Origin: Thermosynechococcus sp. NK55a
GTDB lineage: Bacteria > Cyanobacteriota > Cyanobacteriia > Thermosynechococcales > Thermosynechococcaceae
Reading direction: 5' to 3'
NCBI RefSeq assembly: GCF_000505665.1
Contig: NC_023033.1
Coordinates: forward strand, 992,001 to 1,056,000
DNA length: 64,000 nt
Both the position numbers and the translations under genes were made by a program. A model generated the notes under the pieces. It had not been told where the DNA came from. It was given only the letters and a program-made list of their open reading frames with translations, and did not search any database. The first letter of the stretch is position 1. Each line of letters begins with the position of its first letter. Below are positions 1 to 64,000 of the stretch, one piece after another.

Positions 1-2897
1 TCCGCAAGGGCTTTTTTCTGTTCGATTTGCTCGTGGATCTTTTCCTCAAGGGTACCCGTGCAGACAAATTTATGGATTTGGACATTGCGGGCTTGACCAA
101 TGCGGAAGACGCGATCGCTGGCCTGATTTTCTACCGCTGGGTTCCACCAGCGATCGTAGTGAAAGACATGGTTAGCGCGAGTCAGATTGAGACCCACGCC
201 CCCTGCCTTGAGGGAAAGGATAAAGACCCTGGGGGCTTCGGGATCGTGCTGAAAGCGTTCCACCATGAGTTCCCGCTGGGCTTTGGGGGTGCGTCCTGAG
301 AGGAAAAACACCTCCTGCTGGAGCACCTTTTCCAGGTAGGTTTTCAGGTGGGTGCCAAACTCCGCAAATTGGGTAAAGACAAGGGCGCGATCGCCCACTT
401 CCTGAAGCTCTTGCAGCATTTCTATTAGGCGTTGCAATTTACCTGAGCGAGCGGGGGCATAGTCTTCTTGCTTGAGATACTGGGCAGGATGGTTGCAGAT
501 TTGCTTCAGCTTGGTCAGGGTGGCCAAGATATTGCCCCGCCGCTGGATGCCTTCACTATTTTCGATGGCAGCAAGGGAGTCTTCCACCACCGCAGTGTAA
601 AGCTGCATCTGCTCTAGGGTGAGGCCGCAATAGACCAGCATCTCCTGTTTTTCGGGCAGGTCTTGAATAATGCTGTGGTCGGTTTTCAGGCGCCGCAGAA
701 TGAAGGGTTGGACATAGGTGCGCAGGGCGTTGAGGGAGCTGGTGTCGCCATAGCGTTCAATGGGACGGACATAGCGGTGTTGAAAGTAGGTGCGATTGCC
801 CAAGTACCCCGGATGGAGGAAGTCCATAATTGACCAAAGTTCGAGCAGGCGGTTTTCTAGGGGGGTTCCCGTCAGGGCAATGCGAAACTGGGCGGACAGT
901 TCCCGCGCCGCTTGGGACTGTTGGGTGTTGGCATTCTTGATGTTTTGGGCTTCATCCAGGACCAAGTGCTGCCACAGAACCGGTTGCAAGGTGGCGCGAT
1001 CGCGCTGCAGGAGGGCATAGCTGGTCAGAATCAAGTCATGGGTTTCCACCCTTTTGAGGAAGGCCTTGCCCTTGGGGCGATCGCTCCCGTGGTGGACATA
1101 GGCCCGCAAGGTTGGGGCAAACTTTTGGCACTCCCGCAGCCAGTTCCCCAGCACCGACGTAGGACAGATCAACAGTGTCGGTCGGTAGGCACGTCCCTTT
1201 TCCTTGAGGTGGAGCAAAAAGGCCAACAGTTGAATCGTTTTCCCCAACCCCATATCGTCTGCCAAGCAAGCCCCCAGCCGCCAGCGTTCCAAGAAACTCA
1301 GCCACGCCACCCCCCGTGCCTGGTAGGGGCGCAGTTCACCACAAAACTCCTGCGGTGTTGGCACTGGATCCAAGCTTTGTTTGCCCGTGAGGCCATCCAA
1401 GAGTGTCTGCAGCGCATCATTGGTGTCTAAGCCAAGAATCGGCAACTTGGCCACCGTCACCGTATCCCCCGTAGCAATGCGCAGTGTCTCTGCAAGGGAG
1501 AGTTGGGTCTTTTGGGGAGACTGGAGAAACTCTTGAGCAGCCTTGACCTCTTGGGGGCGCAGCAGCACCCATTCACCATTGAGATAAACCAGGGGAGTCC
1601 CTTGGCGGCGCAGTTGATCAAAATCTGCTTCCGAGAGGGGATGCTGCCCCAACTGCAACTGCCACTGAAACTGCATCAAGCTGTCAATACTCAAGCCGCT
1701 AGTGGCCGGCGGCAATGTGGCAATTATTTTCAGACCCAAGCGATGTTGGGCGCTATTGCGGCGCAAACTCGGTGGCAAAATGATCGCAACCCCCTGCTGC
1801 TCAAGGGGCGCAATTGCACTTTGCAAGAAGGCATACACTTCGGTGGTGTGCAGCGTCAGACCCAGGGGGGAGCGTTCTTGAAGACTGCGATCGAGGGGAC
1901 GATAAATGCGGGAGGCCAAGCCCAGTCCCCGCAGCAGGGTCTCTTGGGGCTGCCAGAGCACCTGCCCTTGATAGAGGAGGGCCTCTTGGGTGCATTGCCA
2001 AATCGCAGCTGCCGTTAGCATCGTGTCCGTTTCCCCTTCAGTTTGCAGCCCAAAGGCCAAGTGCCAGTCACCATCGGCGGTCTCTGGAGGTACCAGTTGC
2101 AGAGCCAGTCGCCATTGGGGACGCAGATCCAACTGCTCGCGGTAGGGTTCTTGCCAGCGGTGCAGGCGTTCAATGAGGGGAGGTGGCAGTTCCGTGGTTT
2201 GACCCGTTTTCAGGAAGGCTAGCCAGTGGCTATGCTCTTTGGCCAAGCCCACTTTGGGCAATTCGAGGTCAGCAAGGGCAGTGTGCAGATAACCCTGTAG
2301 GGTGTGCTGCAGAAAATCCGCCAGTAGGTCTGAAGCATGGGGGGGAAACTGCAGCGCCTCGCCATTGGCTTGATAACAGCGACACAAATCGGGCATCTGC
2401 CGGCTAAATTCACGGAAGCGATCGCGATCGCCCCCGTGGGTCAGCAGAATCCGCCAGCCCTCTGGTGTCGGCAGGTACTGGCCGCGCACAATTAAATCCA
2501 GCAGCCAGCGACTAACGTGCAGCCAATAGCGCAGATCCTCCCCGATGGACCCACCGTTTGGATCGTGAAGGCTCAGTTGATGCAGTTGTGCCAAAACAGC
2601 CGTGGCGGGAATTGCCCAACCGGGCACCTGCCATAAAAACAGGGGTTCCCCCTTGAGGGCGGCAAGCGGTGGCGGGAGCAATTGATGCCCCTGAATCTGT
2701 GCCGGTAACGCAATGGAAGTGGAACTTGGGCAGGCTGTCTCCCCAATAGGTATTTTGCTCTGGGTGGCGTAGGGATAAACCGGGATAGCAGGCGGCTCCC
2801 AAGGGGTGATTACCTGGGTGAGCGATCGCCATTCTTCCGCCCAAATGAAAAACTGTGGCGCTGGCCCTAGGAGCCAGGTGCCATGTAAAATAGCCAT
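1..2897 (-). CDS. SNF2/Swi2-family helicase-like ATPase, C-terminus cut by window edge
   Basis: The frame is open from an ATG at 2897 to base 1, about 965 codons, so the stop lies outside the window. The first ~500 residues are a poorly conserved region typical of bacterial SNF2 proteins. The ATPase core then follows: Walker A DDMGLGKT at about residues 546-553 and a DEAQ box (LDEAQNIKN) near residue 647 in place of DEAH. The last visible residues (GTLEEKIHEQIEQKKALA) match the end of the second RecA-like lobe. The family remodels DNA-protein complexes and includes the RapA/HepA relatives; the exact target here is unknown. It sits 27 bases downstream of the GGDEF/EAL gene on the same strand and may be co-transcribed with it. 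Confidence 0.9.
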   Translation of the reverse strand, partial: MAILHGTWLLGPAPQFFIWAEEWRSLTQVITPWEPPAIPVYPYATQSKIPIGETACPSSTSIALPAQIQGHQLLPPPLAALKGEPLFLWQVPGWAIPATAVLAQLHQLSLHDPNGGSIGEDLRYWLHVSRWLLDLIVRGQYLPTPEGWRILLTHGGDRDRFREFSRQMPDLCRCYQANGEALQFPPHASDLLADFLQHTLQGYLHTALADLELPKVGLAKEHSHWLAFLKTGQTTELPPPLIERLHRWQEPYREQLDLRPQWRLALQLVPPETADGDWHLAFGLQTEGETDTMLTAAAIWQCTQEALLYQGQVLWQPQETLLRGLGLASRIYRPLDRSLQERSPLGLTLHTTEVYAFLQSAIAPLEQQGVAIILPPSLRRNSAQHRLGLKIIATLPPATSGLSIDSLMQFQWQLQLGQHPLSEADFDQLRRQGTPLVYLNGEWVLLRPQEVKAAQEFLQSPQKTQLSLAETLRIATGDTVTVAKLPILGLDTNDALQTLLDGLTGKQSLDPVPTPQEFCGELRPYQARGVAWLSFLERWRLGACLADDMGLGKTIQLLAFLLHLKEKGRAYRPTLLICPTSVLGNWLRECQKFAPTLRAYVHHGSDRPKGKAFLKRVETHDLILTSYALLQRDRATLQPVLWQHLVLDEAQNIKNANTQQSQAARELSAQFRIALTGTPLENRLLELWSIMDFLHPGYLGNRTYFQHRYVRPIERYGDTSSLNALRTYVQPFILRRLKTDHSIIQDLPEKQEMLVYCGLTLEQMQLYTAVVEDSLAAIENSEGIQRRGNILATLTKLKQICNHPAQYLKQEDYAPARSGKLQRLIEMLQELQEVGDRALVFTQFAEFGTHLKTYLEKVLQQEVFFLSGRTPKAQRELMVERFQHDPEAPRVFILSLKAGGVGLNLTRANHVFHYDRWWNPAVENQASDRVFRIGQARNVQIHKFVCTGTLEEKIHEQIEQKKALA

Positions 2898-2924
2898 GCC
2901 AATATTTTAATTAATTAATTTTAA

Positions 2925-5900
2925 TTAATGAGAATGAGCTTTCAGGAGCGATTCGAACTCTTCGGCGGGCAGGGGAGGGCCAAAGAGATAGCCTTGACCG
3001 TAGTCACATCCCAGTTCCTGAAGTATTTGCAGTTGCCTTGGTGTTTCAATGCCCTCAGCAACAGCCCGGTAGCCCAACTGCTGGCTCAGGAGTAGAATCA
3101 TGCGGGTAATTTGCAAGTTGCGTTCATTTTCCTCCAGTTGGCTGACAAAGGAACGATCTACCTTGAGGTGTTGAATCGGCAGGCTCTGGAGATAGCTGAG
3201 GCAGGAATAGCCTGTGCCAAAGTCATCAATGCCAATTTCAATATTGCGATTCCTGAGCAATTCCAGCAAATTCAGCATTTCACTTCCCAGTTCAATGCTA
3301 ATCCTTTCGGTGAGTTCTAGCAGCAAATGCTGTCTGGGCAGGGGGTACCGCCGCTGAAGGGTATCCAGATACTTCAGGAAAGTGGCATCCTGGAGCGTCT
3401 TGGCAGAAACATTGACGCCGAGCCTTAAATCAGCTGGGATGCCATACTGCTGTTGCCAAGTCCAGAGCTGCCGACAGGTCTGCTCTAGGACCCACTGATC
3501 CAGCGCCACGATCAACCCTGTCTCCTCGGCAATGGGGATAAAGTGTGCCGGTGAGACAAGACCCCGCTCAGGGTGTTGCCAGCGCACCAAGGCCTCCATG
3601 CCGACCAATCGCTGACTCTTCAAATGAAAGACCGGCTGGTAAAAGACTTGCAATTCCCCACCGTTTAGAGCGTGGCGCAGATCATGTTCAAAGTGGAGCC
3701 GCTCTAGAACCTGTTTGTGCATCTGGGCATTAAAGACAGCATAGCGCTTTGTTAACTGCCTTTTAGCCGCATACATCGCAATATCGGCATCCCTTAGGAC
3801 GGCTATACCGGTTTCATACTCGTTTTGGCAAAAGACAACGCCGATACTCGTACTGAGGAAAATTTGCCGCTCCTCCACCCTCAGGGGCTCCTGAAGGCGA
3901 TGGATAATTTGTTCGCACAGGGCGATCGCCCTCTGGATGTGGGGCACCTCGGTGAGCAGAATCGCAAACTCATCTCCGCCCAAACGAGCTACCGTGTACC
4001 GATTCTCAACGAGGCACCGCAGCCAACTGGCGAAAGTCATTAGAAGTTGGTCCCCCACCCCATGGCCCAGGCTGTCATTAATCACCTTAAAGCGATCCAG
4101 ATCGAAAAATAGCACCGCATAGTAAAACTCAGGACTTGTTTGCGCCTCGGTAATTGCTGCTTCCAATTGCTCCATGAAGTAAAGCCGGTTCGGCAGTCCT
4201 GTCAAAGAATCGTGATAGGCTTGCCGATGCAGTTGAAGCTGCACTTTTACTCGAGCAGTGACATCGCGGGAGGTCGTCTGCAGTTGGTGCAATTGACCTT
4301 GACTGTTGTAGCAGGGTTTAACTAACGTCTCCAGCCACAGGGGATCCCCTTGGGCAGTACAAACCTCATAGGTTATGGGCCAGAACCTTTGCTGCTGAAT
4401 CATCTGCTCCAGTTCCTGGTTGACTCGCGATCGCTCCCAATCAGAAGAACAAAGCTGGCTAAAATGCTGGCCAAGCAGCTTTTCAGGAGGAATGCCCAAG
4501 AGGGTTTGACAAGAGGGACTCACATAGAGACATTGCCACTGCGGATCGTAGAGCCCAAGAATATCGCTGGTATTTTCCGCTAGGAACCGATAGCGTGCCT
4601 CGCTTTCCTGCAGTGCTAGTTCAATGGCTTTGCGTTCTGTAATATCAATGTTGGTACCTACCACTTTACAGGGCTGACCCTGCTCATCGTGAATCAATAC
4701 TGCTTCACTGTGGAACCAGCGGTAGGTGCCATTGCAATGGCGGAGCCGAAAATCAATATTGTACTCTGCCGCGCCGCGTAGGAACTGACGGTAGGCAACA
4801 GTAACGCGATCGCGATCCTCTGGGTGGAGTCGCTCTTCCCAATCCTCAAGACTTGCTTCTTTGGCGGTGCCAGAATACCCCAATTGCCTTCGGTAGCTGG
4901 AGGAAACACAGAAGGCCCCTGTACGTAAATCACAAAAATAGAAACCAATATTAGAGACCCGTGCCGCCAACTCTAACTGCGCCTGTTGTTCCTTAAGACG
5001 AGTCTCCGCCACCAGCCGCTCCGTGACATCCAAAACCACCGTGTACCAGACAACAGCGCCATCGGCCTCCCGTGTGGGTTGACCCGCCCCCTCCAGCCAG
5101 CGGACTTCTCCTGTGGCAGGATGAATGATGCGCCATTGACAAAACCAAGGGGTCAAGGTTTCAGCCGAACGCAGTACAGATTGCCATGTGGCTTCTCGAT
5201 CCTCGGGATGCACAAGCTGCCACAAACATTCACCATCGGCGGCAGCTGCCTCTGCCGGTACACCCCAAAGACGTTCGCACATTGGGTTGAGGTAAAGGGC
5301 ACAGTTGCGGCCATCGGGATATTGCTCATAGCGGAAAATGGCGCCAGGCAAGTGAAGCGTCGCCAAGCGAAACCGTTCCTCACTGGCGCGCAGAGCAGCC
5401 TCAACCTGCCGTCGCTCAGCCAGTTCCTGTTGTACTTGCCGGTAGAGGGTGGCTTGGTAAATGGCTACCTCCAATTGGGTGGCAACCCCACAGGCTCGTT
5501 CAATTTCTGCCCTTGACCACCCATGGGGTTGAGGGTAGGTAGATAGGCTCAGGCTTCCCCAGAGGCGACCTGCCACCATTAAGGGAATCAGTAACCAGGC
5601 TCCCGGAAAAGTAATTGCAATTTCTTGGTTAATGGGATCGCTAATTTCACGGGTATCGTCAACAATGACGATGTTCCCTGCTTTTAGATCTGCGGCAAAA
5701 GGGTTGTTGGGATCCGGAATTTCAAAACCATCGTGACGAGGAAAGTTGGGATCATGGTGATACTCAGCAATATGCCGCCAGACTCCCTGCTCCGGTAAAT
5801 ACTGCACCACAACCGCATCAACCCCTAGCCCCACGCCAACTTCCCGCACAGCCGTCTCAAAGATCACGTCGAGATCAAGGGAGTTGCGAATCGCTTGCAT

Positions 5901-5975
5901 AATACGGTTCGCCGCTTGCTCCTGCAGTAACTGCTCTTTGAGAGCGGTAATCAACCGTGGTGAGGAACTGGCCAT
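2925..5975 (-). CDS. GAF-PAS-PAS-PAS-GGDEF-EAL cyclic-di-GMP signalling protein
   Basis: A 1016-residue protein with no membrane segment visible. Domains in order are GAF (about 25-175), three PAS/PAC units (about 195-320, 330-450 and 455-580), GGDEF (about 585-745) and EAL (about 765-1010). The cyclase signature is intact (GGDEF at 666-670). The EAL domain keeps its key motifs: MEALVRW (EAL 794-796), LELTE (886-890), DDFGTG (917-922) and AEGIET (973-978). The product is therefore probably able both to make and to break cyclic-di-GMP, with the balance set by the sensory domains. The inhibitory RxxD site before GGDEF reads RYTV, so product inhibition is probably lost. No ligand is evident, and the GAF domain has no obvious bilin-binding cysteine. 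Confidence 0.93.
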   Translation of the reverse strand: MASSSPRLITALKEQLLQEQAANRIMQAIRNSLDLDVIFETAVREVGVGLGVDAVVVQYLPEQGVWRHIAEYHHDPNFPRHDGFEIPDPNNPFAADLKAGNIVIVDDTREISDPINQEIAITFPGAWLLIPLMVAGRLWGSLSLSTYPQPHGWSRAEIERACGVATQLEVAIYQATLYRQVQQELAERRQVEAALRASEERFRLATLHLPGAIFRYEQYPDGRNCALYLNPMCERLWGVPAEAAAADGECLWQLVHPEDREATWQSVLRSAETLTPWFCQWRIIHPATGEVRWLEGAGQPTREADGAVVWYTVVLDVTERLVAETRLKEQQAQLELAARVSNIGFYFCDLRTGAFCVSSSYRRQLGYSGTAKEASLEDWEERLHPEDRDRVTVAYRQFLRGAAEYNIDFRLRHCNGTYRWFHSEAVLIHDEQGQPCKVVGTNIDITERKAIELALQESEARYRFLAENTSDILGLYDPQWQCLYVSPSCQTLLGIPPEKLLGQHFSQLCSSDWERSRVNQELEQMIQQQRFWPITYEVCTAQGDPLWLETLVKPCYNSQGQLHQLQTTSRDVTARVKVQLQLHRQAYHDSLTGLPNRLYFMEQLEAAITEAQTSPEFYYAVLFFDLDRFKVINDSLGHGVGDQLLMTFASWLRCLVENRYTVARLGGDEFAILLTEVPHIQRAIALCEQIIHRLQEPLRVEERQIFLSTSIGVVFCQNEYETGIAVLRDADIAMYAAKRQLTKRYAVFNAQMHKQVLERLHFEHDLRHALNGGELQVFYQPVFHLKSQRLVGMEALVRWQHPERGLVSPAHFIPIAEETGLIVALDQWVLEQTCRQLWTWQQQYGIPADLRLGVNVSAKTLQDATFLKYLDTLQRRYPLPRQHLLLELTERISIELGSEMLNLLELLRNRNIEIGIDDFGTGYSCLSYLQSLPIQHLKVDRSFVSQLEENERNLQITRMILLLSQQLGYRAVAEGIETPRQLQILQELGCDYGQGYLFGPPLPAEEFESLLKAHSH

Positions 5976-6063
5976 GGAAAAGCAGATTGCAAAGGCGCTA
6001 AGCCAGGAGAATTTGTCTTGAGACTAGCACAGTTTTTTCTTTGTGGCCTAGGTTTAACGGTTT

Positions 6064-6777
6064 TCAATTGCCTTTGATTTGCCCCTGGGTTCGAGCTAAC
6101 CATCGAGCATAAAGATCAGGGCGGCGCTCTCGTGTGCGCTCAATTTGCTGTGCCCGCCGCCATGCAGCAATTTTTCCATGGTGACCGGAAAGTAAGACTG
6201 GCGGTACTGTCCAGCCCCGAAATTCTGCGGGTCGGGTGTAGTGAGGATAATCCAGTAAGTCATCTTCAAAGCTCTCTTCGTGGAGTGAGGCTGCCTTACC
6301 AATGGTGCCCGGCAACAATCGCAGGACGCCATTGAGAATGACAAGGGCCGGGATTTCACCACAGGTCAAGACAAAATCGCCAATGGAGATTTCCTGGGTG
6401 ACTAAGTGCTCAATGACCCGCTCATCCACGCCCTCATAGTGACCGCAAAGGATGACGAGCTGATCCCGTTCCCGTGACCAGTGCCAGAGGTGCTGTTGGG
6501 TGAGGGGCTGCCCTTGGGGGGTAACATAGATGACTTCGCGCCGCGGCAAACAGGGCAAGGATTCTATGGCAGCAAAGAGGGGTTCCGGTTTCATGACCAT
6601 CCCTACACCACCGCCATAGGGCTCATCATCTACGCGCTGGTGCTTGTCGGTGCTAAAGTGCCGTGGATTGGTTAGGATGACCTCCGCAATGCCCCGCGCC
6701 AAAGCTTTGGCTATTAGGCCGCTGCTGAGGGGTGAAGCAAAGAATTCAGGAAAAAGAGTAATAATGTCAAAGCGCAT
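6064..6777 (-). CDS. trmD: tRNA (guanine-37-N1)-methyltransferase TrmD
   Basis: SPOUT-class methyltransferase that methylates G37 next to the anticodon and so prevents +1 frameshifting. The N-terminus MRFDIITLFPEFF, the segment DDEPYGGGVGMVMKPEP, and LCGHYEGVDERV followed by SIGDFVLTCGE form the trefoil-knot SAM site. The frame extends five codons upstream, but the ATG at 6777 gives the canonical N-terminus. It also overlaps the stop of the upstream S49 peptidase gene by one base (TAATG), which indicates translational coupling. The product is 237 residues, usual for the family. Confidence 0.96.
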   Translation of the reverse strand: MRFDIITLFPEFFASPLSSGLIAKALARGIAEVILTNPRHFSTDKHQRVDDEPYGGGVGMVMKPEPLFAAIESLPCLPRREVIYVTPQGQPLTQQHLWHWSRERDQLVILCGHYEGVDERVIEHLVTQEISIGDFVLTCGEIPALVILNGVLRLLPGTIGKAASLHEESFEDDLLDYPHYTRPAEFRGWTVPPVLLSGHHGKIAAWRRAQQIERTRERRPDLYARWLARTQGQIKGN

Positions 6778-7885
6778 TACTGACGATCGCAAGAGAGGGA
6801 ACCATAGTAGGCAAGGGCACGCAGTTGACTAAGGGCGCAAAGTTGCTCTTGTTTCCACGCCCGTTGGGTTTCTAGTGCCCGGGGAGGTGACTGAACGCCA
6901 AAGAGTTGATTGATCAAAGGGGAGCGATCGCGCTGAAAACGGACAATGGCATATTCTCCCTCCTTGAGATTGGCAGCCCTGGCGAGGGCATTTAGGGTCT
7001 CTAAGCGGCTGCGGGTACCATCGATGAGACGGTAGCGCTGCGCCTGATCGTTACTGAAAATCATCGCTCCCATTTCGTTGCGAATGACGCTGGGATCAAT
7101 GCCCCGTGCCTGGGCCACATGATGAATAAACTTAGTGTATTCCTGCTCAAGGCCAGCTTGGAGGACCTGAATTTCTTGGGGGGTGAGGCGACGGAAGGGA
7201 TTGCCAATATCTTTGCTACGGCCAGCGCTCAGGGTCCGTTCTTCGATGCTATTGGCGGTGACGCCTCCCATCAGTAGGCCGTTATCGAGGCTGGTGGGGC
7301 GATCGTAGTAGAAAACACTGGGACCGAGAATGCCAATACTACCAACCATGCTGCCGTGATCAGCATAGATCTTATCGGCTGTCACCATTGCCCAAACCCC
7401 TCCGGAAGCAGCAATACCCTCAATAAAGGCATAGACGGGTTTTTGGGTTGCTTTGCGGTAGCTCCTAATGCCCTCGGCGATCGCCTGTGAGCCAAAGATT
7501 GTGCCACCGGGAGTGCTGATATTGACAAAGACGGCCTTAATAGTTTTATCCTTAGCAGCTTCTGCCAACTGCCGCTGCACTTCATAGCCGTAGGTGACAC
7601 CCACAAGGGGGGCAAAGAAGCTATCCTCTTCGTTTTGGGGGCTGCCTAGAATTGGACCAGTAATGTCAATTCTAAGAATGCGATCGCGACTGCTCTCCTT
7701 GCCGCTGATATGTTCGTAGGGACTGGTTTCACTGGCGGGCGCCAACAAGATGCCGAGGAGGGCAAAGAAAACCGTGGCACTGAAGCCCACCACCCCCAGG
7801 GTGAAAAAAAGGTCAGCGTGCCAAAAAAGATCACACCGCAGCGGTGAAACACACTAGGCCAAAAGGGGGGAAGTGAACGCGCCAT
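6777..7885 (-). CDS. sppA: Signal peptide peptidase-like S49 serine protease, split by a poly-T frameshift
   Basis: Membrane-bound S49-family peptidase that cleaves remnant signal peptides or other membrane peptides. The catalytic Ser lies in EGIAASGGVWAM and the Lys in LSAGRSKDIG, the Bacillus-type Ser/Lys pair on one ~340-residue chain. The main frame has no natural start: its first possible codon is a GTG at 7793 inside a hydrophobic helix. A second frame starting at ATG 7885 encodes MARSLPPFWPSVFHRC and the first half of that helix. The two join if the run of seven T on the coding strand (plus-strand A7, 7804-7810) had one more T, giving 369 residues. This is either a sequencing indel, slippage, or a real disruption. 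It is translationally coupled to trmD. Confidence 0.8.
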
Positions 7886-7910
7886 GGATAAACAGAGGGA
7901 AGGGTTTGGG

Positions 7911-7916
7911 TATAAT
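7911..7916 (+). promoter_or_regulatory. Candidate -10 box upstream of pipX
   Basis: A perfect TATAAT lies in the gap between the divergent S49 peptidase gene and pipX. It points toward pipX and would leave a leader of about 160 bases. No convincing -35 box is visible about 17 bases upstream, so the call rests on the hexamer alone. Confidence 0.3.
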
Positions 7917-8083
7917 CTGAACAGCTTTTCAGCTCAGCCTCTTCAGTGTTTTAATTACTGAATTAACTTGAACTAACTTATTCTAGCCACAGTAGGCCGT
8001 CTTCTTTTGTTTTTCCTCCTCACGACTTACCCTTGCCGTGTTGGCCTTTCATCATCCTTTTGCGAGGTAGGTTCTCTTTTCTA

Positions 8084-8365
8084 ATGAAGCCCCCGATTAC
8101 TGCTGAGCAGTATCTCAATCATCCCACCTTTGGCTTGCTCTATGGGGTATGCCCTCTGGATGAGCATCGGCAACTTTTTACAACCTTGTATGCCCAGCGG
8201 CTCTTTTTCGTTGTGACTCAGCGGCCCGAGGGTGTGGAGTTTCAATCCATTAGTCGCACGGATGCGCGAATGCTCATTGAACAGCGGTTGCGATCCCTCC
8301 GTCGCCTTGGCAAAATGACCGAATACCAGGCCCTGGCAGCTATTCATCATCAAGCTTTCCTCTAG
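8084..8365 (+). CDS. pipX: PipX, coactivator of NtcA
   Basis: Small (93-residue) cyanobacterial protein that binds either the PII protein GlnB or the global nitrogen regulator NtcA, and so links 2-oxoglutarate level to transcription. Recognised from YLNHPTFGLLYGVCPLDE, LYAQRLFFVVT and FQSISRTDARMLIEQRLR, which form the Tudor-like domain and the start of the C-terminal helices. The open frame begins upstream at 8033, but the ATG at 8084 gives the family's usual length. NtcA itself (54710-55375) and the NtcA target glnA (33783) are in the same window. No NtcA box was found directly upstream. Confidence 0.93.
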   Translation: MKPPITAEQYLNHPTFGLLYGVCPLDEHRQLFTTLYAQRLFFVVTQRPEGVEFQSISRTDARMLIEQRLRSLRRLGKMTEYQALAAIHHQAFL

Positions 8366-8713
8366 CGTTCTGGGATTGGTGAGGGATGATGCATCAAGGT
8401 AGCTGCGCAGCGCTGCGGTATCCATCCTCAGAGGCTGTGCCACCATGGTCCTCCCATGAGCCCATTGGCAGTTTGCTCTGTCGGCGGCGCATTGCTGCCG
8501 GCTATTGGAATTTGCCGGGATATTCAACGGGCAGAAGCTCTTAGGTTCCATCTTCAGGAAATCCGGCAGTTCCCAGACCTGCGGGAACATTGCCCACTGA
8601 CCTACCGGCTGTCTATAATCAACTGCAAACGAAGATTGCCGCTATTGATGCTCAAATCTAACAGCTCTTTTGAGGGCTTGTTCTACTCAATTTTTGACTT
8701 TATAGTTAATTTA
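8366..8713 (+). other. Gene-poor stretch with possible decayed coding sequence
   Basis: About 350 bases between pipX and the tandem repeat. All frames are interrupted. One frame from 8456 runs 86 codons with no recognisable family, and another short frame ends LPAVYNQLQTKIAAIDAQI just before base 8661. The composition looks coding-like in patches, so this could be the remains of a broken gene, but no family can be named. Confidence 0.3.
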
Positions 8714-8746
8714 TAGTATAAGTTTGTAGTATAAGTTTGTAGTATA
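8714..8746 (+). repeat. Tandem 13-base repeat upstream of the redox/permease operon
   Basis: The unit TAGTATAAGTTTG occurs at 8714-8726 and 8727-8739, then partially at 8740-8746. It ends 50 bases before the ATG of the thioredoxin-fold gene. Each copy contains a TATAAG that resembles a -10 box. The array could be a repeated operator or a multiple promoter, or simply a short AT-rich slippage repeat. Confidence 0.6.
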
Positions 8747-8796
8747 GGGTGTTATGATAAAACTGTTCAATACCCTAGCCAATGAAGAGATGAGCT

Positions 8797-9039
8797 ATGG
8801 CGGAGTTAATCGTTGATATTCTGGGGACAGGATGTAAAAAATGCCACCAACTAGAGGCCAATGCGCGGGCAGCTCTGGAACAGCTCAATTTAACTGCTCA
8901 GGTTAATCATATTACCGACCCTTTAGCGATCGCCGACTCTGGTGTCATGCGAACCCCTGCACTACGGATTAACGGACAAGTGGTCTCCCAAGGCAGCGTG
9001 TTGGATACCCAAGAGATCATTGCTTTTCTGCCTCATTAA
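8797..9039 (+). CDS. Small thioredoxin-fold redox-active disulfide protein
   Basis: An 80-residue protein with a GTGCKKCHQLE motif near the N-terminus (CxxC) and a cis-Pro-type segment MRTPALRINGQVVSQG, the pattern of the 'redox-active disulfide protein 2' family. Members act as minimal thiol-disulfide carriers and often sit beside YraQ/DUF318 permeases, as here: the permease starts 54 bases downstream and glutathione reductase follows. The likely role is delivering or accepting electrons in the same pathway as the permease. Start ATG at 8797. Confidence 0.85.
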   Translation: MAELIVDILGTGCKKCHQLEANARAALEQLNLTAQVNHITDPLAIADSGVMRTPALRINGQVVSQGSVLDTQEIIAFLPH

Positions 9040-9093
9040 CATGCAAGTCAGAAAGAAAGAGAGTGCCCATTAGAACTGAGAAAGAAGAAAGCA

Positions 9094-10410
9094 ATGGCAT
9101 TTTGGCAGGGGCAATGGAAGTCACTATTGGTGACGATTGGCGGGTTTTTGGTGTGTTTTTACTTACCCGTTGAATCACTACAGCAGTGGCAGCGCCTGCA
9201 GGGGGCTTTTTGGAGTGCTCTCTATCTGGTGCGCTGGTATGCCCAGGAGCATGTTCTGCTGTGCTTGGTTCCGGCCTTCTTTATTGCAGGGGCGATCGCT
9301 GTTTTCCTGAGTCAAGAGGCCATCATGAAGTATCTAGGGGCAGAGGCCCCCAAGATGGTAGCCTATGGTGTGGCAGCGGTATCAGGTACGATTTTAGCGG
9401 TGTGCTCCTGTACAGTCTTGCCATTGTTTGCCAGTATCTACCGGCGAGGAGCGGGTTTGGGGCCTGCTATTGCCTTTTTGTATTCTGGTCCCGCCATTAA
9501 TGTGTTGGCAATTATCCTGACTGCACGGGTCTTAGGTCTCTCGCTGGGGCTTGCGCGGGCAATCGGGGCGATCGCCTTTAGTGTTGTGATTGGCCTGCTG
9601 ATGCAGGCTCTCTTTCCTACCCCGATCAGTGGAGCAGCCGTAAATACGGCCACCGTTAGCAGGAACGAGCCAAGGCGTCCCCTATGGCAGCAGGCCACCC
9701 TCCTGGGAGTACTGGTGGGCATACTGGTCTTTGCCAACTGGGTGCAACCAACAACCGATGCCTCGCCCTGGCAGACCATCGCTCTTGGCAAATGGTGGCT
9801 CACGGGTCTGTTGGCTCTTATTTTGAGCGGTCTGCTGGTGGTGTGGTACCACGTCAGCCCAGCGAAGGTACTTCTGGCGATCGCTGTCACCGCCGTACTC
9901 GCATGGCGATTTGCGGCCTCGCCGCTAGTGCCCTTTAGTGCCGGCATTGTTGGCATCAGTTGGCTGACCAGTACTGGTCAGAAGGAAGCGAGGGCTTGGT
10001 TTGAGTCCAGTTGGGAGTATGCACAACAAATTTTACCCCTGCTACTGTTGGGAGTGCTCATAGCAGGTTTCCTCTTAGGCCGTCCGGGCAGTGAGGCCCT
10101 CATTCCTAGTCAGTGGATTACAACGGCTGTAGGGGGCAATTCGATTGTTGCCAATTTCTTGGCAGCCCTCTCCGGCGCACTCATGTACTTTGCCACCCTA
10201 ACCGAAGTTCCGATTTTGCAAGGTCTTTTAGCCAATGGCATGGGACAAGGTCCTGCACTGGCACTGCTACTGGCCGGTCCAGCTCTATCCCTGCCCAATA
10301 TACTGGTTCTGCGTCAGATCATGGGCTGGCGCAAAACCCTGACCTATACGGCGTTGGTGGTGCTGATGGCGACCTTGAGCGGGATTGCTTATGGCGCCCT
10401 TTCGCCCTAA
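9094..10410 (+). CDS. Inner-membrane permease of the DUF318/YraQ (ArsP-like) family
   Basis: A 438-residue polytopic membrane protein with two related halves. The first carries VCSCTVLPLFASIYRRG followed by GPAIAFLYSGPAINVLAI; the second carries TEVPILQGLLANGMGQGPA followed by LLAGPALSLPNILVLR. This duplicated signature defines the DUF318 permeases, some of which (ArsP) export trivalent organoarsenicals; for many the substrate is unknown. It lies between a CXXC carrier and glutathione reductase in what looks like one transcript, so a thiol-linked substrate such as a metalloid, a sulfur compound or a glutathione adduct is a reasonable inference. No ArsR regulator gene is adjacent. Confidence 0.85.
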   Translation: MAFWQGQWKSLLVTIGGFLVCFYLPVESLQQWQRLQGAFWSALYLVRWYAQEHVLLCLVPAFFIAGAIAVFLSQEAIMKYLGAEAPKMVAYGVAAVSGTILAVCSCTVLPLFASIYRRGAGLGPAIAFLYSGPAINVLAIILTARVLGLSLGLARAIGAIAFSVVIGLLMQALFPTPISGAAVNTATVSRNEPRRPLWQQATLLGVLVGILVFANWVQPTTDASPWQTIALGKWWLTGLLALILSGLLVVWYHVSPAKVLLAIAVTAVLAWRFAASPLVPFSAGIVGISWLTSTGQKEARAWFESSWEYAQQILPLLLLGVLIAGFLLGRPGSEALIPSQWITTAVGGNSIVANFLAALSGALMYFATLTEVPILQGLLANGMGQGPALALLLAGPALSLPNILVLRQIMGWRKTLTYTALVVLMATLSGIAYGALSP

Positions 10411-10451
10411 AACAGATTTGCGAGAGTGAAGCTAAATCTTGAGGTGTGAAG

Positions 10452-11837
10452 ATGAGCTACGACTATGACCTACTGGTGATTGGTGCCGGCTCCGGTGGCT
10501 TGGCAGCCTCAAAGCGGGCAGCTTCCTACGGGGCTAGGGTGGCCATCGCCGAAGGGGATAAAGTGGGCGGCACCTGTGTGATTCGGGGTTGTGTCCCCAA
10601 AAAGCTCATGGTCTATGGCTCCAAGTTTAGCCGCCTCTTTGAAGACGCTGTCGGCTATGGCTGGCGCCCCGTTAAGGCAAAACTCAATTGGGAACGCCTG
10701 ATCCGTGCGGTGGATCAGGAGGTGAATCGGCTCAGTCAACTGCACATTAGCTATTTGGAAAAAGCAGGTGTTGAACTGTTGCCCTTTTTTGCCCGCTTTG
10801 CTGACCCCCACACCCTAGAACTGGTGGATCGCCAAGGACAGGTACAGGGGCGGGTGACAGCAGCAAAAATCCTGATTGCCGTTGGCGGCGAAGCCATTAA
10901 ACCCAATGTGCCGGGAATTGAACACAGCATTACCTCGCGGGAGATGTTTTTGTTGCCCAAGCAGCCAAAGCGCATGGCCATCCTTGGCGGCGGCTACATC
11001 AGTGTTGAGTTTGCTGGCATCCTGCAGGGGCTAGGGACGGAGGTAATTCACTTTCTGCGGGGCGATCGCCCCCTGCGGGGTTTTGATCAAGACATTCAAG
11101 ATGGCGTCTATGGAGGAATGATCCGCCACGGCATTGATGTGCGTCCCCAGTGCCACATTACTGGCTTGAAGCTCACTAAGAAGGGTAATATCCGCATTTA
11201 CTACGAACAGCAGGGGCAAACCTGTGAAACCAAAGTTGATACGGTGCTGTGTGCCGTGGGGCGCGCTCCCAATTTGCAGGGGCTAGGCCTCGATCAGGCG
11301 GGAGTTCACCTAAGAACCAATAGCCAAGGAATTGTGGCCATTGGGGTGGATGAATACTACCGCACCAATCAAGAGCATATTTTTGCTGTGGGCGACTGCA
11401 CCAACCGCGTCAATCTCACCCCCGTAGCCATTGCTGAAGGACGCGCCTTTGCCGATACCCAATTTGGCAATCTACCCCGCACCTTAAGCTATGAGAATAT
11501 TCCCTCAGCGGTGTTTTCCCAGCCGGAGGCAGCTTCTGTGGGGCTTTCGGAGGCGCAAGCCAAGGCGAAATTGGGGGATGAGAATGTGAAAATCTACCGC
11601 ACGGCCTTTCGGCCCATGTACCACAGCCTCACGGGGCGCCCTGAACAGGTGATCGTCAAATTGGTGGTGGAGAAGAATACGGAGCGGGTGCTGGGGGCCC
11701 ACATGGTGGGGGATAATGCGGCTGAAATTATTCAAGGGATCGCGATCGCCCTCAAAATGGGCGCCACCAAGAAAGACTTTGATGCCACCATTGGCATTCA
11801 CCCCTCTACTGCTGAGGAGTTTGTTACCCTGCGCTAG
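10452..11837 (+). CDS. gor: Glutathione-disulfide reductase
   Basis: FAD-dependent disulfide oxidoreductase that reduces oxidised glutathione with NAD(P)H. The FAD dinucleotide motif VIGAGSGGLAASKRAA is at the N-terminus, the redox pair is in GGTCVIRGCVPKKLM, the NAD(P)H fold shows as AILGGGYISVEFAG, and the C-terminal His-Glu pair is in IGIHPSTAEEF. The cyanobacterial variation is expected in the NADPH loop. An in-frame GTG lies six bases upstream, but the ATG at 10452 has a GAGG seven bases before it and gives MSYDYDLLVIG. It is third in the redox/permease cassette and overlaps the convergent ctpA gene by 14 bases. Confidence 0.94.
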   Translation: MSYDYDLLVIGAGSGGLAASKRAASYGARVAIAEGDKVGGTCVIRGCVPKKLMVYGSKFSRLFEDAVGYGWRPVKAKLNWERLIRAVDQEVNRLSQLHISYLEKAGVELLPFFARFADPHTLELVDRQGQVQGRVTAAKILIAVGGEAIKPNVPGIEHSITSREMFLLPKQPKRMAILGGGYISVEFAGILQGLGTEVIHFLRGDRPLRGFDQDIQDGVYGGMIRHGIDVRPQCHITGLKLTKKGNIRIYYEQQGQTCETKVDTVLCAVGRAPNLQGLGLDQAGVHLRTNSQGIVAIGVDEYYRTNQEHIFAVGDCTNRVNLTPVAIAEGRAFADTQFGNLPRTLSYENIPSAVFSQPEAASVGLSEAQAKAKLGDENVKIYRTAFRPMYHSLTGRPEQVIVKLVVEKNTERVLGAHMVGDNAAEIIQGIAIALKMGATKKDFDATIGIHPSTAEEFVTLR

Positions 11838-13062
11838 TGGCCACTTGGATGGGACTGTGGAGCAACTCTAGGGCCGCCAGATATTGGGGATCTGCTGCGG
11901 TACCCATGGCCATCAGACTCTCTGGGGCATCGAGCACCCGCCGATCTGGCTCAATCCCTACTTTGTTGATGTTGTGGTGATTGGGGGTTTCGTAGTGGGC
12001 AATCGTCACAGCGAGGCCAGAGCCATCACTCAGGCTAAAAAGGGACTGAATCGAGCCCTTGCCATAGGTGCGATCGCCCACCAGTCGAGCGCGCCCATGA
12101 TCCTGGAGGGCACCGGCCAAAATCTCACTGGCACTGGCTGTGCCGCTATTTACAAGGACAACTAGCGGATCATCGGTGAGAGCGCCCCCACTGGCATTGA
12201 GGCTATCAATAATCCCTTGGCGATCGACGGTATAGACAATTACCCCCGAGTCCAACCACAACTGGGCAATTTCTACTCCCGCCTGCAACAGTCCCCCCGG
12301 ATTATTGCGCAGATCAAGAATGTACGCCTCAGCTCCCTGCTGCTCTAGCATTTGAATGGCTTTGCGCATTTCTGTGGGGGCCATAGCACTGAACTGGCTG
12401 AGGCGAATATAGCCAACGGTGTGCCCCTGCACTTGGCGAACCTCAGCCGTGACCGGATTAATCTCAATGTGTCCCCGGTGCAGGATCAATTCCTGAGGGG
12501 CTTCATTGCCCCGCTGCAGCAATAGGTGAACCGCAGAACCCGCCGTCCCCCGCATCCTTTCGGCGGCCTCGTCAAGGCTCAGTTTGGGGGTGGGCACACC
12601 ATCAATGGCAAGAATGCGATCGCGGGGTTGAATACCGGCTTGGGCAGCGGGAGAGCCATCAATGGGAGCAATCACTTCAAGGACACCGGTCTCAGGGTCA
12701 GTGCTAATTTGCAAGCCAACGCCGATGAGTTCACCCGCAGTGGTGGTTTGTAGGCTGCGAAACTGTTCAGGCCGCAGGAATCGGGTGAAGGGATCCTCAA
12801 GGGTGGCCAGCATTCCTTGAATGGCAGCGTAGGTCGCCTCGCGATCGCGCAGGGAATGCTTTAGGGCTTTTTCGCGCACTAGCCACCAGTTTTGACCATT
12901 AAAGGTGGGATCGACATAGGCTTGGTTAACAATACGCCAGGCCTCATTAAAGAGTTTTTGTTCTTCCGTCAGGGCGATCGCCGAGTCAGTGGGGAAAATG
13001 CCCCAGACCCCCACGAGGACAACCAAACAACAAATGAGACGTTGCAGCCAACGAACCCCCAT
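11824..13062 (-). CDS. ctpA: Carboxyl-terminal processing protease (S41), CtpA type
   Basis: Secreted serine protease of the family that removes the C-terminal extension of the D1 protein of photosystem II in the thylakoid lumen. There is an N-terminal signal peptide (hydrophobic core CCLVVLVGVWGIF), a mature start near ALTEEQKLFNEAW, a PDZ domain (GIQPRDRILAIDGVP), and the Ser/Lys catalytic pair in SGTASASEILAG and TYGKGSIQ. The closing segment ETPNHHNINKVGIEPD agrees with CtpA rather than CtpB or CtpC, although assignment among paralogues is by pattern recall. It is 412 residues, and it follows truB by 65 bases on the same strand. Confidence 0.88.
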   Translation of the reverse strand: MGVRWLQRLICCLVVLVGVWGIFPTDSAIALTEEQKLFNEAWRIVNQAYVDPTFNGQNWWLVREKALKHSLRDREATYAAIQGMLATLEDPFTRFLRPEQFRSLQTTTAGELIGVGLQISTDPETGVLEVIAPIDGSPAAQAGIQPRDRILAIDGVPTPKLSLDEAAERMRGTAGSAVHLLLQRGNEAPQELILHRGHIEINPVTAEVRQVQGHTVGYIRLSQFSAMAPTEMRKAIQMLEQQGAEAYILDLRNNPGGLLQAGVEIAQLWLDSGVIVYTVDRQGIIDSLNASGGALTDDPLVVLVNSGTASASEILAGALQDHGRARLVGDRTYGKGSIQSLFSLSDGSGLAVTIAHYETPNHHNINKVGIEPDRRVLDAPESLMAMGTAADPQYLAALELLHSPIQVATSAG

Positions 13063-13127
13063 TCCTTCACCTGCTGATTGCTTCTTTCTCTTAAGCTAGC
13101 ACTAGAAAAATCCCTAGGCAGGCACGG

Positions 13128-13991
13128 CTACTCCTTGAGCACTACCTTGGGATGCAGGCGATCGCCCCCACTGATGCCAATGCCGACACAGGCAGTGGCA
13201 AAGGTGACGCCCACAACACTCTCCGCCGGCGGCAGCCCCTCACAAATCACGGCGCGGCCATGGTACCAGTCATTGAGTTGTGCTGCATTGAGTTCAAGCC
13301 ACGGCAGATGCGAGAGAACCGCTTGGGGCGAGCACAGGGGTAAATGTTCTGGGGCAATGCTTTCTAGGCAATGGCTCTCCTCAATCCGCAGGCCGCTGCT
13401 TTCAATCCGTTGCAGGGCTGCCAGGGTGCCACCCACCCCCAGTGCAGCCCCCAAATCGCGGGCAAGGGCGCGAATATAGGTGCCCCTGCCACAGATAATG
13501 TGCAGGGTGAGTTCAGGATGACGACCCGGTTGCCAATCCAAGACCTCGATGCGGTACACAGTCACGATACGCGGCGGAACGCTCACTACCTCACCCGCCC
13601 GGGCACGGGCATAGAGCCGCTGGCCAGCCACTTGAATCGCACTGTAGGCAGGGGGCAATTGCTCAATTTCACCCATAAATTGAGGGAGCTGTTCTTGGAT
13701 GGCTGCGAGCGTCAGGTGACTGGCCACCTGTTCTTGGCAAATTTCCCCCGTAATGTCATCGGTGGTGGTGGTAATCCCAAAGCGCACCGTGCCAATGTAG
13801 GCCTTGCGATCGCTGAGATAGGGCAGAAGTCGCGTTGCGGCCCCAAGGGCGATCGGCAGTACCCCAGTGGCCATCGGATCCAATGTGCCCCCGTGGCCAA
13901 TCCGTTTAAGCCGCAGCCGCCGCCGCAGTTCATTAATACAGTCGTGGGACGTGCAGCCAGCAGGTTTATTCAGATTTAAAAAACCAAACAT
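13128..13991 (-). CDS. truB: tRNA pseudouridine-55 synthase TruB
   Basis: Isomerises U55 in the T-loop of tRNAs. The TruB signature [16 protein letters not shown] and the catalytic Asp segment [17 protein letters not shown] are clear, followed by the RNA-binding segment [15 protein letters not shown]. The frame can start at TTG 13994, but ATG 13991 gives MFGFLNLNK and overlaps the stop of the upstream TolC-like gene by one base (TGATG), so the two are translationally coupled. It has 287 residues. The last ~50 residues are cyanobacterium-like and replace a longer PUA domain. Confidence 0.95.
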
Positions 13992-15442
13992 CAAGGGGTT
14001 GCAGTTGTTGCAGAACTCAAGGGTAACCCACTGACAAAGCGTTGCAGGGCAGCGATCGCCCGGTTGTAGTCAAGGGTTGAACTCAACAGGTTGCTCTGGG
14101 CTTGAATCAGAGCGGTTTCGGCATTGCTCACCTCCGCTTGGGTGCCAATCCCTGCTTGGAAGCGCAGACGAGCCAGGCGCAGTCTCTCCGTGGCTTGGCG
14201 TACCGCCGCTTCATTGGTGCGGATATTTTCCTGACTGGATTTGAGGGTGTAGTAGGCCTGCTCCACTTGGAAGCGAATTAAGTTGCGAAAGGCGGCATAC
14301 TGGGCCTCAGCGATCGCAGCAGCCCTTTCCTGCTGGGCGGCACTGGCACGGGAGACTCCCCCATCAAAGAGGGTGAGGTTCAGTTGACCACCCACCGTAT
14401 ATCCCCAACGGGGCCCGACCCCATCGGTGAGGCTATCCAGGGTGTTAAAACTTCCCCCAGCCACCAACTGCGGGCCTAGGTTTGCCAGGGCAACCCGTCG
14501 TTGCTGTAGTGCCGCATTCCGTTGCGTCAGTTGCTGTTCCAACTCCACACGATTTCGAAAGGCCAAGGCAATACTCTCCTCCAGGGAAAGCTGCCATTCC
14601 CCGACCACCCGAATTGGGTCAGCGGCGCGCACATTAACCTTGTCATTGAGGCTGAGCACCTGTGCCAGTTGGCGTTGAGCCGTTTGCAGTTGGCTTTGGG
14701 CTTGCACCAATTGCTGCTGGTTATTGGCCAGTTGCACCTGTGCTGTAAGGACGTCAAATTGTGTGCCTAGGCCAGCGCGCTCGCGGGCGATCGCATCCCG
14801 CAGGCTAATTTGCGAGTTTTGCACTGCTGCTTCGCCAATGCGCACCAGCGCTTCCGCCTGTTGAATGTTGTAGTAGGCATTGGTAACATCCTGACGCAGT
14901 TGTTCCAATTGCCGCTGAAGATCCAGCTCAGCATTGCGCACCTGTTCCTGGGCCGCTTTGATACTGGCATCCCGCTGCCCAGAGGTGAAAAGGTTGTAGC
15001 CCAGTTGCACGGTGCTGGTCCACGTGTTGCTAGTGGAATTTACCCGCAGCGGCGGCGGCAGTTGGGCATTTTGCAGGCGAATCGCCGCTGAATCCGTGCG
15101 ACTAATCCCCAATTGCAGGGAAATACTGGGATAGAGAGCAGCCTCCGCTTGGCGCAGCACTGCCCGACTTTGTTGGAGTTGCGCCTCAATAATTTGCAGT
15201 TGGCGATTATTCCGCCGAGCGAGTTCAAGCGCTTCGTTGAGGGTAATGGGGCGCTCCAAATCAATTTTCACTTGAGCGGGATGACTGGGGAGATAGAGGG
15301 GATCGGGATTGGGATTGAGGGGCAAGAGCTCTGTCGCCCTCGGATTGGGTTGGGCGATCGCGCCCGCCGCCATCGCGATCCAAACACTGGCCAGACTGCC
15401 CAGGAGCAGACTGCTTTGCTGGCAGATGAATTGTTGACCCAT
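13991..15442 (-). CDS. TolC-family outer membrane efflux/secretion channel
   Basis: A 483-residue secreted protein with a signal peptide (hydrophobic run [18 protein letters not shown], then AIAQ). The rest shows the two-fold TolC repeat: [18 protein letters not shown] in the first half and [19 protein letters not shown] in the second, each followed by long Gln-rich helices that form the coiled-coil tunnel. It would act as the outer-membrane exit for type I secretion, S-layer export or multidrug efflux. Cyanobacteria often have a single TolC (HgdD) serving several systems. The ATG at 15442 is chosen over a GTG at 15457 because GGGGAG precedes it at proper spacing. Confidence 0.9.
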
Positions 15443-15589
15443 GCTCACTCCCCACACCGTTACAATTAGGGATTCTCGCTACCACATAAGACTATAACAG
15501 TCCTTTTCAAAGGAATCGTTTCCCGAAAGGCGGTACACTGACACTCAATTGGTTCACACTCCAGGCAACTCAAGGCTGGATTAAGCACT

Positions 15590-16228
15590 GTGGCAACCAT
15601 CCTACGCACTTGGAGCTATCAATATCCTTGGCTCTACGACACCATTAGCACCCTTGCCGCCATAGCAGTTGGGGGGAGCGATCGCCTGCATCGCCTTGCT
15701 TGGCAAGATTTGAATTTACCCCGCACTGCTGTGGTTTTAGATCTGTGCTGTGCCCACGGCATTGTGACTCAAGCCTTAACTCAGGCCTTTGATCAGGTTA
15801 CAGGATTGGATGCCTCCCCAAAGGCGATCGCCCGCGCCCGAGAGCGGGTACCCCAAGCCACCTATGTACAGGCCTTTGCTGAGAAGATGCCCTTTGCCGA
15901 TGCCACCTTTGATCTGGTACACACCAGTATGGCGCTCCACGAAATGACCGCAGCCCAACTGAATGCCATCTTGGCGGAAGCGTGGCGGATTCTCAAGCCC
16001 GGTGGCTGGTTTGCCCTCATGGATTTTCACCGTCCCCAGGTGCCCCTCCTTTGGCCGGGGATTGCTCTCTTTTTTTGGCTCTTTGAAACGGAAACCGCTT
16101 GGCAACTGCTGCAAACAGACCTAGCTGAGCAGCTACGGCGACAGGGCTTCACTGTGGAGCGGCAGACTTACTACTTAGGACACAGTTTACAGGTTCTCCA
16201 TGGCCGCAAACCCTGCGCGAACGATTAA
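15590..16228 (+). CDS. Class I SAM-dependent methyltransferase
   Basis: A 212-residue protein with a Rossmann-type SAM site: motif I VVLDLCCAHGIVTQAL, an acidic residue in TGLDASPKAIARAR, motif II MPFADATFDLVHTSM and post-motif ILKPGGWFALMDFHRP. This is the UbiE/Coq5-like layout and includes quinone and small-molecule methyltransferases; substrate not identifiable. The motif I end (CAH rather than GTG) is unusual. The start is a GTG. A hydrophobic stretch near residues 160-175 (PLLWPGIALFFWLFE) suggests membrane association. The gene precedes gcvP by 36 bases and may be co-transcribed with it. Confidence 0.82.
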   Translation: MATILRTWSYQYPWLYDTISTLAAIAVGGSDRLHRLAWQDLNLPRTAVVLDLCCAHGIVTQALTQAFDQVTGLDASPKAIARARERVPQATYVQAFAEKMPFADATFDLVHTSMALHEMTAAQLNAILAEAWRILKPGGWFALMDFHRPQVPLLWPGIALFFWLFETETAWQLLQTDLAEQLRRQGFTVERQTYYLGHSLQVLHGRKPCAND

Positions 16229-16264
16229 GATATATGAACGACTTAGAACACGAGTGCGATAGCG

Positions 16265-19138
16265 ATGGTAAGCTCACCGCCCCAACTGGAGATTAACTTA
16301 GAGACCGCTGCCGAATTTGTAGCGCGGCACATTGGCATTACGCCCAGCGATCTACCGCAAATGTTGACCCTGTTGGGGTATGGCAGCCTCAAGGAACTCA
16401 TCAATGCCGTCATTCCGCCGGAGATTCGCTTGCAACGCCCTCTTGCCCTCGGTGAGGGCCTGAGTGAAACGGCAGCCCTGCAAAAATTACGCACCCTTGC
16501 CCAACAAAACCAAGTTTGGCGCAGCTACATCGGCATGGGCTACTACAACTGCATTACGCCTCCCGTGATTCAGCGCAACATTCTTGAAAACCCCGGCTGG
16601 TACACCCAGTACACCCCCTACCAAGCGGAAATTGCCCAAGGACGCCTGGAAGCCCTCCTTAACTTTCAAACCCTTGTGAGCGATCTGACGGGCTTGGCCA
16701 TTGCCAATGCCTCCCTCCTCGATGAGGCCACGGCTGCCGCCGAAGCTATGACCCTGAGCTTCAATGCCTGCCGTCAAAAGGGCGCCAACTGCTTCTTGGT
16801 GGCCCAGGATTGCCATCCCCAAACCCTTGCCGTTCTGCGTACCCGTGCCCTACCCCTTGGCATCCAGATTGTGCCCATTGACCCAACGATCGCCAGTGAA
16901 TTGCCCTGGGAGAATGCCTTTGGCCTCCTCTTGCAATATCCTGCTAGCGATGGCGCCGTGCGATCGCCCCAAGCCCTGATTGCCGCTGCCCATGAACGGG
17001 GACTTCTGGTGACCGTGGCCACGGATTTGCTGGCCTTGACCCTGTTGCAGCCGCCGGGGGAATTGGGGGCAGATATTGCCGTGGGTAGTTCGCAGCGCTT
17101 TGGGGTGCCCTTGGGGTATGGGGGTCCCCATGCCGCCTTCTTTGCCACCCGTGAAGAATTTAAGCGGCAGTTGCCAGGGCGCCTAGTGGGGGTTTCCCAC
17201 GATGCTCTGGGTCAAAAAGCCCTGCGCCTTGCCTTGCAAACCCGCGAGCAGCACATCCGTCGCGAAAAGGCTACCAGTAACATTTGCACCGCCCAAGTTC
17301 TTCTGGCGGTTGTTGCCAGTATGTATGCCGTTTATCACGGAGCCGATGGGCTGCGGCAAATCGCCAAGCGCATCCATCAACAGGGAGTGAAATTGGCAGC
17401 AGGCCTAGAAGCAGCGGGCTATCAACTCTACTATTGTGAATTTTTTGACACCCTGCGCATTGGCTTGGGAAACCTGCCAGTGCAGGTGCTCAAGGAGCGG
17501 GCAGCAGCGGCACAAATCAACCTGCGCTACTTTGACGATGGCAGTGTGGGCATCAGCCTCGATGAGACCACCACCGAGAAAGATGTGGCGGATTTACTGG
17601 CCCTCTTTGGCGCCAGTCCTGCTGAAGTTGAAGGGGGCGATCGCCTGCCGTCAAGCCTGAAACGTCAATCCCCTTATCTCCAGCACCCGGTCTTTCAGGA
17701 CTACCACAGCGAACACGCGCTGCTGCGCTACATTCATCGCCTTCAGGCCAAGGATCTGTCCCTCACGACCTCAATGATTCCCCTTGGCTCCTGCACGATG
17801 AAGCTGAATGCCACGGCTGAAATGCTGCCCATCAGTTGGCCAGAATTTAATCAGCTCCATCCCTTTGCTCCCCAAGAACAGGCTCAGGGATATCAGCAGC
17901 TCTTTCGGGAACTGGCGGCAATGCTGGCGGAAATTACAGGCTTTGATGCCATTTCCCTGCAACCCAATGCCGGCTCCCAAGGGGAGTATGCGGGACTCTT
18001 GGTGATCCGTCAGTACCACCACAGTCGCGGCGAAAGTCAGCGCAATGTCTGTCTCATTCCCACCTCTGCCCATGGCACCAACCCCGCCAGTGCCGTGATG
18101 GCTGGCATGGAAGTCGTGGCCGTCAATTGCGATCCCCAAGGCAACATTGACGTGGCAGATCTGGCGGCCAAGGCTGAGGCCTATGGCGATCGCCTAGCGG
18201 CCTTGATGATGACCTATCCCTCCACCCATGGCGTCTTTGAAGCGGGAATTGGCCAAATCTGCAACATCATCCATCGCTACGGTGGGCAAGTTTACATGGA
18301 TGGTGCCAATATGAATGCCCAAGTAGGGCTGTGCCGTCCAGGGGACTTTGGTGCCGATGTTTGCCATTTAAATCTCCACAAAACCTTCTGCATTCCCCAC
18401 GGGGGTGGTGGACCCGGGGTCGGCCCGATCGGGGTGAAAGCCCACTTAGCGCCCTTCTTACCGACAACACAGGTGATTCCCCAAGGATCAGAAATTGGCC
18501 CAGTGACCGCAGCCCCTTGGGGCAGTGCCAGTATTTTGCCGATTTCATGGATGTATATCACCCTGATGGGGGGGGTGGGGTTGACGCAAGCCACGGCGAT
18601 CGCCATCCTCAATGCCAACTACATTGCCAAACGCCTGGAACCCTACTATCCCATTCTCTACAAAGGTGCCCACGGCTTGGTGGCCCACGAGTGTATTCTT
18701 GATCTGCGGCCCCTGAAAAAATCAGCGGGGATTGAGGTGGAGGATATTGCCAAGCGGTTAATGGACTACGGCTTCCATGCTCCCACTGTCTCTTGGCCGG
18801 TCCCCGGCACGCTGATGATTGAACCCACAGAGAGTGAAACCAAGGCGGAATTGGATCGCTTCTGTGAGGCGATGATTGCCATTCGTGCAGAAATTGCTGA
18901 AATTGAGGCCGGGGTGAGCGATCGCCAGCAAAACCCCCTGAAAAACGCCCCCCATCCAGCGCTGATGCTGGCCACAGAGCCATGGCCCTACCCCTACTCG
19001 CGGCAGGCGGCCGCCTACCCTGCCCCTTGGCTGCGGGAGTACAAATTCTGGCCAGCGGTCGCCCGTATTGACAATGCCTATGGCGATCGCCATCTGGTGT
19101 GTAGTTGCTCAGTACCCATCAGGGCACCCCAATCTTAA
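16265..19138 (+). CDS. gcvP: Glycine dehydrogenase (decarboxylating), P-protein of the glycine cleavage system
   Basis: PLP enzyme that decarboxylates glycine and passes the aminomethyl group to the lipoyl H-protein, needed for photorespiratory glycine use in cyanobacteria. The 957 residues are the full-length single-chain form. The N-terminal half starts with [17 protein letters not shown]. The C-terminal half carries the PLP Lys (about residue 706) in [18 protein letters not shown], preceded by [11 protein letters not shown] and [13 protein letters not shown]. No other gcv gene is in this window, so the system is dispersed, as usual in cyanobacteria. Confidence 0.97.
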
Positions 19139-19233
19139 GCAAAGCTGAAATTTTTGCGGCGGTTGCCGATTCGCCTTGTCGAAGCCAAAAAGGGATTGCT
19201 AAAAGTAAGGCAGGTCAACCCCTAGGTGGTTTT

Positions 19234-20685
19234 ATGACACTGGATAGCCTCGATACCGTTGTTCTCTCCCGTTGGCAGTTTGCCCTCACGGCCATTTTCC
19301 ATATGCTCTGGCCAGTCTTGACGACGGGCATGAGTATTTATCTGGTCATCATTGAGGGGCTGTGGCTGAAAACCAAGAACCTGACCTACTATCACCATGC
19401 TCGCTTTTGGTCAAAGCTATATGTCCTCAACTTTGGCATTGGCGTGGCTTCGGGGTTGCCAATGGCCTTTCAGTTTGGCCTGAACTGGGCGCCCTTCTCT
19501 GAATCCGTAGGGGACTTCTTTGGTACCGTTTTGGGCTTTGAGGCCACCATGGCCTTCATGCTGGAAGCCAGCTTCTTGGGCATTATGATTTTTGGCTGGC
19601 AACGGGTACCCCCGGTGATGCACTGGATTTCGACCATCTGTGTTGCCTTTGGTGCCAACCTCTCTACCTTCTGGATTCTCTCGGCCAACTCATGGCTCCA
19701 GACCCCTGCCGGGGGCGTGTTTGTCGAGGGTAAATTCCGTGTTCAGGACTACTTCCAAGCGATCGCCAACCCCTTCATGGTCAAGAGTTTTGCCCACATG
19801 TTCTTTGCCACCCTTGAAACATCGCTTTTTGTGATTGGTGGCATTAGTGCTTGGTATTTGCTGCAAAACCGCCTGCCCAATTTCTTTACCAAATCCCTGA
19901 AGGTGGTGTTGGTCATGGCCTTGGTGATTGCCCCTCTACAGGTGTTTGTCGGCCACCTCAGTGCTGAGCAGGTCTATCACTACCAACCAGCCAAATTAGC
20001 CGCCATGGAGGCCCTCTGGGAAACTGTGCCAGCGGGTACCCCCGCAGACTGGAGTGTGATTGCCTTACCCAACGAGGCGGCAGAAATCAATACCTTTGAA
20101 GTGAAGCTCCCTGCTCTGTTGAGCTATCTACTGGAACTGAAGCCCAAGTTAGACGCCCCCATTCTCGGCTTGAAGGAGTGGGCACCCAGCGATCGCCCCC
20201 ACCTGGTTGGCCTGATTTACTATTCCTTTCGACTGATGGTGGCCATTGGTCTGTACCTCGCTGCCCTGGCAATTGTCACGATTTTTGTTTGGTGGCGCAC
20301 GGGTCTTGAGGGCGATCGCCTGCGCAATTACAAATGGCTCTGGTGGGGCTGGATTTTTGCGGGGCCCTTGGGGTACCTTGCGGTCGAAGCGGGCTGGATT
20401 GTGCGCTGTGTCGGGCGTCAACCGTGGATTGTCTATGGTCAGCTGCGAACAGCTGAAGCCGCTTCCGATTTACCCCCCCAAGTGGTGCTCTTTTCCCTCA
20501 GCGGCTTAGTTGCCCTCTACACCATTTTCTTCTTTGCGGCTCTTTTCTTTGGCAGTCGCATCATCCAAAAAGGCCCCAACGTTGCTTTACCAGTACCCGG
20601 CCAAGCCAATGCGGAAGAACTGGAAATTCGCATCAAATTGGCCCACCACCAACCCGATCGCCGTCCCCTAGAACCCCAGCAATAA
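19234..20685 (+). CDS. cydA: Cytochrome bd-type quinol oxidase subunit I
   Basis: Haem-carrying subunit of a terminal oxidase that oxidises plastoquinol and reduces oxygen. It is 483 residues and multi-spanning. The N-terminal helix with the haem-ligand His is RWQFALTAIFHMLWPVLT, followed by GVASGLPMAFQFGLNW and EASFLGIMIFGW. The loop region lacks the long E. coli Q-loop insertion, which fits the cyanide-insensitive oxidase (CIO) subtype. The frame extends back to 19105, overlapping gcvP, but the ATG at 19234 starts at the family's usual position. cydB follows 16 bases later. Confidence 0.93.
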   Translation: MTLDSLDTVVLSRWQFALTAIFHMLWPVLTTGMSIYLVIIEGLWLKTKNLTYYHHARFWSKLYVLNFGIGVASGLPMAFQFGLNWAPFSESVGDFFGTVLGFEATMAFMLEASFLGIMIFGWQRVPPVMHWISTICVAFGANLSTFWILSANSWLQTPAGGVFVEGKFRVQDYFQAIANPFMVKSFAHMFFATLETSLFVIGGISAWYLLQNRLPNFFTKSLKVVLVMALVIAPLQVFVGHLSAEQVYHYQPAKLAAMEALWETVPAGTPADWSVIALPNEAAEINTFEVKLPALLSYLLELKPKLDAPILGLKEWAPSDRPHLVGLIYYSFRLMVAIGLYLAALAIVTIFVWWRTGLEGDRLRNYKWLWWGWIFAGPLGYLAVEAGWIVRCVGRQPWIVYGQLRTAEAASDLPPQVVLFSLSGLVALYTIFFFAALFFGSRIIQKGPNVALPVPGQANAEELEIRIKLAHHQPDRRPLEPQQ

Positions 20686-20701
20686 GGAAATGGAAATTCC
20701 C

Positions 20702-21714
20702 ATGGAAACCAATCCCCTTGCCCCCCTAGAGCACTTTCTGCCTCAGGCGTGGTTTTTATCCTTGGTCTTTTTCTGTTTCTCTACATTCTACTGGATGGGT
20801 TTGACCTTGGCATTGGCATTCTCTCCCTCACCAGTAGCGATGAACGCCGCCGCAATATCCTCATGACCAGCCTTGGCAATGTTTGGGATGCCAATGAGAC
20901 ATGGCTAGTGCTGATGGGTGGCTCCCTATTTGGTGCCTTCCCTTTGGCCTATGCCACCATTCTCAATGCCCTTTACCTGCCGGCAGTGATTATGGTGGTA
21001 GGGCTGATTTTGCGGGCAGTCTCCTTTGAATTTCGCGAAAATGCCAATAATAAACGGGTGTGGAACCTTGCCTTTGGCATTGGCAGTTTCCTGGCGGCCT
21101 TGGGGCAGGGCTTTGCAGTGGGCACCGTGTTTGAGGGCATCAAAGTCGATGCTGCGGGTCACTTTGCCGGCAGCATGTGGGATTGGTTGACATGGCACTC
21201 CGTGTTGGTGGCACTGACACTGATTCAGGGCTATGTGCTGATTGGGTCAACCTATCTGATTTACAAAACCACAGGTGAGTTGCAGCAAACCCACTACCGC
21301 ACAGCCACAATTGCAGCCTGGACAACGTTTATCGGTGCTGTGTTGATTACCATTAGTGCCCCCATTTTCCATGAGCACTTGCGTGCCCAACTGTTTCAGC
21401 CTCCCCTGTTCTACATTTTTGCTGCAATTCCAGTTCTGGGTATCTTGCTGATTTTTCTACTGCTGCGTAGCTTACAAAAGCGTGAAGAAATCATGCCCTT
21501 AGTTTGGACATTTCTCCTGTTTCTCCTCTCATTTATTGGTTTGGGGTTTGTTATTTTTCCCAACATTATTCCTCCCAACGTCACCATTTACGAAGCTTCA
21601 GCATCTCCTAGTGCCCAAGTCTTTATGTTGATTTTTGTGGCCTTCTTAATTCCGATTATGCTGGCCTACAATCTCTACAATTATTTGGTGTTCCGTGGCA
21701 AAGTGGTGGCCTAG
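20702..21714 (+). CDS. cydB: Cytochrome bd-type quinol oxidase subunit II, split by a poly-T frameshift
   Basis: Second subunit of the bd oxidase, expected at ~337 residues with 8-9 membrane helices. The main frame from about 20749 encodes the diagnostic LLDGFDLGIGILSLTSSDERR, NVWDANETWLVLMGGSLFGAFP and TYLIYKTTGE, but it has only a GTG inside the first helix to start with. The expected N-terminus (METNPLAPLEHFLPQAWF, ATG at 20702 with an in-frame ATG at 20690) is in another frame. The two join exactly if the T5 at 20753-20757 had one more T, giving ...QAWFFILGLFLFLYILLDG. So the gene is either hit by a sequencing indel or truly frame-split. Confidence 0.85.
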
Positions 21715-22242
21715 GTCTTGTCAGGCAATACCGATTAAAACAGCCGATGCAGTTTTCTGGGTATTTGAGCGCCCGGCTTTGTGAGCTGGCTGAGGCAGTA
21801 TTGTTTGCCGGCATTAGGGAAACCTGCGCTGTTGATGATGAAAGGTACCGATTCATCCGAAAGGGATGATTCAGGCAGTGGTGAAAGCAGCGGGTTACGG
21901 GGGGTTACTCTCCTGATTTAACGTGATTTTTAACGTGATTGAGGAAGACTTTAGGGGACTGAAGTGAGGGCGGATGGATGCAGGGTCAAACCGTTCTATT
22001 GATGAGGTGATTCGCCAATTAGGGTGCTGGATAACGTCTCATTCTTTGTTGGAATAGCTATCAATGAAATAATCACAAAAAAATGGAAATAGCCTAGAAA
22101 GGGCTCAACCAGTCTCTCCAGCTTTGATAATTTCACATTCAGGTCACCGCGGGCTAAACGCTCCTAAGGGCCGAGCAGAGACGCGCCAACGCTCCCTGTG
22201 GCGAAATGTTATGTAGTCTAATGGCTAGTTTCAAACTGGATC
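21715..22242. other. 528-base gap without a recognisable gene
   Basis: No frame of convincing length is present. A short plus-strand frame near 21868-21918 (MIQAVVKAAGYGGLLS) looks coding-like and may be the end of a lost gene. There is no terminator or RNA gene that I can support. The stretch is more AT-rich toward 22030-22110 and runs into the 12-base tandem repeat at its right end. Confidence 0.4.
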
Positions 22243-22278
22243 AAAGCTAGTTTAAAAGCTAGTTTAAAAGCTAGTTTA
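22243..22278. repeat. Tandem 12-base repeat (AAAGCTAGTTTA), three perfect copies
   Basis: Copies lie at 22243-22254, 22255-22266 and 22267-22278, with degenerate flanking copies (GGCTAGTTTCAA from 22223 and CACTAGTTTA after 22278). The array ends 7 bases before the stop codon end of leuB, so it sits in the 3' flank of that gene. It resembles the short tandemly repeated sequences common in cyanobacterial intergenic DNA. No function is evident. Confidence 0.75.
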
Positions 22279-22285
22279 CACTAGT

Positions 22286-23371
22286 TTATTGGGTCAACTC
22301 CTTGATTAGGAGGTTGCCCATTTCGCGACAGCCCACAAGCGTGCAGCCCTCTGACATTAAATCGCCAGTGCGGTAGCCTTGATCTAAAACGGCAGTAATT
22401 GCCTCTGCGATCGCCTGCGCTGCCGCTGGTTGGTTCAGACCATAACGCAGCATCATTGCCGCACTGAGCACCATGGCGAGGGGGTTGGCTTTGTCTTGGC
22501 CGGCAATGTCGGGGGCCGAGCCATGAACCGGTTCAAACAGACCCGGCCCCGATTCCCCTAGGCTGGCGGAGGGAAGCATGCCAATACTGCCGGTGAGCAT
22601 GGCAGCAATATCGGAGAGAATATCACCAAAGAGGTTACTGGTCACAATCGTGTCAAACTGTTTTGGGGCGCGCACCAGTTGCATTGCGGCATTGTCCACA
22701 TAAAGGTGCGTTAGTTCCACATCCGGGTACTCAGCACTGAGGGCCGTCAGGCGATCGCGCCACAGTTGGGAAACTTCAAGGACATTGGCCTTATCCACAG
22801 AGCAGAGTTTGCCCTGCCGTTTGCGAGCGGTTTCAAAAGCAACACGGCCAATGCGATCAATTTCCGTGGCGGTATAGGCCATCGTATTCACCCCTCGCTG
22901 CTCACCCGTTTCGGTGGTGAAAATACCGCGCGGTTGACCAAAGTAAATGCCACCCGTCAGTTCGCGCACAACCATGAGATCCACACCGGCAATCACTTCC
23001 GGCTTGAGGGAGGAGGCATGGAGCAGTTGGGGAAACATTTGGGCGGGGCGTAAGTTGGCAAATAAACCTAGGCCAGATCGCAGGGCAAGTAATCCTGTTT
23101 CCGGGCGCAGATGACGGGGTAGGCTATCCCACTGGGTTCCGCCAATGGCAGCTAAAAGCACGGCATCACTTTGACGACAGGTTTCCAGCGTTGCTGCTGG
23201 CAAGGGTTCCCCCATAGCATCAATGGCGCAGCCCCCCACAAGGGCAGGAACAAAGTCAAAGTTCAGTTCAAAGCGAGGGGCGATCGCCCGCAACACCTCA
23301 AGGGCAACAGCCGTAATTTCTGGACCAATACCATCCCCGGCCAAAACAGCAATGCGATAGGTGGTTGCCAT
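22286..23371 (-). CDS. leuB: 3-isopropylmalate dehydrogenase
   Basis: NAD-dependent oxidative decarboxylase of leucine biosynthesis. The start [19 protein letters not shown], the substrate segment [32 protein letters not shown], and the metal and NAD elements [17 protein letters not shown] and [18 protein letters not shown] are all present. It is 361 residues, full length for the family. It stands alone: no leuA, leuC or leuD nearby. Confidence 0.97.
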
Positions 23372-23428
23372 GCCTGTCTCAAAATCACCGATCTTCTAAT
23401 CTACACCAGCAGCGGTCTTCCCTTGAGG

Positions 23429-24358
23429 CTATGGGGAGAGATAGCCATCCGGTAAAATCGCCTCGCTCATATCTACGGCACTAAGATCAACACCATTGAG
23501 GCTGGCACCGGTGAGAATCGCTTCAATGAGATTGGCTCCCCGGAGATCCGCACCGCTGAGATTTGCACCCATCAAGTTGGCGCCAATGAGAATGGCAGAG
23601 CTGAGATGGGCTCCCCGCAGCAGTGCTTGAGCAAGGCTCACCCCCCGCAAATCAGCTCCAACAAGATTGGCTTTGTCTAGACAGGCATGGCGTAAATTGG
23701 CTTCTTTGAAGGCCACTTCGCGGAGATTGGCTTCCTCAAGGCGAGCACGACGCAGATTCGCTCCGATCAAAATCGCCCGCTCTAGATTGGCCTGCTGCAA
23801 ATTGGTGCCACTGAGATTGGCGCCCCGTAAATTGGCCTGCAGGAGTTGACTTTCCCGCAACACCGCATCCGTGAGATCGGCACCCCGCAGGTAGGCTTCA
23901 GTTAAGTTGGCACGGCTGAGGTTGGCACGCTCAAGTTCAGCAAGGGTCAGATCCGTGAGCGTCAAGTTGGCATCCCGCAAAATTGCTTCACTGAGTTGAG
24001 CACCGGTGAGATTGGCCTCACTGAGATCGGCATTGGCAAGGTTGGCACGGGTCAGATCTGCCCCTGTCAGGTTGGCCTTGCGCACAGACACCCAGCGTAG
24101 ATCGGCACTGATTAAAATCACACCCCGCAGATCAGCCCCCCGCAAATCCGCTTGACTGAGATTCACACCAGTAAGAATTGCCCCCCGCAAATCGGCCCCT
24201 TGCAGATTCGTACTCTGGAGGGCAGCATCGGTGAGGTCGGCCCGGGAAAGATCAATGCCCGTTAGAATACAGCGGCTCAGGTTAGCACGGCGCAAGCGTA
24301 CCCTCGCAAAGTCGCGATCGCCAGCGCTATAGCGTTTCAGTAAAACATCAGGTTCCAC
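23429..24358 (-). CDS. Pentapeptide-repeat protein
   Basis: A 309-residue protein made almost wholly of A(D/N)LXX pentapeptides, for example ADLRGAILTGVNLSQADLRG, from about residue 20 to the end. Such repeats fold as a right-handed quadrilateral beta-helix. There is no signal peptide or membrane segment and no second domain. Some members mimic DNA and protect gyrase; most cyanobacterial ones have no known role. It starts with GTG, preceded by a short N-terminal cap (VLLKRYSAGDRDFARV). It lies 57 bases upstream of leuB on the same strand. Confidence 0.9.
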   Translation of the reverse strand: MEPDVLLKRYSAGDRDFARVRLRRANLSRCILTGIDLSRADLTDAALQSTNLQGADLRGAILTGVNLSQADLRGADLRGVILISADLRWVSVRKANLTGADLTRANLANADLSEANLTGAQLSEAILRDANLTLTDLTLAELERANLSRANLTEAYLRGADLTDAVLRESQLLQANLRGANLSGTNLQQANLERAILIGANLRRARLEEANLREVAFKEANLRHACLDKANLVGADLRGVSLAQALLRGAHLSSAILIGANLMGANLSGADLRGANLIEAILTGASLNGVDLSAVDMSEAILPDGYLSP

Positions 24359-24428
24359 AGTCGTTGAGTCACGTCCTTAAGTAGCAGCTCCAGGTCTAGT
24401 TTCAGGGTTCCCCCAGCATTCGCTGAAC

Positions 24429-26030
24429 CTACGGGAGTGAAGTGGGTTTTAGGCGAATTCGAGCGATGTAGTGGGTAAACCGATTATCCCGCACATGACT
24501 GGTGATGCCTAGGGCAGCAAAGGGTTGGAGCGATCGGACCACCTCAGGGGCCAGTTCGGGCAAGAGTAAGTTATTTTGCAATGACCCCAGGTTACTCAAA
24601 TTCAGGTAAAACTGTGTGTCCTTGGGCTGGGGAAGTACCGCACGGTAAAGGGGAGAGTCGGCAAGGGAGCGCTCAGGCCGGCGACTCATATCCATCAGAG
24701 GACCGAGTCCCAAAAAGAGGATCTGGTCATTGAGCCAGCCGTGCTGCCCCACCGGCAAACCCGGGGGAATGCGCCAAGTAATGAGGGGTTGGGGGTCTGT
24801 TGCTGTTGGTTGCACTTGCCACCGCAGGCGATCGCGAATTTGGGTATCGAGTTGGCTAAGGCTTTGGCTGGCTTGGGGGCGATTGCTCGTCTGAGCCAGA
24901 AAAAGCAAACTAGGGGCATTTCCTAGGTTGGGAACGGGCACAAAGGCAGCGGCAAATTCACCATCCATCCAAGGCACAAAAGTCTGTTGCCAATCGAGGC
25001 CAGTGAGATCTTTAACCGTGCTGGCGATCGTTGCTTTGACCGAGGCGGGGGTATTCTGCCATAAATGCTTGAAGGAGCCTGTACTGTAAAAAGCAAGGGT
25101 TGTTTCAGGCACAAGACGGCTGAGTTCACGGCTTTGACCTTCCCTGACTAAGGCTTGATTCTGCTCAGGGCGCCAAGTCACTGCCTCCACTGCAATTTGC
25201 TCAGGAGTCATATCTGCGGTGAGCACGATCCCTTGCAGTTCCCGTGGCGGCTCAGGCAGATTTCCCTCAGGAGCAGCCATCTGACTGGCTAAAAAGGTGG
25301 GCAAGTTCAAGTAGAGTTCCACCAGGGGGCGGTGATTGGATAAGCCTTTGATGGCCCGTTGATAGGTGGGCTGACTGGCAATGCCGTTGTTGGCTTGGGC
25401 AGTGGCAATGACTTGTTGCAGGGCGCTCTGGTGCTGACTCCAGACGATGTAGGCGTGGTCTTGATGCTTGAGGAGAGCGATCGCGCCACTGTGGGGGTCA
25501 GGGAGAATTCCCTTGGCTCTAAAAATTTTCACCCCATTGATTTCTGTGATTGGTTCGCCAATCACCCTTTGCAGGAGTTGCTCCCCCATCGGTACATTCA
25601 GCGTTGGCACAACCCAAATGTAGGGCGGCACTGGCGATTCCTTGACCGATGCCGGGGTAATGGGCAGCAGCACAAGGGTGGCGCGATCGCCAATCAAGGG
25701 GCGCACGTCCTTGAGGTAATCCAATTGCGCCAGATTCACCCCCTCTGGCGAGAGAGGATCATAGGTGGGGTTCAACCACGGCTGGGCTTGTAGTAGGCCA
25801 CTTTTGACAAGGGCTTCCCAAGGCTGGGGATCCGTGGGTAAGGTGAGGGTCAATAGGGCATTATTGGGGGCGAGCGCCATTCCAGGGGCAATTGGACGTT
25901 GACTGAAGCGTTGCCATAGGAAAACCCCGGCCGCAGCGGCTGTCCCGACAATGACCACGGCGACACCACCCACCAACCAAGGGCGAACTCGAAGGCGGGA
26001 GCCCACAGAAGGCTGCGATTGTGTAGTCAT
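24429..26030 (-). CDS. DUF3352-family membrane-anchored protein
   Basis: A 533-residue protein with one N-terminal membrane segment (about residues 18-38, [19 protein letters not shown]) and a large domain presumably in the periplasm or lumen. The first part ([20 protein letters not shown]) and the closing part ([19 protein letters not shown]) match the cyanobacterial DUF3352 family, whose function is unknown. Its ATG overlaps the stop of cofH by 4 bases, so the two are probably translated together, though no functional link is evident. Confidence 0.82.
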
Positions 26031-27208
26031 TGCCTTTCTCCAACGGGATTGTAAAGGGTTGTCCGCTGTCGCGGGGTTCGCCCCAAGGAGTGAATCGCTG
26101 CCACAAGCTCCCCTGGACTAACCCCCATGCCCCCCTGTGCTCCGGCCACTGATGTAATATGTTCTTCCATCAAGGTTCCCCCCAGGTCATTGCACCCCCA
26201 GTTCAGAGCCATTGTTGCCCCCCTAAGGCCTAGTTTGACCCAACTGGGCTGATGGTTGGCAATCCACTGCCCTAAAAAGAGCCGCGCCACTGCCGTCAGC
26301 ACCAATGTCGGTAATAACTGCGGTTGGTGGCGTCCTACCCATTGTCGCATTGCTTTGGGGGCAAGTTCCCCAACGTAGGGCAGCAGGATAAACTCGGTGA
26401 TACGGGCGGGATAGTTGTGTTCTAAAGCCTTTTGCTGAAGTTGCTGTAGGTGTTGTAGGTGAGCCACTTGATCCGCTGGCGTTTCAATATGGCCGCAGAG
26501 CATCGTACTGGTGGTCCACACCCCCAAGCGATGGGCAGTCTCCACAATCTCAAGCCAAGTGGCGGTGTTAATTTTCTCAGGGCAGATTTTTGAGCGCACG
26601 GCATCCACCAACACTTCCGCCGCGGTCCCGGGCATGGAGTCTACCCCAACTTCGTGGAGGGCGGCAATCACTTGGGCATAGGAGCGGCCATCCTCACGGG
26701 CAATGAATTGAATTTCTTGGGGCGAAAAGGCATGGAGATGGATCTGGGGAAAGGCTGTTTTAATTTCCCGCACCAGGCATTGGTAGTAGCGCAAACTGGA
26801 GCCGCCTTCCTTGGCGGCCGGATTGAGTCCCCCCTGCATACAGATTTCTGTAGCCCCTTGGGCAACTGCATCAGCCACTTTGCTCAGTATCGTTTCAATG
26901 TCGAGCCAGTAGGCATCCCCAGCGGTGGCATCGCGACGAAAGGCACAAAAGGCGCAGTGTTGCTCACAGATATTGGTGAAGTTGATGTTGCGGTTAATGA
27001 CATAGGTCACAGTGTCTCCCACCTGTTGCTGGCGCAGGCGATCGCTAGCAACTTGCAGTGCCCTCAGCGGTGGGGGCAATGGTTCTTGAGGATCGCTGGT
27101 TGCAGCTATGGGAAGGGCGGTTGTCAAAAGACTGAAGGCCTGCTGGGCAGAAATGCCATTGTTAGTCAGAACCTCCTCTAGCTGGGCGATCGCCACTATG
27201 GTGTGCAT
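26027..27208 (-). CDS. cofH: FO synthase subunit 2 (CofH), radical SAM
   Basis: Radical SAM enzyme that condenses tyrosine with a ribityl pyrimidine on the way to the deazaflavin FO, which serves as the antenna of some cyanobacterial photolyases and as the precursor of F420. The iron-sulfur motif [12 protein letters not shown] is clear, followed by [27 protein letters not shown] and [11 protein letters not shown]. The frame extends to 27244, but the ATG at 27208 gives a usual N-terminus. The partner CofG is not in the window. It is divergently arranged with the CcmK-like gene. Confidence 0.92.
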
Positions 27209-27304
27209 AGGACGGACTCCACCTTCAGGACATTGGGGCAGCACTTTTATAGCTTAACCCCACTTCTTTTCTAAAATATGGAAAACGAGGAAGGGGTAAG
27301 GGTG

Positions 27305-27607
27305 ATGGCAGCAGAAGCGGTGGGCATGGTGCAGGTCTTGGGGTACCCGGCAGCCCTTGCTGTAGCCGATACATTGGTGAAAGCCGCTCAGGTCACCCTT
27401 GTCAGTTGTGAGGGGATTGGTGCAGGTTACTGGACAGTGGTGATCCGGGGAGAGGTGGCGGCTGTGAATGCGGCGGTTCGAGCAGCGCGATCGCTCAGTG
27501 GCCAGGCAGTGATCTCTCATCAGGTGATTGCTCGTCCCGATGGCAATCTGGAACAGGTGCTGCCCATCGGTGTCCCTCACTTGCCACCTGAGGATTTTCT
27601 GCTGTGA
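27305..27607 (+). CDS. Bacterial microcompartment shell protein (BMC-H), divergent CcmK paralogue
   Basis: A 100-residue hexamer-forming shell protein of the carboxysome family. EAVGMVQVLGYPAALAVADTL, KAAQVTLVSCEGIGAGYW and VVIRGEVAAVNAAV align with CcmK proteins, and the segment ARPDGNLEQVLPIG matches the CcmK end. It lies away from any ccm operon, as CcmK3/K4/K5/K6-type paralogues do. The pore loop reads GIGA where CcmK1/K2 have KIGS. An upstream ATG at 27278 is in frame, but the ATG at 27305 has a purine-rich GGGGTAAGGG before it and gives the usual start. Confidence 0.85.
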   Translation: MAAEAVGMVQVLGYPAALAVADTLVKAAQVTLVSCEGIGAGYWTVVIRGEVAAVNAAVRAARSLSGQAVISHQVIARPDGNLEQVLPIGVPHLPPEDFLL

Positions 27608-27675
27608 GGCGGGCAGCCTATCCGCAGCCCTCCTCTATGCACTTAACCCTACTTACTTAATTAACGCTCTATCAT

Positions 27676-28071
27676 TCACTGGGATGCCTGCAGTTGCTTC
27701 ACCTGTTCGGGAGTGAGAATTGTTAGCATTTCAACACGGGTATCCTGCATCACTTTCGACAACTGTGTTTTTTGATCGGGGCGCAGGGCAACCAAGTTCA
27801 TCGCTTCACCGGTGGATTTCCCCTGTTTGATGGCGTTGCGAAAGATGCGCTGTTGGTCGCGATCCAGGATCTTGAGGATGCGATCGTTGGTGCGCAGTGT
27901 GAGCCGCAGTACTGCCTGTTTTTGCTCAACACTGAGATTGAGTTTTTTCATTTGCTCAGCGGTCAGTAGTCCGCCACTGGTTTGAGCCACAACTGGGGGG
28001 GGAATGGTTGCGCCACTGATGCCTACCCCAAGGGCGATCGCCACCATCCATCGCTGAATATTCTTTTTCAT
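27676..28071 (-). CDS. Small secreted protein, Spy/CpxP-like helical
   Basis: A 131-residue protein with a clear signal peptide (MKKNIQRWMVAIALGVGISG, ending near VVAQ) and a mature part predicted to be all helical. Motifs such as LTAEQMKKLNLSVEQKQAV and LTPEQVKQLQ resemble the LTxxQ repeats of Spy/CpxP periplasmic chaperones. The similarity is motif-level only, and the protein is shorter than Spy. It lies 36 bases downstream of gun4 on the same strand and could be part of that transcript. Confidence 0.65.
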   Translation of the reverse strand: MKKNIQRWMVAIALGVGISGATIPPPVVAQTSGGLLTAEQMKKLNLSVEQKQAVLRLTLRTNDRILKILDRDQQRIFRNAIKQGKSTGEAMNLVALRPDQKTQLSKVMQDTRVEMLTILTPEQVKQLQASQ

Positions 28072-28107
28072 CCCTAGGCCACTCCTGCTACGATTGCTAT
28101 CCCCATT

Positions 28108-29319
<1,212 letters not shown>

Positions 29320-29336
<17 letters not shown>

Positions 29337-30189
29337 GAAATAGCCCTTGGGGCCGCACTAAAAGCACCGCCATCATGATCACGAGGGCAACAGCCAGCTT
29401 GTATTCAGAAGGGATTATTAGTGTACTCATCTCTTGAGCAACACCAATAATCAAGGCGCCAGCGATCGCCCCGTAGGGATTGCCAATGCCACCAAGAATC
29501 ACACTGGCAAAAAGGGGCAAGATCAAAAACCAACCCATGGTTGGCCGCACAGCGGTCATCAGGCCATAGAGACCCCCGGCCGCCCCCGTGAGCACCCCTG
29601 CCAAGAGCCAAGTACACAGCACCACCCACTCAACATCAATCCCAGAAACCCGCGCCAAGTCGAGATCATCAGCTACAGCTCGCATGGCTTTGCCTACCTT
29701 GGTGCGTTGTAGGAGCAAATGCACAGTGGCGATCGCCACCACCGCCAAAATCATTACAATCACCTTCGAGTAAATAATTTTCACACCCCAAAAATCAAGG
29801 GCAGGCATGACTGGTAGCCGATAGGTTTGGTTTTCACTGCCCCAAAGGAGAATCACGGCATTGCGCAGCAGAAATGAAAGACCAATGGAAATAATAATCA
29901 GAGTTGTTGAGGTTGCGCGGCGATCGCGCATCGGCTGCCACAGGAGCTTCTCACTCAGGAGCATCAACCCCGCCGTCCCCAATCCCCCAATCACCATTGA
30001 GAGCCAAATATTCAGTCCTGTTGCATTGGCTACCAATGTCAGGTAGGCTCCCACCGTCATGAAATCACCATGGGCAAAGTTGGGCAGGCGCAAAATCCCA
30101 AACGTGAGCGTTAAACCCACGGCTGCAAGGGCAATAATACTCCCCACCGCCAAGCCATTAACAAAAAGTTGAATCAGTTGAATATCCAT
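29320..30189 (-). CDS. Branched-chain/neutral amino acid ABC transporter permease (LivH type)
   Basis: A 289-residue inner-membrane permease of the LivH family with about eight hydrophobic helices. AVGLTLTFGILRLPNFAHGDF at the N-terminus and PLFASVILGGIGNPYGAIAG near the C-terminus are diagnostic. In cyanobacteria the counterpart (NatD) works with NatA, NatC, NatE and the binding protein NatB to import neutral amino acids; urea transport permeases (UrtB) are related but longer. The ATPases and binding protein are not in this window. First gene of the livH-nucleotidyltransferase-gun4 run. Confidence 0.88.
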
Positions 30190-30532
30190 GAACGATTGCG
30201 ACTAAAATTTTAGGAAGTGCAAAGTGGACAACGCCTGTTCATAGAATAGCGATCAGAGGAGTCTTTTCAGGATACCTTTTTCTCTGATCAAGAAAATTAC
30301 TCTTCTCTGAGAAAACTCAAAGTTAAATAGTAGATTTTATCACGCCTTAAACTAACAAAATGTAGCGATAATAACAAATAATAGTACGGATTTCCGAAGT
30401 TTCAGGTAGGGATTTACCCCCTTGGTCTTTCTCAATGAGATTGCGTACCGTTGAGGCAGCCATGCTACTGAGTCAATCGCGCGATTAGCATCAAGGCATC
30501 GGTGACGAACCGTATTGTTCGAGGAGGCTTGT
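30190..30532. other. 343-base intergenic region with an inverted repeat
   Basis: Divergent control region between livH and a GT4 gene. It contains a perfect 8-base inverted repeat, GATCAGAG at 30251-30258 and CTCTGATC at 30282-30289, and a direct repeat TTCTCTGA at 30280-30287 and 30303-30310. A strong Shine-Dalgarno site GAGGAGG lies just before ATG 30533. No tRNA or open frame is present. The inverted repeat could be a regulator site or a hairpin in the 5' leader. Confidence 0.4.
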
Positions 30533-31609
30533 ATGCGCATTGCTCAAATTGCCCCCCTGTGGGAACGGGTACCGCCGCCAGCCTACGGGGGTGTGGAGTT
30601 GGTGGTGAGTCTGCTCACGGAAGAATTAGTCAAGCGAGGGCACGAGGTCACCCTGTTTGCCAGTGGTGATTCAATTACCCAAGCCAAATTGGTTTCTACC
30701 TATCCCCACGCCATTCGCCTTGATCCCAATGTGCAAGAATATGCCGTCTATGAAGCTCTTCAACTGGGAGAGGTCTTTAGTCGCGCCGATGAATTTGATG
30801 TCATCCATTCCCATGTGGGCTATACAGCTTTGCCCTACGCCAGTCTAGTGAAGACACCGGTTGTTCACACCCTCCATGGTCGCTTTACGACGGATAATGA
30901 GCGCATTTTCAGCCAATATCGCAACCAAAACTACGTCAGTATTTCCCATTCCCAGCGGCAACTACGGGACTTGAACTACCTTGCCACGGTTTATAACGCC
31001 ATTGCCGTGGAAACCCATCACTTCTATCCCCAGCCCAGCGATCCGCCCTATCTGGCCTTCTTGGGACGGCTTTCTCCCGAAAAAGGCCCTCACCATGCCA
31101 TTGAAATTGCCAAACGGGTGGGTATTCCGCTGCGGATAGCAGGCAAAGTGGACCGGGTCGATCGCGACTACTTCAAGGAATTGATTGAACCCCACATTGA
31201 TGGTGAATTTATCCAGTTCATCGGCGAGGCGGATCATCCGACTAAGAATGCCCTCCTTGGGGGGGCGATCGCCATGCTCTTTCCGATTACGTGGCAAGAA
31301 CCCTTTGGCCTGGTCATGATTGAATCCATGGCAGCGGGTACGCCAGTGGTGGCGATCGCCAAGGGAGCAGCCCCCGAAGTCATTGAGCATGGTAAAACTG
31401 GTTTCCTCTGTCACTCCGTCGAAGACTGTGTTGCTGCCGTTGCCCAAGTGCCGCAACTGGACCGCAGGGCCTGTCGAGACTACGTTTGGCAGCGGTTCAG
31501 TGTTGAGCGGATGGTGAGCGAGTATGAAGCAGTCTATGATACCGTTGTCGCCAATACCTTTGTCCATAATGGACATCGTAGGGGAACAATTGAACTGCTA
31601 GCCAGTTAG
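30533..31609 (+). CDS. GT4-family glycosyltransferase
   Basis: A 358-residue GT-B fold glycosyltransferase. The N-terminal acceptor domain begins MRIAQIAPLWERVPPPAYGG. The C-terminal donor domain carries LGRLSPEKGPHHAIEIAKR and the E-x7-E motif in WQEPFGLVMIESMAAGTPVV. The gene precedes a sucrose-phosphate-synthase-like GT4 gene by 59 bases, so a role in sucrose, compatible-solute or glycolipid synthesis is possible, but no acceptor can be read from the sequence. The ATG at 30533 is preceded by GAGGAGG. Confidence 0.87.
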   Translation: MRIAQIAPLWERVPPPAYGGVELVVSLLTEELVKRGHEVTLFASGDSITQAKLVSTYPHAIRLDPNVQEYAVYEALQLGEVFSRADEFDVIHSHVGYTALPYASLVKTPVVHTLHGRFTTDNERIFSQYRNQNYVSISHSQRQLRDLNYLATVYNAIAVETHHFYPQPSDPPYLAFLGRLSPEKGPHHAIEIAKRVGIPLRIAGKVDRVDRDYFKELIEPHIDGEFIQFIGEADHPTKNALLGGAIAMLFPITWQEPFGLVMIESMAAGTPVVAIAKGAAPEVIEHGKTGFLCHSVEDCVAAVAQVPQLDRRACRDYVWQRFSVERMVSEYEAVYDTVVANTFVHNGHRRGTIELLAS

Positions 31610-31668
31610 GTGTCCCCCTAAACCCTTTGCAAAAGTCTTTCTTTGACCGCTATTCAAAAGGTGTATTT

Positions 31669-33027
31669 ATGCAAGCATTATCAACCCGTACAGCAAAAAA
31701 TACACTTCCTCGGGCCTTTGCCATGTCCCAGCCACAGGTACCTGCCCGTCAACCCATTGCCTTGATTTCTGTTCATGGGGATCCCGCCGCTGATGTCGGC
31801 CATGAATCCGCCGGTGGTCAAAATATCTATGTACGGCAATTGGGGGAAGCCCTAGCGGCAGCCGGGTGGCACGTGGATATGTTTACCCGCAAAATCCATC
31901 CCGATGACCCCGATGTGATTGAGCACAGCCCCCACTGTCGCACCATTCGCCTAGAGGCAGGCCCTCTGAACTATATTCCTCGGGAAAAGCTCTTTGAGAC
32001 CCTACCCAAGTTTGTCGAAGCCTTCAAGGCCTACCATGCCAAGTATGGCTATCCGCTGATCCACACCAATTACTGGCTCTCCGGCTGGGTGGGTTGGCAG
32101 TTGCGTCAGGTATTGAATTTTCAATGGCTACACACCTACCACTCCTTGGGGGTTGTCAAATATCAGGTGGCTTCTGAGCAAGCCCAACGGGATGAAACCC
32201 GCCTCATGGTCGAAAAAGCCATCCTTGAAAATGCTGACTGCGTGATTGTGACTAGCCCCCAAGAGGAAGCCTATCTGCGGCGTTGGGTCTCCAAGGCAGG
32301 GCAAACACGCCTGATTCCCTGTGGGACCAATTTGAATCTCTTTTACCCCGTCGCCGATGCCCGTACCCAACTGAGTTTGCCGGCTGATGAGCCGATTGTT
32401 CTCTATGTGGGTCGCTTTGATCGTCGCAAAGGGATTGAAACGCTGGTGGCAGCGATGGCTCAGGTACCCCAAGGGCGGTTACTGCTTGTGGGGGGGAGTG
32501 ATCCGCAGCGCAGCGATGGTGCCGAACGGCGACGCATTGAAGGATTGGTGCAGGAGTATAACTTGGGCGATCGCGTCACCTTTGTGGGACAAATTGACCA
32601 CGAGCGCTTGGCGGTCTACTACAGTGCTGCCAATGTCTGCGTTGTGCCCAGCTACTATGAACCCTTTGGCTTGGTGGCCATTGAAGCAATGGCCTGTGGG
32701 ACGCCGGTGATTGCTTCCGCTGTTGGGGGTCTGCAATTCACGGTAATTCCCGGGGAAACGGGGTTACTGGTACCGCCTCAGGATGCCACCGCCTTGGCCA
32801 ATGCCATTCAACGCCTCTTGGCGGATCCAGCCTGGGCGCGTACCCTTGGGGAAAAGGGTCGCGAGCGGGTGCAAGCCTTCTTCAATTGGGAGGCGATCGC
32901 CCTTCAGATGGGGCAACTCTACCGTCAACTCTTTGCCGCCTCCCTGATGGGGAATTCCCCTCGCTTAGAGACGGTTAAAAACACTGCCTCGCTGACAACG
33001 GTGACCAAAGCGGCCTTAGCCTCCTAG
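31669..33027 (+). CDS. GT4-family glycosyltransferase, probable sucrose-phosphate synthase (glucosyltransferase domain only)
   Basis: A 452-residue GT-B enzyme. AGGQNIYVRQLGEALAAAGW, the acceptor segment HTYHSLGVVKYQ and the donor E-x7-E motif YEPFGLVAIEAMACGTPVI are the pattern of sucrose-phosphate synthases and related sucrose enzymes, which join UDP-glucose and fructose-6-phosphate. No C-terminal sucrose-phosphate phosphatase-like domain follows the GT domain, so hydrolysis would need a separate phosphatase. Alternatives are sucrose synthase (normally much longer) or an unrelated GT4. The ATG at 31669 is chosen because AAAGGTG precedes it. Confidence 0.72.
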   Translation: MQALSTRTAKNTLPRAFAMSQPQVPARQPIALISVHGDPAADVGHESAGGQNIYVRQLGEALAAAGWHVDMFTRKIHPDDPDVIEHSPHCRTIRLEAGPLNYIPREKLFETLPKFVEAFKAYHAKYGYPLIHTNYWLSGWVGWQLRQVLNFQWLHTYHSLGVVKYQVASEQAQRDETRLMVEKAILENADCVIVTSPQEEAYLRRWVSKAGQTRLIPCGTNLNLFYPVADARTQLSLPADEPIVLYVGRFDRRKGIETLVAAMAQVPQGRLLLVGGSDPQRSDGAERRRIEGLVQEYNLGDRVTFVGQIDHERLAVYYSAANVCVVPSYYEPFGLVAIEAMACGTPVIASAVGGLQFTVIPGETGLLVPPQDATALANAIQRLLADPAWARTLGEKGRERVQAFFNWEAIALQMGQLYRQLFAASLMGNSPRLETVKNTASLTTVTKAALAS

Positions 33028-33179
33028 GCATCTTAAATTGAGTGGCAGAGATCAAGCCGCACTCTCGTGTGGACAGATCACCTCTGCCCTCTGCCTAACC
33101 CCTGATTGCCCTCGTGCCGAACAATTTGTTAAATTCTAGGGGGTTGTTTATCGTTTTGTATCATTTCTGAAATTTGATG

Positions 33180-33721
33180 GTGCAGTGGCGATCGCTTTCT
33201 CCCCGATGGCCTGATGTTATTCTGGCGGGACTCATTCTAGGCCCTCTATTTGCCCCCTTCTTGGCCGCCAGCAATTTTCTTTTTTGCCTAAAATTGCCCA
33301 CATCATCTATACCATGGGCCATCATGTGTGTCCGCAACCGGAAATGGGGTTAATGCTGGCCCCCCCTTGGAAAATGGCCGTGTGTATGCGCTGCTACGGC
33401 ACCCTTGTTGGAGTTCTCCTGACACGCTGGTGGATTCAGGGGTCCACCACTGCCCGGGAGTGGTACTGGTTGCCGCAATATGGTCTGGGGGGCTTTTTAG
33501 TGGCGCTGGTGTTCATGCTGTTTTACCCCCTAGAGTGGGCACTACAACACTACGGCATTTGGGGCTATTCCAATTGGATTGTCTTTCCCTTTGGGGCGAT
33601 CGCTGGATTGGGCTTGGGATTACTGATCATGCCTCTGCTATACCCCAAACAGCACCTTGCCACCTCCCGCGAAGGAGCAAACACCGAAATTTTGGTAGCC
33701 TCCGATACAAAAATTAACTAG
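33180..33721 (+). CDS. DUF2085 membrane protein, split by a poly-T frameshift
   Basis: A membrane protein of the DUF2085 family, recognised by [29 protein letters not shown] (the conserved C...C-x2-C region, possibly metal binding, quoted here only in outline) followed by four hydrophobic segments. The main frame starts at about 33284 with no proper start codon. The upstream frame from a GTG at 33180 encodes [18 protein letters not shown]. The frames join if the T6 at 33280-33285 had one more T, giving NFLFLPKIAH and 180 residues. The function of the family is unknown. Its last 27 bases contain the NtcA box of glnA. Confidence 0.7.
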
Positions 33722-33737
33722 GTCAACTTTCTACCAT
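33695..33737 (+). promoter_or_regulatory. NtcA-activated class II promoter of glnA
   Basis: The consensus NtcA palindrome GTA-N8-TAC is at 33695-33708 (GTAGCCTCCGATAC). After 23 bases a TACCAT box (33732-33737) fits the cyanobacterial -10 form TAN3T. The 20-24 base spacing is exactly that of NtcA class II promoters, where NtcA replaces the -35 element. The start of transcription would fall near 33744, about 39 bases before the glnA ATG. The box lies inside the 3' end of the DUF2085 gene. Confidence 0.85.
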
Positions 33738-33782
33738 AGATTGTCGCTGCGGTGCGCCCAATACAGAAGGAGTAACCTATAC

Positions 33783-35198
33783 ATGGCAACGCCCCAAGAA
33801 ATCTTAAATTTGATCGACAGCAAGTACGAGCTCATCGACTTGAAATTTACTGACATGCCCGGCACGTGGCAACACCTGACGGTTCACAAAAGCCAAATCA
33901 GTGAAAGCTCATTTACCGACGGTGTGCCCTTCGACGGTTCCAGTATTCGCGGTTGGAAAGCGATTAACGAATCCGACATGGTGATGGTGCCGGATCCGAA
34001 TACAGCGTGGGAAGACCCCTTCATGAAAGAACCCACCCTGAGCATGATTTGCACCATCAAAGATCCGCGCACCGGCGAACTCTACGATCGCTGCCCGCGC
34101 TCCATTGCCACCCGTGCCATTGAGTACTTAAAAGCAACCGGCATTGGCGATACGGCTTACTTTGGCCCCGAAGCCGAGTTCTTTGTTTTCGATGACGTTC
34201 GCTACGACCAAAATCAACGGTCTGGCTACTACTACGTTGACAGTATTGAAGGTCTTTGGAACACTGGCCGTGAAGAAGAAGGAGGCAACCTCGGCTACAA
34301 AATCCGTGGCAAAGAGGGTTACTTCCCCGTTGCGCCCACAGATACGCTGCAGGACTTGCGCACAGAAATGCTCTTGACGATGGCCAAGTGCGGTGTGCCC
34401 ATTGAAAAGCATCACCACGAAGTGGCTACGGCGGGGCAGTGCGAGTTGGGTTTCCGCTTTGGCACCCTCATTCAAGCTGCCGACTGGCTAATGACCTATA
34501 AGTACTGCGTCAAGAATGTTGCCCGCAAGCACGGTAAAGTGGCAACCTTTATGCCCAAGCCCGTCTTCAACGACAACGGCTCGGGGATGCATACCCACCA
34601 GTCCATTTGGAAAGATGGCCAGCCCCTGTTCTGGGGAGACGGCTATGCGAATTTGAGCCAAATTGCCCTCTGGTACATTGGTGGTATCCTCAAGCACGCT
34701 CCAGCGCTATTGGCTTTTACCAACCCAACAACGAACTCCTACAAACGACTGGTTCCCGGCTTTGAAGCCCCCGTGAACCTTGCCTATTCCCAAGGCAACC
34801 GCTCTGCCTCTGTGCGGATTCCCCTCACTGGTCCCAACCCCAAAGCGAAGCGCCTAGAGTTCCGTTGCCCCGATGCCACGAGTAATCCCTACCTTGCCTT
34901 TGCGGCAATGCTATGTGCAGGTATTGATGGCATCAAGAATCAAATTGATCCGGGTAGCCCCTTGGATGTTGATATCTACGACCTCAGCCCCGAAGAATTG
35001 GCCAAGATTCCCTCAACCCCCGGTTCACTTATGGCGGCCCTGGAAAATCTGCAAAAGGATCACAGCTTCCTCACGGCGGGGGGTGTCTTTAGCGAAGACT
35101 TTATCCTCAACTGGATTCAGTACAAGCTGGACACAGAAGTCATTCCCATGTCACTGCGTCCTCACCCCTATGAATTTACTCTCTACTTTGATGCCTAG
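33783..35198 (+). CDS. glnA: Glutamine synthetase type I
   Basis: Makes glutamine from glutamate, ammonium and ATP; the primary ammonium-assimilating enzyme. It is 471 residues, the usual GSI length. It has the latch [20 protein letters not shown], the active-site segments [16 protein letters not shown] and NRSASVRIP, and the GSI-beta-type Tyr region [11 protein letters not shown]. Cyanobacterial GSI is controlled not by adenylylation but by small inactivating factors IF7/IF17; no gene for them is visible here. The frame opens earlier at 33741, but the ATG at 33783 gives the family start. It is driven by an NtcA promoter and ends at a strong terminator. Confidence 0.98.
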
Positions 35199-35241
35199 GC
35201 AAATGAGCTGCTAGGGTCTGGCATTTAGTGACATCCCACGC

Positions 35242-35276
35242 AGAGGCACCCATCGGGGGTTGCCTCTTTTATTTTT
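35242..35276 (+). terminator. Rho-independent terminator of glnA
   Basis: AGAGGCA (35242-35248) pairs with TGCCTCT (35261-35267), extended inward by CCC/GGG around an ATCG loop. The T-rich tail TTTTATTTTT follows directly. It begins 44 bases after the glnA stop codon. Confidence 0.88.
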
Positions 35277-35432
35277 GCTGCCGATTCTTCGCTGGTAAAG
35301 GTGTTGGGTGTGCTCGTGCTTGCCTAGAGCTGGAATTTCTGATAAGTTGGGATGCTACTAAAAATTAACATTCCCACTCTTAAATGTTGTTGATGGGGAA
35401 TGTTTCCCCTAAAAATTAGGTTGTAGGGTCCC

Positions 35433-36524
35433 ATGCTACGCGCTGGAATTGTCGGCCTACCGAATGTGGGCAAGTCAACGCTGTTTAATGCCCTTGTGGC
35501 CAATGCTAAGGCCGAGGCAGCCAATTTCCCCTTCTGTACGATTGAACCCAATGTTGGTGTCGTAGCAGTTCCCGACGAGCGGCTGGAGGTACTGGCAAAA
35601 ATTTCCCAATCTGCTCAGATTGTGCCGACGCGGGTGGAGTTTGTGGACATTGCGGGCCTGGTGAAGGGAGCTAGCAAAGGGGAAGGACTGGGCAACCAGT
35701 TCTTGGCAAATATTCGCGAGGTGGATGCCATTGTCCACGTGGTGCGCTGCTTTGAAGATGAAGATATTGTCCACGTGGCAGGGCGTGTGAATCCTGTCGA
35801 GGATATTGCGGTCATTAACTTAGAGTTAGCACTGGCGGATTTAGCCCAGATAGAAAAGCGCATTGAACGCACCCGTAAGGCAGCGCGATCGCAAAAAGAA
35901 GCACAGATTGAGCTGACGGCCCTTGAAAAGCTCCTGGGGGTACTCAATGAGGGACAGCCTGCCCGTCTGTGTCAACTTACGGAAGAGGAAGAAGCGGCCA
36001 TTCGCTTTCTCGGCTTGCTCACTCGTAAGCCTGTGATCTACGCCGCTAACGTTGCTGAGCAGGATTTGGCCACTGGCAATGAATGGACAGCGGCAGTTCA
36101 GGAGATGGCAAAGCAGGAGGGGGCAGAGGTGGTGATTGTCTCTGCTCAAGTGGAGGCCGAGCTCGTGGATTTGCCCGAGGGCGATCGCGCCGAGTATCTG
36201 GCCAGTCTTGGGGTTCGTGAGGGGGGTCTGCGATCGCTCATTCGCTCAACCTATAAGCTGCTTGGCCTACAAACCTTCTTTACCACAGGACCTAAGGAAA
36301 CCCGAGCATGGACAATTCCAGCGGGTACCAAAGCGCCCCAAGCGGCGGGCGTCATTCACAGTGACTTTGAGCGGGGCTTTATTCGCGCCGAAACGGTGAG
36401 CTATGACGATTTAGTGGCCTGTCAATCCCTGACGGTGGCTAAGGAAAAAGGCCTAGTACGCAGTGAAGGCAAAGACTATGTTGTGCAGGAGGGGGATGTG
36501 ATGCTCTTCCGCTTTAATGTTTAG
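35433..36524 (+). CDS. ychF: Ribosome-associated GTPase/ATPase YchF (Ola1)
   Basis: A 363-residue universally conserved P-loop NTPase that binds ribosomes and prefers ATP. G1 is GLPNVGKSTLFNAL, G3 is FVDIAGLVKGASKGEGLGN, and the C-terminal TGS domain contains RAWTIPAGTKAPQAAGVIH and ends EGDVMLFRFNV. Linked to stress and translation quality control in other bacteria. Monocistronic by appearance, with its own 156-base upstream gap after the glnA terminator. Confidence 0.97.
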   Translation: MLRAGIVGLPNVGKSTLFNALVANAKAEAANFPFCTIEPNVGVVAVPDERLEVLAKISQSAQIVPTRVEFVDIAGLVKGASKGEGLGNQFLANIREVDAIVHVVRCFEDEDIVHVAGRVNPVEDIAVINLELALADLAQIEKRIERTRKAARSQKEAQIELTALEKLLGVLNEGQPARLCQLTEEEEAAIRFLGLLTRKPVIYAANVAEQDLATGNEWTAAVQEMAKQEGAEVVIVSAQVEAELVDLPEGDRAEYLASLGVREGGLRSLIRSTYKLLGLQTFFTTGPKETRAWTIPAGTKAPQAAGVIHSDFERGFIRAETVSYDDLVACQSLTVAKEKGLVRSEGKDYVVQEGDVMLFRFNV

Positions 36525-36560
36525 CCCCCCCTGATTGGGATTGGATCACAAGCTTGTAGC

Positions 36561-36592
36561 TTATAACCTTATAACCTTTATAACCTTATAAC
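36561..36592. repeat. Short tandem repeat of TTATAACC between ychF and dgkA
   Basis: Copies TTATAACC at 36561-36568 and 36569-36576 are followed by variant copies TTTATAACC and TTATAACA. The array lies in the convergent gap between the ends of ychF and dgkA, and the dgkA stop codon is inside it. It is probably a slippage-generated repeat. Confidence 0.7.
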
Positions 36593-37068
36593 AATGTTCC
36601 TACAATCGGATAAACCAAGGGGGGCACAATTAAGGCCATCGCCACCCCTACGGCTGCGATTGCACTGAGCAGAACCGCACCAGCGGCACAATCTTTGGCA
36701 ATGCGAGCAAGCTCATGGTATTCTCTGCCGACGGTGAGATCCACAACGGCTTCCAAGGCCGTATTCACTAACTCTAGCCCGATAACCACGGCAATGGTTA
36801 GAACAATGACCGCCACTTCAACAGGGGGAAGTTTCAACAGGCCACTGAGGGCGATCGCACTCAGGCCAACTGCTGTGTGGATGCGAAAATTGCGCTGAGT
36901 TTGGAAAGCATAGACGACTCCCGCCCACGCATAACGGAAACTATTCAATAGGGAGGAGGCCACACGGTAGGAGCGCTGTCGCAGTAGGGTTGTCCCTGCT
37001 GCTTTCTCAGTATAGGTGGCCAGAACTTTTTGTGTCATAACGTTATCCATCACACCAAACATTCCCAT
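36586..37068 (-). CDS. dgkA: Diacylglycerol kinase (DgkA family)
   Basis: Small integral-membrane lipid kinase that phosphorylates diacylglycerol (or undecaprenol in Gram-positives). It is 160 residues, with three hydrophobic segments and the family signature in GLELVNTALEAVVDLTVG. An N-terminal extension of about 40 residues precedes the core (SFRYAWAGVVYAFQTQRNFR), as in other cyanobacteria. It lies downstream of ybeY on the same strand; the ybeY-dgkA order is common in bacteria. Confidence 0.92.
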   Translation of the reverse strand: MGMFGVMDNVMTQKVLATYTEKAAGTTLLRQRSYRVASSLLNSFRYAWAGVVYAFQTQRNFRIHTAVGLSAIALSGLLKLPPVEVAVIVLTIAVVIGLELVNTALEAVVDLTVGREYHELARIAKDCAAGAVLLSAIAAVGVAMALIVPPLVYPIVGTLL

Positions 37069-37168
37069 CTAAGTATTGACGTTAGATGTCATACACCTTG
37101 AAGAAGAAATTTTAAGAAATTTGGTTGTTAATGCCTCCCATTTAAGCACATGCTTTTCAATTTCGTTC

Positions 37169-37663
37169 CTAGCCAACAGAGCATTTACGGAACATTGGGG
37201 GTATAAGACCCACGGCTTCGAGGCACTCGGCCTGCTGAGCTAACATCCGTGCCAGTTGAGCTTCATCGGGGTGATCCCAGCCTAGGAGGTGGAGGAGGCC
37301 ATGGCAGGCCAGCCAGGTGATCTCTATAGATAGAGTGTGCCCACTTTCTGTGGCTTGCTGACAAGCGGTGTCCCCAGAAATAATAATGTCGCCCAGGTAT
37401 TCAGGTTCCTCTAGGGGCAGCGGCAGGGCGTCATCGCGGGTGGCAAAGGCAAGCACGTCCGTAGGGATGTCGCGATCGCGATACCGGCAGTTAAGGACTT
37501 GAATCTCGGCATCGGTTGTCAAACGCAGGGTCAGCTCATACTCTTTGCCTGCATTTGGTTCCACCATGGCAATCCATGTGTGAAACCACGCTGACCAAGG
37601 GAGTGGTGCCACCTCAGCGCTCAGGGAAGGATGGTGCAGTTCTAGATAGACGGTAACCGGCAT
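37169..37663 (-). CDS. ybeY: Endoribonuclease YbeY, 16S rRNA maturation
   Basis: Zinc-dependent endoribonuclease acting in 3' processing of 16S rRNA and ribosome quality control. It is 164 residues, and the metal-binding motif [16 protein letters not shown] (H-x3-H-x5-H) is intact. Upstream elements [20 protein letters not shown] and LGDIIIS are also typical. It is preceded by the DUF3285 gene (27-base gap) and followed by dgkA, forming a minus-strand group. Confidence 0.95.
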
Positions 37664-37690
37664 TGTTTTTTCTTTGTTTTCACCAACTCC

Positions 37691-37858
37691 CTAACGGGTG
37701 AGGTAGGATAAGCCCACCAACAGCGCCAACAGACCGATAGTAGTGAGGGCAAAATGGGTCAGGGATTTACGTCCCTTACGCACCATGTTCCGCATGGCCA
37801 GTTTGACATAACTAGGCTGCGCGGTAGGGGAAGACGTGGGTTTGGGGGACTGGCTCAT
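37691..37858 (-). CDS. Small DUF3285-family protein
   Basis: A 55-residue protein starting MSQSPKPTSSPTAQPSYVKL, then a basic segment MRNMVRKGRKSLTHF and a C-terminal membrane segment (TIGLLALLVGLSYLT). This matches the cyanobacterium-specific DUF3285 family of unknown function. A positively charged N-terminal side and a single C-terminal helix suggest a tail-anchored protein. It lies between rodA and ybeY on the same strand with short gaps on both sides. Confidence 0.8.
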   Translation of the reverse strand: MSQSPKPTSSPTAQPSYVKLAMRNMVRKGRKSLTHFALTTIGLLALLVGLSYLTR

Positions 37859-37912
37859 GGGATTTCACTGCTATCGGCAATCTTTATGAATTTTAACAAA
37901 GGGGGCTTGACT

Positions 37913-39187
37913 TTAGTAGCGCGATCGCGGGTGATGATTGGCCACCGCTTGTACCAGCCCCAAACCAATATAGGTTGCCAAAAGGGCAGAACGGCCATAG
38001 CTGAGGAACGGCAAGGGAATACCTGTCACCGGAAATAGGTTCATTGTCATGCCGATATTGACCACCGCTTGGAACATCAACATAGCAAAAAGGCCGATCG
38101 CCAGCAGCGAGCCGAAATCATCACGGGCACTATTGGCAATTTGCAATAGCCGCAGCCCAATGAACCAAAACAGTCCTAAAACTAGCAAGCCACCCCAAAA
38201 GCCTAATTCCTCACCGATGGCAGAAAAAATAAAGTCCGTGTGCTGCTCAGGGATAAATCCCAATTGCGTCTGCGTCCCCTGAAACAGCCCTCGCCCCCAC
38301 AGGCCACCCGCGCCAATGGCAATGCGGGATTGGATCAGATGATAGCCCGCCCCCAATGGATCTTTGTCCGGATCCAAGAACATTAAGAGGCGATCTTTTT
38401 GGTAGTCCTTGAGAACGCTCCACAGCAATTGCCCCAGCCCTGCCCCCGAAAGATTCAGAACAATGCCGCCGATCGCCCCAATCCAACCAAGGGGAAGATT
38501 TTGCCATGCCACAACCCCCATCCCCAATGTCCACAGGAACCACAGCACAAGATTTAGTTCATAGGGCAGCGGTAGGGCAAAGAGAATGGCTGCCACCAAA
38601 GGGGAGAGCATCAGCACAATCCAACCCAAACGGGCGTTGGCCCAGTAGAGCATCCCCAAGGTGATGGCAGCAAAGACCAGGGAAGTACCCAGATCGGGTT
38701 CCGATAAAATCAATCCCAGGGGCAAGGCCGTTGCCGCAAACACCCGTAGAATGCCACTGAGGCCATTGGCAGGAACCCGCTGCAGGAGGGCAGCCTGGGT
38801 GAGGATGATCGAGATTTTGGCAAATTCAGAAGGCTGGAGGTTAAAGCCAGCAATGGGCAGCCAGCTCTGGGCACCGTTAGCTTCAACGCCAAATAGGCTC
38901 ACAGCCAGTAGGAGGAGACAACTGATGCCATAAACCCACCAGTGGACTGAGATAAAGACCGAGGTCGGCACCCGTGCCAGCAGGAAAAGCAAAATTGTAC
39001 CCACGCCCGCGATTGCCAGATGTTGGAAGCCATCCTTTTCGCCAATGTGCAGCTCAGCACTGTGAATGGCCACTGCCCCTAACAGCGTAATCAACCATAC
39101 TGCAATTAAAAGTAGCCAATCCATCCCCCGCCAAGGGTAGAGCCAAGCAGACCAGCGGCGTTGCCATAGCCGAGTTGTCCAAAACAT
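37913..39187 (-). CDS. rodA: Peptidoglycan glycosyltransferase RodA (SEDS family)
   Basis: Polytopic SEDS-family membrane enzyme that polymerises lipid II in the elongation complex with a class B PBP and MreB. EPDLGTSLVFAAI and the RodA-specific QTQLGFIPEQHTDFIFSAIG and EELGFWGG are present, and the C-terminal half ends with the conserved PLPFLSYGRSALLATYIGLG. The open frame extends to 39286, but the ATG at 39187 gives a start just before the first helix (424 residues). Followed on the same strand by DUF3285, ybeY and dgkA. Confidence 0.94.
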   Translation of the reverse strand: MFWTTRLWQRRWSAWLYPWRGMDWLLLIAVWLITLLGAVAIHSAELHIGEKDGFQHLAIAGVGTILLFLLARVPTSVFISVHWWVYGISCLLLLAVSLFGVEANGAQSWLPIAGFNLQPSEFAKISIILTQAALLQRVPANGLSGILRVFAATALPLGLILSEPDLGTSLVFAAITLGMLYWANARLGWIVLMLSPLVAAILFALPLPYELNLVLWFLWTLGMGVVAWQNLPLGWIGAIGGIVLNLSGAGLGQLLWSVLKDYQKDRLLMFLDPDKDPLGAGYHLIQSRIAIGAGGLWGRGLFQGTQTQLGFIPEQHTDFIFSAIGEELGFWGGLLVLGLFWFIGLRLLQIANSARDDFGSLLAIGLFAMLMFQAVVNIGMTMNLFPVTGIPLPFLSYGRSALLATYIGLGLVQAVANHHPRSRY

Positions 39188-39358
39188 CGCCAGATATCCT
39201 TCGTTCGCACTAGGCTGGAACAGTGGTGGTTTGATTAAGACTCTCATTCTAGCTTGAGTGGAACTATGCTTCGGTGGCAACCGCATTGGTCAAGGCTTTA
39301 TAGCCAGAGATAGGGCATACTGAGGGTGAAGCACGCGAAAAGAGCCACCCCTGCTGAT

Positions 39359-39892
39359 ATGAGCCTTCCTGCGCCGACTTTGGCTGAATTGCCCCTCCAT
39401 CCCTATATTGATGGTTCAGGTCGTGTGGCCCCTGATCTCAAGGGAGCGATCGGTCTCTATGCCATTTTTGATGCTGCCGGCAGGGTGCAGTATATTGGCT
39501 ATTCTCGGGATATACGACTGAGTTTGCTACAACACCTTGTGCGCTGTCCTCAAGGGTGTAGTGGCTATAAGGCGATCGCCATTGAACGTCCCGATCGCCC
39601 GTGGCTAGAAACCGTGAAACAGCAGTGGCTAGCGGAATTGGGAACTGTGCCCTTAGGCAACGAGCGCGATCGCCCCCAGTGGGAAAATGCCATTGATGTC
39701 AAGGAGCAAATGACCGAGGCCGAACGCGCTGCATGGGCCAGTGCCGACTCACTCACTCAACCAAAGCTGCTGAAACAGGTGGCGCGGCGAGTTGAAGCAG
39801 CGATTCTCGAACAGCTACGGCAGCGATCGCTACAGGAGCCGCTGGTCTTTAACGCCAAACTAAAGGAAAGTGGACGGCTGGATCTCAAATGA
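39359..39892 (+). CDS. GIY-YIG domain protein
   Basis: A 177-residue protein whose core, GLYAIFDAAGRVQYIGYSRD, is a GIY-YIG nuclease-type fold with the order GLYAIFD...VQYIGYSRD. The usual first motif GIY reads GLY. A downstream segment ENAIDVKEQMTEAERAAWA and a C-terminal helical tail are found in plant and cyanobacterial relatives. No endonuclease activity should be assumed. The ATG at 39359 is preferred over an upstream GTG at 39326. The stop overlaps the start of the next gene by 4 bases. Confidence 0.78.
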   Translation: MSLPAPTLAELPLHPYIDGSGRVAPDLKGAIGLYAIFDAAGRVQYIGYSRDIRLSLLQHLVRCPQGCSGYKAIAIERPDRPWLETVKQQWLAELGTVPLGNERDRPQWENAIDVKEQMTEAERAAWASADSLTQPKLLKQVARRVEAAILEQLRQRSLQEPLVFNAKLKESGRLDLK

Positions 39893-40767
39893 CGACCTCT
39901 CCCCCTCTGACCTCTAGCCAAATCTGGCAGATCAATCAACTCCTGCGCCAAGCGGGGCAACGGGCACGGCAACTGGCACAGCAACCCTTTGATGTCATTG
40001 AAAAGGGACAGCAAGACTTTGCCACCAGTATTGATCGCTTCTTGGATCGGCTGCTAAGTCAGAAATTTCGTGCTTGGTTTCCTGAAGATGGCATCATCAG
40101 TGAGGAAAATGCCGACTCCCCAGCAGTTTTTCAGGAACCGAAAAATCGCTACTGGCTGATTGATCCCCTTGATGGTACTGATGATCTAATTCACCATCGC
40201 CAAGGCTATGCCCTAATGGTGGGTTTGCTAGAGCACTACAGTCCAGTGGGGGGTTGGATCTATGCCCCCAATCTGGACCATCTCTACTACGGCGGTAAAG
40301 ACTGGGGACTCTTTCAAATGAGCAGCGGTGGGCCACCTGTCCCCCTATTACCCGTTTGTCCACCTTCCCCTAATGCCGACCATTGCCCGATGATGATTGG
40401 CTATCGCGACTACCGTACCTACGGCGATGCAATTCATCGGGTGTTGCCCCAAGTGGAATTTCGCTTTCTGGGCAGTTTTGGCCTCAAGGTGATTGAAGTA
40501 ATTTTGGGACGGGCGGGACTCTACCTCTACTTAAATCAGCGGGTTAAGCTCTGGGATACCACAGCCCCCTTAGCTTTGGCAACAGCGGCAGGTTTGGTGT
40601 GCACCGACTTGCAGGGAAATCCCTTGCGTTTTGATGCCACAGGTTTACAGGAACAAACCCTGGCCCATCAGCAACCCATTCTCATTGGCTGGCCAGAGTA
40701 TATCGCTGCTTTGCGATCGCCCCTCATTGAAGCAATTTCGACGGTTGGACCGCCTAGACATGCCTAA
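39889..40767 (+). CDS. Inositol monophosphatase-family phosphatase
   Basis: A 292-residue Mg-dependent phosphatase of the IMPase/CysQ/FBPase superfamily. Metal-site motifs are EDGIISEEN (Glu), WLIDPLDGTDDLIHH (Asp-Pro-Leu-Asp-Gly-Thr) and LWDTTAPLALATAAG (the C-terminal WD). The substrate could be inositol phosphate, PAP (CysQ-like) or another phospho-sugar; the sequence alone does not decide. It overlaps the GIY-YIG gene by ATGA and is likely co-translated with it. Confidence 0.88.
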   Translation: MTTSPPLTSSQIWQINQLLRQAGQRARQLAQQPFDVIEKGQQDFATSIDRFLDRLLSQKFRAWFPEDGIISEENADSPAVFQEPKNRYWLIDPLDGTDDLIHHRQGYALMVGLLEHYSPVGGWIYAPNLDHLYYGGKDWGLFQMSSGGPPVPLLPVCPPSPNADHCPMMIGYRDYRTYGDAIHRVLPQVEFRFLGSFGLKVIEVILGRAGLYLYLNQRVKLWDTTAPLALATAAGLVCTDLQGNPLRFDATGLQEQTLAHQQPILIGWPEYIAALRSPLIEAISTVGPPRHA

Positions 40768-40797
40768 AAAATAATGGCGGCAGTTCCCTTAAGAGGG

Positions 40798-42114
40798 TCA
40801 CCGGCGCTGCCACTGCTGCAAGAGCCACCGCCCTAAACGAATCAGCTGTTCTTCAATCCAGAGAAACAGGCGATCGCACCACAGCAGTAGCCGTTCAAAC
40901 CAGTGGAGTTCATAGCCAATGAGGGCAGCATCCACATCAAGAATCAACTGCTCTGGATTCGGATCGACACTGGTGGCCGCAGTTTCCGAGGGCGATGAAG
41001 GAGTGAATGGCGCCGCGGTGCTCCCTAAACTGAGCAGGGTGTCCACGGGAGAAAAGACTGGCAAAGGATCCGTAGCTGCCAATAGGGGTGAATTCGCGGT
41101 TGCTACGGCAGGGAGTTGGAATCCTCCTAGCCAGTAGGAGAGTTGAGTCAGCCAGTCTTGGAAGGGGAGCTTGAAGGGATGAAGATGGCGTTCAATCCAA
41201 GCTAGGGCTTGCGCCTGTTGGGCAGGGCTGAGGATGTACAGGATAGTGTTATCGGTGCCAATGAGCACCATCTGCTGTGTTTCTAAGAGAGTAGCAATCC
41301 CCTGTACCCGCACTTGGGAAAGCGTGTTCTTGCGACCAGAGGGGAGGCGCGATCGCAACCAGCGGACAGCAGCGGCCAAGGGAGATGCTGAGGGTAGGAC
41401 TAAATCCTCTTCACGGTTACCTGTTAACTGAAGTTGCCCCAGAAAGGTTGCCACCAAACAGGACGGTGGGTTAGAGTCTGCTTTGAGGGATCGCTCCCAC
41501 CAACGCCAGAACCAGTGATGTCGTCGCCGATACCACTGCCGAACATGCTGATAGTACACTGCCAAGGCGTAGGCAATGTGTTGCTCAATTTGCTGCTGTT
41601 CTGTGGGGGTGAAGATTTTCAAGGGGCGGGCAGCCTCATCCACAAGCAAGAGGGATTTTGCGGCGCGATCGCAGGCAAGGTAAACAGGTGGCCGCTGTGC
41701 CAAGGGTGCGGCCGCTGAGGGTAATGTCTTGGGTGGGGGTTGAAACCAGCGTTGCCAAGGAGCCATCCAGCGCTGCCACCAAGTTAAGGGGCGAGCAATG
41801 GGGGCGATCGCCACTACCCAAGATTGCTCCTCTCCTGGTGTGAGGGACAAAGCAGACATGACGGTCAACAGGGCTTCATCGGCAGGGGGTGTCGCTGTCG
41901 GTTTCGGCAGGAGGCGTTGATGCATTTGGGAAACCGTGCCCAACAGTTGGGGAACTCGCCGCTGCCAAAATTGTGCCAGAATTGAGCCAATGACCTGAAG
42001 TGTGCCACTGAGGGTGCTTTCAATCTGCCATTGTTGGCGCTGCCACCGTTGCTGCCAACGTTGCCATTGCTGTCGCCAAAAGCTAAAGAAGCGACTCTGA
42101 TAGGAAACTGCCAT
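40798..42114 (-). CDS. Trp/Gln/Arg-rich protein of unknown function
   Basis: A 438-residue protein with an extreme composition: about 6% tryptophan, concentrated in the N-terminus (FWRQQWQRWQQRWQRQQW), near residues 190-215 (WYRRRHHWFWRWWERS) and at the C-terminus (FERLLLWCDRLFLWIEEQL). The central part (YLACDRAAKSLLLVDEAARP, QMVLIGTDNTILYILSP) looks like a normal folded domain. There is no signal peptide or clear membrane helix, but amphipathic W-rich helices suggest surface association with a membrane. I do not recognise the family. Confidence 0.6.
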   Translation of the reverse strand: MAVSYQSRFFSFWRQQWQRWQQRWQRQQWQIESTLSGTLQVIGSILAQFWQRRVPQLLGTVSQMHQRLLPKPTATPPADEALLTVMSALSLTPGEEQSWVVAIAPIARPLTWWQRWMAPWQRWFQPPPKTLPSAAAPLAQRPPVYLACDRAAKSLLLVDEAARPLKIFTPTEQQQIEQHIAYALAVYYQHVRQWYRRRHHWFWRWWERSLKADSNPPSCLVATFLGQLQLTGNREEDLVLPSASPLAAAVRWLRSRLPSGRKNTLSQVRVQGIATLLETQQMVLIGTDNTILYILSPAQQAQALAWIERHLHPFKLPFQDWLTQLSYWLGGFQLPAVATANSPLLAATDPLPVFSPVDTLLSLGSTAAPFTPSSPSETAATSVDPNPEQLILDVDAALIGYELHWFERLLLWCDRLFLWIEEQLIRLGRWLLQQWQRR

Positions 42115-42189
42115 AGCGGCTTTGTAGGTAGAGGAATATAAAGCTAGATTACTGTTCTGGTACTATAAATGCTTACTGTATGATTACTG

Positions 42190-42948
42190 TCAATACTGAT
42201 CCCGTTTACCCCGCAATCGCGTAAAGGCCTGTAAAGGTGTGGTTGCCCCCACGGCCATCTGAATGGTCCTGACTTCGCAGCGCAAAAAGGGATTTGTCGC
42301 CTTTTCAAGGCCAATCGTACTGGGAATCGTGGCTTGCCCTTGGGCGCGATCGCGACAAACTTGGGCATAGCGCTCTTGCAGGGTAGGGTTATCCGCTTCG
42401 ACGGTCAGGGCAAAGCTAAGGTTCTTTTGGGTATATTCGTGGGCGCACCAGACCCGCGTCTCCTCCGGTAGCTGCCGCAGTTGATTCAATGAGTCCAACA
42501 TCTGGGCTGGGGTTCCCTCAAAAAGACGCCCACAACCGCCGCCAAAAAGCGTATCACCGCAAAATAGATCGCCCGTTGTCGGCGCATAGTAGGCAATGTG
42601 ACCGCGGGTATGGCCGGGAACAAAGAGGACGTCAAAATAAGTTTGGCCAAAGGGAACGCGATCGCCCGCCTTCAGGAAGACGGTTTGCTCTGGAATGCGG
42701 CCTTGATCTTGGCGGCTGCCGTAGACTGCGATATCCGGGAAGCGCGATCGCAGGGCACGATTGGCACCCACATGATCCCAATGGTGGTGGGTATTGAAAA
42801 TTGCCCTTAGTGTTGCCCCCAATTCCGCTAATTTGGCAAGGACGGGTTCTGGCTCTGCTGGATCCACCACTGCCGCTGTCCCCGTTTGCGGATCATAGAG
42901 CAAAAAAATGTAATTATCCGTAAGGGCATTGAGGCGATAAATCACCAT
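42190..42948 (-). CDS. gloB: Hydroxyacylglutathione hydrolase (glyoxalase II)
   Basis: Metallo-beta-lactamase-fold enzyme that hydrolyses S-lactoylglutathione to D-lactate and glutathione. The binuclear metal motif [14 protein letters not shown] (HxHxDH) is clear, with further ligands in [12 protein letters not shown] and [18 protein letters not shown]; the C-terminal glutathione-binding helices are present (NPFLRCEV). The frame extends to 42978, but the ATG at 42948 gives [15 protein letters not shown]. It has 252 residues, family-typical. Confidence 0.95.
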
Positions 42949-43046
42949 GGCCGTTGTTCCTGCACCCAGCGTCGCCAATTCTTCTGTGCCGCTACCTCAT
43001 CCATTTTGGCCTCTGCCAAGAAGCGATAAAGAGACTCTTTGGGCAT
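42942..43046 (-). CDS. Possible 34-residue small protein upstream of gloB
   Basis: An ATG at 43046 starts [20 protein letters not shown], helical and hydrophilic, ending QEQRPW. The opening resembles the first helix of Nif11-like leader peptides (Ser/Leu-x2-FL), but the match is weak. It overlaps the gloB start by 7 bases, which would permit coupled translation. The same frame can be read further upstream to 43172. Low confidence that it is real. Confidence 0.3.
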
Positions 43047-43172
43047 CCATAGAAATAAAAAATAAAGGGGAGCGATCGATTCCATCCCGCAACTAGACGA
43101 TTTGCCATCTCCCACCATTGTACCGCCATAACTCTGGTACCCCCAAAGCTGCATACAGGCGGTTCTTATCAT

Positions 43173-43548
43173 TCAACATCAGTGTGGGTATCAGTGTGGG
43201 TCATGTCCACCGCAATGACCCAATCGGGGGGTGGAGGAATACTCAGATCAATCCTGCAGCCAACCATCCGTGGTTGAGGGTGGATCTAACAGTCATTATC
43301 TGGCTCTGCGATCGCCACAGGGTTGTTGAGCGCAGCGATCGCAGCCGCAGCCCTGTTTTCCCAACCAGAATGCGCCAAAATAGACCAATGAACTCACTGG
43401 CAAACCCATGGGTGGGGCTTCAAGGGTGCCACGCCCTGCTGCTAAGGGAGGCCCTAGAGGCTAACAGGCCGTTTGCCCGTGGTGGCGGTTAGGGTTGTCG
43501 TTGGGCCAGATCAAAAATCTGCTCTATTATCTGATTATCTAAAACTCT
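43173..43548. other. 376-base gap with a candidate structured RNA (43399-43477)
   Basis: No family-level gene is visible; a 124-codon frame crossing the region has no recognisable motif. The segment 43399-43477 can close with GGCAAAC (43399-43405) pairing to GTTTGCC (43471-43477). It contains smaller hairpins: CCCATGGG, GGGTGCCACGCCC and CTAAGGG-AGG-CCCTAG. A short inverted repeat also lies near 43508-43530. The region is GC-rich in that part and AT-rich near the nth stop codon. Confidence 0.4.
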
Positions 43549-44217
43549 CTATGGCTTTGGTATCAGCTTCCTGCCCGTAGCACACAAATCAATCAGTTCA
43601 CAGCTTTCGCACTGGGGTTGACGGGCTTGGCAAACTGCACGGCCATGGTAAATCAAGCGAATTGACCAGTTTTCCCAATCGGGCTGGGGGATCAGACGCA
43701 TTAAGTCCCGCTCAATTTTCACAGGATCGGTTTCTTGGGTAAGCCCCAGCCGCCGGCTCAAGCGCTTGACATGGGTATCCACGGTGACTCCGCCTAAAAT
43801 GCCATAACCGTGGGCAAGAACCACATTGGCCGTTTTACGAGCGACTCCCGGCAGGGAAAGCAAATCTTCCATTACCTTGGGCACTTGACCCCCATAGACC
43901 TCGACAATGCGGCGACAGGCACCTTGAATATGGCGAGCTTTGTTGCGATAGAAACCAGTGGACTTGATGTATTGTTCCAACTCTGCCAGGTCGGCTGCTG
44001 CAAAGTCTTTGGCATGGCGATAGCGGGCAAACAGTGCCGGCGTGACTTGATTCACCCGCTCATCGGTGCACTGGGCAGAGAGAATCGTGGCCACCAACAG
44101 TTGCAGCGGATTTTCAAAGTTGAGGCTACAGGTAGCATCGGGATAGAGGCGCTTAAGGCGGGTGAGAATTTCCAGTGCCCGTTGTTGCTTGGCGCAGAGG
44201 CGACGGGTAATAGCCAT
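43549..44217 (-). CDS. nth: Endonuclease III (Nth), DNA glycosylase/AP lyase
   Basis: Removes oxidised pyrimidines and cleaves abasic sites. The helix-hairpin-helix segment LLSLPGVARKTANVVLAHG carries the catalytic Lys, and VDTHVKRLSRRLGLTQ carries the catalytic Asp. The four-cysteine cluster motif CQARQPQCESCELIDLC (C-x6-C-x2-C-x5-C) is complete. It is 222 residues. It precedes the long gap and gloB on the same strand and follows rseP with an 18-base gap. Confidence 0.97.
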   Translation of the reverse strand: MAITRRLCAKQQRALEILTRLKRLYPDATCSLNFENPLQLLVATILSAQCTDERVNQVTPALFARYRHAKDFAAADLAELEQYIKSTGFYRNKARHIQGACRRIVEVYGGQVPKVMEDLLSLPGVARKTANVVLAHGYGILGGVTVDTHVKRLSRRLGLTQETDPVKIERDLMRLIPQPDWENWSIRLIYHGRAVCQARQPQCESCELIDLCATGRKLIPKP

Positions 44218-44234
44218 AGGTAAACTTAGTAAAC

Positions 44235-45341
44235 TTAAAAGAGTTGCTGCACCCAGCCCAAGCCTGTGAGGTTTACGGTGTCCCGCACAATCAGGAACAT
44301 TCCCAATCCAAGGAGTAGAACCAGCCCTGTTTGCATCACCCCCTCTTGGATGCGATTAGGTAAGGGACGACCCCGCAGCGCTTCTACTACTAGGAAGAGC
44401 AGTTGACCCCCATCTAGGGCTGGAAAGGGCAGAATGTTGATAATCGCAAGGTTAATACTGATCAAAGCGGTAAAGGTAAAGAGCTGTTCAGCGTTTGAGC
44501 GGGCAATATCTGCCCCCATTGCAACGATCGCCACCGGCCCAGAGACCTGTTGAGCCGCTTGATCAAAATGCTGGAAAAGTTCCCGAAAGCCATCTAGGGT
44601 TAGGACAATCACCCGCTGAAACTCCGCCGCCGCTGCCGTGATTAATTTAAGCGGGTTTAAGGTGTGTTCACGGTGAATGTCCGCATGGGGCGCCAGTTGA
44701 ACGCCAATCCGAGCTTGACCCTCCTCACTGACCTCGGGGGTGACGGTAATCTCTTGGATGTGCCCTTGACGTTGAATCGTCAGTGTCAGGGGTTGCTGCG
44801 GATGCTGCTGAATAGCTCGCATTAGGTTTGGCAAGCTATTGGCATCGGCACCCAAGGGTTGGCCATCCACAGCTAAAACTAAGTCCCCCGGCTGAATGCC
44901 CGCTTTGGTGGCCACAAGGCTACTTTCAGGAACAAGGGCAGGAATGAGCACACCCTCGTGGTACGTGGCTTGACTAATGCCCATGACCCCCACCTGCACC
45001 AGCAGTAGCAAATAGGCAAAGACCAAATTGGCAATCACCCCGGCGCTGATGACAATGGCGCGATCCAAAATCGGACGATTGCTTAGGAGATTGGGATCGT
45101 TGGCGGGAACGCCGCTATTGGGGTCATCGTCTGGAAAACCCACGTAGCCCCCCAAAGGAATCAGGCGCAGGGCGTACTCAGTCTCTTTGCCCTGAAATTT
45201 CCAGAGGAGAGGGCCAAAACCAATGGAAAAGCGGTTGACATGAATGCCTTGGCTGCGGGCAGCGATGAAGTGCCCCCACTCATGGACAAAAATCAAGATT
45301 CCCAAGATGGCGATCGCCACCACGACTGCAACCATGGACAT
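44235..45341 (-). CDS. rseP: Site-2 metalloprotease RseP/RasP family
   Basis: Intramembrane zinc protease that cuts transmembrane anti-sigma factors and signal peptide remnants. The zinc motif FVHEWGHFIAARSQG (HExxH) is at the N-terminus. Then comes a PDZ domain (KAGIQPGDLVLAVDGQPLG), and the second metal motif NILPFPALDGGQLLFLVVE (LDG) is near the C-terminus. It is 368 residues and 4 membrane helices, as usual. Divergent from accD. Confidence 0.95.
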   Translation of the reverse strand: MSMVAVVVAIAILGILIFVHEWGHFIAARSQGIHVNRFSIGFGPLLWKFQGKETEYALRLIPLGGYVGFPDDDPNSGVPANDPNLLSNRPILDRAIVISAGVIANLVFAYLLLLVQVGVMGISQATYHEGVLIPALVPESSLVATKAGIQPGDLVLAVDGQPLGADANSLPNLMRAIQQHPQQPLTLTIQRQGHIQEITVTPEVSEEGQARIGVQLAPHADIHREHTLNPLKLITAAAAEFQRVIVLTLDGFRELFQHFDQAAQQVSGPVAIVAMGADIARSNAEQLFTFTALISINLAIINILPFPALDGGQLLFLVVEALRGRPLPNRIQEGVMQTGLVLLLGLGMFLIVRDTVNLTGLGWVQQLF

Positions 45342-45576
45342 AGATTCAACCCAGTGCTACGCTGCGAACTGTTAACTTTCTCTTATTGTGGCACCGAACT
45401 TCCCCCTGGATCGGTGATCTCTCCCCAGACCCCTGCATATTTTCCCAAACTTGTGCGATATATTGCAAAAATGCAACAAAGTGGGATGATAAGTAATTAT
45501 TCTTAGTGGATACTCCTCGGAGAGACCCATACAAACGCGCTATTTGAGACTTCGACGTTAAAGGGAATTTTCTACA

Positions 45577-46506
45577 ATGTCTTTATTTGATTGGTTTGCA
45601 AATCGCCGTAAAGAAACCGCGTTGACACCCATGCAGCCAGAGCGAGAGATCGCCGACGGTCTCTGGACAAAGTGCGAAGCCTGTGGCGTCATGATCTACA
45701 GCAAGGATCTGCATAGCCATCAACTGGTGTGTCCAGAGTGTGGCCATCACCATCGCGTCAGCAGCAGTGAGCGTATCCAGCAACTGATTGATCCCCACAC
45801 ATGGCGCCCCCTAGATGAAAATTTGGTCAGTTGTGACCCCCTGCAATTTAAGGATCGCAAGCCCTATAGCGATCGCCTGCGGGAATATCAGGAGAAAACA
45901 GGGCTTAAGGATGCCGTACAAACTGGCCTGGGCCAACTCGAAGGTCTGCCGGTTGCCTTGGGGGTGATGGACTTTGCCTTCATGGGCGGTAGTATGGGCA
46001 GCGTCGTTGGTGAAAAAATCACTCGCCTAATTGAGCGAGCCACTTGGGAGCATATTCCCTTGGTGATTGTCTGTGCTTCTGGGGGGGCGCGCATGCAAGA
46101 AGGAATGCTCAGCTTGATGCAAATGGCCAAAACTGCTGCTGCCCTTGAGCGTCATCGCAGTGCTGGTTTGCTTTATATCCCCGTCTTGACCCATCCCACT
46201 GCTGGGGGCGTGACCGCTAGCTTCGCGATGTTGGGGGATATTATTATTGCCGAGCCGAAGGCAACAATTGCCTTTGCCGGACGGCGGGTCATTGAGCAAA
46301 CGCTGCGGGAAAAACTCCCCGACGACTTCCAAACCGCCGAATTTGTCCAGAAATGTGGCTTTGTTGATGTGATTGTGCCGCGCACCCAACTGAAGTCAAC
46401 CTTGGCCCGGTTAATCCGTTTGCATCAACCCGTGGCAAGTCGCGTGTCCTCAACCGTATTGCCAAAATCATTCCCCTTGATGGCAATGGCTGAAGAATCG
46501 TCATAA
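45577..46506 (+). CDS. accD: Acetyl-CoA carboxylase carboxyltransferase subunit beta
   Basis: Carboxyltransferase beta subunit of acetyl-CoA carboxylase, which makes malonyl-CoA for fatty acid synthesis. Zinc-ribbon cysteines are C33, C36, C52 and C55 ([10 protein letters not shown] and VCPECGHHH). The carboxyltransferase core has [16 protein letters not shown] and [21 protein letters not shown]. It is 309 residues, full length. No accA is in the window; in cyanobacteria the subunits are scattered. Confidence 0.97.
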
Positions 46507-46565
46507 AAAACAGCAGCAAGACGCAGAAAAAGCCTGTCCTAGGGCGATGGTTATACAATAGGGGA

Positions 46566-46583
46566 TACCCCTCGCAAGGGGTA
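46566..46583 (+). promoter_or_regulatory. Perfect hairpin upstream of the PP2C gene
   Basis: TACCCCT (46566-46572) is perfectly complementary to AGGGGTA (46577-46583) around a CGCA loop. It lies 38 bases before the PP2C start and 60 bases after accD, with no T-run, so it is not a standard terminator. It may be an operator or a leader RNA hairpin. Confidence 0.4.
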
Positions 46584-46620
46584 ATCGTCGCTGTGCTGTC
46601 TTTGCTGGCTCACTGCTCTA

Positions 46621-48474
46621 ATGCCTACCGCTCAAACTGATCAAAACCTCAAACTTTGGTGGGGTGTGCTTTATCCTGCCTATCCTGATCACCCTATTTT
46701 GGCTGCCCCCAACCGCACTTCTGAGGGAACTGTGTTTGAGCAAGATACCCGTCCCCCTAGTGCTGCTGCGTTTTTTGATCCACAGCAGCGCTACCAACGC
46801 TGGGATTACCGCTACGCCTGTGATTTGCCCCAACTAGTGCAAGATCTACGGCCTGAGGAACCAACGCTCTTAGAAACCCTCCGCGAAACGGCTCAGGACT
46901 GGGCACAGGGGCTAAATATTCTGGACCCTGGTGTGGTCATTCCCCATTTGCAAGCTCAATACCCTGACCTCAGTGCGGTGGCGATCGCCTACCTTGCCCT
47001 ACACCTTGTCTATCCCGAAACCATTCCAGCCATTCACGATGCGTGGCTAGATACCGTTTCCCCAAGCAACTTACCGGTCAACTACTGCCATGGCCTTATT
47101 CTCGACTACAATCACACTGCGCGCCCTCTGCAAGATGTTTGGCAAGACGACAACATTGCCGATGAGCAGATTTTCCAGTACCTAGAGGACATGGTTGACC
47201 TCTGGAAAACTTTAGAACCGTGGCATTGCCATTATTCCTTGCTGACAGTCAGAAACTTAGCCGTCAACCCAGACGATCAATTGTGGCTGCATCAACTGGA
47301 CTTCACTTTGCCCTTAGGGGAAACTTTTGAGCGACCCACGCCGCCCCCTAGCCTCGTTAGCATCTGGCAAGAGTTATTTGCCCATGCCTCTAGTCGCCGC
47401 CAAGCCCTTTTCATGCCCCTGTTGGTCTCTTTGAGTACGGCTCCGCTGGAGAAAATCTCAGAAATTCAGATGTTGCTTGACTCCCTTGCCTCCACCTTGC
47501 GCAGTGAACCCGTGTCTGAGGCGGAGACAGGCGAAAGTACGGTCGATCTAATAGAGAAACTGCCAGACATCACCCTCTCACCAGAATCAGCAGAAGAGGA
47601 TCACACCGCTATTGAGGATGCACCAACTGCCCTCCTACCACGACAACTGGTTCAAGTGGACGTTGCTGCCCACACTGATCCTGGGCGCGATCGCCACCAC
47701 AACGAGGATTTCTATCTCATCAATCATCGGCAGCAGATGCGCATAACCCCCAACGGTCAACAACTAGAGGTTCAAGGGGTTTATGTTCTCTGTGATGGCA
47801 TGGGCGGTCACGCCGAAGGAGAAGTCGCTAGCTCCTTAGCCACTAAAACCGTTCATGAATACTTCGAGCAGACTTGGCCGTGGCAGGGAGAACTTCCGAG
47901 TGCCGACGAGGTACGCAACGCCATTTACCGTGCCAACGAGGTCATTTTTGCCACCAATGATCAAAAAGCAAAAACGGGCAGTGGTCGCATGGGTACAACA
48001 CTTGTCATGGCCCTGCTTCATAATTACCATCTCCGCCTTGGTCATGTCGGCGACAGTCGTATCTACCGCTTCACCAAACGCCAAGGACTGCAACAACTAA
48101 CCACAGATCACGAAGTCGGTCAACGTCTGATTCAACAGGGAGTTGAGCCCGAAATTGCCTATGGCCGGCCCGACGCCTATCAACTCACCCAAGCCCTAGG
48201 GCCACGCAATAATGAAGCTATTACTCCTGAGATCATAGACTTAGAGATCTTGGAAGACACCCTAATTCTGCTTTGTTCGGATGGCCTCTCGGATAATCGC
48301 TGCCTTGAAACTCACATTATCAGTCATTTGCTACCTATGCTGGACTTCAGTCTGCCGCTCCAGCAGTCCCTTCATCAACTCATCAATCTGGGGAATCAAG
48401 TGAATGGTCATGATAACCTGAGCGCGATCGCTATCCGCTTCAAATTGCGCTCCGTTCTCAGCACTCTATTTTAG
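46621..48474 (+). CDS. PP2C-type Ser/Thr phosphatase with unknown N-terminal domain
   Basis: A 617-residue protein. The C-terminal part (about 345-608) is a PP2C/SpoIIE-like metal-dependent phosphatase with intact metal motifs: RHHNEDFYLI, VLCDGMGGHAEG (D392), LGHVGDSRIYRF, LCSDGLSDN and GHDNLSAIAI. The first ~300 residues are acidic and helical (for example LWKTLEPWHCHYSLL, RNLAVNPDDQLWLHQLDF) and vaguely kinase-like in layout, with no motif that proves it. Relatives in Synechocystis exist. The gene is followed on the same strand by a CHAT-domain gene. Confidence 0.85.
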   Translation: MPTAQTDQNLKLWWGVLYPAYPDHPILAAPNRTSEGTVFEQDTRPPSAAAFFDPQQRYQRWDYRYACDLPQLVQDLRPEEPTLLETLRETAQDWAQGLNILDPGVVIPHLQAQYPDLSAVAIAYLALHLVYPETIPAIHDAWLDTVSPSNLPVNYCHGLILDYNHTARPLQDVWQDDNIADEQIFQYLEDMVDLWKTLEPWHCHYSLLTVRNLAVNPDDQLWLHQLDFTLPLGETFERPTPPPSLVSIWQELFAHASSRRQALFMPLLVSLSTAPLEKISEIQMLLDSLASTLRSEPVSEAETGESTVDLIEKLPDITLSPESAEEDHTAIEDAPTALLPRQLVQVDVAAHTDPGRDRHHNEDFYLINHRQQMRITPNGQQLEVQGVYVLCDGMGGHAEGEVASSLATKTVHEYFEQTWPWQGELPSADEVRNAIYRANEVIFATNDQKAKTGSGRMGTTLVMALLHNYHLRLGHVGDSRIYRFTKRQGLQQLTTDHEVGQRLIQQGVEPEIAYGRPDAYQLTQALGPRNNEAITPEIIDLEILEDTLILLCSDGLSDNRCLETHIISHLLPMLDFSLPLQQSLHQLINLGNQVNGHDNLSAIAIRFKLRSVLSTLF

Positions 48475-48693
48475 ACTTCTTCTTTAGACTTCTTCCGCAG
48501 GGCAGACCTTACTCGGTGATACAGTCGCCCATCAATACCCCAGGCTTGTAGTGCCAAGCAGCCTCACAGGCCAACTACCTATCAAGTCACCCCACATCGT
48601 ATCCAAAACCAATTTGGGCAGCTTAGTTTTCACCATCTCTTTTGTAACATTGTATCCAGTATAAATATTAGTTTTTTCTAGGAGAAATGCTCT

Positions 48694-50301
48694 ATGGCCT
48701 TCCGGGTCTTGGTACGGGTATGGTTCCTTACCTTTATCGGTCTTGTGGGCGTGGTTGCCGCTATTACTGCCGCTCAAAACAACAGCAGTGCTACAGCCCT
48801 CCTCAAAAAGATGGAAACACCGGAGGGTTACTGTGACAATCATGAAGGTCAAGGCGCGATTTTCTGTCGCCACAGCGGAGACCGAATCTACGCACAAATT
48901 CTTATTACTCCTGGCCCTTATCCTGGACCTTCTTCTCCTGGATCATCTCCTGAACCTTCTTCTAGTGGTGCCGGAAAGAGTTTATTGAATCCCATTAGCC
49001 CGGTACCACCTCCTTTAGTGCAACCGCCAGTCGGTGCACCACCGGTTTTGTTTCTGCCCACGATTACCTCTTCACTGGCAAATAATAATTTCAGTCAGGT
49101 CATCAGCCTTCTAGAGCAGAAAAATACTCAAAGCTTTTTGGCTTACTTTGGGCGTCCTTTAGATGTTCCTGAGTTATCCAGCAAGAAAATTCAAGCAATT
49201 CTACAAGAGCAGGCCCTGCAAACGGGGAAAAAACCAGCTGTCATCTATGTCCTCAGCCGTCCGAATCAGACGGATTTACTGGCCATTACACCACAAGGAG
49301 ATCCCCTTTACCGAGCAGTGGGGGGTGTGGGCCAAGATCGCCTCCTCAAAATGGCGGAAACCTTTACTAATTTGGTGCGGGATCCCCGCTTAGTCAATAC
49401 CCGCGCCTATTTGCCTGCAGCTCAGCAGTTGTACCAGTGGCTCATTGCCCCCCTGCGGGCAGGCCTGGAAGCCCAACAGATTGATACTTTGGTGTTCATT
49501 CCTGACGACGGTTTGCGAGGGATACCGCTGGCGGCACTCCATGACGGCCAAAACTTTTTGGTAGAGCGCTTTAGCGTCGGCTTGGTTCCCAGTATGAGCC
49601 TCACGGACACTCGCTATGTGAATATCAAAGAAGCCCGCATCTTGGCCATGGGAGCGTCTGACTTCCCCGACCAATCCCCCTTACCGGCAGTGCCTGTAGA
49701 ATTACAGCAAGTGGCTCAGGATCTAGGGGGGGGAGCAGTCTTCCTGAATGAGGCCTTTACCCTTGCCAATTTTAAGAAACAGCACCGTCAGGGCACCTAT
49801 GGCGTGATTCACTTAGCAACCCATGGCGAATTTCGACCAGGAGCTCCCCAAAACTCCTACATTGCGTTTCGGGACAGTCGGCTCAATTTAATTCAGTTGC
49901 GAAACCTACGCCTCTATCGTCCGCCAATAGAGCTGCTCACTCTCAGTGCCTGTCGCACAGCAGTGGGTGATTTGGATGCCGAATTGGGGTTTGCAGGTTT
50001 GGCGGTGCAAGCGGGCGTGAAGTCGGCGGTGGCCAGCCTGTGGTATGTGAGTGATGAGGGCACATTGGCTTTGATGACCCGGTTCTATAAGCATTTAAAT
50101 ACGGCACCAATAAAAGCAGAGGCTCTGCGCCAAGCCCAACTGGAGATGTTGCGAGGCGAGGTAACCGTCAAGGGCAACCAACTGCAGACACCCCAGGGAG
50201 AGATTCCACTGCCGCCAGAGGTTGCCAAAGGGCGGGGCGATCGCCCCCTGAGTCATCCCTATTACTGGGCAGCTTTTACCATGATTGGCAATCCCTGGTA
50301 A
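48694..50301 (+). CDS. Secreted or membrane-anchored CHAT-domain peptidase
   Basis: A 535-residue protein with an N-terminal hydrophobic segment (about 9-27, VWFLTFIGLVGVVAAITAA), a Pro/Ser-rich linker (about 70-118), then a caspase-like CHAT domain (about 230-535). The catalytic pair is intact: H377 in IHLATHGEF and C420 in LTLSACRTAVG. CHAT enzymes cut specific targets; in cyanobacteria they appear alone or fused to TPR or adhesin domains, and the partner is unknown here. The N-terminal tail has a CDNHEGQGAIFC cysteine pair. It lies 219 bases after the PP2C gene. Confidence 0.9.
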   Translation: MAFRVLVRVWFLTFIGLVGVVAAITAAQNNSSATALLKKMETPEGYCDNHEGQGAIFCRHSGDRIYAQILITPGPYPGPSSPGSSPEPSSSGAGKSLLNPISPVPPPLVQPPVGAPPVLFLPTITSSLANNNFSQVISLLEQKNTQSFLAYFGRPLDVPELSSKKIQAILQEQALQTGKKPAVIYVLSRPNQTDLLAITPQGDPLYRAVGGVGQDRLLKMAETFTNLVRDPRLVNTRAYLPAAQQLYQWLIAPLRAGLEAQQIDTLVFIPDDGLRGIPLAALHDGQNFLVERFSVGLVPSMSLTDTRYVNIKEARILAMGASDFPDQSPLPAVPVELQQVAQDLGGGAVFLNEAFTLANFKKQHRQGTYGVIHLATHGEFRPGAPQNSYIAFRDSRLNLIQLRNLRLYRPPIELLTLSACRTAVGDLDAELGFAGLAVQAGVKSAVASLWYVSDEGTLALMTRFYKHLNTAPIKAEALRQAQLEMLRGEVTVKGNQLQTPQGEIPLPPEVAKGRGDRPLSHPYYWAAFTMIGNPW

Positions 50302-50308
50302 GAGCCCC

Positions 50309-51271
50309 CTAGCGTTCAGGGCGGGCTGTAGCGAAAATTTCTTCTAAAATCTCGGACGCACCCTGTTCACGAAGTTTTAAGGCCAAGCGGGTGCCCAGTT
50401 CTTCTGCCGTGGCCACATCTGCTGTGAGACTGTCTTTGACAAGGCGTTGGCCATCTAGACTTGCCACTAGGCCTGTTAAGGTCAGTTGACCATTTTCAAT
50501 CACTGTGTGAACGCCAATGGGAACTTGGCAGCCCCCCTCTAATTGCCGCAGGAAGGCTCGCTCCGCTAGGCAACGGGCTGCTGTCTCCGGATGTTCAAGG
50601 GTTTTCACCAAAGCCAAAATGTCGGCATCCGCGGCGCGGCATTCAATACCCAAAGCGCCCTGACCGACAGCATAGAGGGATACCGTTGCTGGCAAAACTT
50701 GGCTGATGCGATCGCCAAACCCCAAACGCCGCAGACCAGCTACCGCCAAAATCAGGGCATCGTATTCCCCAGCATCCAATTTGGCGAGGCGGGTATTTAG
50801 GTTGCCCCGTACATCCTTGAAGGTGAGATGGGGATAGTAGTGGCGCAGTTGGGCCAAGCGTCGCAATGACGAGGTACCAATGACTGTACCTTCGGGGAGA
50901 GTATCAATGGTGTGTCCTGTCCATTTCGCACCTAAAACGAGGGCATCCGCGGGGTCTTCCCGTTCGGTAATCGCGCCCAAAACCAAGCCGTCAGGCAACT
51001 TAGTGGGTAAATCCTTCAGGGAATGGACAGCCAAATCAGTTTCGCCCCGCAGCATTGAGAGTTCTAGCTCTTTGGTAAACAGCCCCTTATCGCCAATTTT
51101 GGCAAGGGCAACATCCAGGATATTGTCCCCTTGGGTCGTCATTGTCACCACCTCAAAGGGGCGATCGCGATGGTGGGTTTGCAGTTGCGCCTGTACCCAT
51201 TCCGTTTGCACAAGAGCGAGTTGACTTTTGCGGGAACCAATGCGAACCGGACGGGATGAGGTGGCAATCAT
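50309..51271 (-). CDS. hemC: Hydroxymethylbilane synthase (porphobilinogen deaminase)
   Basis: Condenses four porphobilinogen molecules into the linear tetrapyrrole that leads to haem, chlorophyll and bilins. The N-terminal [37 protein letters not shown] and the dipyrromethane-cofactor Cys in [13 protein letters not shown] are present. It has 320 residues, normal length. It overlaps nothing and converges with the CHAT gene at a 7-base gap. Confidence 0.97.
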
Positions 51272-51344
51272 AGCGTTGAGCGTGCAGCGGACAGCATCCA
51301 GCCATTATAAGTCGCGTGGATCCCAAGGGGCAAGATCAGTGATT

Positions 51345-52679
51345 TTAGGGATGGGTACAAGCGGCAATAATTCCTGCTGCCCCGCCAGAGACCACTTGAA
51401 TGGGTACCCCTAGAGCCTCCTCCACAGTGGCTAAAGGCACATCATCGAGAAAAACGGGGGCATCGTGCTTGAGCATGAGACTGGGCAGGAGGAGGCGATC
51501 GCCCAGGGGTTTGCCCTTCAGGTGATAAATCAAATCATGGCCGGTCAGTAGCCCTGTCACTGACATCCGCTGTCCCCAATAGTCACTGGCCAAGGCATAA
51601 AGATCAAGGCGCAAGTTCTCAATCTGATTGAGGCGTGCCACCAACGGTTCAAAAGCCTGTTCCACCGTATTGCCGACCACCCAACTGAGATGCCGCGACT
51701 GTGGTAGGCGTTGAGGGAGCTGTTGGGCGTGAAGGTCAAACTCTTCTAGGAACAGGCGAATGGTGCCCACTCCATTACTGAGTTGTGGATAGTCCTGATA
51801 GTGGGCTGCTGGCGGTAACGGCCACCCAGCAATCAAGAACCATTCATCCGCCAGCCAAGCAAAGGGGGTTTGCCACTGCCGTTCAAATTGCTGCTGCAAA
51901 GCCTGTACCCGTTGAATCACTGCTTGGGCATGGTCGGAGGTGACGGGGGTGAGTTCATCCTCAGCAGGGCGAAAGCGGGTCAGCCCTACGGGCACTACAG
52001 CCACTGAGAGGACTGTTGGGCAATCAGGATCATAGAACTGGGCTAAATCTCGCAGTGTTTGCTCTAGGCACTCGCCATCATTAATACCTGGACAAACAAC
52101 AACTTGAGCATGGAGTTGTAGCCGCTGTTCCTGAAACCAGCGGATCTGTTGCAGAATCTCTCCAGCGCGGGGATTTTTCAGTAGGCGTTGGCGGACACTG
52201 GGCACTGTAGCATGAACAGAAATGTAAAGGGGGGAAAGGCGCAAGCGGGCAATGCGCTGCCACTCTGAGGGGAGGAGGTTTGTGAGGGTAATATAACTGC
52301 CATAGAGAAAACTTAGGCGGTAGTCGTCGTCCTTAATATAGAGGCTTTCCCGTTTGCCGGGCGGTTGTTGATCAATAAAACAAAAGGGGCAGCGATTGTT
52401 GCACTGCATTAGACCATCAAAGAGGGCAGTGGTAAATTCTAGGCCTAAATCTTCGTCAATATCTTTTTCGATTTCGAGAATGTAGGTTTGGCCGTCTTTG
52501 CCCAGCACTTCAAGAGTGAGGTATTCATCGGCACAGAGAAAGCGGTAGTCAATTAGATCGCGGGGGCGATCGCCATTAATGGCCACCAAAGCATCACCGG
52601 GTTCAAATCCCAACTCCGCGGCAATGGAGCCAGGCTTCACAGCAGCTACAAGAGCCGGTCGAAGGGCGCGATCGCTCAT
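51345..52679 (-). CDS. DUF512 radical SAM protein with N-terminal PDZ domain
   Basis: A 444-residue protein of the DUF512/PDZ family found across cyanobacteria and firmicutes. The PDZ domain occupies about residues 10-80 (VKPGSIAAELGFEPGDALVAING). The radical SAM cluster motif CNNRCPFC is at 93-100 (C93, C97 and C100). The segment TVLSVAVVPVGLTRFRP and the C-terminal GHDLIYHLKGKPLGDRLLLPS are conserved in the family. Substrate unknown. It lies 73 bases upstream of hemC on the same strand, and co-transcription with tetrapyrrole synthesis is possible. Confidence 0.9.
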   Translation of the reverse strand: MSDRALRPALVAAVKPGSIAAELGFEPGDALVAINGDRPRDLIDYRFLCADEYLTLEVLGKDGQTYILEIEKDIDEDLGLEFTTALFDGLMQCNNRCPFCFIDQQPPGKRESLYIKDDDYRLSFLYGSYITLTNLLPSEWQRIARLRLSPLYISVHATVPSVRQRLLKNPRAGEILQQIRWFQEQRLQLHAQVVVCPGINDGECLEQTLRDLAQFYDPDCPTVLSVAVVPVGLTRFRPAEDELTPVTSDHAQAVIQRVQALQQQFERQWQTPFAWLADEWFLIAGWPLPPAAHYQDYPQLSNGVGTIRLFLEEFDLHAQQLPQRLPQSRHLSWVVGNTVEQAFEPLVARLNQIENLRLDLYALASDYWGQRMSVTGLLTGHDLIYHLKGKPLGDRLLLPSLMLKHDAPVFLDDVPLATVEEALGVPIQVVSGGAAGIIAACTHP

Positions 52680-52860
52680 CGTTCAGAGGTGTTCACAGGT
52701 CTTCAAAGGTCGGGCAAAATTCTCTGTTACAGGTGGAGTCACCTCCCATCTTTTAATGTACCCTAGGTCGCTTCGCCCCTCGGGATTCTCAAAGCAGCGC
52801 TAGGATTGATATAGTGGTGTTCGATGTTCTAAATATTTCTCAATATTGACGAGGAAAATA

Positions 52861-53088
52861 ATGGGGTCATTGGCAATTGGCTTTACCGTCGGTGCAGGTA
52901 ACTTCCTCCCCTTTTATGGGGTGTTGCTGCTGGGTTTAATTGCTGCCGTGAGCATTGGCCTCATTGCATGGTACAACTCAAAGCGTCCCCCGGGTTGGGA
53001 AAATGCCGATCGCCCCAGTTTTATTCCTAACTTGAATCTCGAAGAGCCTGCACCCACCCTTAACCCTGATGAGACCACAGATTCGTGA
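52861..53088 (+). CDS. Small single-span membrane protein, cyanobacterial
   Basis: A 75-residue protein with one hydrophobic segment (about 18-40, FLPFYGVLLLGLIAAVSIGLIAW) and a polar acidic tail (RPSFIPNLNLEEPAP). It starts at ATG 52861 with GACGAGG ahead; a TTG 15 bases upstream is in frame but less likely. It resembles small photosystem-assembly or hypothetical proteins of cyanobacteria by size and layout, but no family can be named with confidence. Its stop overlaps the start of the ABC exporter gene by 4 bases (GTGA), so the two are co-translated. Confidence 0.75.
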   Translation: MGSLAIGFTVGAGNFLPFYGVLLLGLIAAVSIGLIAWYNSKRPPGWENADRPSFIPNLNLEEPAPTLNPDETTDS

Positions 53089-54713
53089 AGCTATTTCGGA
53101 TTCTCCTGGAAGCCGCCTGGCCGACGATTGTGGCAGCAGCGATCGCCGGACTTCTCAACGGTGGCAGCACGGCTGCGCTCATTGCCCTCATTAATGCCGC
53201 TTTGCAGAAAACCCCTGCCCTCCAACGTCTCTTGCCTGGGGGCTTTATTCTCCTCGGCACACTACTGCTGTTGACCCACTTTACCTCCCAAGTACTGCTG
53301 GTGCGGGCTGCCCAACAGGCAGTTTATGAAATGCGCCTCCTCCTCAGTCGGCAGATTCTCGCTTCACCCCTACGCCAGTTAGAAGCCATTGGTAATCCCC
53401 AGCTGCTTGCAACGCTGACAGAGGACGTGGATGCTGTCTCCCGTTCCTTTTCCGTGTTGCCCAATCTTTTTAATGCCATTGCCATTGTGATTGGCTGTCT
53501 TATTTACATGGGTTGGTTGTCGCCGCCCCTCTTTTTTGCCCTTGTCGCCTTAATTGCCATTGGTACTGGCAGCTACTTATTTCTAGCGGGCAGAGCACAA
53601 AAATTCCTAGAGCGAGCACGGCAGCAACAGGATCACCTTTTTCACCACTTTCGGACACTCACGGAGGGCAACAAAGAACTCAAGCTGAATCGACAACGGC
53701 GACTCGCCTTCTTCTATGGGGAATTGACACCCACAGCTCAAAAAACACGGCAGCAAAATGAACTAGGGTACATGGTGTTTGCCATTGCTGCCAGTTGGGG
53801 GCAGCTGCTGTTGTTTGTGACAATTGGCTTCTTTCTCTTTACACTGCCCCATTTGCTGGGAGCCACACCCACGGTTCTCTCAGGCTATGTTCTCACAATT
53901 ATCTACCTCATGCTGCCGATGCAACAGGTGATTGATGCCATTCCAGTGTTTAGTCGTGCCAGGGTTGCCCTCAAGAAAGTGGAATCCCTGCAACTCAGCC
54001 TTGGGGATCTGCGCCAAGATATTAATAATAGGGGTGAGCTTCCTCCCTTTGGTTGGAAAACCCTCTCTCTCCTGCAGATTTGCCATCAGTACCGCGGTAG
54101 CCACAAGGATGAACCCGCAGCCTTTACCCTTGGCCCCTTAAGTTTGACCATTGAGGCCGGGGAACTGGTCTTTATTGTCGGTGGTAATGGCAGCGGCAAA
54201 TCCACCCTCGCCAAAATTATTACCGGACTCTACATGCCCGATCAAGGGGAAATTTGGGTGGATGATCACTGTTTGCAGCCTGAGGACTACGAATGGTATC
54301 GGCAACACTTTGCTGCTGTCTTTAGTGATTTTTACCTCTTTGACTCGCTGTTGGGAATTGAATCTCCAGAACGCCTAGCCGTCATCCCACATTACCTTGA
54401 AAAACTGCGCCTCAGTCACAAAGTTCGCCTAGAAGGCAACCGCTTTTCAACGACTTCTCTCTCGCAAGGGGAGCGCAAGCGTTTGGCGTTGTTGATGGCC
54501 TATCTCGACGATCGCCCGGCCTACCTCTTTGATGAATGGGCAGCGGATCAAGACCCGGTGTTTCGGGATATTTTCTACCGCCAGCTGCTCCCAGAACTAA
54601 AAGCCCAGGGCAAAACAGTCTTTGTGATTAGCCATGACGATCGCTATTTCGATATCGCCGATCGCCTGATTAAACTGGACTATGGCCAACTGGTGGTGGC
54701 CTCTCACCCCTAG
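53085..54713 (+). CDS. Cyclic-peptide/siderophore-type ABC exporter (PvdE/SyrD-like), TMD-NBD half transporter
   Basis: A 542-residue half-transporter: six membrane helices (about 10-300), then an ATPase domain with Walker [12 protein letters not shown]-loop region [13 protein letters not shown], an altered signature [12 protein letters not shown] in place of LSGGQ, Walker [14 protein letters not shown] and switch [10 protein letters not shown]. This is the layout of SyrD/PvdE/YojI exporters that move peptides or siderophore precursors. It starts with GTG. It converges with ntcA with a 4-base overlap. Confidence 0.88.
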
Positions 54714-55375
54714 GTAAACTGCTGGCTCAGCATCAGCGGATTATGCACCGTGATTTTCTTTTTGTGAATTGAGATCATGTTTTGATCTCGCAGTTCCCCG
54801 AGCAGACGGGTTACCGTTACCCGCGTCGAACCAATGGCCTCGGCGATCGCCTGATGGGAAAGCTTTAAATCCACCATTACCCCAGCACTGGTGGGTACGC
54901 CAAAGTCACGGCAAAGAATCAGCAAAAAGCTCACCAAGCGCGATCCCATATCGCGGTGGGCAAGGGTTTCAATCATCATCTCCGTTTGCAAAATCCGCGA
55001 TGACAGCCCCTGAATCATAAACATGGGTAGTTCTGGATCCTGCTTCATGGCTTTTTCCACCTGCTCGATGGGAACGGCCAATAGCTCCACATTCGTAAAT
55101 GCCACCGCATGGTAAAAGCGATCGGAGCGGGTGCCTGTAATGAGGGACAAGACTCCAAATACCGTATTTTCCCGCAGCAGTGCCACTGTGATTTCTTCGC
55201 CCCCTTCATACACCCGTGAGAGCTTGACCGCCCCCTTCAGTAGAAAATAGACTTTTTCAGCTGGATCCCCCGGAAAGAAAATGGTTTTTCCGCGTTCGTA
55301 GGTTTCAGTTGTGGAGGGAAACAGGCCACTGGCCATGTGGCGAAAGACTGGTGCTAAGGGTTCGTCTTTGTTCAT
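54710..55375 (-). CDS. ntcA: Global nitrogen regulator NtcA
   Basis: CRP/FNR-family activator of nitrogen-assimilation genes in cyanobacteria, active as a dimer with 2-oxoglutarate and PipX. Starting at ATG 55375 the protein is 221 residues. The effector domain has [20 protein letters not shown], and the DNA-binding helix-turn-helix is [24 protein letters not shown], the NtcA signature helix. An ATG at 55441 is also in frame and would add 22 residues; the shorter start matches NtcA. NtcA's target glnA has a perfect NtcA box in this window. Confidence 0.97.
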
Positions 55376-55549
55376 GAGTCGTGTGTCAATCCAAGGTGGT
55401 TGAATGGGTGGTGTAGCGATCGCATAGGGTGCTGTCGGCATTGATATTCCCCCAACAATGCAACTCTCTCAACACCAGCCAATCTCGCTCTGGGTGTAGA
55501 GTTCAGCATTGACAGATCAGTAAAACCAATTCAGGGGCATTTTTTTGTA

Positions 55550-56248
55550 TCATGCCACACTTTTTTTCGAGAGAATTAAGGGCGGACGCAAAAGGAAGTA
55601 ACCCAATACTCCTACAAAGGGGACAAGGCTCCACCACCGCCACGGTGAGTTTTCTAGGCCTCGCCGTTGCCAGTCATCCACCAGCAGCACGGGCAAGAGT
55701 AACGACAGTAGGCAAAAGTCAAGGGTCATCACATGAATAAAGCGGCTGCTGTGCCACTGCTGCCAAAAGTCTCGCCAGTCGCCGGCAAGTAAGCCATAGC
55801 TCAGAAAGATGACCGCCACTAGAAAAATCCCAATTCCAGTGATCCGCGATTCCCAAAGACGTACACCCCTATTGAGTTCTCCTGTGAAGAGGGGTGCAGG
55901 CTGTCGCAGGATCAAATAGGGCAACAGGGCAAAGGCACCCACGGCAAAACTGAAAGCAGCAAATGGCCACGCGGGAAATCGCTGCCCTTGACCATCCACG
56001 ACGAGTAATGCGGTATAAATCAGTGGCCACACACCCATCAAATTAAAGAGACTGACAATGAGGGGGTTAATGCCCTGCCAGTCTCCAGTAGCTAGCCGTT
56101 GAATGAGTGTCAGCGTTTGCGGTTGATCGGGGGGCGCAAAACCAAAACTATAGACAATCAGCCCCACCCAGAGAACGGCCAAGAAAAGCCGTAGGACTCG
56201 GTATGAGTTGGCAAGGGGGCTGTGAATGGCTGTTTCTTCGATGGTCAT
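55550..56248 (-). CDS. Polytopic membrane protein of unknown function
   Basis: A 232-residue protein with about seven hydrophobic segments (for example LFLAVLWVGLIVYSFGFA, LIVSLFNLMGVWPLIYTALLVV and FLVAVIFLSYGLL) and no catalytic motif that I recognise. The start ATG at 56248 overlaps the end of the upstream gene by 4 bases, so the two are co-translated. The layout is seen in other cyanobacteria, but no role can be given. Confidence 0.75.
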   Translation of the reverse strand: MTIEETAIHSPLANSYRVLRLFLAVLWVGLIVYSFGFAPPDQPQTLTLIQRLATGDWQGINPLIVSLFNLMGVWPLIYTALLVVDGQGQRFPAWPFAAFSFAVGAFALLPYLILRQPAPLFTGELNRGVRLWESRITGIGIFLVAVIFLSYGLLAGDWRDFWQQWHSSRFIHVMTLDFCLLSLLLPVLLVDDWQRRGLENSPWRWWSLVPFVGVLGYFLLRPPLILSKKSVA

Positions 56249-56910
56249 TGAGGGCTAGCAGCTAGGCTAGTTTGCGTAACTCCTGCTTTTTGCAGTTGCT
56301 TGGTAAATTGGGGAAGGACTGGCTGACACTGCCGAACAAAAGCAGCCAACCAATTGTCTAAATGCTCAATTTGTTCTCTATCGAGGTAAATATCACGGCT
56401 GGATTGGTACGACCGATAAACGACCCGGCCCTCATTGGTCACCGTAAAGTCAGCAAACCAACTGCTGTAGGGACGAGTGCCTCGCCAATAGTTGGCCACA
56501 ATCATCTTGCCAAGGTATTTCTGGGCAATATCGCCAATTTTGTTAAAGTGTTCGAGAACTTCTGCTAGGGTGAGGACTTTAGCTGCTGGCTCTTCCACGC
56601 TGCCAGGCTGAGGTAGGGTAATATCGCTGAGGTCTTCTTGAGGTTGCCTCGCCAGACCCATCAAAGCAAAGAGCTTCTGCTCCAGATTGGCGAGGTAGCT
56701 ATTGTAGGTTTGGCCACTGCGGCTGAGGGTTTGGTGCATCCGCACAATCAGATCAATTTCCGCCAACTTAGTTGCGGCTAAGGATTCTAAGCGCGATAAC
56801 TCCTCGGTAAAGGCCTCGCTGTCGCTCCCACTCACCTTTAGGCCAAGGGATTCAGCACGCTCTGCAAGCAGACGGCGAATGTAGTAGCGGGTCATGGGTG
56901 TGAGCGGCAT
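56245..56910 (-). CDS. Conserved cyanobacterial protein of unknown function
   Basis: A 221-residue soluble protein: a helical N-terminal region (RRLLAERAESLGLKVSGSD, with a coiled-coil-like stretch at about 30-75), then a C-terminal domain with MIVANYWRGTRPYSSWFADF and VVYRSYQSSRDIYLDREQI. No function is known to me. The frame starts at a TTG at 56925, but the ATG at 56910 is chosen; its AGGAG is only one base away, so the true start could be ATG 56895. Co-translated with the downstream membrane protein. Confidence 0.65.
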   Translation of the reverse strand: MPLTPMTRYYIRRLLAERAESLGLKVSGSDSEAFTEELSRLESLAATKLAEIDLIVRMHQTLSRSGQTYNSYLANLEQKLFALMGLARQPQEDLSDITLPQPGSVEEPAAKVLTLAEVLEHFNKIGDIAQKYLGKMIVANYWRGTRPYSSWFADFTVTNEGRVVYRSYQSSRDIYLDREQIEHLDNWLAAFVRQCQPVLPQFTKQLQKAGVTQTSLAASPQ

Positions 56911-56925
56911 ACTCCTAAACCTCAA

Positions 56926-57437
56926 ATGCAGTGAAAGCAGAAACAGGGAGAGTGTAAACTTTTGTAAATTAATCTAGCACGTTGCTTCCTCATGTTGCAG
57001 AGTAGGAATTTTGTTATATGAGTAAATTACCGGAGTAGTAAGAATTTACTCCAGGCAAACTGCTGTTCATTCCTCTCACCTATTCACTAATGTAGATGAT
57101 AGGAGCTGCTTCCTTCTCAGTGGTTTCACGGAAATTTATAGCATATTGACAAATTTTAATAAAACCAAAATCGGCTAGGATTAGCAGGTCTTGACACCGG
57201 TGAGCCCCCTAGTGAGCTGCACCTCCAGTTGTTCAACCGATTTTTCACTTGACGTGCTCTGCAATCTCCATCATGATGGAAGGAGTGGTTGGCTGTTTTG
57301 CTTGTTCAATATAGGCTATTGACAAAGCACTTTTCTTGAGGTCTAATTCAGAAAGCATTCACAGCTACCTCTGCCCTAGTGGAGTAGCCTGCATGGCTTA
57401 GCTCAATCTAGGGCGTGTCAATGTGTTCGAGAGTTTT
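56926..57437. other. 512-base control region upstream of desC
   Basis: AT-rich gap between divergent genes with no open frame of note. It holds the candidate structured RNA at 57167-57244 and a possible promoter region nearer desC. A 10-base inverted repeat, TCCATCATGA, lies near 57266-57290. No tRNA is found. Confidence 0.4.
57167..57244. ncRNA. Candidate structured RNA or leader element
   Basis: AAAATCGG at 57167-57174 pairs perfectly with CCGATTTT at 57237-57244. Inside, GGTGAGC (57199-57205) pairs with GCTGCACC (57217-57224, one bulged G) around a 10-base loop. On the plus strand it would lie in the desC leader about 190 bases before the start; on the minus strand the closing stem is followed by a T-rich tail. 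Which strand is transcribed cannot be told from the sequence. Confidence 0.3.
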
Positions 57438-58270
57438 ATGACATCTGTTTCTTTGTTGCCTTCGCGCCCCCTGCGTCCCAATTGGGGGGTGATTTTTTTA
57501 TGGGTATTGTCCATTTGGGAGCGTTGCTGGCCTTGGTGCCTGGGACGTTTTCATGGTCGGCAGTGCTCCTCTGTTTTGTCCTCTACTGGGTCTCTGGTGG
57601 TTTGGGGATTACTTTGGGATGGCATCGTCTTGTCACTCATCGTAGTTTCCAATGTCCGAAATGGCTGGAATACTTTTTTGTTTTTTGCGGTACTTTGGCC
57701 TGTGAGGGTGGCATCACTGAATGGGTCGGCCTCCACCGCAATCATCACCTCCACTCCGATCAAGAACTGGATCAGCACAATTCCCAAAAGGGCTTTTGGT
57801 GGTCCCACATGGGTTGGATGCTCCAAGAAGTGCCCGCTAAGGCAGCGGTGGAACGCCTTACCAAGGACATTAACACTGACCCTGTCTATCGCTTTTTGAA
57901 TCGGTATTTTCTCCTTATTCAAGTGGCTTTAGGGGTGTTGTTATATCTCTGGGGTGGACTGCCCTTTGTGGTCTGGGGCATCTTTGTCCGCCTGGTGCTG
58001 GTGTATCACCTAACTTGGTTTGTCAATAGTGCGACCCACAGGTTTGGCTACCGCACCTTTGAATCGGGCGATCGCTCCACAAATTGTTGGTGGGTTGCCC
58101 TCTTGACGTTTGGTGAAGGCTGGCACAACAACCACCACGCCTATCCCCATTCGGCACGCCACGGTCTGCAATGGTGGGAATTTGATATCACGTGGATCAC
58201 AATTCGAGCACTGCAAGTAATGGGTCTGGCCCAAAAGGTGCGGCTTGTGGAAGCCCCCAGGAATCAGTAA
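57438..58270 (+). CDS. desC: Acyl-lipid/acyl-CoA delta-9 desaturase (DesC type), split by a poly-T frameshift
   Basis: Membrane di-iron desaturase that introduces the first double bond into stearoyl chains of membrane lipids. Histidine boxes are intact: GWHRLVTHRSF (H-x4-H), GLHRNHHLHSDQE (HxxHH) and GEGWHNNHHAYPHSARHG. The first frame from ATG 57438 encodes the expected N-terminus (SLLPSRPLRPNWGVIF), and the rest continues in another frame from about 57500. They join if the T7 at 57493-57499 had one more T (WGVIFFMGIVHLGALLAL), giving 277 residues. Confidence 0.85.
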
Positions 58271-58276
58271 AAGCCC

Positions 58277-60082
58277 TTAAAAGGGGTTCTGGGGTTCCGC
58301 CTCTTGCCAAATACGGATCAATTCTCTTGCTTCCGAGTAGAGGGGATGGGTGGGGGGGATGAGTTCGGCGGTGGCGATCGCCTGGCGGTTGTCCCGCCCC
58401 ACCCAATAGCGTGCCTGCTCTAGGATGTTGTTGCCCCACTCCACGATCAACTGGTTGGCGGTGGCATAGACACTGGAGTTGGGGGAAATTTTTTGGGCAA
58501 TAGCAATGGCAGCGGCAAGGTCGCGATCGCGACCTCCTTGGGCACGGCGCTGGGCTTCATTCAGGCGAGCCATCTCCGGATCAAGCTGCCAGCTCACTGC
58601 TTCAGTTGGAACGGGGGGGAAGAGTTCTTTGAGGCGATTTTGAGCCGTTTCATAGAGGGCACGCTGGGGACGAATTTGCTCCAGCAGTTGGCGAGCTTGC
58701 AACAGAGCTTCAGGGGTACCTTGGCGGGCAAGAATATTGGCTCGGTCAATCAGGGGTTGATCCTCAGCAATCTCGATTTGACGTTGCCACAGCCGTCGCT
58801 GATCGCGGATTTGGTCTTGGCGATAGGGACTCGCGTCTGCCAAAGGGATGTTGAGTCTGTTGATCGCAAGGTAAAGGCGGTCCACCGTACCACCACGGGC
58901 AATGGTTTGGGCTGCTGCTAAGGTTTGTAACACCTTCAGATCGGTTTGCCAGCGCCGAATGGCCTGTTGAGCGTCAAAGTAGAGGGGGCGTTCTGCGGTA
59001 ATCGTCCGGGCTTGGGCGATCGCCCGATCAATATCTTCCCCCATGCCTGCTTGGGCAAATTCTTCTGCTGCTGCTAACTTCACCACATCCTCGGCGGCGC
59101 GGGCACTCCTGACGTCTTGGGGAATCAAGCCAGCAATTCGCCGCGCTTCTTGGGGTTCGTAGCGATTCAAGGTAGCGATCGCCAATTCTAACAATCGCTC
59201 ACCCAATTCATTGAGCAATCGCCGCGCACCGGGGTAAATGTCACTGGTAGTGGGAATTCGCCGCACAATTGCAATCGCAGCGGCCAAGTTATCGGCTCCC
59301 CCCTGCGCCATGAGGGCACGTGCTTCATCCAATTGCCGATCTTCCCGTTGGGCACGGATAATCCGCTGATTAAAGGCACCAAACTGCTCCTGGGCCCAGT
59401 AACGACAGTCAACAAATTGCAACTGGAGCGAGATTTGAAAGGCTTCCCGCCATTGCAGGTTTTTCAAGGCTGCTTCAGCACGGCGGTAGATTTCTTCTCC
59501 TTTTTGCCAAATTTCCTGCCAGCGCTGAATACGTTCTTCCACCTTGGCATAGGCTGCGACCTCCCGGGGAATCCGCCGCGCAAAGCCGATCGCCCGATTT
59601 AATTGCCCTTCATGAAAGGCTACCTCTGCTAAGGCCAACACCTGATCAGACCACACCTCTAAGCGGCGATTAATCTCAGGGGCAAGGGGATGATCACGGG
59701 GCAAGTCGTCAATGAGATCAATGGCATGGAGCAAATCCTCAAGGGTGTGTCGCTCTGCCGCCTGTTGGGCGCAGTAGAGGCGAAAGGAGGCCGATGCCAG
59801 AGGCCAAAGGACAAAATCACAATTGCCGGGGGTGGTGGGTTGCCGCAGCAGCAGCCCCAGGGAGAGCCCCGAAATACCCACGGAAGTTAGCAGGGAGAGG
59901 CCAGCCGCCACTTGCCAGTGCTGCAACCAAGGCAAGTAGCGGCGCCACTGGTTGTTAACATGGGCGCCGAGACGGTTGAGTTGGCGCGATCGCCTACCAA
60001 AGCGCTTGAAGATCGCAATCCCTGCAGTTGGTTTAGTTTGATCCCGCACCGTCTCCCACTCCCCAACACTCCCAATTGGCAT
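58277..60082 (-). CDS. Membrane-anchored protein with unrecognised ~25-residue helical repeats
   Basis: A 601-residue protein with one membrane segment (about residues 58-80, QVAAGLSLLTSVGISGLSLGL) and a large domain of helical repeats. The recurring unit is roughly A-I-x-x-A-x-x-I-P-x-x-x-P-x-Y-x-x-A-x-x-x-I-x-x-W, seen for example as AIGFARRIPREVAAYAKVEE, AIAQARTITAERPLYFDAQQ, AIAIAQKISPNSSVYATANQ and AIATAELIPPTHPLYSEARE. Eight to ten copies are spread over residues 120-595. The repeats resemble TPR-like pairs but lack TPR consensus. I know no family for it. The ATG at 60082 is chosen over a TTG at 60100. Confidence 0.78.
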   Translation of the reverse strand: MPIGSVGEWETVRDQTKPTAGIAIFKRFGRRSRQLNRLGAHVNNQWRRYLPWLQHWQVAAGLSLLTSVGISGLSLGLLLRQPTTPGNCDFVLWPLASASFRLYCAQQAAERHTLEDLLHAIDLIDDLPRDHPLAPEINRRLEVWSDQVLALAEVAFHEGQLNRAIGFARRIPREVAAYAKVEERIQRWQEIWQKGEEIYRRAEAALKNLQWREAFQISLQLQFVDCRYWAQEQFGAFNQRIIRAQREDRQLDEARALMAQGGADNLAAAIAIVRRIPTTSDIYPGARRLLNELGERLLELAIATLNRYEPQEARRIAGLIPQDVRSARAAEDVVKLAAAEEFAQAGMGEDIDRAIAQARTITAERPLYFDAQQAIRRWQTDLKVLQTLAAAQTIARGGTVDRLYLAINRLNIPLADASPYRQDQIRDQRRLWQRQIEIAEDQPLIDRANILARQGTPEALLQARQLLEQIRPQRALYETAQNRLKELFPPVPTEAVSWQLDPEMARLNEAQRRAQGGRDRDLAAAIAIAQKISPNSSVYATANQLIVEWGNNILEQARYWVGRDNRQAIATAELIPPTHPLYSEARELIRIWQEAEPQNPF

Positions 60083-60108
60083 CCCTAACTCTGAGCACAA
60101 TGCCCAGT

Positions 60109-60204
60109 GACAGCCCTTTTCTGAAACCGGGATTAAGGAACGGTGTTGTCTGACACTTGCTTTCGCAGTGTTGAGTGGGTTCCATCCTTGGGAAAAAGGC
60201 TGTC
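60109..60204. repeat. Inverted repeat of GACAGCC/GGCTGTC with an 82-base interior
   Basis: GACAGCC at 60109-60115 is followed by CTTTT; AAAAAGGCTGTC is its near-complement at 60193-60204. The arms lie in the gap upstream of the repeat protein gene. The element might be the ends of a small mobile remnant or the closing stem of an RNA; there are no target duplications that I can recognise. Confidence 0.35.
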
Positions 60205-60290
60205 TCTAGGGAATGGCCAAACTTCTCAAAATTATCCTAATCAACTTAGATATTTAGGGCGAGAGCTAGACCAAAGACAAACTCAACAAA

Positions 60291-60839
60291 CTAACTGTTC
60301 GTCGTTTCACTAGAGGTCGTTGCTTCGCTAGGGGCGGGCGCTTGGGAGGCCGCATTGCCTCGGTTGAGGGCTTCCTGCAACTTCGCTTCATCCTCCTTTG
60401 ACAGGGAGGTGCGCAGGACTTTACCGCCAAAGGGAGCAATTTCCTCGAGTACTTTGTCAGGTGTGGCTTGACGGACCAATGTAAAGATGGCCGAGCTACC
60501 AGGGGCAATGGTTTGTCCCAACTCCTTGATGAAATTATCATCAATGCCAATATCGGTAAATTTGCCGGAAATCGCTCCCGCCACAAGACCCGCAGCCCAG
60601 CCCAAGAGCGGATTGAAGAACAAAAGACCAATTAATAGTCCCCAAAAGCCACCGCCAAGGGCACCCTGGAGGGTTAAATCCTGAGTCTGGGTGATTTTAA
60701 CCTTGCCATCTTTAGTGCGCACGACAACCGCAGCGTCCTCAAGGTCAATGAGATGCTCACGCTGGAGTTTTAGTAACTGGATTAATACTTCGTTCGCCTT
60801 GTACTCATCATCAAATGCAATGACCACTAAGGTACTCAT
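60291..60839 (-). CDS. DUF1269-family protein with glycine-zipper membrane segment
   Basis: A 182-residue protein of the DUF1269 family. The N-terminal half has a ferredoxin-like fold start MSTLVVIAFDDEYKANEVL, with AVVVRTKDGKVKITQ. A glycine-rich hydrophobic segment (GALGGGFWGLLIGLLFF and GLVAGAISGKFTDIG) follows and may insert into or oligomerise at a membrane. The C-terminal part ends in an acidic and Ser/Thr-rich tail. The family is linked to stress tolerance; its function is not established. Confidence 0.85.
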   Translation of the reverse strand: MSTLVVIAFDDEYKANEVLIQLLKLQREHLIDLEDAAVVVRTKDGKVKITQTQDLTLQGALGGGFWGLLIGLLFFNPLLGWAAGLVAGAISGKFTDIGIDDNFIKELGQTIAPGSSAIFTLVRQATPDKVLEEIAPFGGKVLRTSLSKEDEAKLQEALNRGNAASQAPAPSEATTSSETTNS

Positions 60840-60980
60840 AACTTTAGGTCTCCCTACAAATGTGGCTCATAGAACCGCTCCTACCATAGCATTGTCATTA
60901 GCAGGTTGGGATTGCGGTATTGTAGCTAAGGGACAAGGCTAGGTCTTTGACAGCCCCTTTCACGCTAAGAGAGCGAGATC

Positions 60981-61373
60981 ATGAGCACGCCACAAACCTA
61001 CACTGTGACTATTCATGTGCGCCCCCTCAAGTCAGGGGATCCACCCACACGCACCTACACAATTACTGTTCCGGGCGATCGCTATATCCTGCAACACGCT
61101 GAGAGCCAAGGCCTTGAGTTGCCCTTTTCCTGTCGCAACGGTGCCTGTACCACCTGTGCTGTGCGTATTCTCTCTGGCCATGTCTATCAACCCGAAGCCA
61201 TGGGACTCTCACCAGCCCTGCAAGCCCGCGGCTATGCTCTTTTGTGTGTGAGCTATGCCCGCTCTGACCTTGAGGTGGAAACCCAAGATGAGGATGAGGT
61301 CTATGAGCTGCAATTTGGCCGCTACTTTGGCAAAGGACGAGTCCAGTTGGGGCTGCCCCTCGATGAGGATTAA
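60981..61373 (+). CDS. Plant-type [2Fe-2S] ferredoxin
   Basis: A 130-residue electron carrier with the cluster motif SCRNGACTTCAVRILSG (C-x4-C-x2-C) and the fourth cysteine in ALLCVSYARSD. It has a longer N-terminus and a C-terminal extension (VYELQFGRYFGKGRVQLG) than photosynthetic PetF, like the minor Fdx paralogues of cyanobacteria. Electron partner unknown. It precedes an IMPase gene by 6 bases, so the two form an operon. Confidence 0.93.
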   Translation: MSTPQTYTVTIHVRPLKSGDPPTRTYTITVPGDRYILQHAESQGLELPFSCRNGACTTCAVRILSGHVYQPEAMGLSPALQARGYALLCVSYARSDLEVETQDEDEVYELQFGRYFGKGRVQLGLPLDED

Positions 61374-61379
61374 GCAGCT

Positions 61380-62231
61380 ATGTTAGCCGTGAGTTGCCCG
61401 CTGCCCGAGAGTGAGCGACAGCGTTACTTAGAAATTGCCACGGAGGCGGCCTTAGCAGGGGGTGCTGTCCTTCAGCACTACTGGGGCAAATTAAGTGAAA
61501 TTGAGGAAAAAGGCCGCTCTGGTGACCTGGTCACGGTGGCCGATCGCCAGTCAGAAGCAGCAGTACTGGATGTGATTCGTCGCCATTGTCCAGATCATGC
61601 GGTGTTGGCGGAGGAATCAGGTCTTTCGGGACTCAAGAACAATCCATTCCTGTGGGCAATTGATCCGCTGGATGGCACGACCAACTATGCCCATCAATAC
61701 CCCTTTAGTGCCGTGTCGGTGGCTCTCTTAGTGGAGGGGGAACCCCACATTGGTGTCGTCTATGATCCCTTTCATCGAGAATTGTTTCGCGCTGCAACAG
61801 GCCTCGGTGCCACCCGCGATCGCCAGCCCATTCACGTTTCCAGTACCGCAGAACTGAGTCACAGTCTTTTGGTTACCGGTTTTGCCTACGATCGCCGTGA
61901 AACGGCGGACAATAACTACGCTGAGTTTTGCTACCTGACCCATCTGACCCAAGGGGTACGGCGGGGCGGAGCAGCAGCCATAGACTTGGCCTACATTGCC
62001 TGTGGTCGCCTCGATGGTTATTGGGAACGGGGCCTCTCTCCTTGGGACTTAGCTGCTGGTGTAGTTCTTGTCCGTGAAGCTGGGGGCATCGTTACTGCCT
62101 ACGATCAATCTCCTTTTCAACTGACATCGGGGCGGATTTTAGCCACCAATGGTCATCTCCACGCTGCCCTAAGCGAGGCTCTACTGCGGGTGAAACCCTT
62201 GGGCTTTTCATTTCTCCCAGAAGGACATTAA
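61380..62231 (+). CDS. Inositol-1-monophosphatase (SuhB-like)
   Basis: A 283-residue Mg-dependent phosphatase. The metal motifs are complete: VLAEESGLSG, WAIDPLDGTTNYAHQYPF and LSPWDLAAGVVLVREAGG, with the family's GGAAAIDLAYIACGRLDGYWE near the end. It is the second IMPase-family gene in the window, and closer to true inositol monophosphatase than the one at 39889-40767. Follows the ferredoxin gene by 6 bases. Overlaps scpA's end by 4 bases (convergent). Confidence 0.93.
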   Translation: MLAVSCPLPESERQRYLEIATEAALAGGAVLQHYWGKLSEIEEKGRSGDLVTVADRQSEAAVLDVIRRHCPDHAVLAEESGLSGLKNNPFLWAIDPLDGTTNYAHQYPFSAVSVALLVEGEPHIGVVYDPFHRELFRAATGLGATRDRQPIHVSSTAELSHSLLVTGFAYDRRETADNNYAEFCYLTHLTQGVRRGGAAAIDLAYIACGRLDGYWERGLSPWDLAAGVVLVREAGGIVTAYDQSPFQLTSGRILATNGHLHAALSEALLRVKPLGFSFLPEGH

Positions 62232-62959
62232 CCTAGGTCTTCTAGGGAAATCGCGTCAGGCAGACAGGTCCGCACCTGTAGGGGTTGATAAAAATCTGTT
62301 TGTTGGAGATCCACCTTCGACTGGGCAGCGAGGAACAGCAGCGCCCAAAAGACACCCACGGAATCGGGCTTGCGCTGCAATAACTCCTGGAAGTCTAGCC
62401 ATGTACCTTCGGGGGCCATTTCCCTGAGAAGGCTTTCCACTTCCCTAGCCATCTCCGTGAGGTTTTCTTGGTGAGCCAGTTGGGTAATGGCCTTGAGGGT
62501 GGTGGGACGGCGACGCTGCCGGCGTTGATGAGGCCGCAGCCCCTTTGGGCGATCGCTCTGAATGGCCAGGGTTTTCAGGTGGCCAATTAATTCTTCAAGG
62601 GTGAGGCGGCGCCATTGTTGGGGGGGCGCCACGGGGCGACGATGCAAATGCTGCTCTAGGGCATGGGGCAAAACCGCAAAGGACTGGTTTTCCCCAATCT
62701 CTGGCGGCTCCTCGCCTTCTGCTGCCGCTGGTGAAGGTTCAGTAACGGCCACTAGGCGATCGCTCTTGAGGAGCACCAGCATCGCTGCATACAAAAAGGC
62801 TTGCCCCGATTCACTGAGATTGGGTTCCCCCCGCCGTGCCAACTCCGCCAAACAGCGATCGCAGACATCAACAACTTGAATATCCCAGGGGTCAATTTCT
62901 CCCCGCTCCGCTAACTCAATCAAAATGTCAATGGCAGTATCGGCAAAAGATTGACTCAT
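62228..62959 (-). CDS. scpA: Segregation and condensation protein A (kleisin)
   Basis: Kleisin subunit of the SMC-ScpAB condensin. It is 243 residues. The N-terminal SMC-neck segment (DILIELAERGEIDPWDIQV), a variable acidic middle (EPSPAAAEGEEPPEIGENQ) and a C-terminal winged-helix-like part (VGVFWALLFLAAQSKVDLQQ) match. The C-terminal part keeps the LLFL...VDLQQ pattern of ScpA. ScpB and Smc are not in the window. Confidence 0.92.
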   Translation of the reverse strand: MSQSFADTAIDILIELAERGEIDPWDIQVVDVCDRCLAELARRGEPNLSESGQAFLYAAMLVLLKSDRLVAVTEPSPAAAEGEEPPEIGENQSFAVLPHALEQHLHRRPVAPPQQWRRLTLEELIGHLKTLAIQSDRPKGLRPHQRRQRRRPTTLKAITQLAHQENLTEMAREVESLLREMAPEGTWLDFQELLQRKPDSVGVFWALLFLAAQSKVDLQQTDFYQPLQVRTCLPDAISLEDLG

Positions 62960-63056
62960 GACGGGCTGCCCCTCGTTGTTGTCTCTTGTAACCTCCTCCC
63001 GACGCTGAGCCGACGGCTAGAGGGCGGGACTGATAGCTCCCCAAAGCGCTCATTAT

Positions 63057-64000
63057 TTAAAAACTCTCAGCAATGGGAATTGTAAAGTGAAACTTACTAC
63101 CGCGATCGCGCCCCGCCGACTCCGCCCAAATTTGCCCCCCCAAATTGGTAATAATCTGGCGACAGATTGCTAGACCCAACCCTGTACCACCCGCCGAGCG
63201 CCGCAGTGCCCCCTCCTCCTGATAAAAGCGATCAAAAATCGTTTCCAAGCGATCGGGTTCAATACCGCGCCCTGTATCGGCTATGGTCACTTCTAATAAC
63301 CCGTCAGGACGGGGCTTTGCTGCAATGGAGACCTGCCCCGACTGCTCTGTAAACTTGCAGGCATTGTCCAGTAACTTCGAGAGCACCTCCACCAACCACT
63401 CACCATCGGCTCGCACCAGGGGCAGTTCCTCGGGCAAGATGGCCTGAATTGTCGGGAGTTGATCTTTGGGGGTGCGCAAACTACTGAGGGCCAAATCCAC
63501 CAGTTCCTGGAGGGACAGCGGTTCCGGTCGCCACTGCACCCGGCCACTTTCCAACTGGGAGAGGGTGAGGAAGTCCTGAATCAGTTTCCGCATGCGCTCA
63601 GCATCGGCGAGGGCGGTACTCAGCATCACCTGCCGCAGTTCTGGATCCATATCAGGTTCGCTGGCTAGGCTTTCGAGGCAGACTTGAATGGTCGAAAGGG
63701 GTGTGCGCAGTTCATGACCTGTAATTGCAATTAGATTGCTGCGGGTACGATCTAATGCCTCCAATTGCGCATTGAGTTCTTCCAAATCGGCGTAGGCCTC
63801 TGCCTGAATCAGGGCAACCCCCACCTGGGTGGCGATCGCCTCCACTAATTCTGCGTCCATATCGTGCCACGGCAGCGCTTGGCCTCGGTGGAGTTCGACA
63901 ATGCCCAAAAGTCGCCCCCGATAAAGAACAGGCGCCAGTAGGAGGGCTTTGACGCCGGCGGCATCGAGGGGCTTGAAACGGGTGGCCTCATAGTGGGGAT
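63057..64000 (-). CDS. GAF-domain sensor histidine kinase, N-terminus cut by window edge
   Basis: The frame is open to base 64000, so the start is outside the window. Visible parts are the end of a GAF domain (ALLLAPVLYRGRLLGIVEL), a linker coiled coil (about EELNAQLEALDRTRSNLIA), the dimerisation domain with phospho-accepting His in AITGHELRTPLSTIQ, and the ATPase domain with N-box LLDNACKFTE, G1 DTGRGIEPDRLE and G2 GGTGLGLAICR. No receiver domain follows: the protein ends 10 residues after HFTIPIAESF begins. Ligand and partner are unknown. Confidence 0.92.
   Translation of the reverse strand, partial: PHYEATRFKPLDAAGVKALLLAPVLYRGRLLGIVELHRGQALPWHDMDAELVEAIATQVGVALIQAEAYADLEELNAQLEALDRTRSNLIAITGHELRTPLSTIQVCLESLASEPDMDPELRQVMLSTALADAERMRKLIQDFLTLSQLESGRVQWRPEPLSLQELVDLALSSLRTPKDQLPTIQAILPEELPLVRADGEWLVEVLSKLLDNACKFTEQSGQVSIAAKPRPDGLLEVTIADTGRGIEPDRLETIFDRFYQEEGALRRSAGGTGLGLAICRQIITNLGGQIWAESAGRDRGSKFHFTIPIAESF

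Follow-up and report, generated by a model that had tools for sequence, protein, structure and literature searches.

The window analysed here, a 64,000-nucleotide stretch corresponding to positions 992001-1056000 of the single-contig 2.52-Mb genome of Thermosynechococcus sp. NK55a, encodes on its minus strand a 601-residue protein, P0001, in which a single membrane helix is followed by a long array of repeats. Its features, from the N-terminus onward and in window coordinates, are as follows:

58277..60082, minus strand: whole gene, 601 aa (open frame with ATG start; orthologue identity; dN/dS).
59927..60082, minus strand: residues 1-52, basic N-terminal stretch, predicted cytoplasmic (net charge +7; low model confidence).
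59843..59926, minus strand: residues 53-80, single membrane helix (hydropathy peak 61-79; model helix 51-79).
59819..59821, minus strand: Cys88, invariant in 36 orthologues and conserved in paralogues, probable disulfide partner of Cys104.
59771..59773, minus strand: Cys104, invariant in 36 orthologues and conserved in paralogues.
59651..59773, minus strand: repeat unit 1, residues 104-144 (leave-one-out score 29.3 bits; reached by 0/1000 shuffles).
59519..59650, minus strand: repeat unit 2, residues 145-188 (28.8 bits; 0/1000).
59360..59518, minus strand: unit 3, residues 189-241, in which W192 and Y228-W229 are conserved as features peculiar to this unit; the helix pair is assigned solely from its place in the array and the model.
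59207..59359, minus strand: repeat unit 4, residues 242-292 (36.3 bits; 0/1000).
59072..59206, minus strand: repeat unit 5, residues 293-337 (9.4 bits; 6/1000; family median 18.8).
58949..59071, minus strand: repeat unit 6, residues 338-378 (37.2 bits; 0/1000).
58787..58948, minus strand: repeat unit 7, residues 379-432 (8.3 bits; 2/1000; family median 39.0).
58622..58786, minus strand: repeat unit 8, residues 433-487 (30.9 bits; 0/1000).
58580..58621, minus strand: residues 488-501, loose linker (pLDDT < 50 at 492-499), the site of an extra unit elsewhere.
58433..58579, minus strand: repeat unit 9, residues 502-550 (51.0 bits; 0/1000).
58307..58432, minus strand: repeat unit 10, residues 551-592 (39.3 bits; 0/1000).

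An in-frame TTG at 60100 provides an alternative start that would add six residues, and the plus-strand frame over 58277-60082 is full of stops. Orthologues with 85-94% identity across nearly the full length occur in eight of ten sister genomes, and by its pattern of substitution the gene is under purifying selection, with a dN/dS of 0.11-0.20 against four relatives. Its gene neighbours are mostly retained in two closely related contigs and to a lesser degree in a more remote congener. The hydropathy profile has one peak only, at residues 61-79, and together with the structural model bears out the sequence-only reading in its claim of a membrane-anchored protein: one membrane helix (~53-80) precedes internal repeats that extend to residue 592. 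The least conserved of all segments is residues 1-52, of which residues 1-32 have pLDDT < 50. The best-conserved stretch is residues 81-144, adjoining the membrane and including both invariant cysteines, and this peak suggests that a shared task is carried by the membrane-proximal end of the solenoid; the conservation may instead reflect a structural cap.

Alignment of residues 111-601 of the protein to itself gave a score of 126, as against a mean of 46 (s.d. 9.6, maximum 82) for 60 shuffles, establishing that the repeat is real. We divided the protein at a recurring tryptophan, which yielded ten units of 41-55 residues each, together spanning residues 104-592, and aligned these across 36 orthologues. 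The resulting consensus, ed..lLd.AealA..Gt..dL..AIa.Aq.IP..spLY.eAQ..I..W, has conserved positions L6, A9, G16, L21, A24, I25, A28, I31, P32, A41 and W48 in 48 columns. The initial description from the letters alone had been of eight to ten copies of a ~25-residue motif filling residues 120-595; the copy number of ten falls within that estimate, whereas the boundaries shift to 104-592 (with unit 3 placed only by position and model) and the ~25-residue motif turns out to be the second, most conserved half of the unit rather than the whole of it. Over all ten units in the 36 orthologues the final tryptophan is indeed strongly kept (84%), but the Ile-Pro pair, thought to be likewise, is not (Ile 56%, Pro 52%), and the best-kept position is the alanine of the 'AI' pair (95%).

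As a profile trained on the units of P0001 finds them by construction, we built ten further versions, leaving out in each the unit to be tested, and compared each unit with 1000 shuffles. The full unit profile recognises ten units and the leave-one-unit-out test nine, of which units 1, 2, 4, 6, 8, 9 and 10 score above all 1000 shuffles. Unit 3 scores 0.7 bits against its leave-one-out profile, equalled or exceeded by 228 of 1000 shuffles, and thus has no recognisable sequence repeat; the model helices around it run over residues 178-207, 211-223 and 227-260. Many other cyanobacterial orthologues have an 11-unit solenoid, with the extra unit placed after unit 8, at the site of the P0001 linker.

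The AlphaFold2 model of P0001, built from a 36-row alignment, has a mean pLDDT of 87.9 and is helical throughout residues 98-595, where for the most part long helices (19-36 residues) alternate with short ones (8-13 residues); a model of the core fragment comprising residues 224-441 reaches pLDDT 93.2 and pTM 0.83. After its one membrane helix the protein is thus predicted to form a superhelix of helix pairs, and the helical solenoid suspected from the letters alone is confidently modelled. In a Foldseek search with the whole model TPR superhelices, P58IPK and OGT among them, make up most of the natural matches, with E 0.003 and probability 0.98-0.99, but with TM scores of only 0.12-0.19. The four-unit fragment gives no match at E < 0.001, its neighbours being BamD, BepA, P58IPK, MamA and YbgF, of which BamD, BepA and YbgF are periplasmic proteins, as well as designed repeats and 14-3-3 proteins. 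Z reaches at most 10.4 for the whole model and 8.7 for the fragment, with TM < 0.4, and given that Z values below ~13 are common among helical repeats, as the search tool itself warns, we read these matches as indicating a TPR-like architecture and not as proof of descent. Assigning a function from the whole-model Foldseek and VIA matches was considered and rejected, since these are mostly designed repeat proteins and TPRs at very low TM and are too weak for the purpose.

In sequence searches P0001 falls below every Pfam cut-off, reaches none in NCBIfam and has no match among PDB sequences. At E <= 10 the only TPR-related Pfam models that it matches are ARM_TT21 (PF25058), its best, with 21.7 of the 27 bits required, and ANAPC3, with 13.5 of 27.2 bits; HEAT repeats, which were also considered, are absent from the Pfam scans. 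The TPR-derived ARM_TT21 is the sole Pfam model that recurrently matches the family: 15 of the 36 orthologues match it at E <= 0.01 (best E 2.2e-8), two match TPR_2, and three relatives (L052, L130 and L136) pass the ARM_TT21 cut-off, although in P0001 the match is both below threshold and confined to one part of the model. Compared with a TPR profile from its own genome, the profile-profile probability is 5% for the solenoid and 24% for the unit, with column-shuffled and reversed controls at 0.1-0.2%; together with the sub-threshold Pfam scores these values fall short of a significant alignment of P0001 to TPR. TPRs have the signature spacing W4-L7-G8-Y11-A20-F24-A27-P32, to which the conserved positions of the P0001-family unit do not conform: the spacing from alanine to proline is 8 as opposed to 12, and units of 41-55 residues depart from the TPR period of 34.

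These observations bear on whether P0001 might simply be a diverged true TPR protein, working as one, for instance like PratA in photosystem II biogenesis. In its predicted form P0001 would share with the TPR superhelices of P58IPK, OGT, BamD, BepA and YbgF the stacking of tandem antiparallel helix pairs, and several of the latter are periplasmic and function as scaffolds, which resembles our reading of P0001. PratA, named in a title in the reference list of PMC9764255 as a periplasmic TPR protein of Synechocystis, would likewise be a cyanobacterial extracytoplasmic helical-repeat protein; unlike P0001 it is described as a TPR protein, and the likeness is taken from that description. TPR structures dominate the natural fold matches and the ARM_TT21 and TPR_2 hits point the same way, but the period, the alternation of long and short helices, the different conserved residues and the scores below TPR cut-offs argue against it, and we hold true TPR membership to be possible but doubtful. 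We therefore regard the repeat as TPR-like without filing it under TPR, and as a previously undescribed one; the earlier opinion that it fits nothing known holds at the level of Pfam, NCBIfam and PDB sequences, whereas its TPR-like neighbours indicate that the fold is not wholly foreign.

Across the solenoid branch of the family a pair of cysteines 15-17 residues apart lies between the membrane helix and the repeats. P0001 conforms to this pattern, and in the full-length paralogues two cysteines recur at the place of Cys88 and Cys104; a few shorter relatives lack the membrane helix or the cysteine pair. Exactly two cysteines follow the membrane helix in 26 of the 36 orthologues, three in seven and four in three, the extra two in the last set being spaced five residues apart; with the invariant pair excluded, cysteine makes up 0.07% of the residues after the helix. 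Paired cysteines with few others are the pattern to be expected when a domain is exported into an oxidising environment. On average the 20 residues preceding the helix carry a net charge of +2.6, as against +1.0 for those following it, with the higher charge on the preceding side in 29 of the 36 orthologues, and in two repeat-bearing proteins (L138 and L137) SH3_3 domains, which we count in favour of an extracytoplasmic location, lie between the membrane helix and the repeats. With Cys88 and Cys104 invariant and hardly any other cysteine in this part of the protein, the placement of the solenoid in the periplasm or thylakoid lumen, with the N-terminus in the cytoplasm, is strongly supported by these statistical features of the sequences. 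Cys88 and Cys104 probably form a disulfide that would stiffen the start of the solenoid beside the membrane. Against this picture stands the third cysteine after the helix in the seven three-cysteine orthologues, which are those of Thermosynechococcus and its near relatives (C226 in P0001), and the pairing itself is read from conservation.

The repeat family is present in most sampled Cyanobacteriia, often in several copies, and yet P0001 is covered by none of the families curated in Pfam and NCBIfam. Matches at E 1e-3 occur in 53 of 58 relatives, and full-length orthologues at E 1e-100 in 136 of 195 sampled Cyanobacteriia genomes, several whole families lacking them; families without a match, among the unmatched genomes listed for this sample, are f2, f5, f14, f24, f53 and f54, with another 39 unmatched genomes outside that list. 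Plasmids and IMG/VR viral contigs yielded no relative. Among the matches listed from a phylum-wide scan the sole one outside the class is G088, from the same phylum but another class, whose contig C17 encodes at 1633-2643 of locus L136 a 336-aa protein with five units and no predicted membrane helix. With 40.2 bits it scores higher against ARM_TT21 than any other protein encountered, and it may represent a step towards TPR-like families, or its contig may be a contaminant.

Searches with a 48-position profile of the unit detected further repeat-bearing proteins beyond the solenoids. Pfam caspase (Peptidase_C14) domains are present in six of these (L072, L073, L125, L127, L139 and L140) and Pfam kinase domains in three (L070, L131 and L138), of which L138 also has an FHA domain. 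In both the caspase and the Ser/Thr kinase fusions the order is catalytic domain, membrane helix, repeats. A further kinase, with a GUN4-like domain (L071), had been suspected of carrying the repeat, but the unit profile finds none in it. Using the caspase domain of L140 as a query against 116 Cyanobacteriia genomes we fetched the best 30 matches, all of which have 2-5 repeat units behind a membrane helix; since the query itself bears the repeat and the matches were chosen for their likeness to it, this indicates that the association is stable within this clade and not among caspase homologues at large. At the catalytic histidine site 26 of the 30 have tyrosine (FSGYG), one has FSGHG, one FSGLG and two are unreadable, while at the catalytic cysteine site most of those readable have asparagine in an LDxN context, so that judging from these residues most of the 30 are probably catalytically inactive pseudo-enzymes. 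Before the helix these proteins have 176 cysteines in 11253 residues, as against 7 in 7598 after it.

Transmembrane caspase homologues of this kind have been noted before. According to Asplund-Samuelsson et al. (2012, PMC3501461), of the architectures found only in cyanobacterial metacaspases the commonest is a caspase domain located inside with a C-terminal membrane helix, and the cbMC-alpha-TM class of Jiang et al. (2010, PMC2853523) was defined by a p20 domain and one membrane helix with no other identifiable domain. Like our fusions this class combines a p20-like domain in the cytoplasm with one membrane helix, and three of its entries have H-to-Y and C-to-N changes; the repeat that forms the C-terminal part of the present fusions was not identified in that survey, and P0001 differs from the class in having no caspase domain. 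The accessible passages of PMC6426788 and PMC8283722 do not describe the repeat, and the openly searchable literature yielded no ligand, partner, localisation or phenotype for the family, nor any passage on it in spatial proteomics. The C-terminal half of the transmembrane caspase homologues can hence be identified as this repeat and assigned a likely location, and this opens the role of these proteins to testing. Two other leads were dropped: 'chromosome segregation ATPase', which we take to be an annotation of P0001-like proteins, is present in a proteome study of Arthrospira (Spirulina) but could not be connected with the repeat family, and slr1301, a guess, led to coiled-coil filament proteins.

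Taken together, we consider it reasonably probable that P0001 is a single-pass membrane protein with its N-terminus inside and a TPR-like solenoid of ten helix pairs outside, serving as a protein-binding scaffold. A scaffold on the membrane surface had been suggested at the outset; the cysteine and charge evidence adds that the membrane-held solenoid is very probably extracytoplasmic, while the scaffold role is an inference by analogy, as is protein binding along the solenoid. In the proposed mechanism the cytoplasmic N-terminus and one membrane helix would hold a rigid alpha-solenoid in the periplasm or thylakoid lumen, with its start next to the membrane stiffened by the disulfide, and partners would be held along its curved surface close to the membrane. 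The same type of unit has been reused as the outer part of cytoplasm-facing kinases and caspase-like pseudo-enzymes, and from this reuse it is probable that the repeat modules recognise proteins of the envelope or of the extracytoplasmic space as ligands. As P0001 has no cytoplasmic output domain, it is more likely to be a structural or assembly scaffold (or a co-receptor) than a complete sensor.

In the stronger form of the co-receptor idea, P0001 would share an extracytoplasmic ligand with the repeat-bearing kinases and pseudo-caspases and modulate them by repeat-repeat contacts. The occurrence of its unit type in kinases and in all 30 caspase homologues examined would fit this, as would the four-unit caspase fusions, in which the units mostly score best against solenoid units 8, 2, 8 and 10 in that order. 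We nevertheless think it unlikely, as the repeat-repeat contact is hypothetical and as seven Thermosynechococcus genomes, the window's own included, are among those listed as unmatched by the L140 caspase query, with no close relative of it found in them, so that there the solenoid must act without such caspases. The scaffold reading remains the one we favour for P0001. For the family as a whole, an inactive cytoplasmic caspase domain joined to a recognition domain across the membrane looks like a receptor, and we tentatively suggest that the repeat is a lineage-restricted extracytoplasmic recognition module deployed in dead caspases, Ser/Thr kinases and free solenoids, perhaps all parts of one sensing system of the envelope or lumen, where an outer helical-repeat domain would control a cytoplasmic pseudo-caspase.

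We regard it as very improbable that P0001 and the chaperone Hsp33 (hslO) are jointly linked to redox or heat stress. In 14 of 47 loci (L054, L058, L059, L145, L146, L148, L152, L153, L160, L164, L173, L175, L179 and L180) a gene that we take to be hslO is no more than four genes away from the orthologue, immediately adjacent in most and in two orientations, but it is not adjacent in Thermosynechococcus or most other families, it was named from its sequence and not by a database match, and the genes around it move with it too, consistent with inherited gene order. Beyond this gene, found in under a third of the 47 loci, the orthologues have no recurrent neighbour.

Several relatives of P0001 show further variation. 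The sole other family gene found in the window's genome (L034, within G000:C1:2183500-2189000, at ~2025-3921 of that locus) is read in three successive frames across the length of the paralogue, which suggests that two frameshifts, or else errors in sequencing, have disrupted it; it is intact in sister species (e.g. L141 and L142). In one sister genome (G005:C1) an 835-base element at L066:1450-2284 splits an L034-type paralogue after about residue 96; this element has eight nearly identical copies in that genome, is absent from the window's genome and has no Rfam match. The genome G041, which has no full-length solenoid, encodes at 1775-2695 of locus L068 a protein of 306 aa that has a membrane helix and two units but lacks cysteines; this may be the module in an early or a reduced state. 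Finally, in G010 the orthologue occurs twice with equal score, near both ends of the contig (C1:4378-6015 and 2804585-2806222), probably as an unresolved overlap of a circular assembly.
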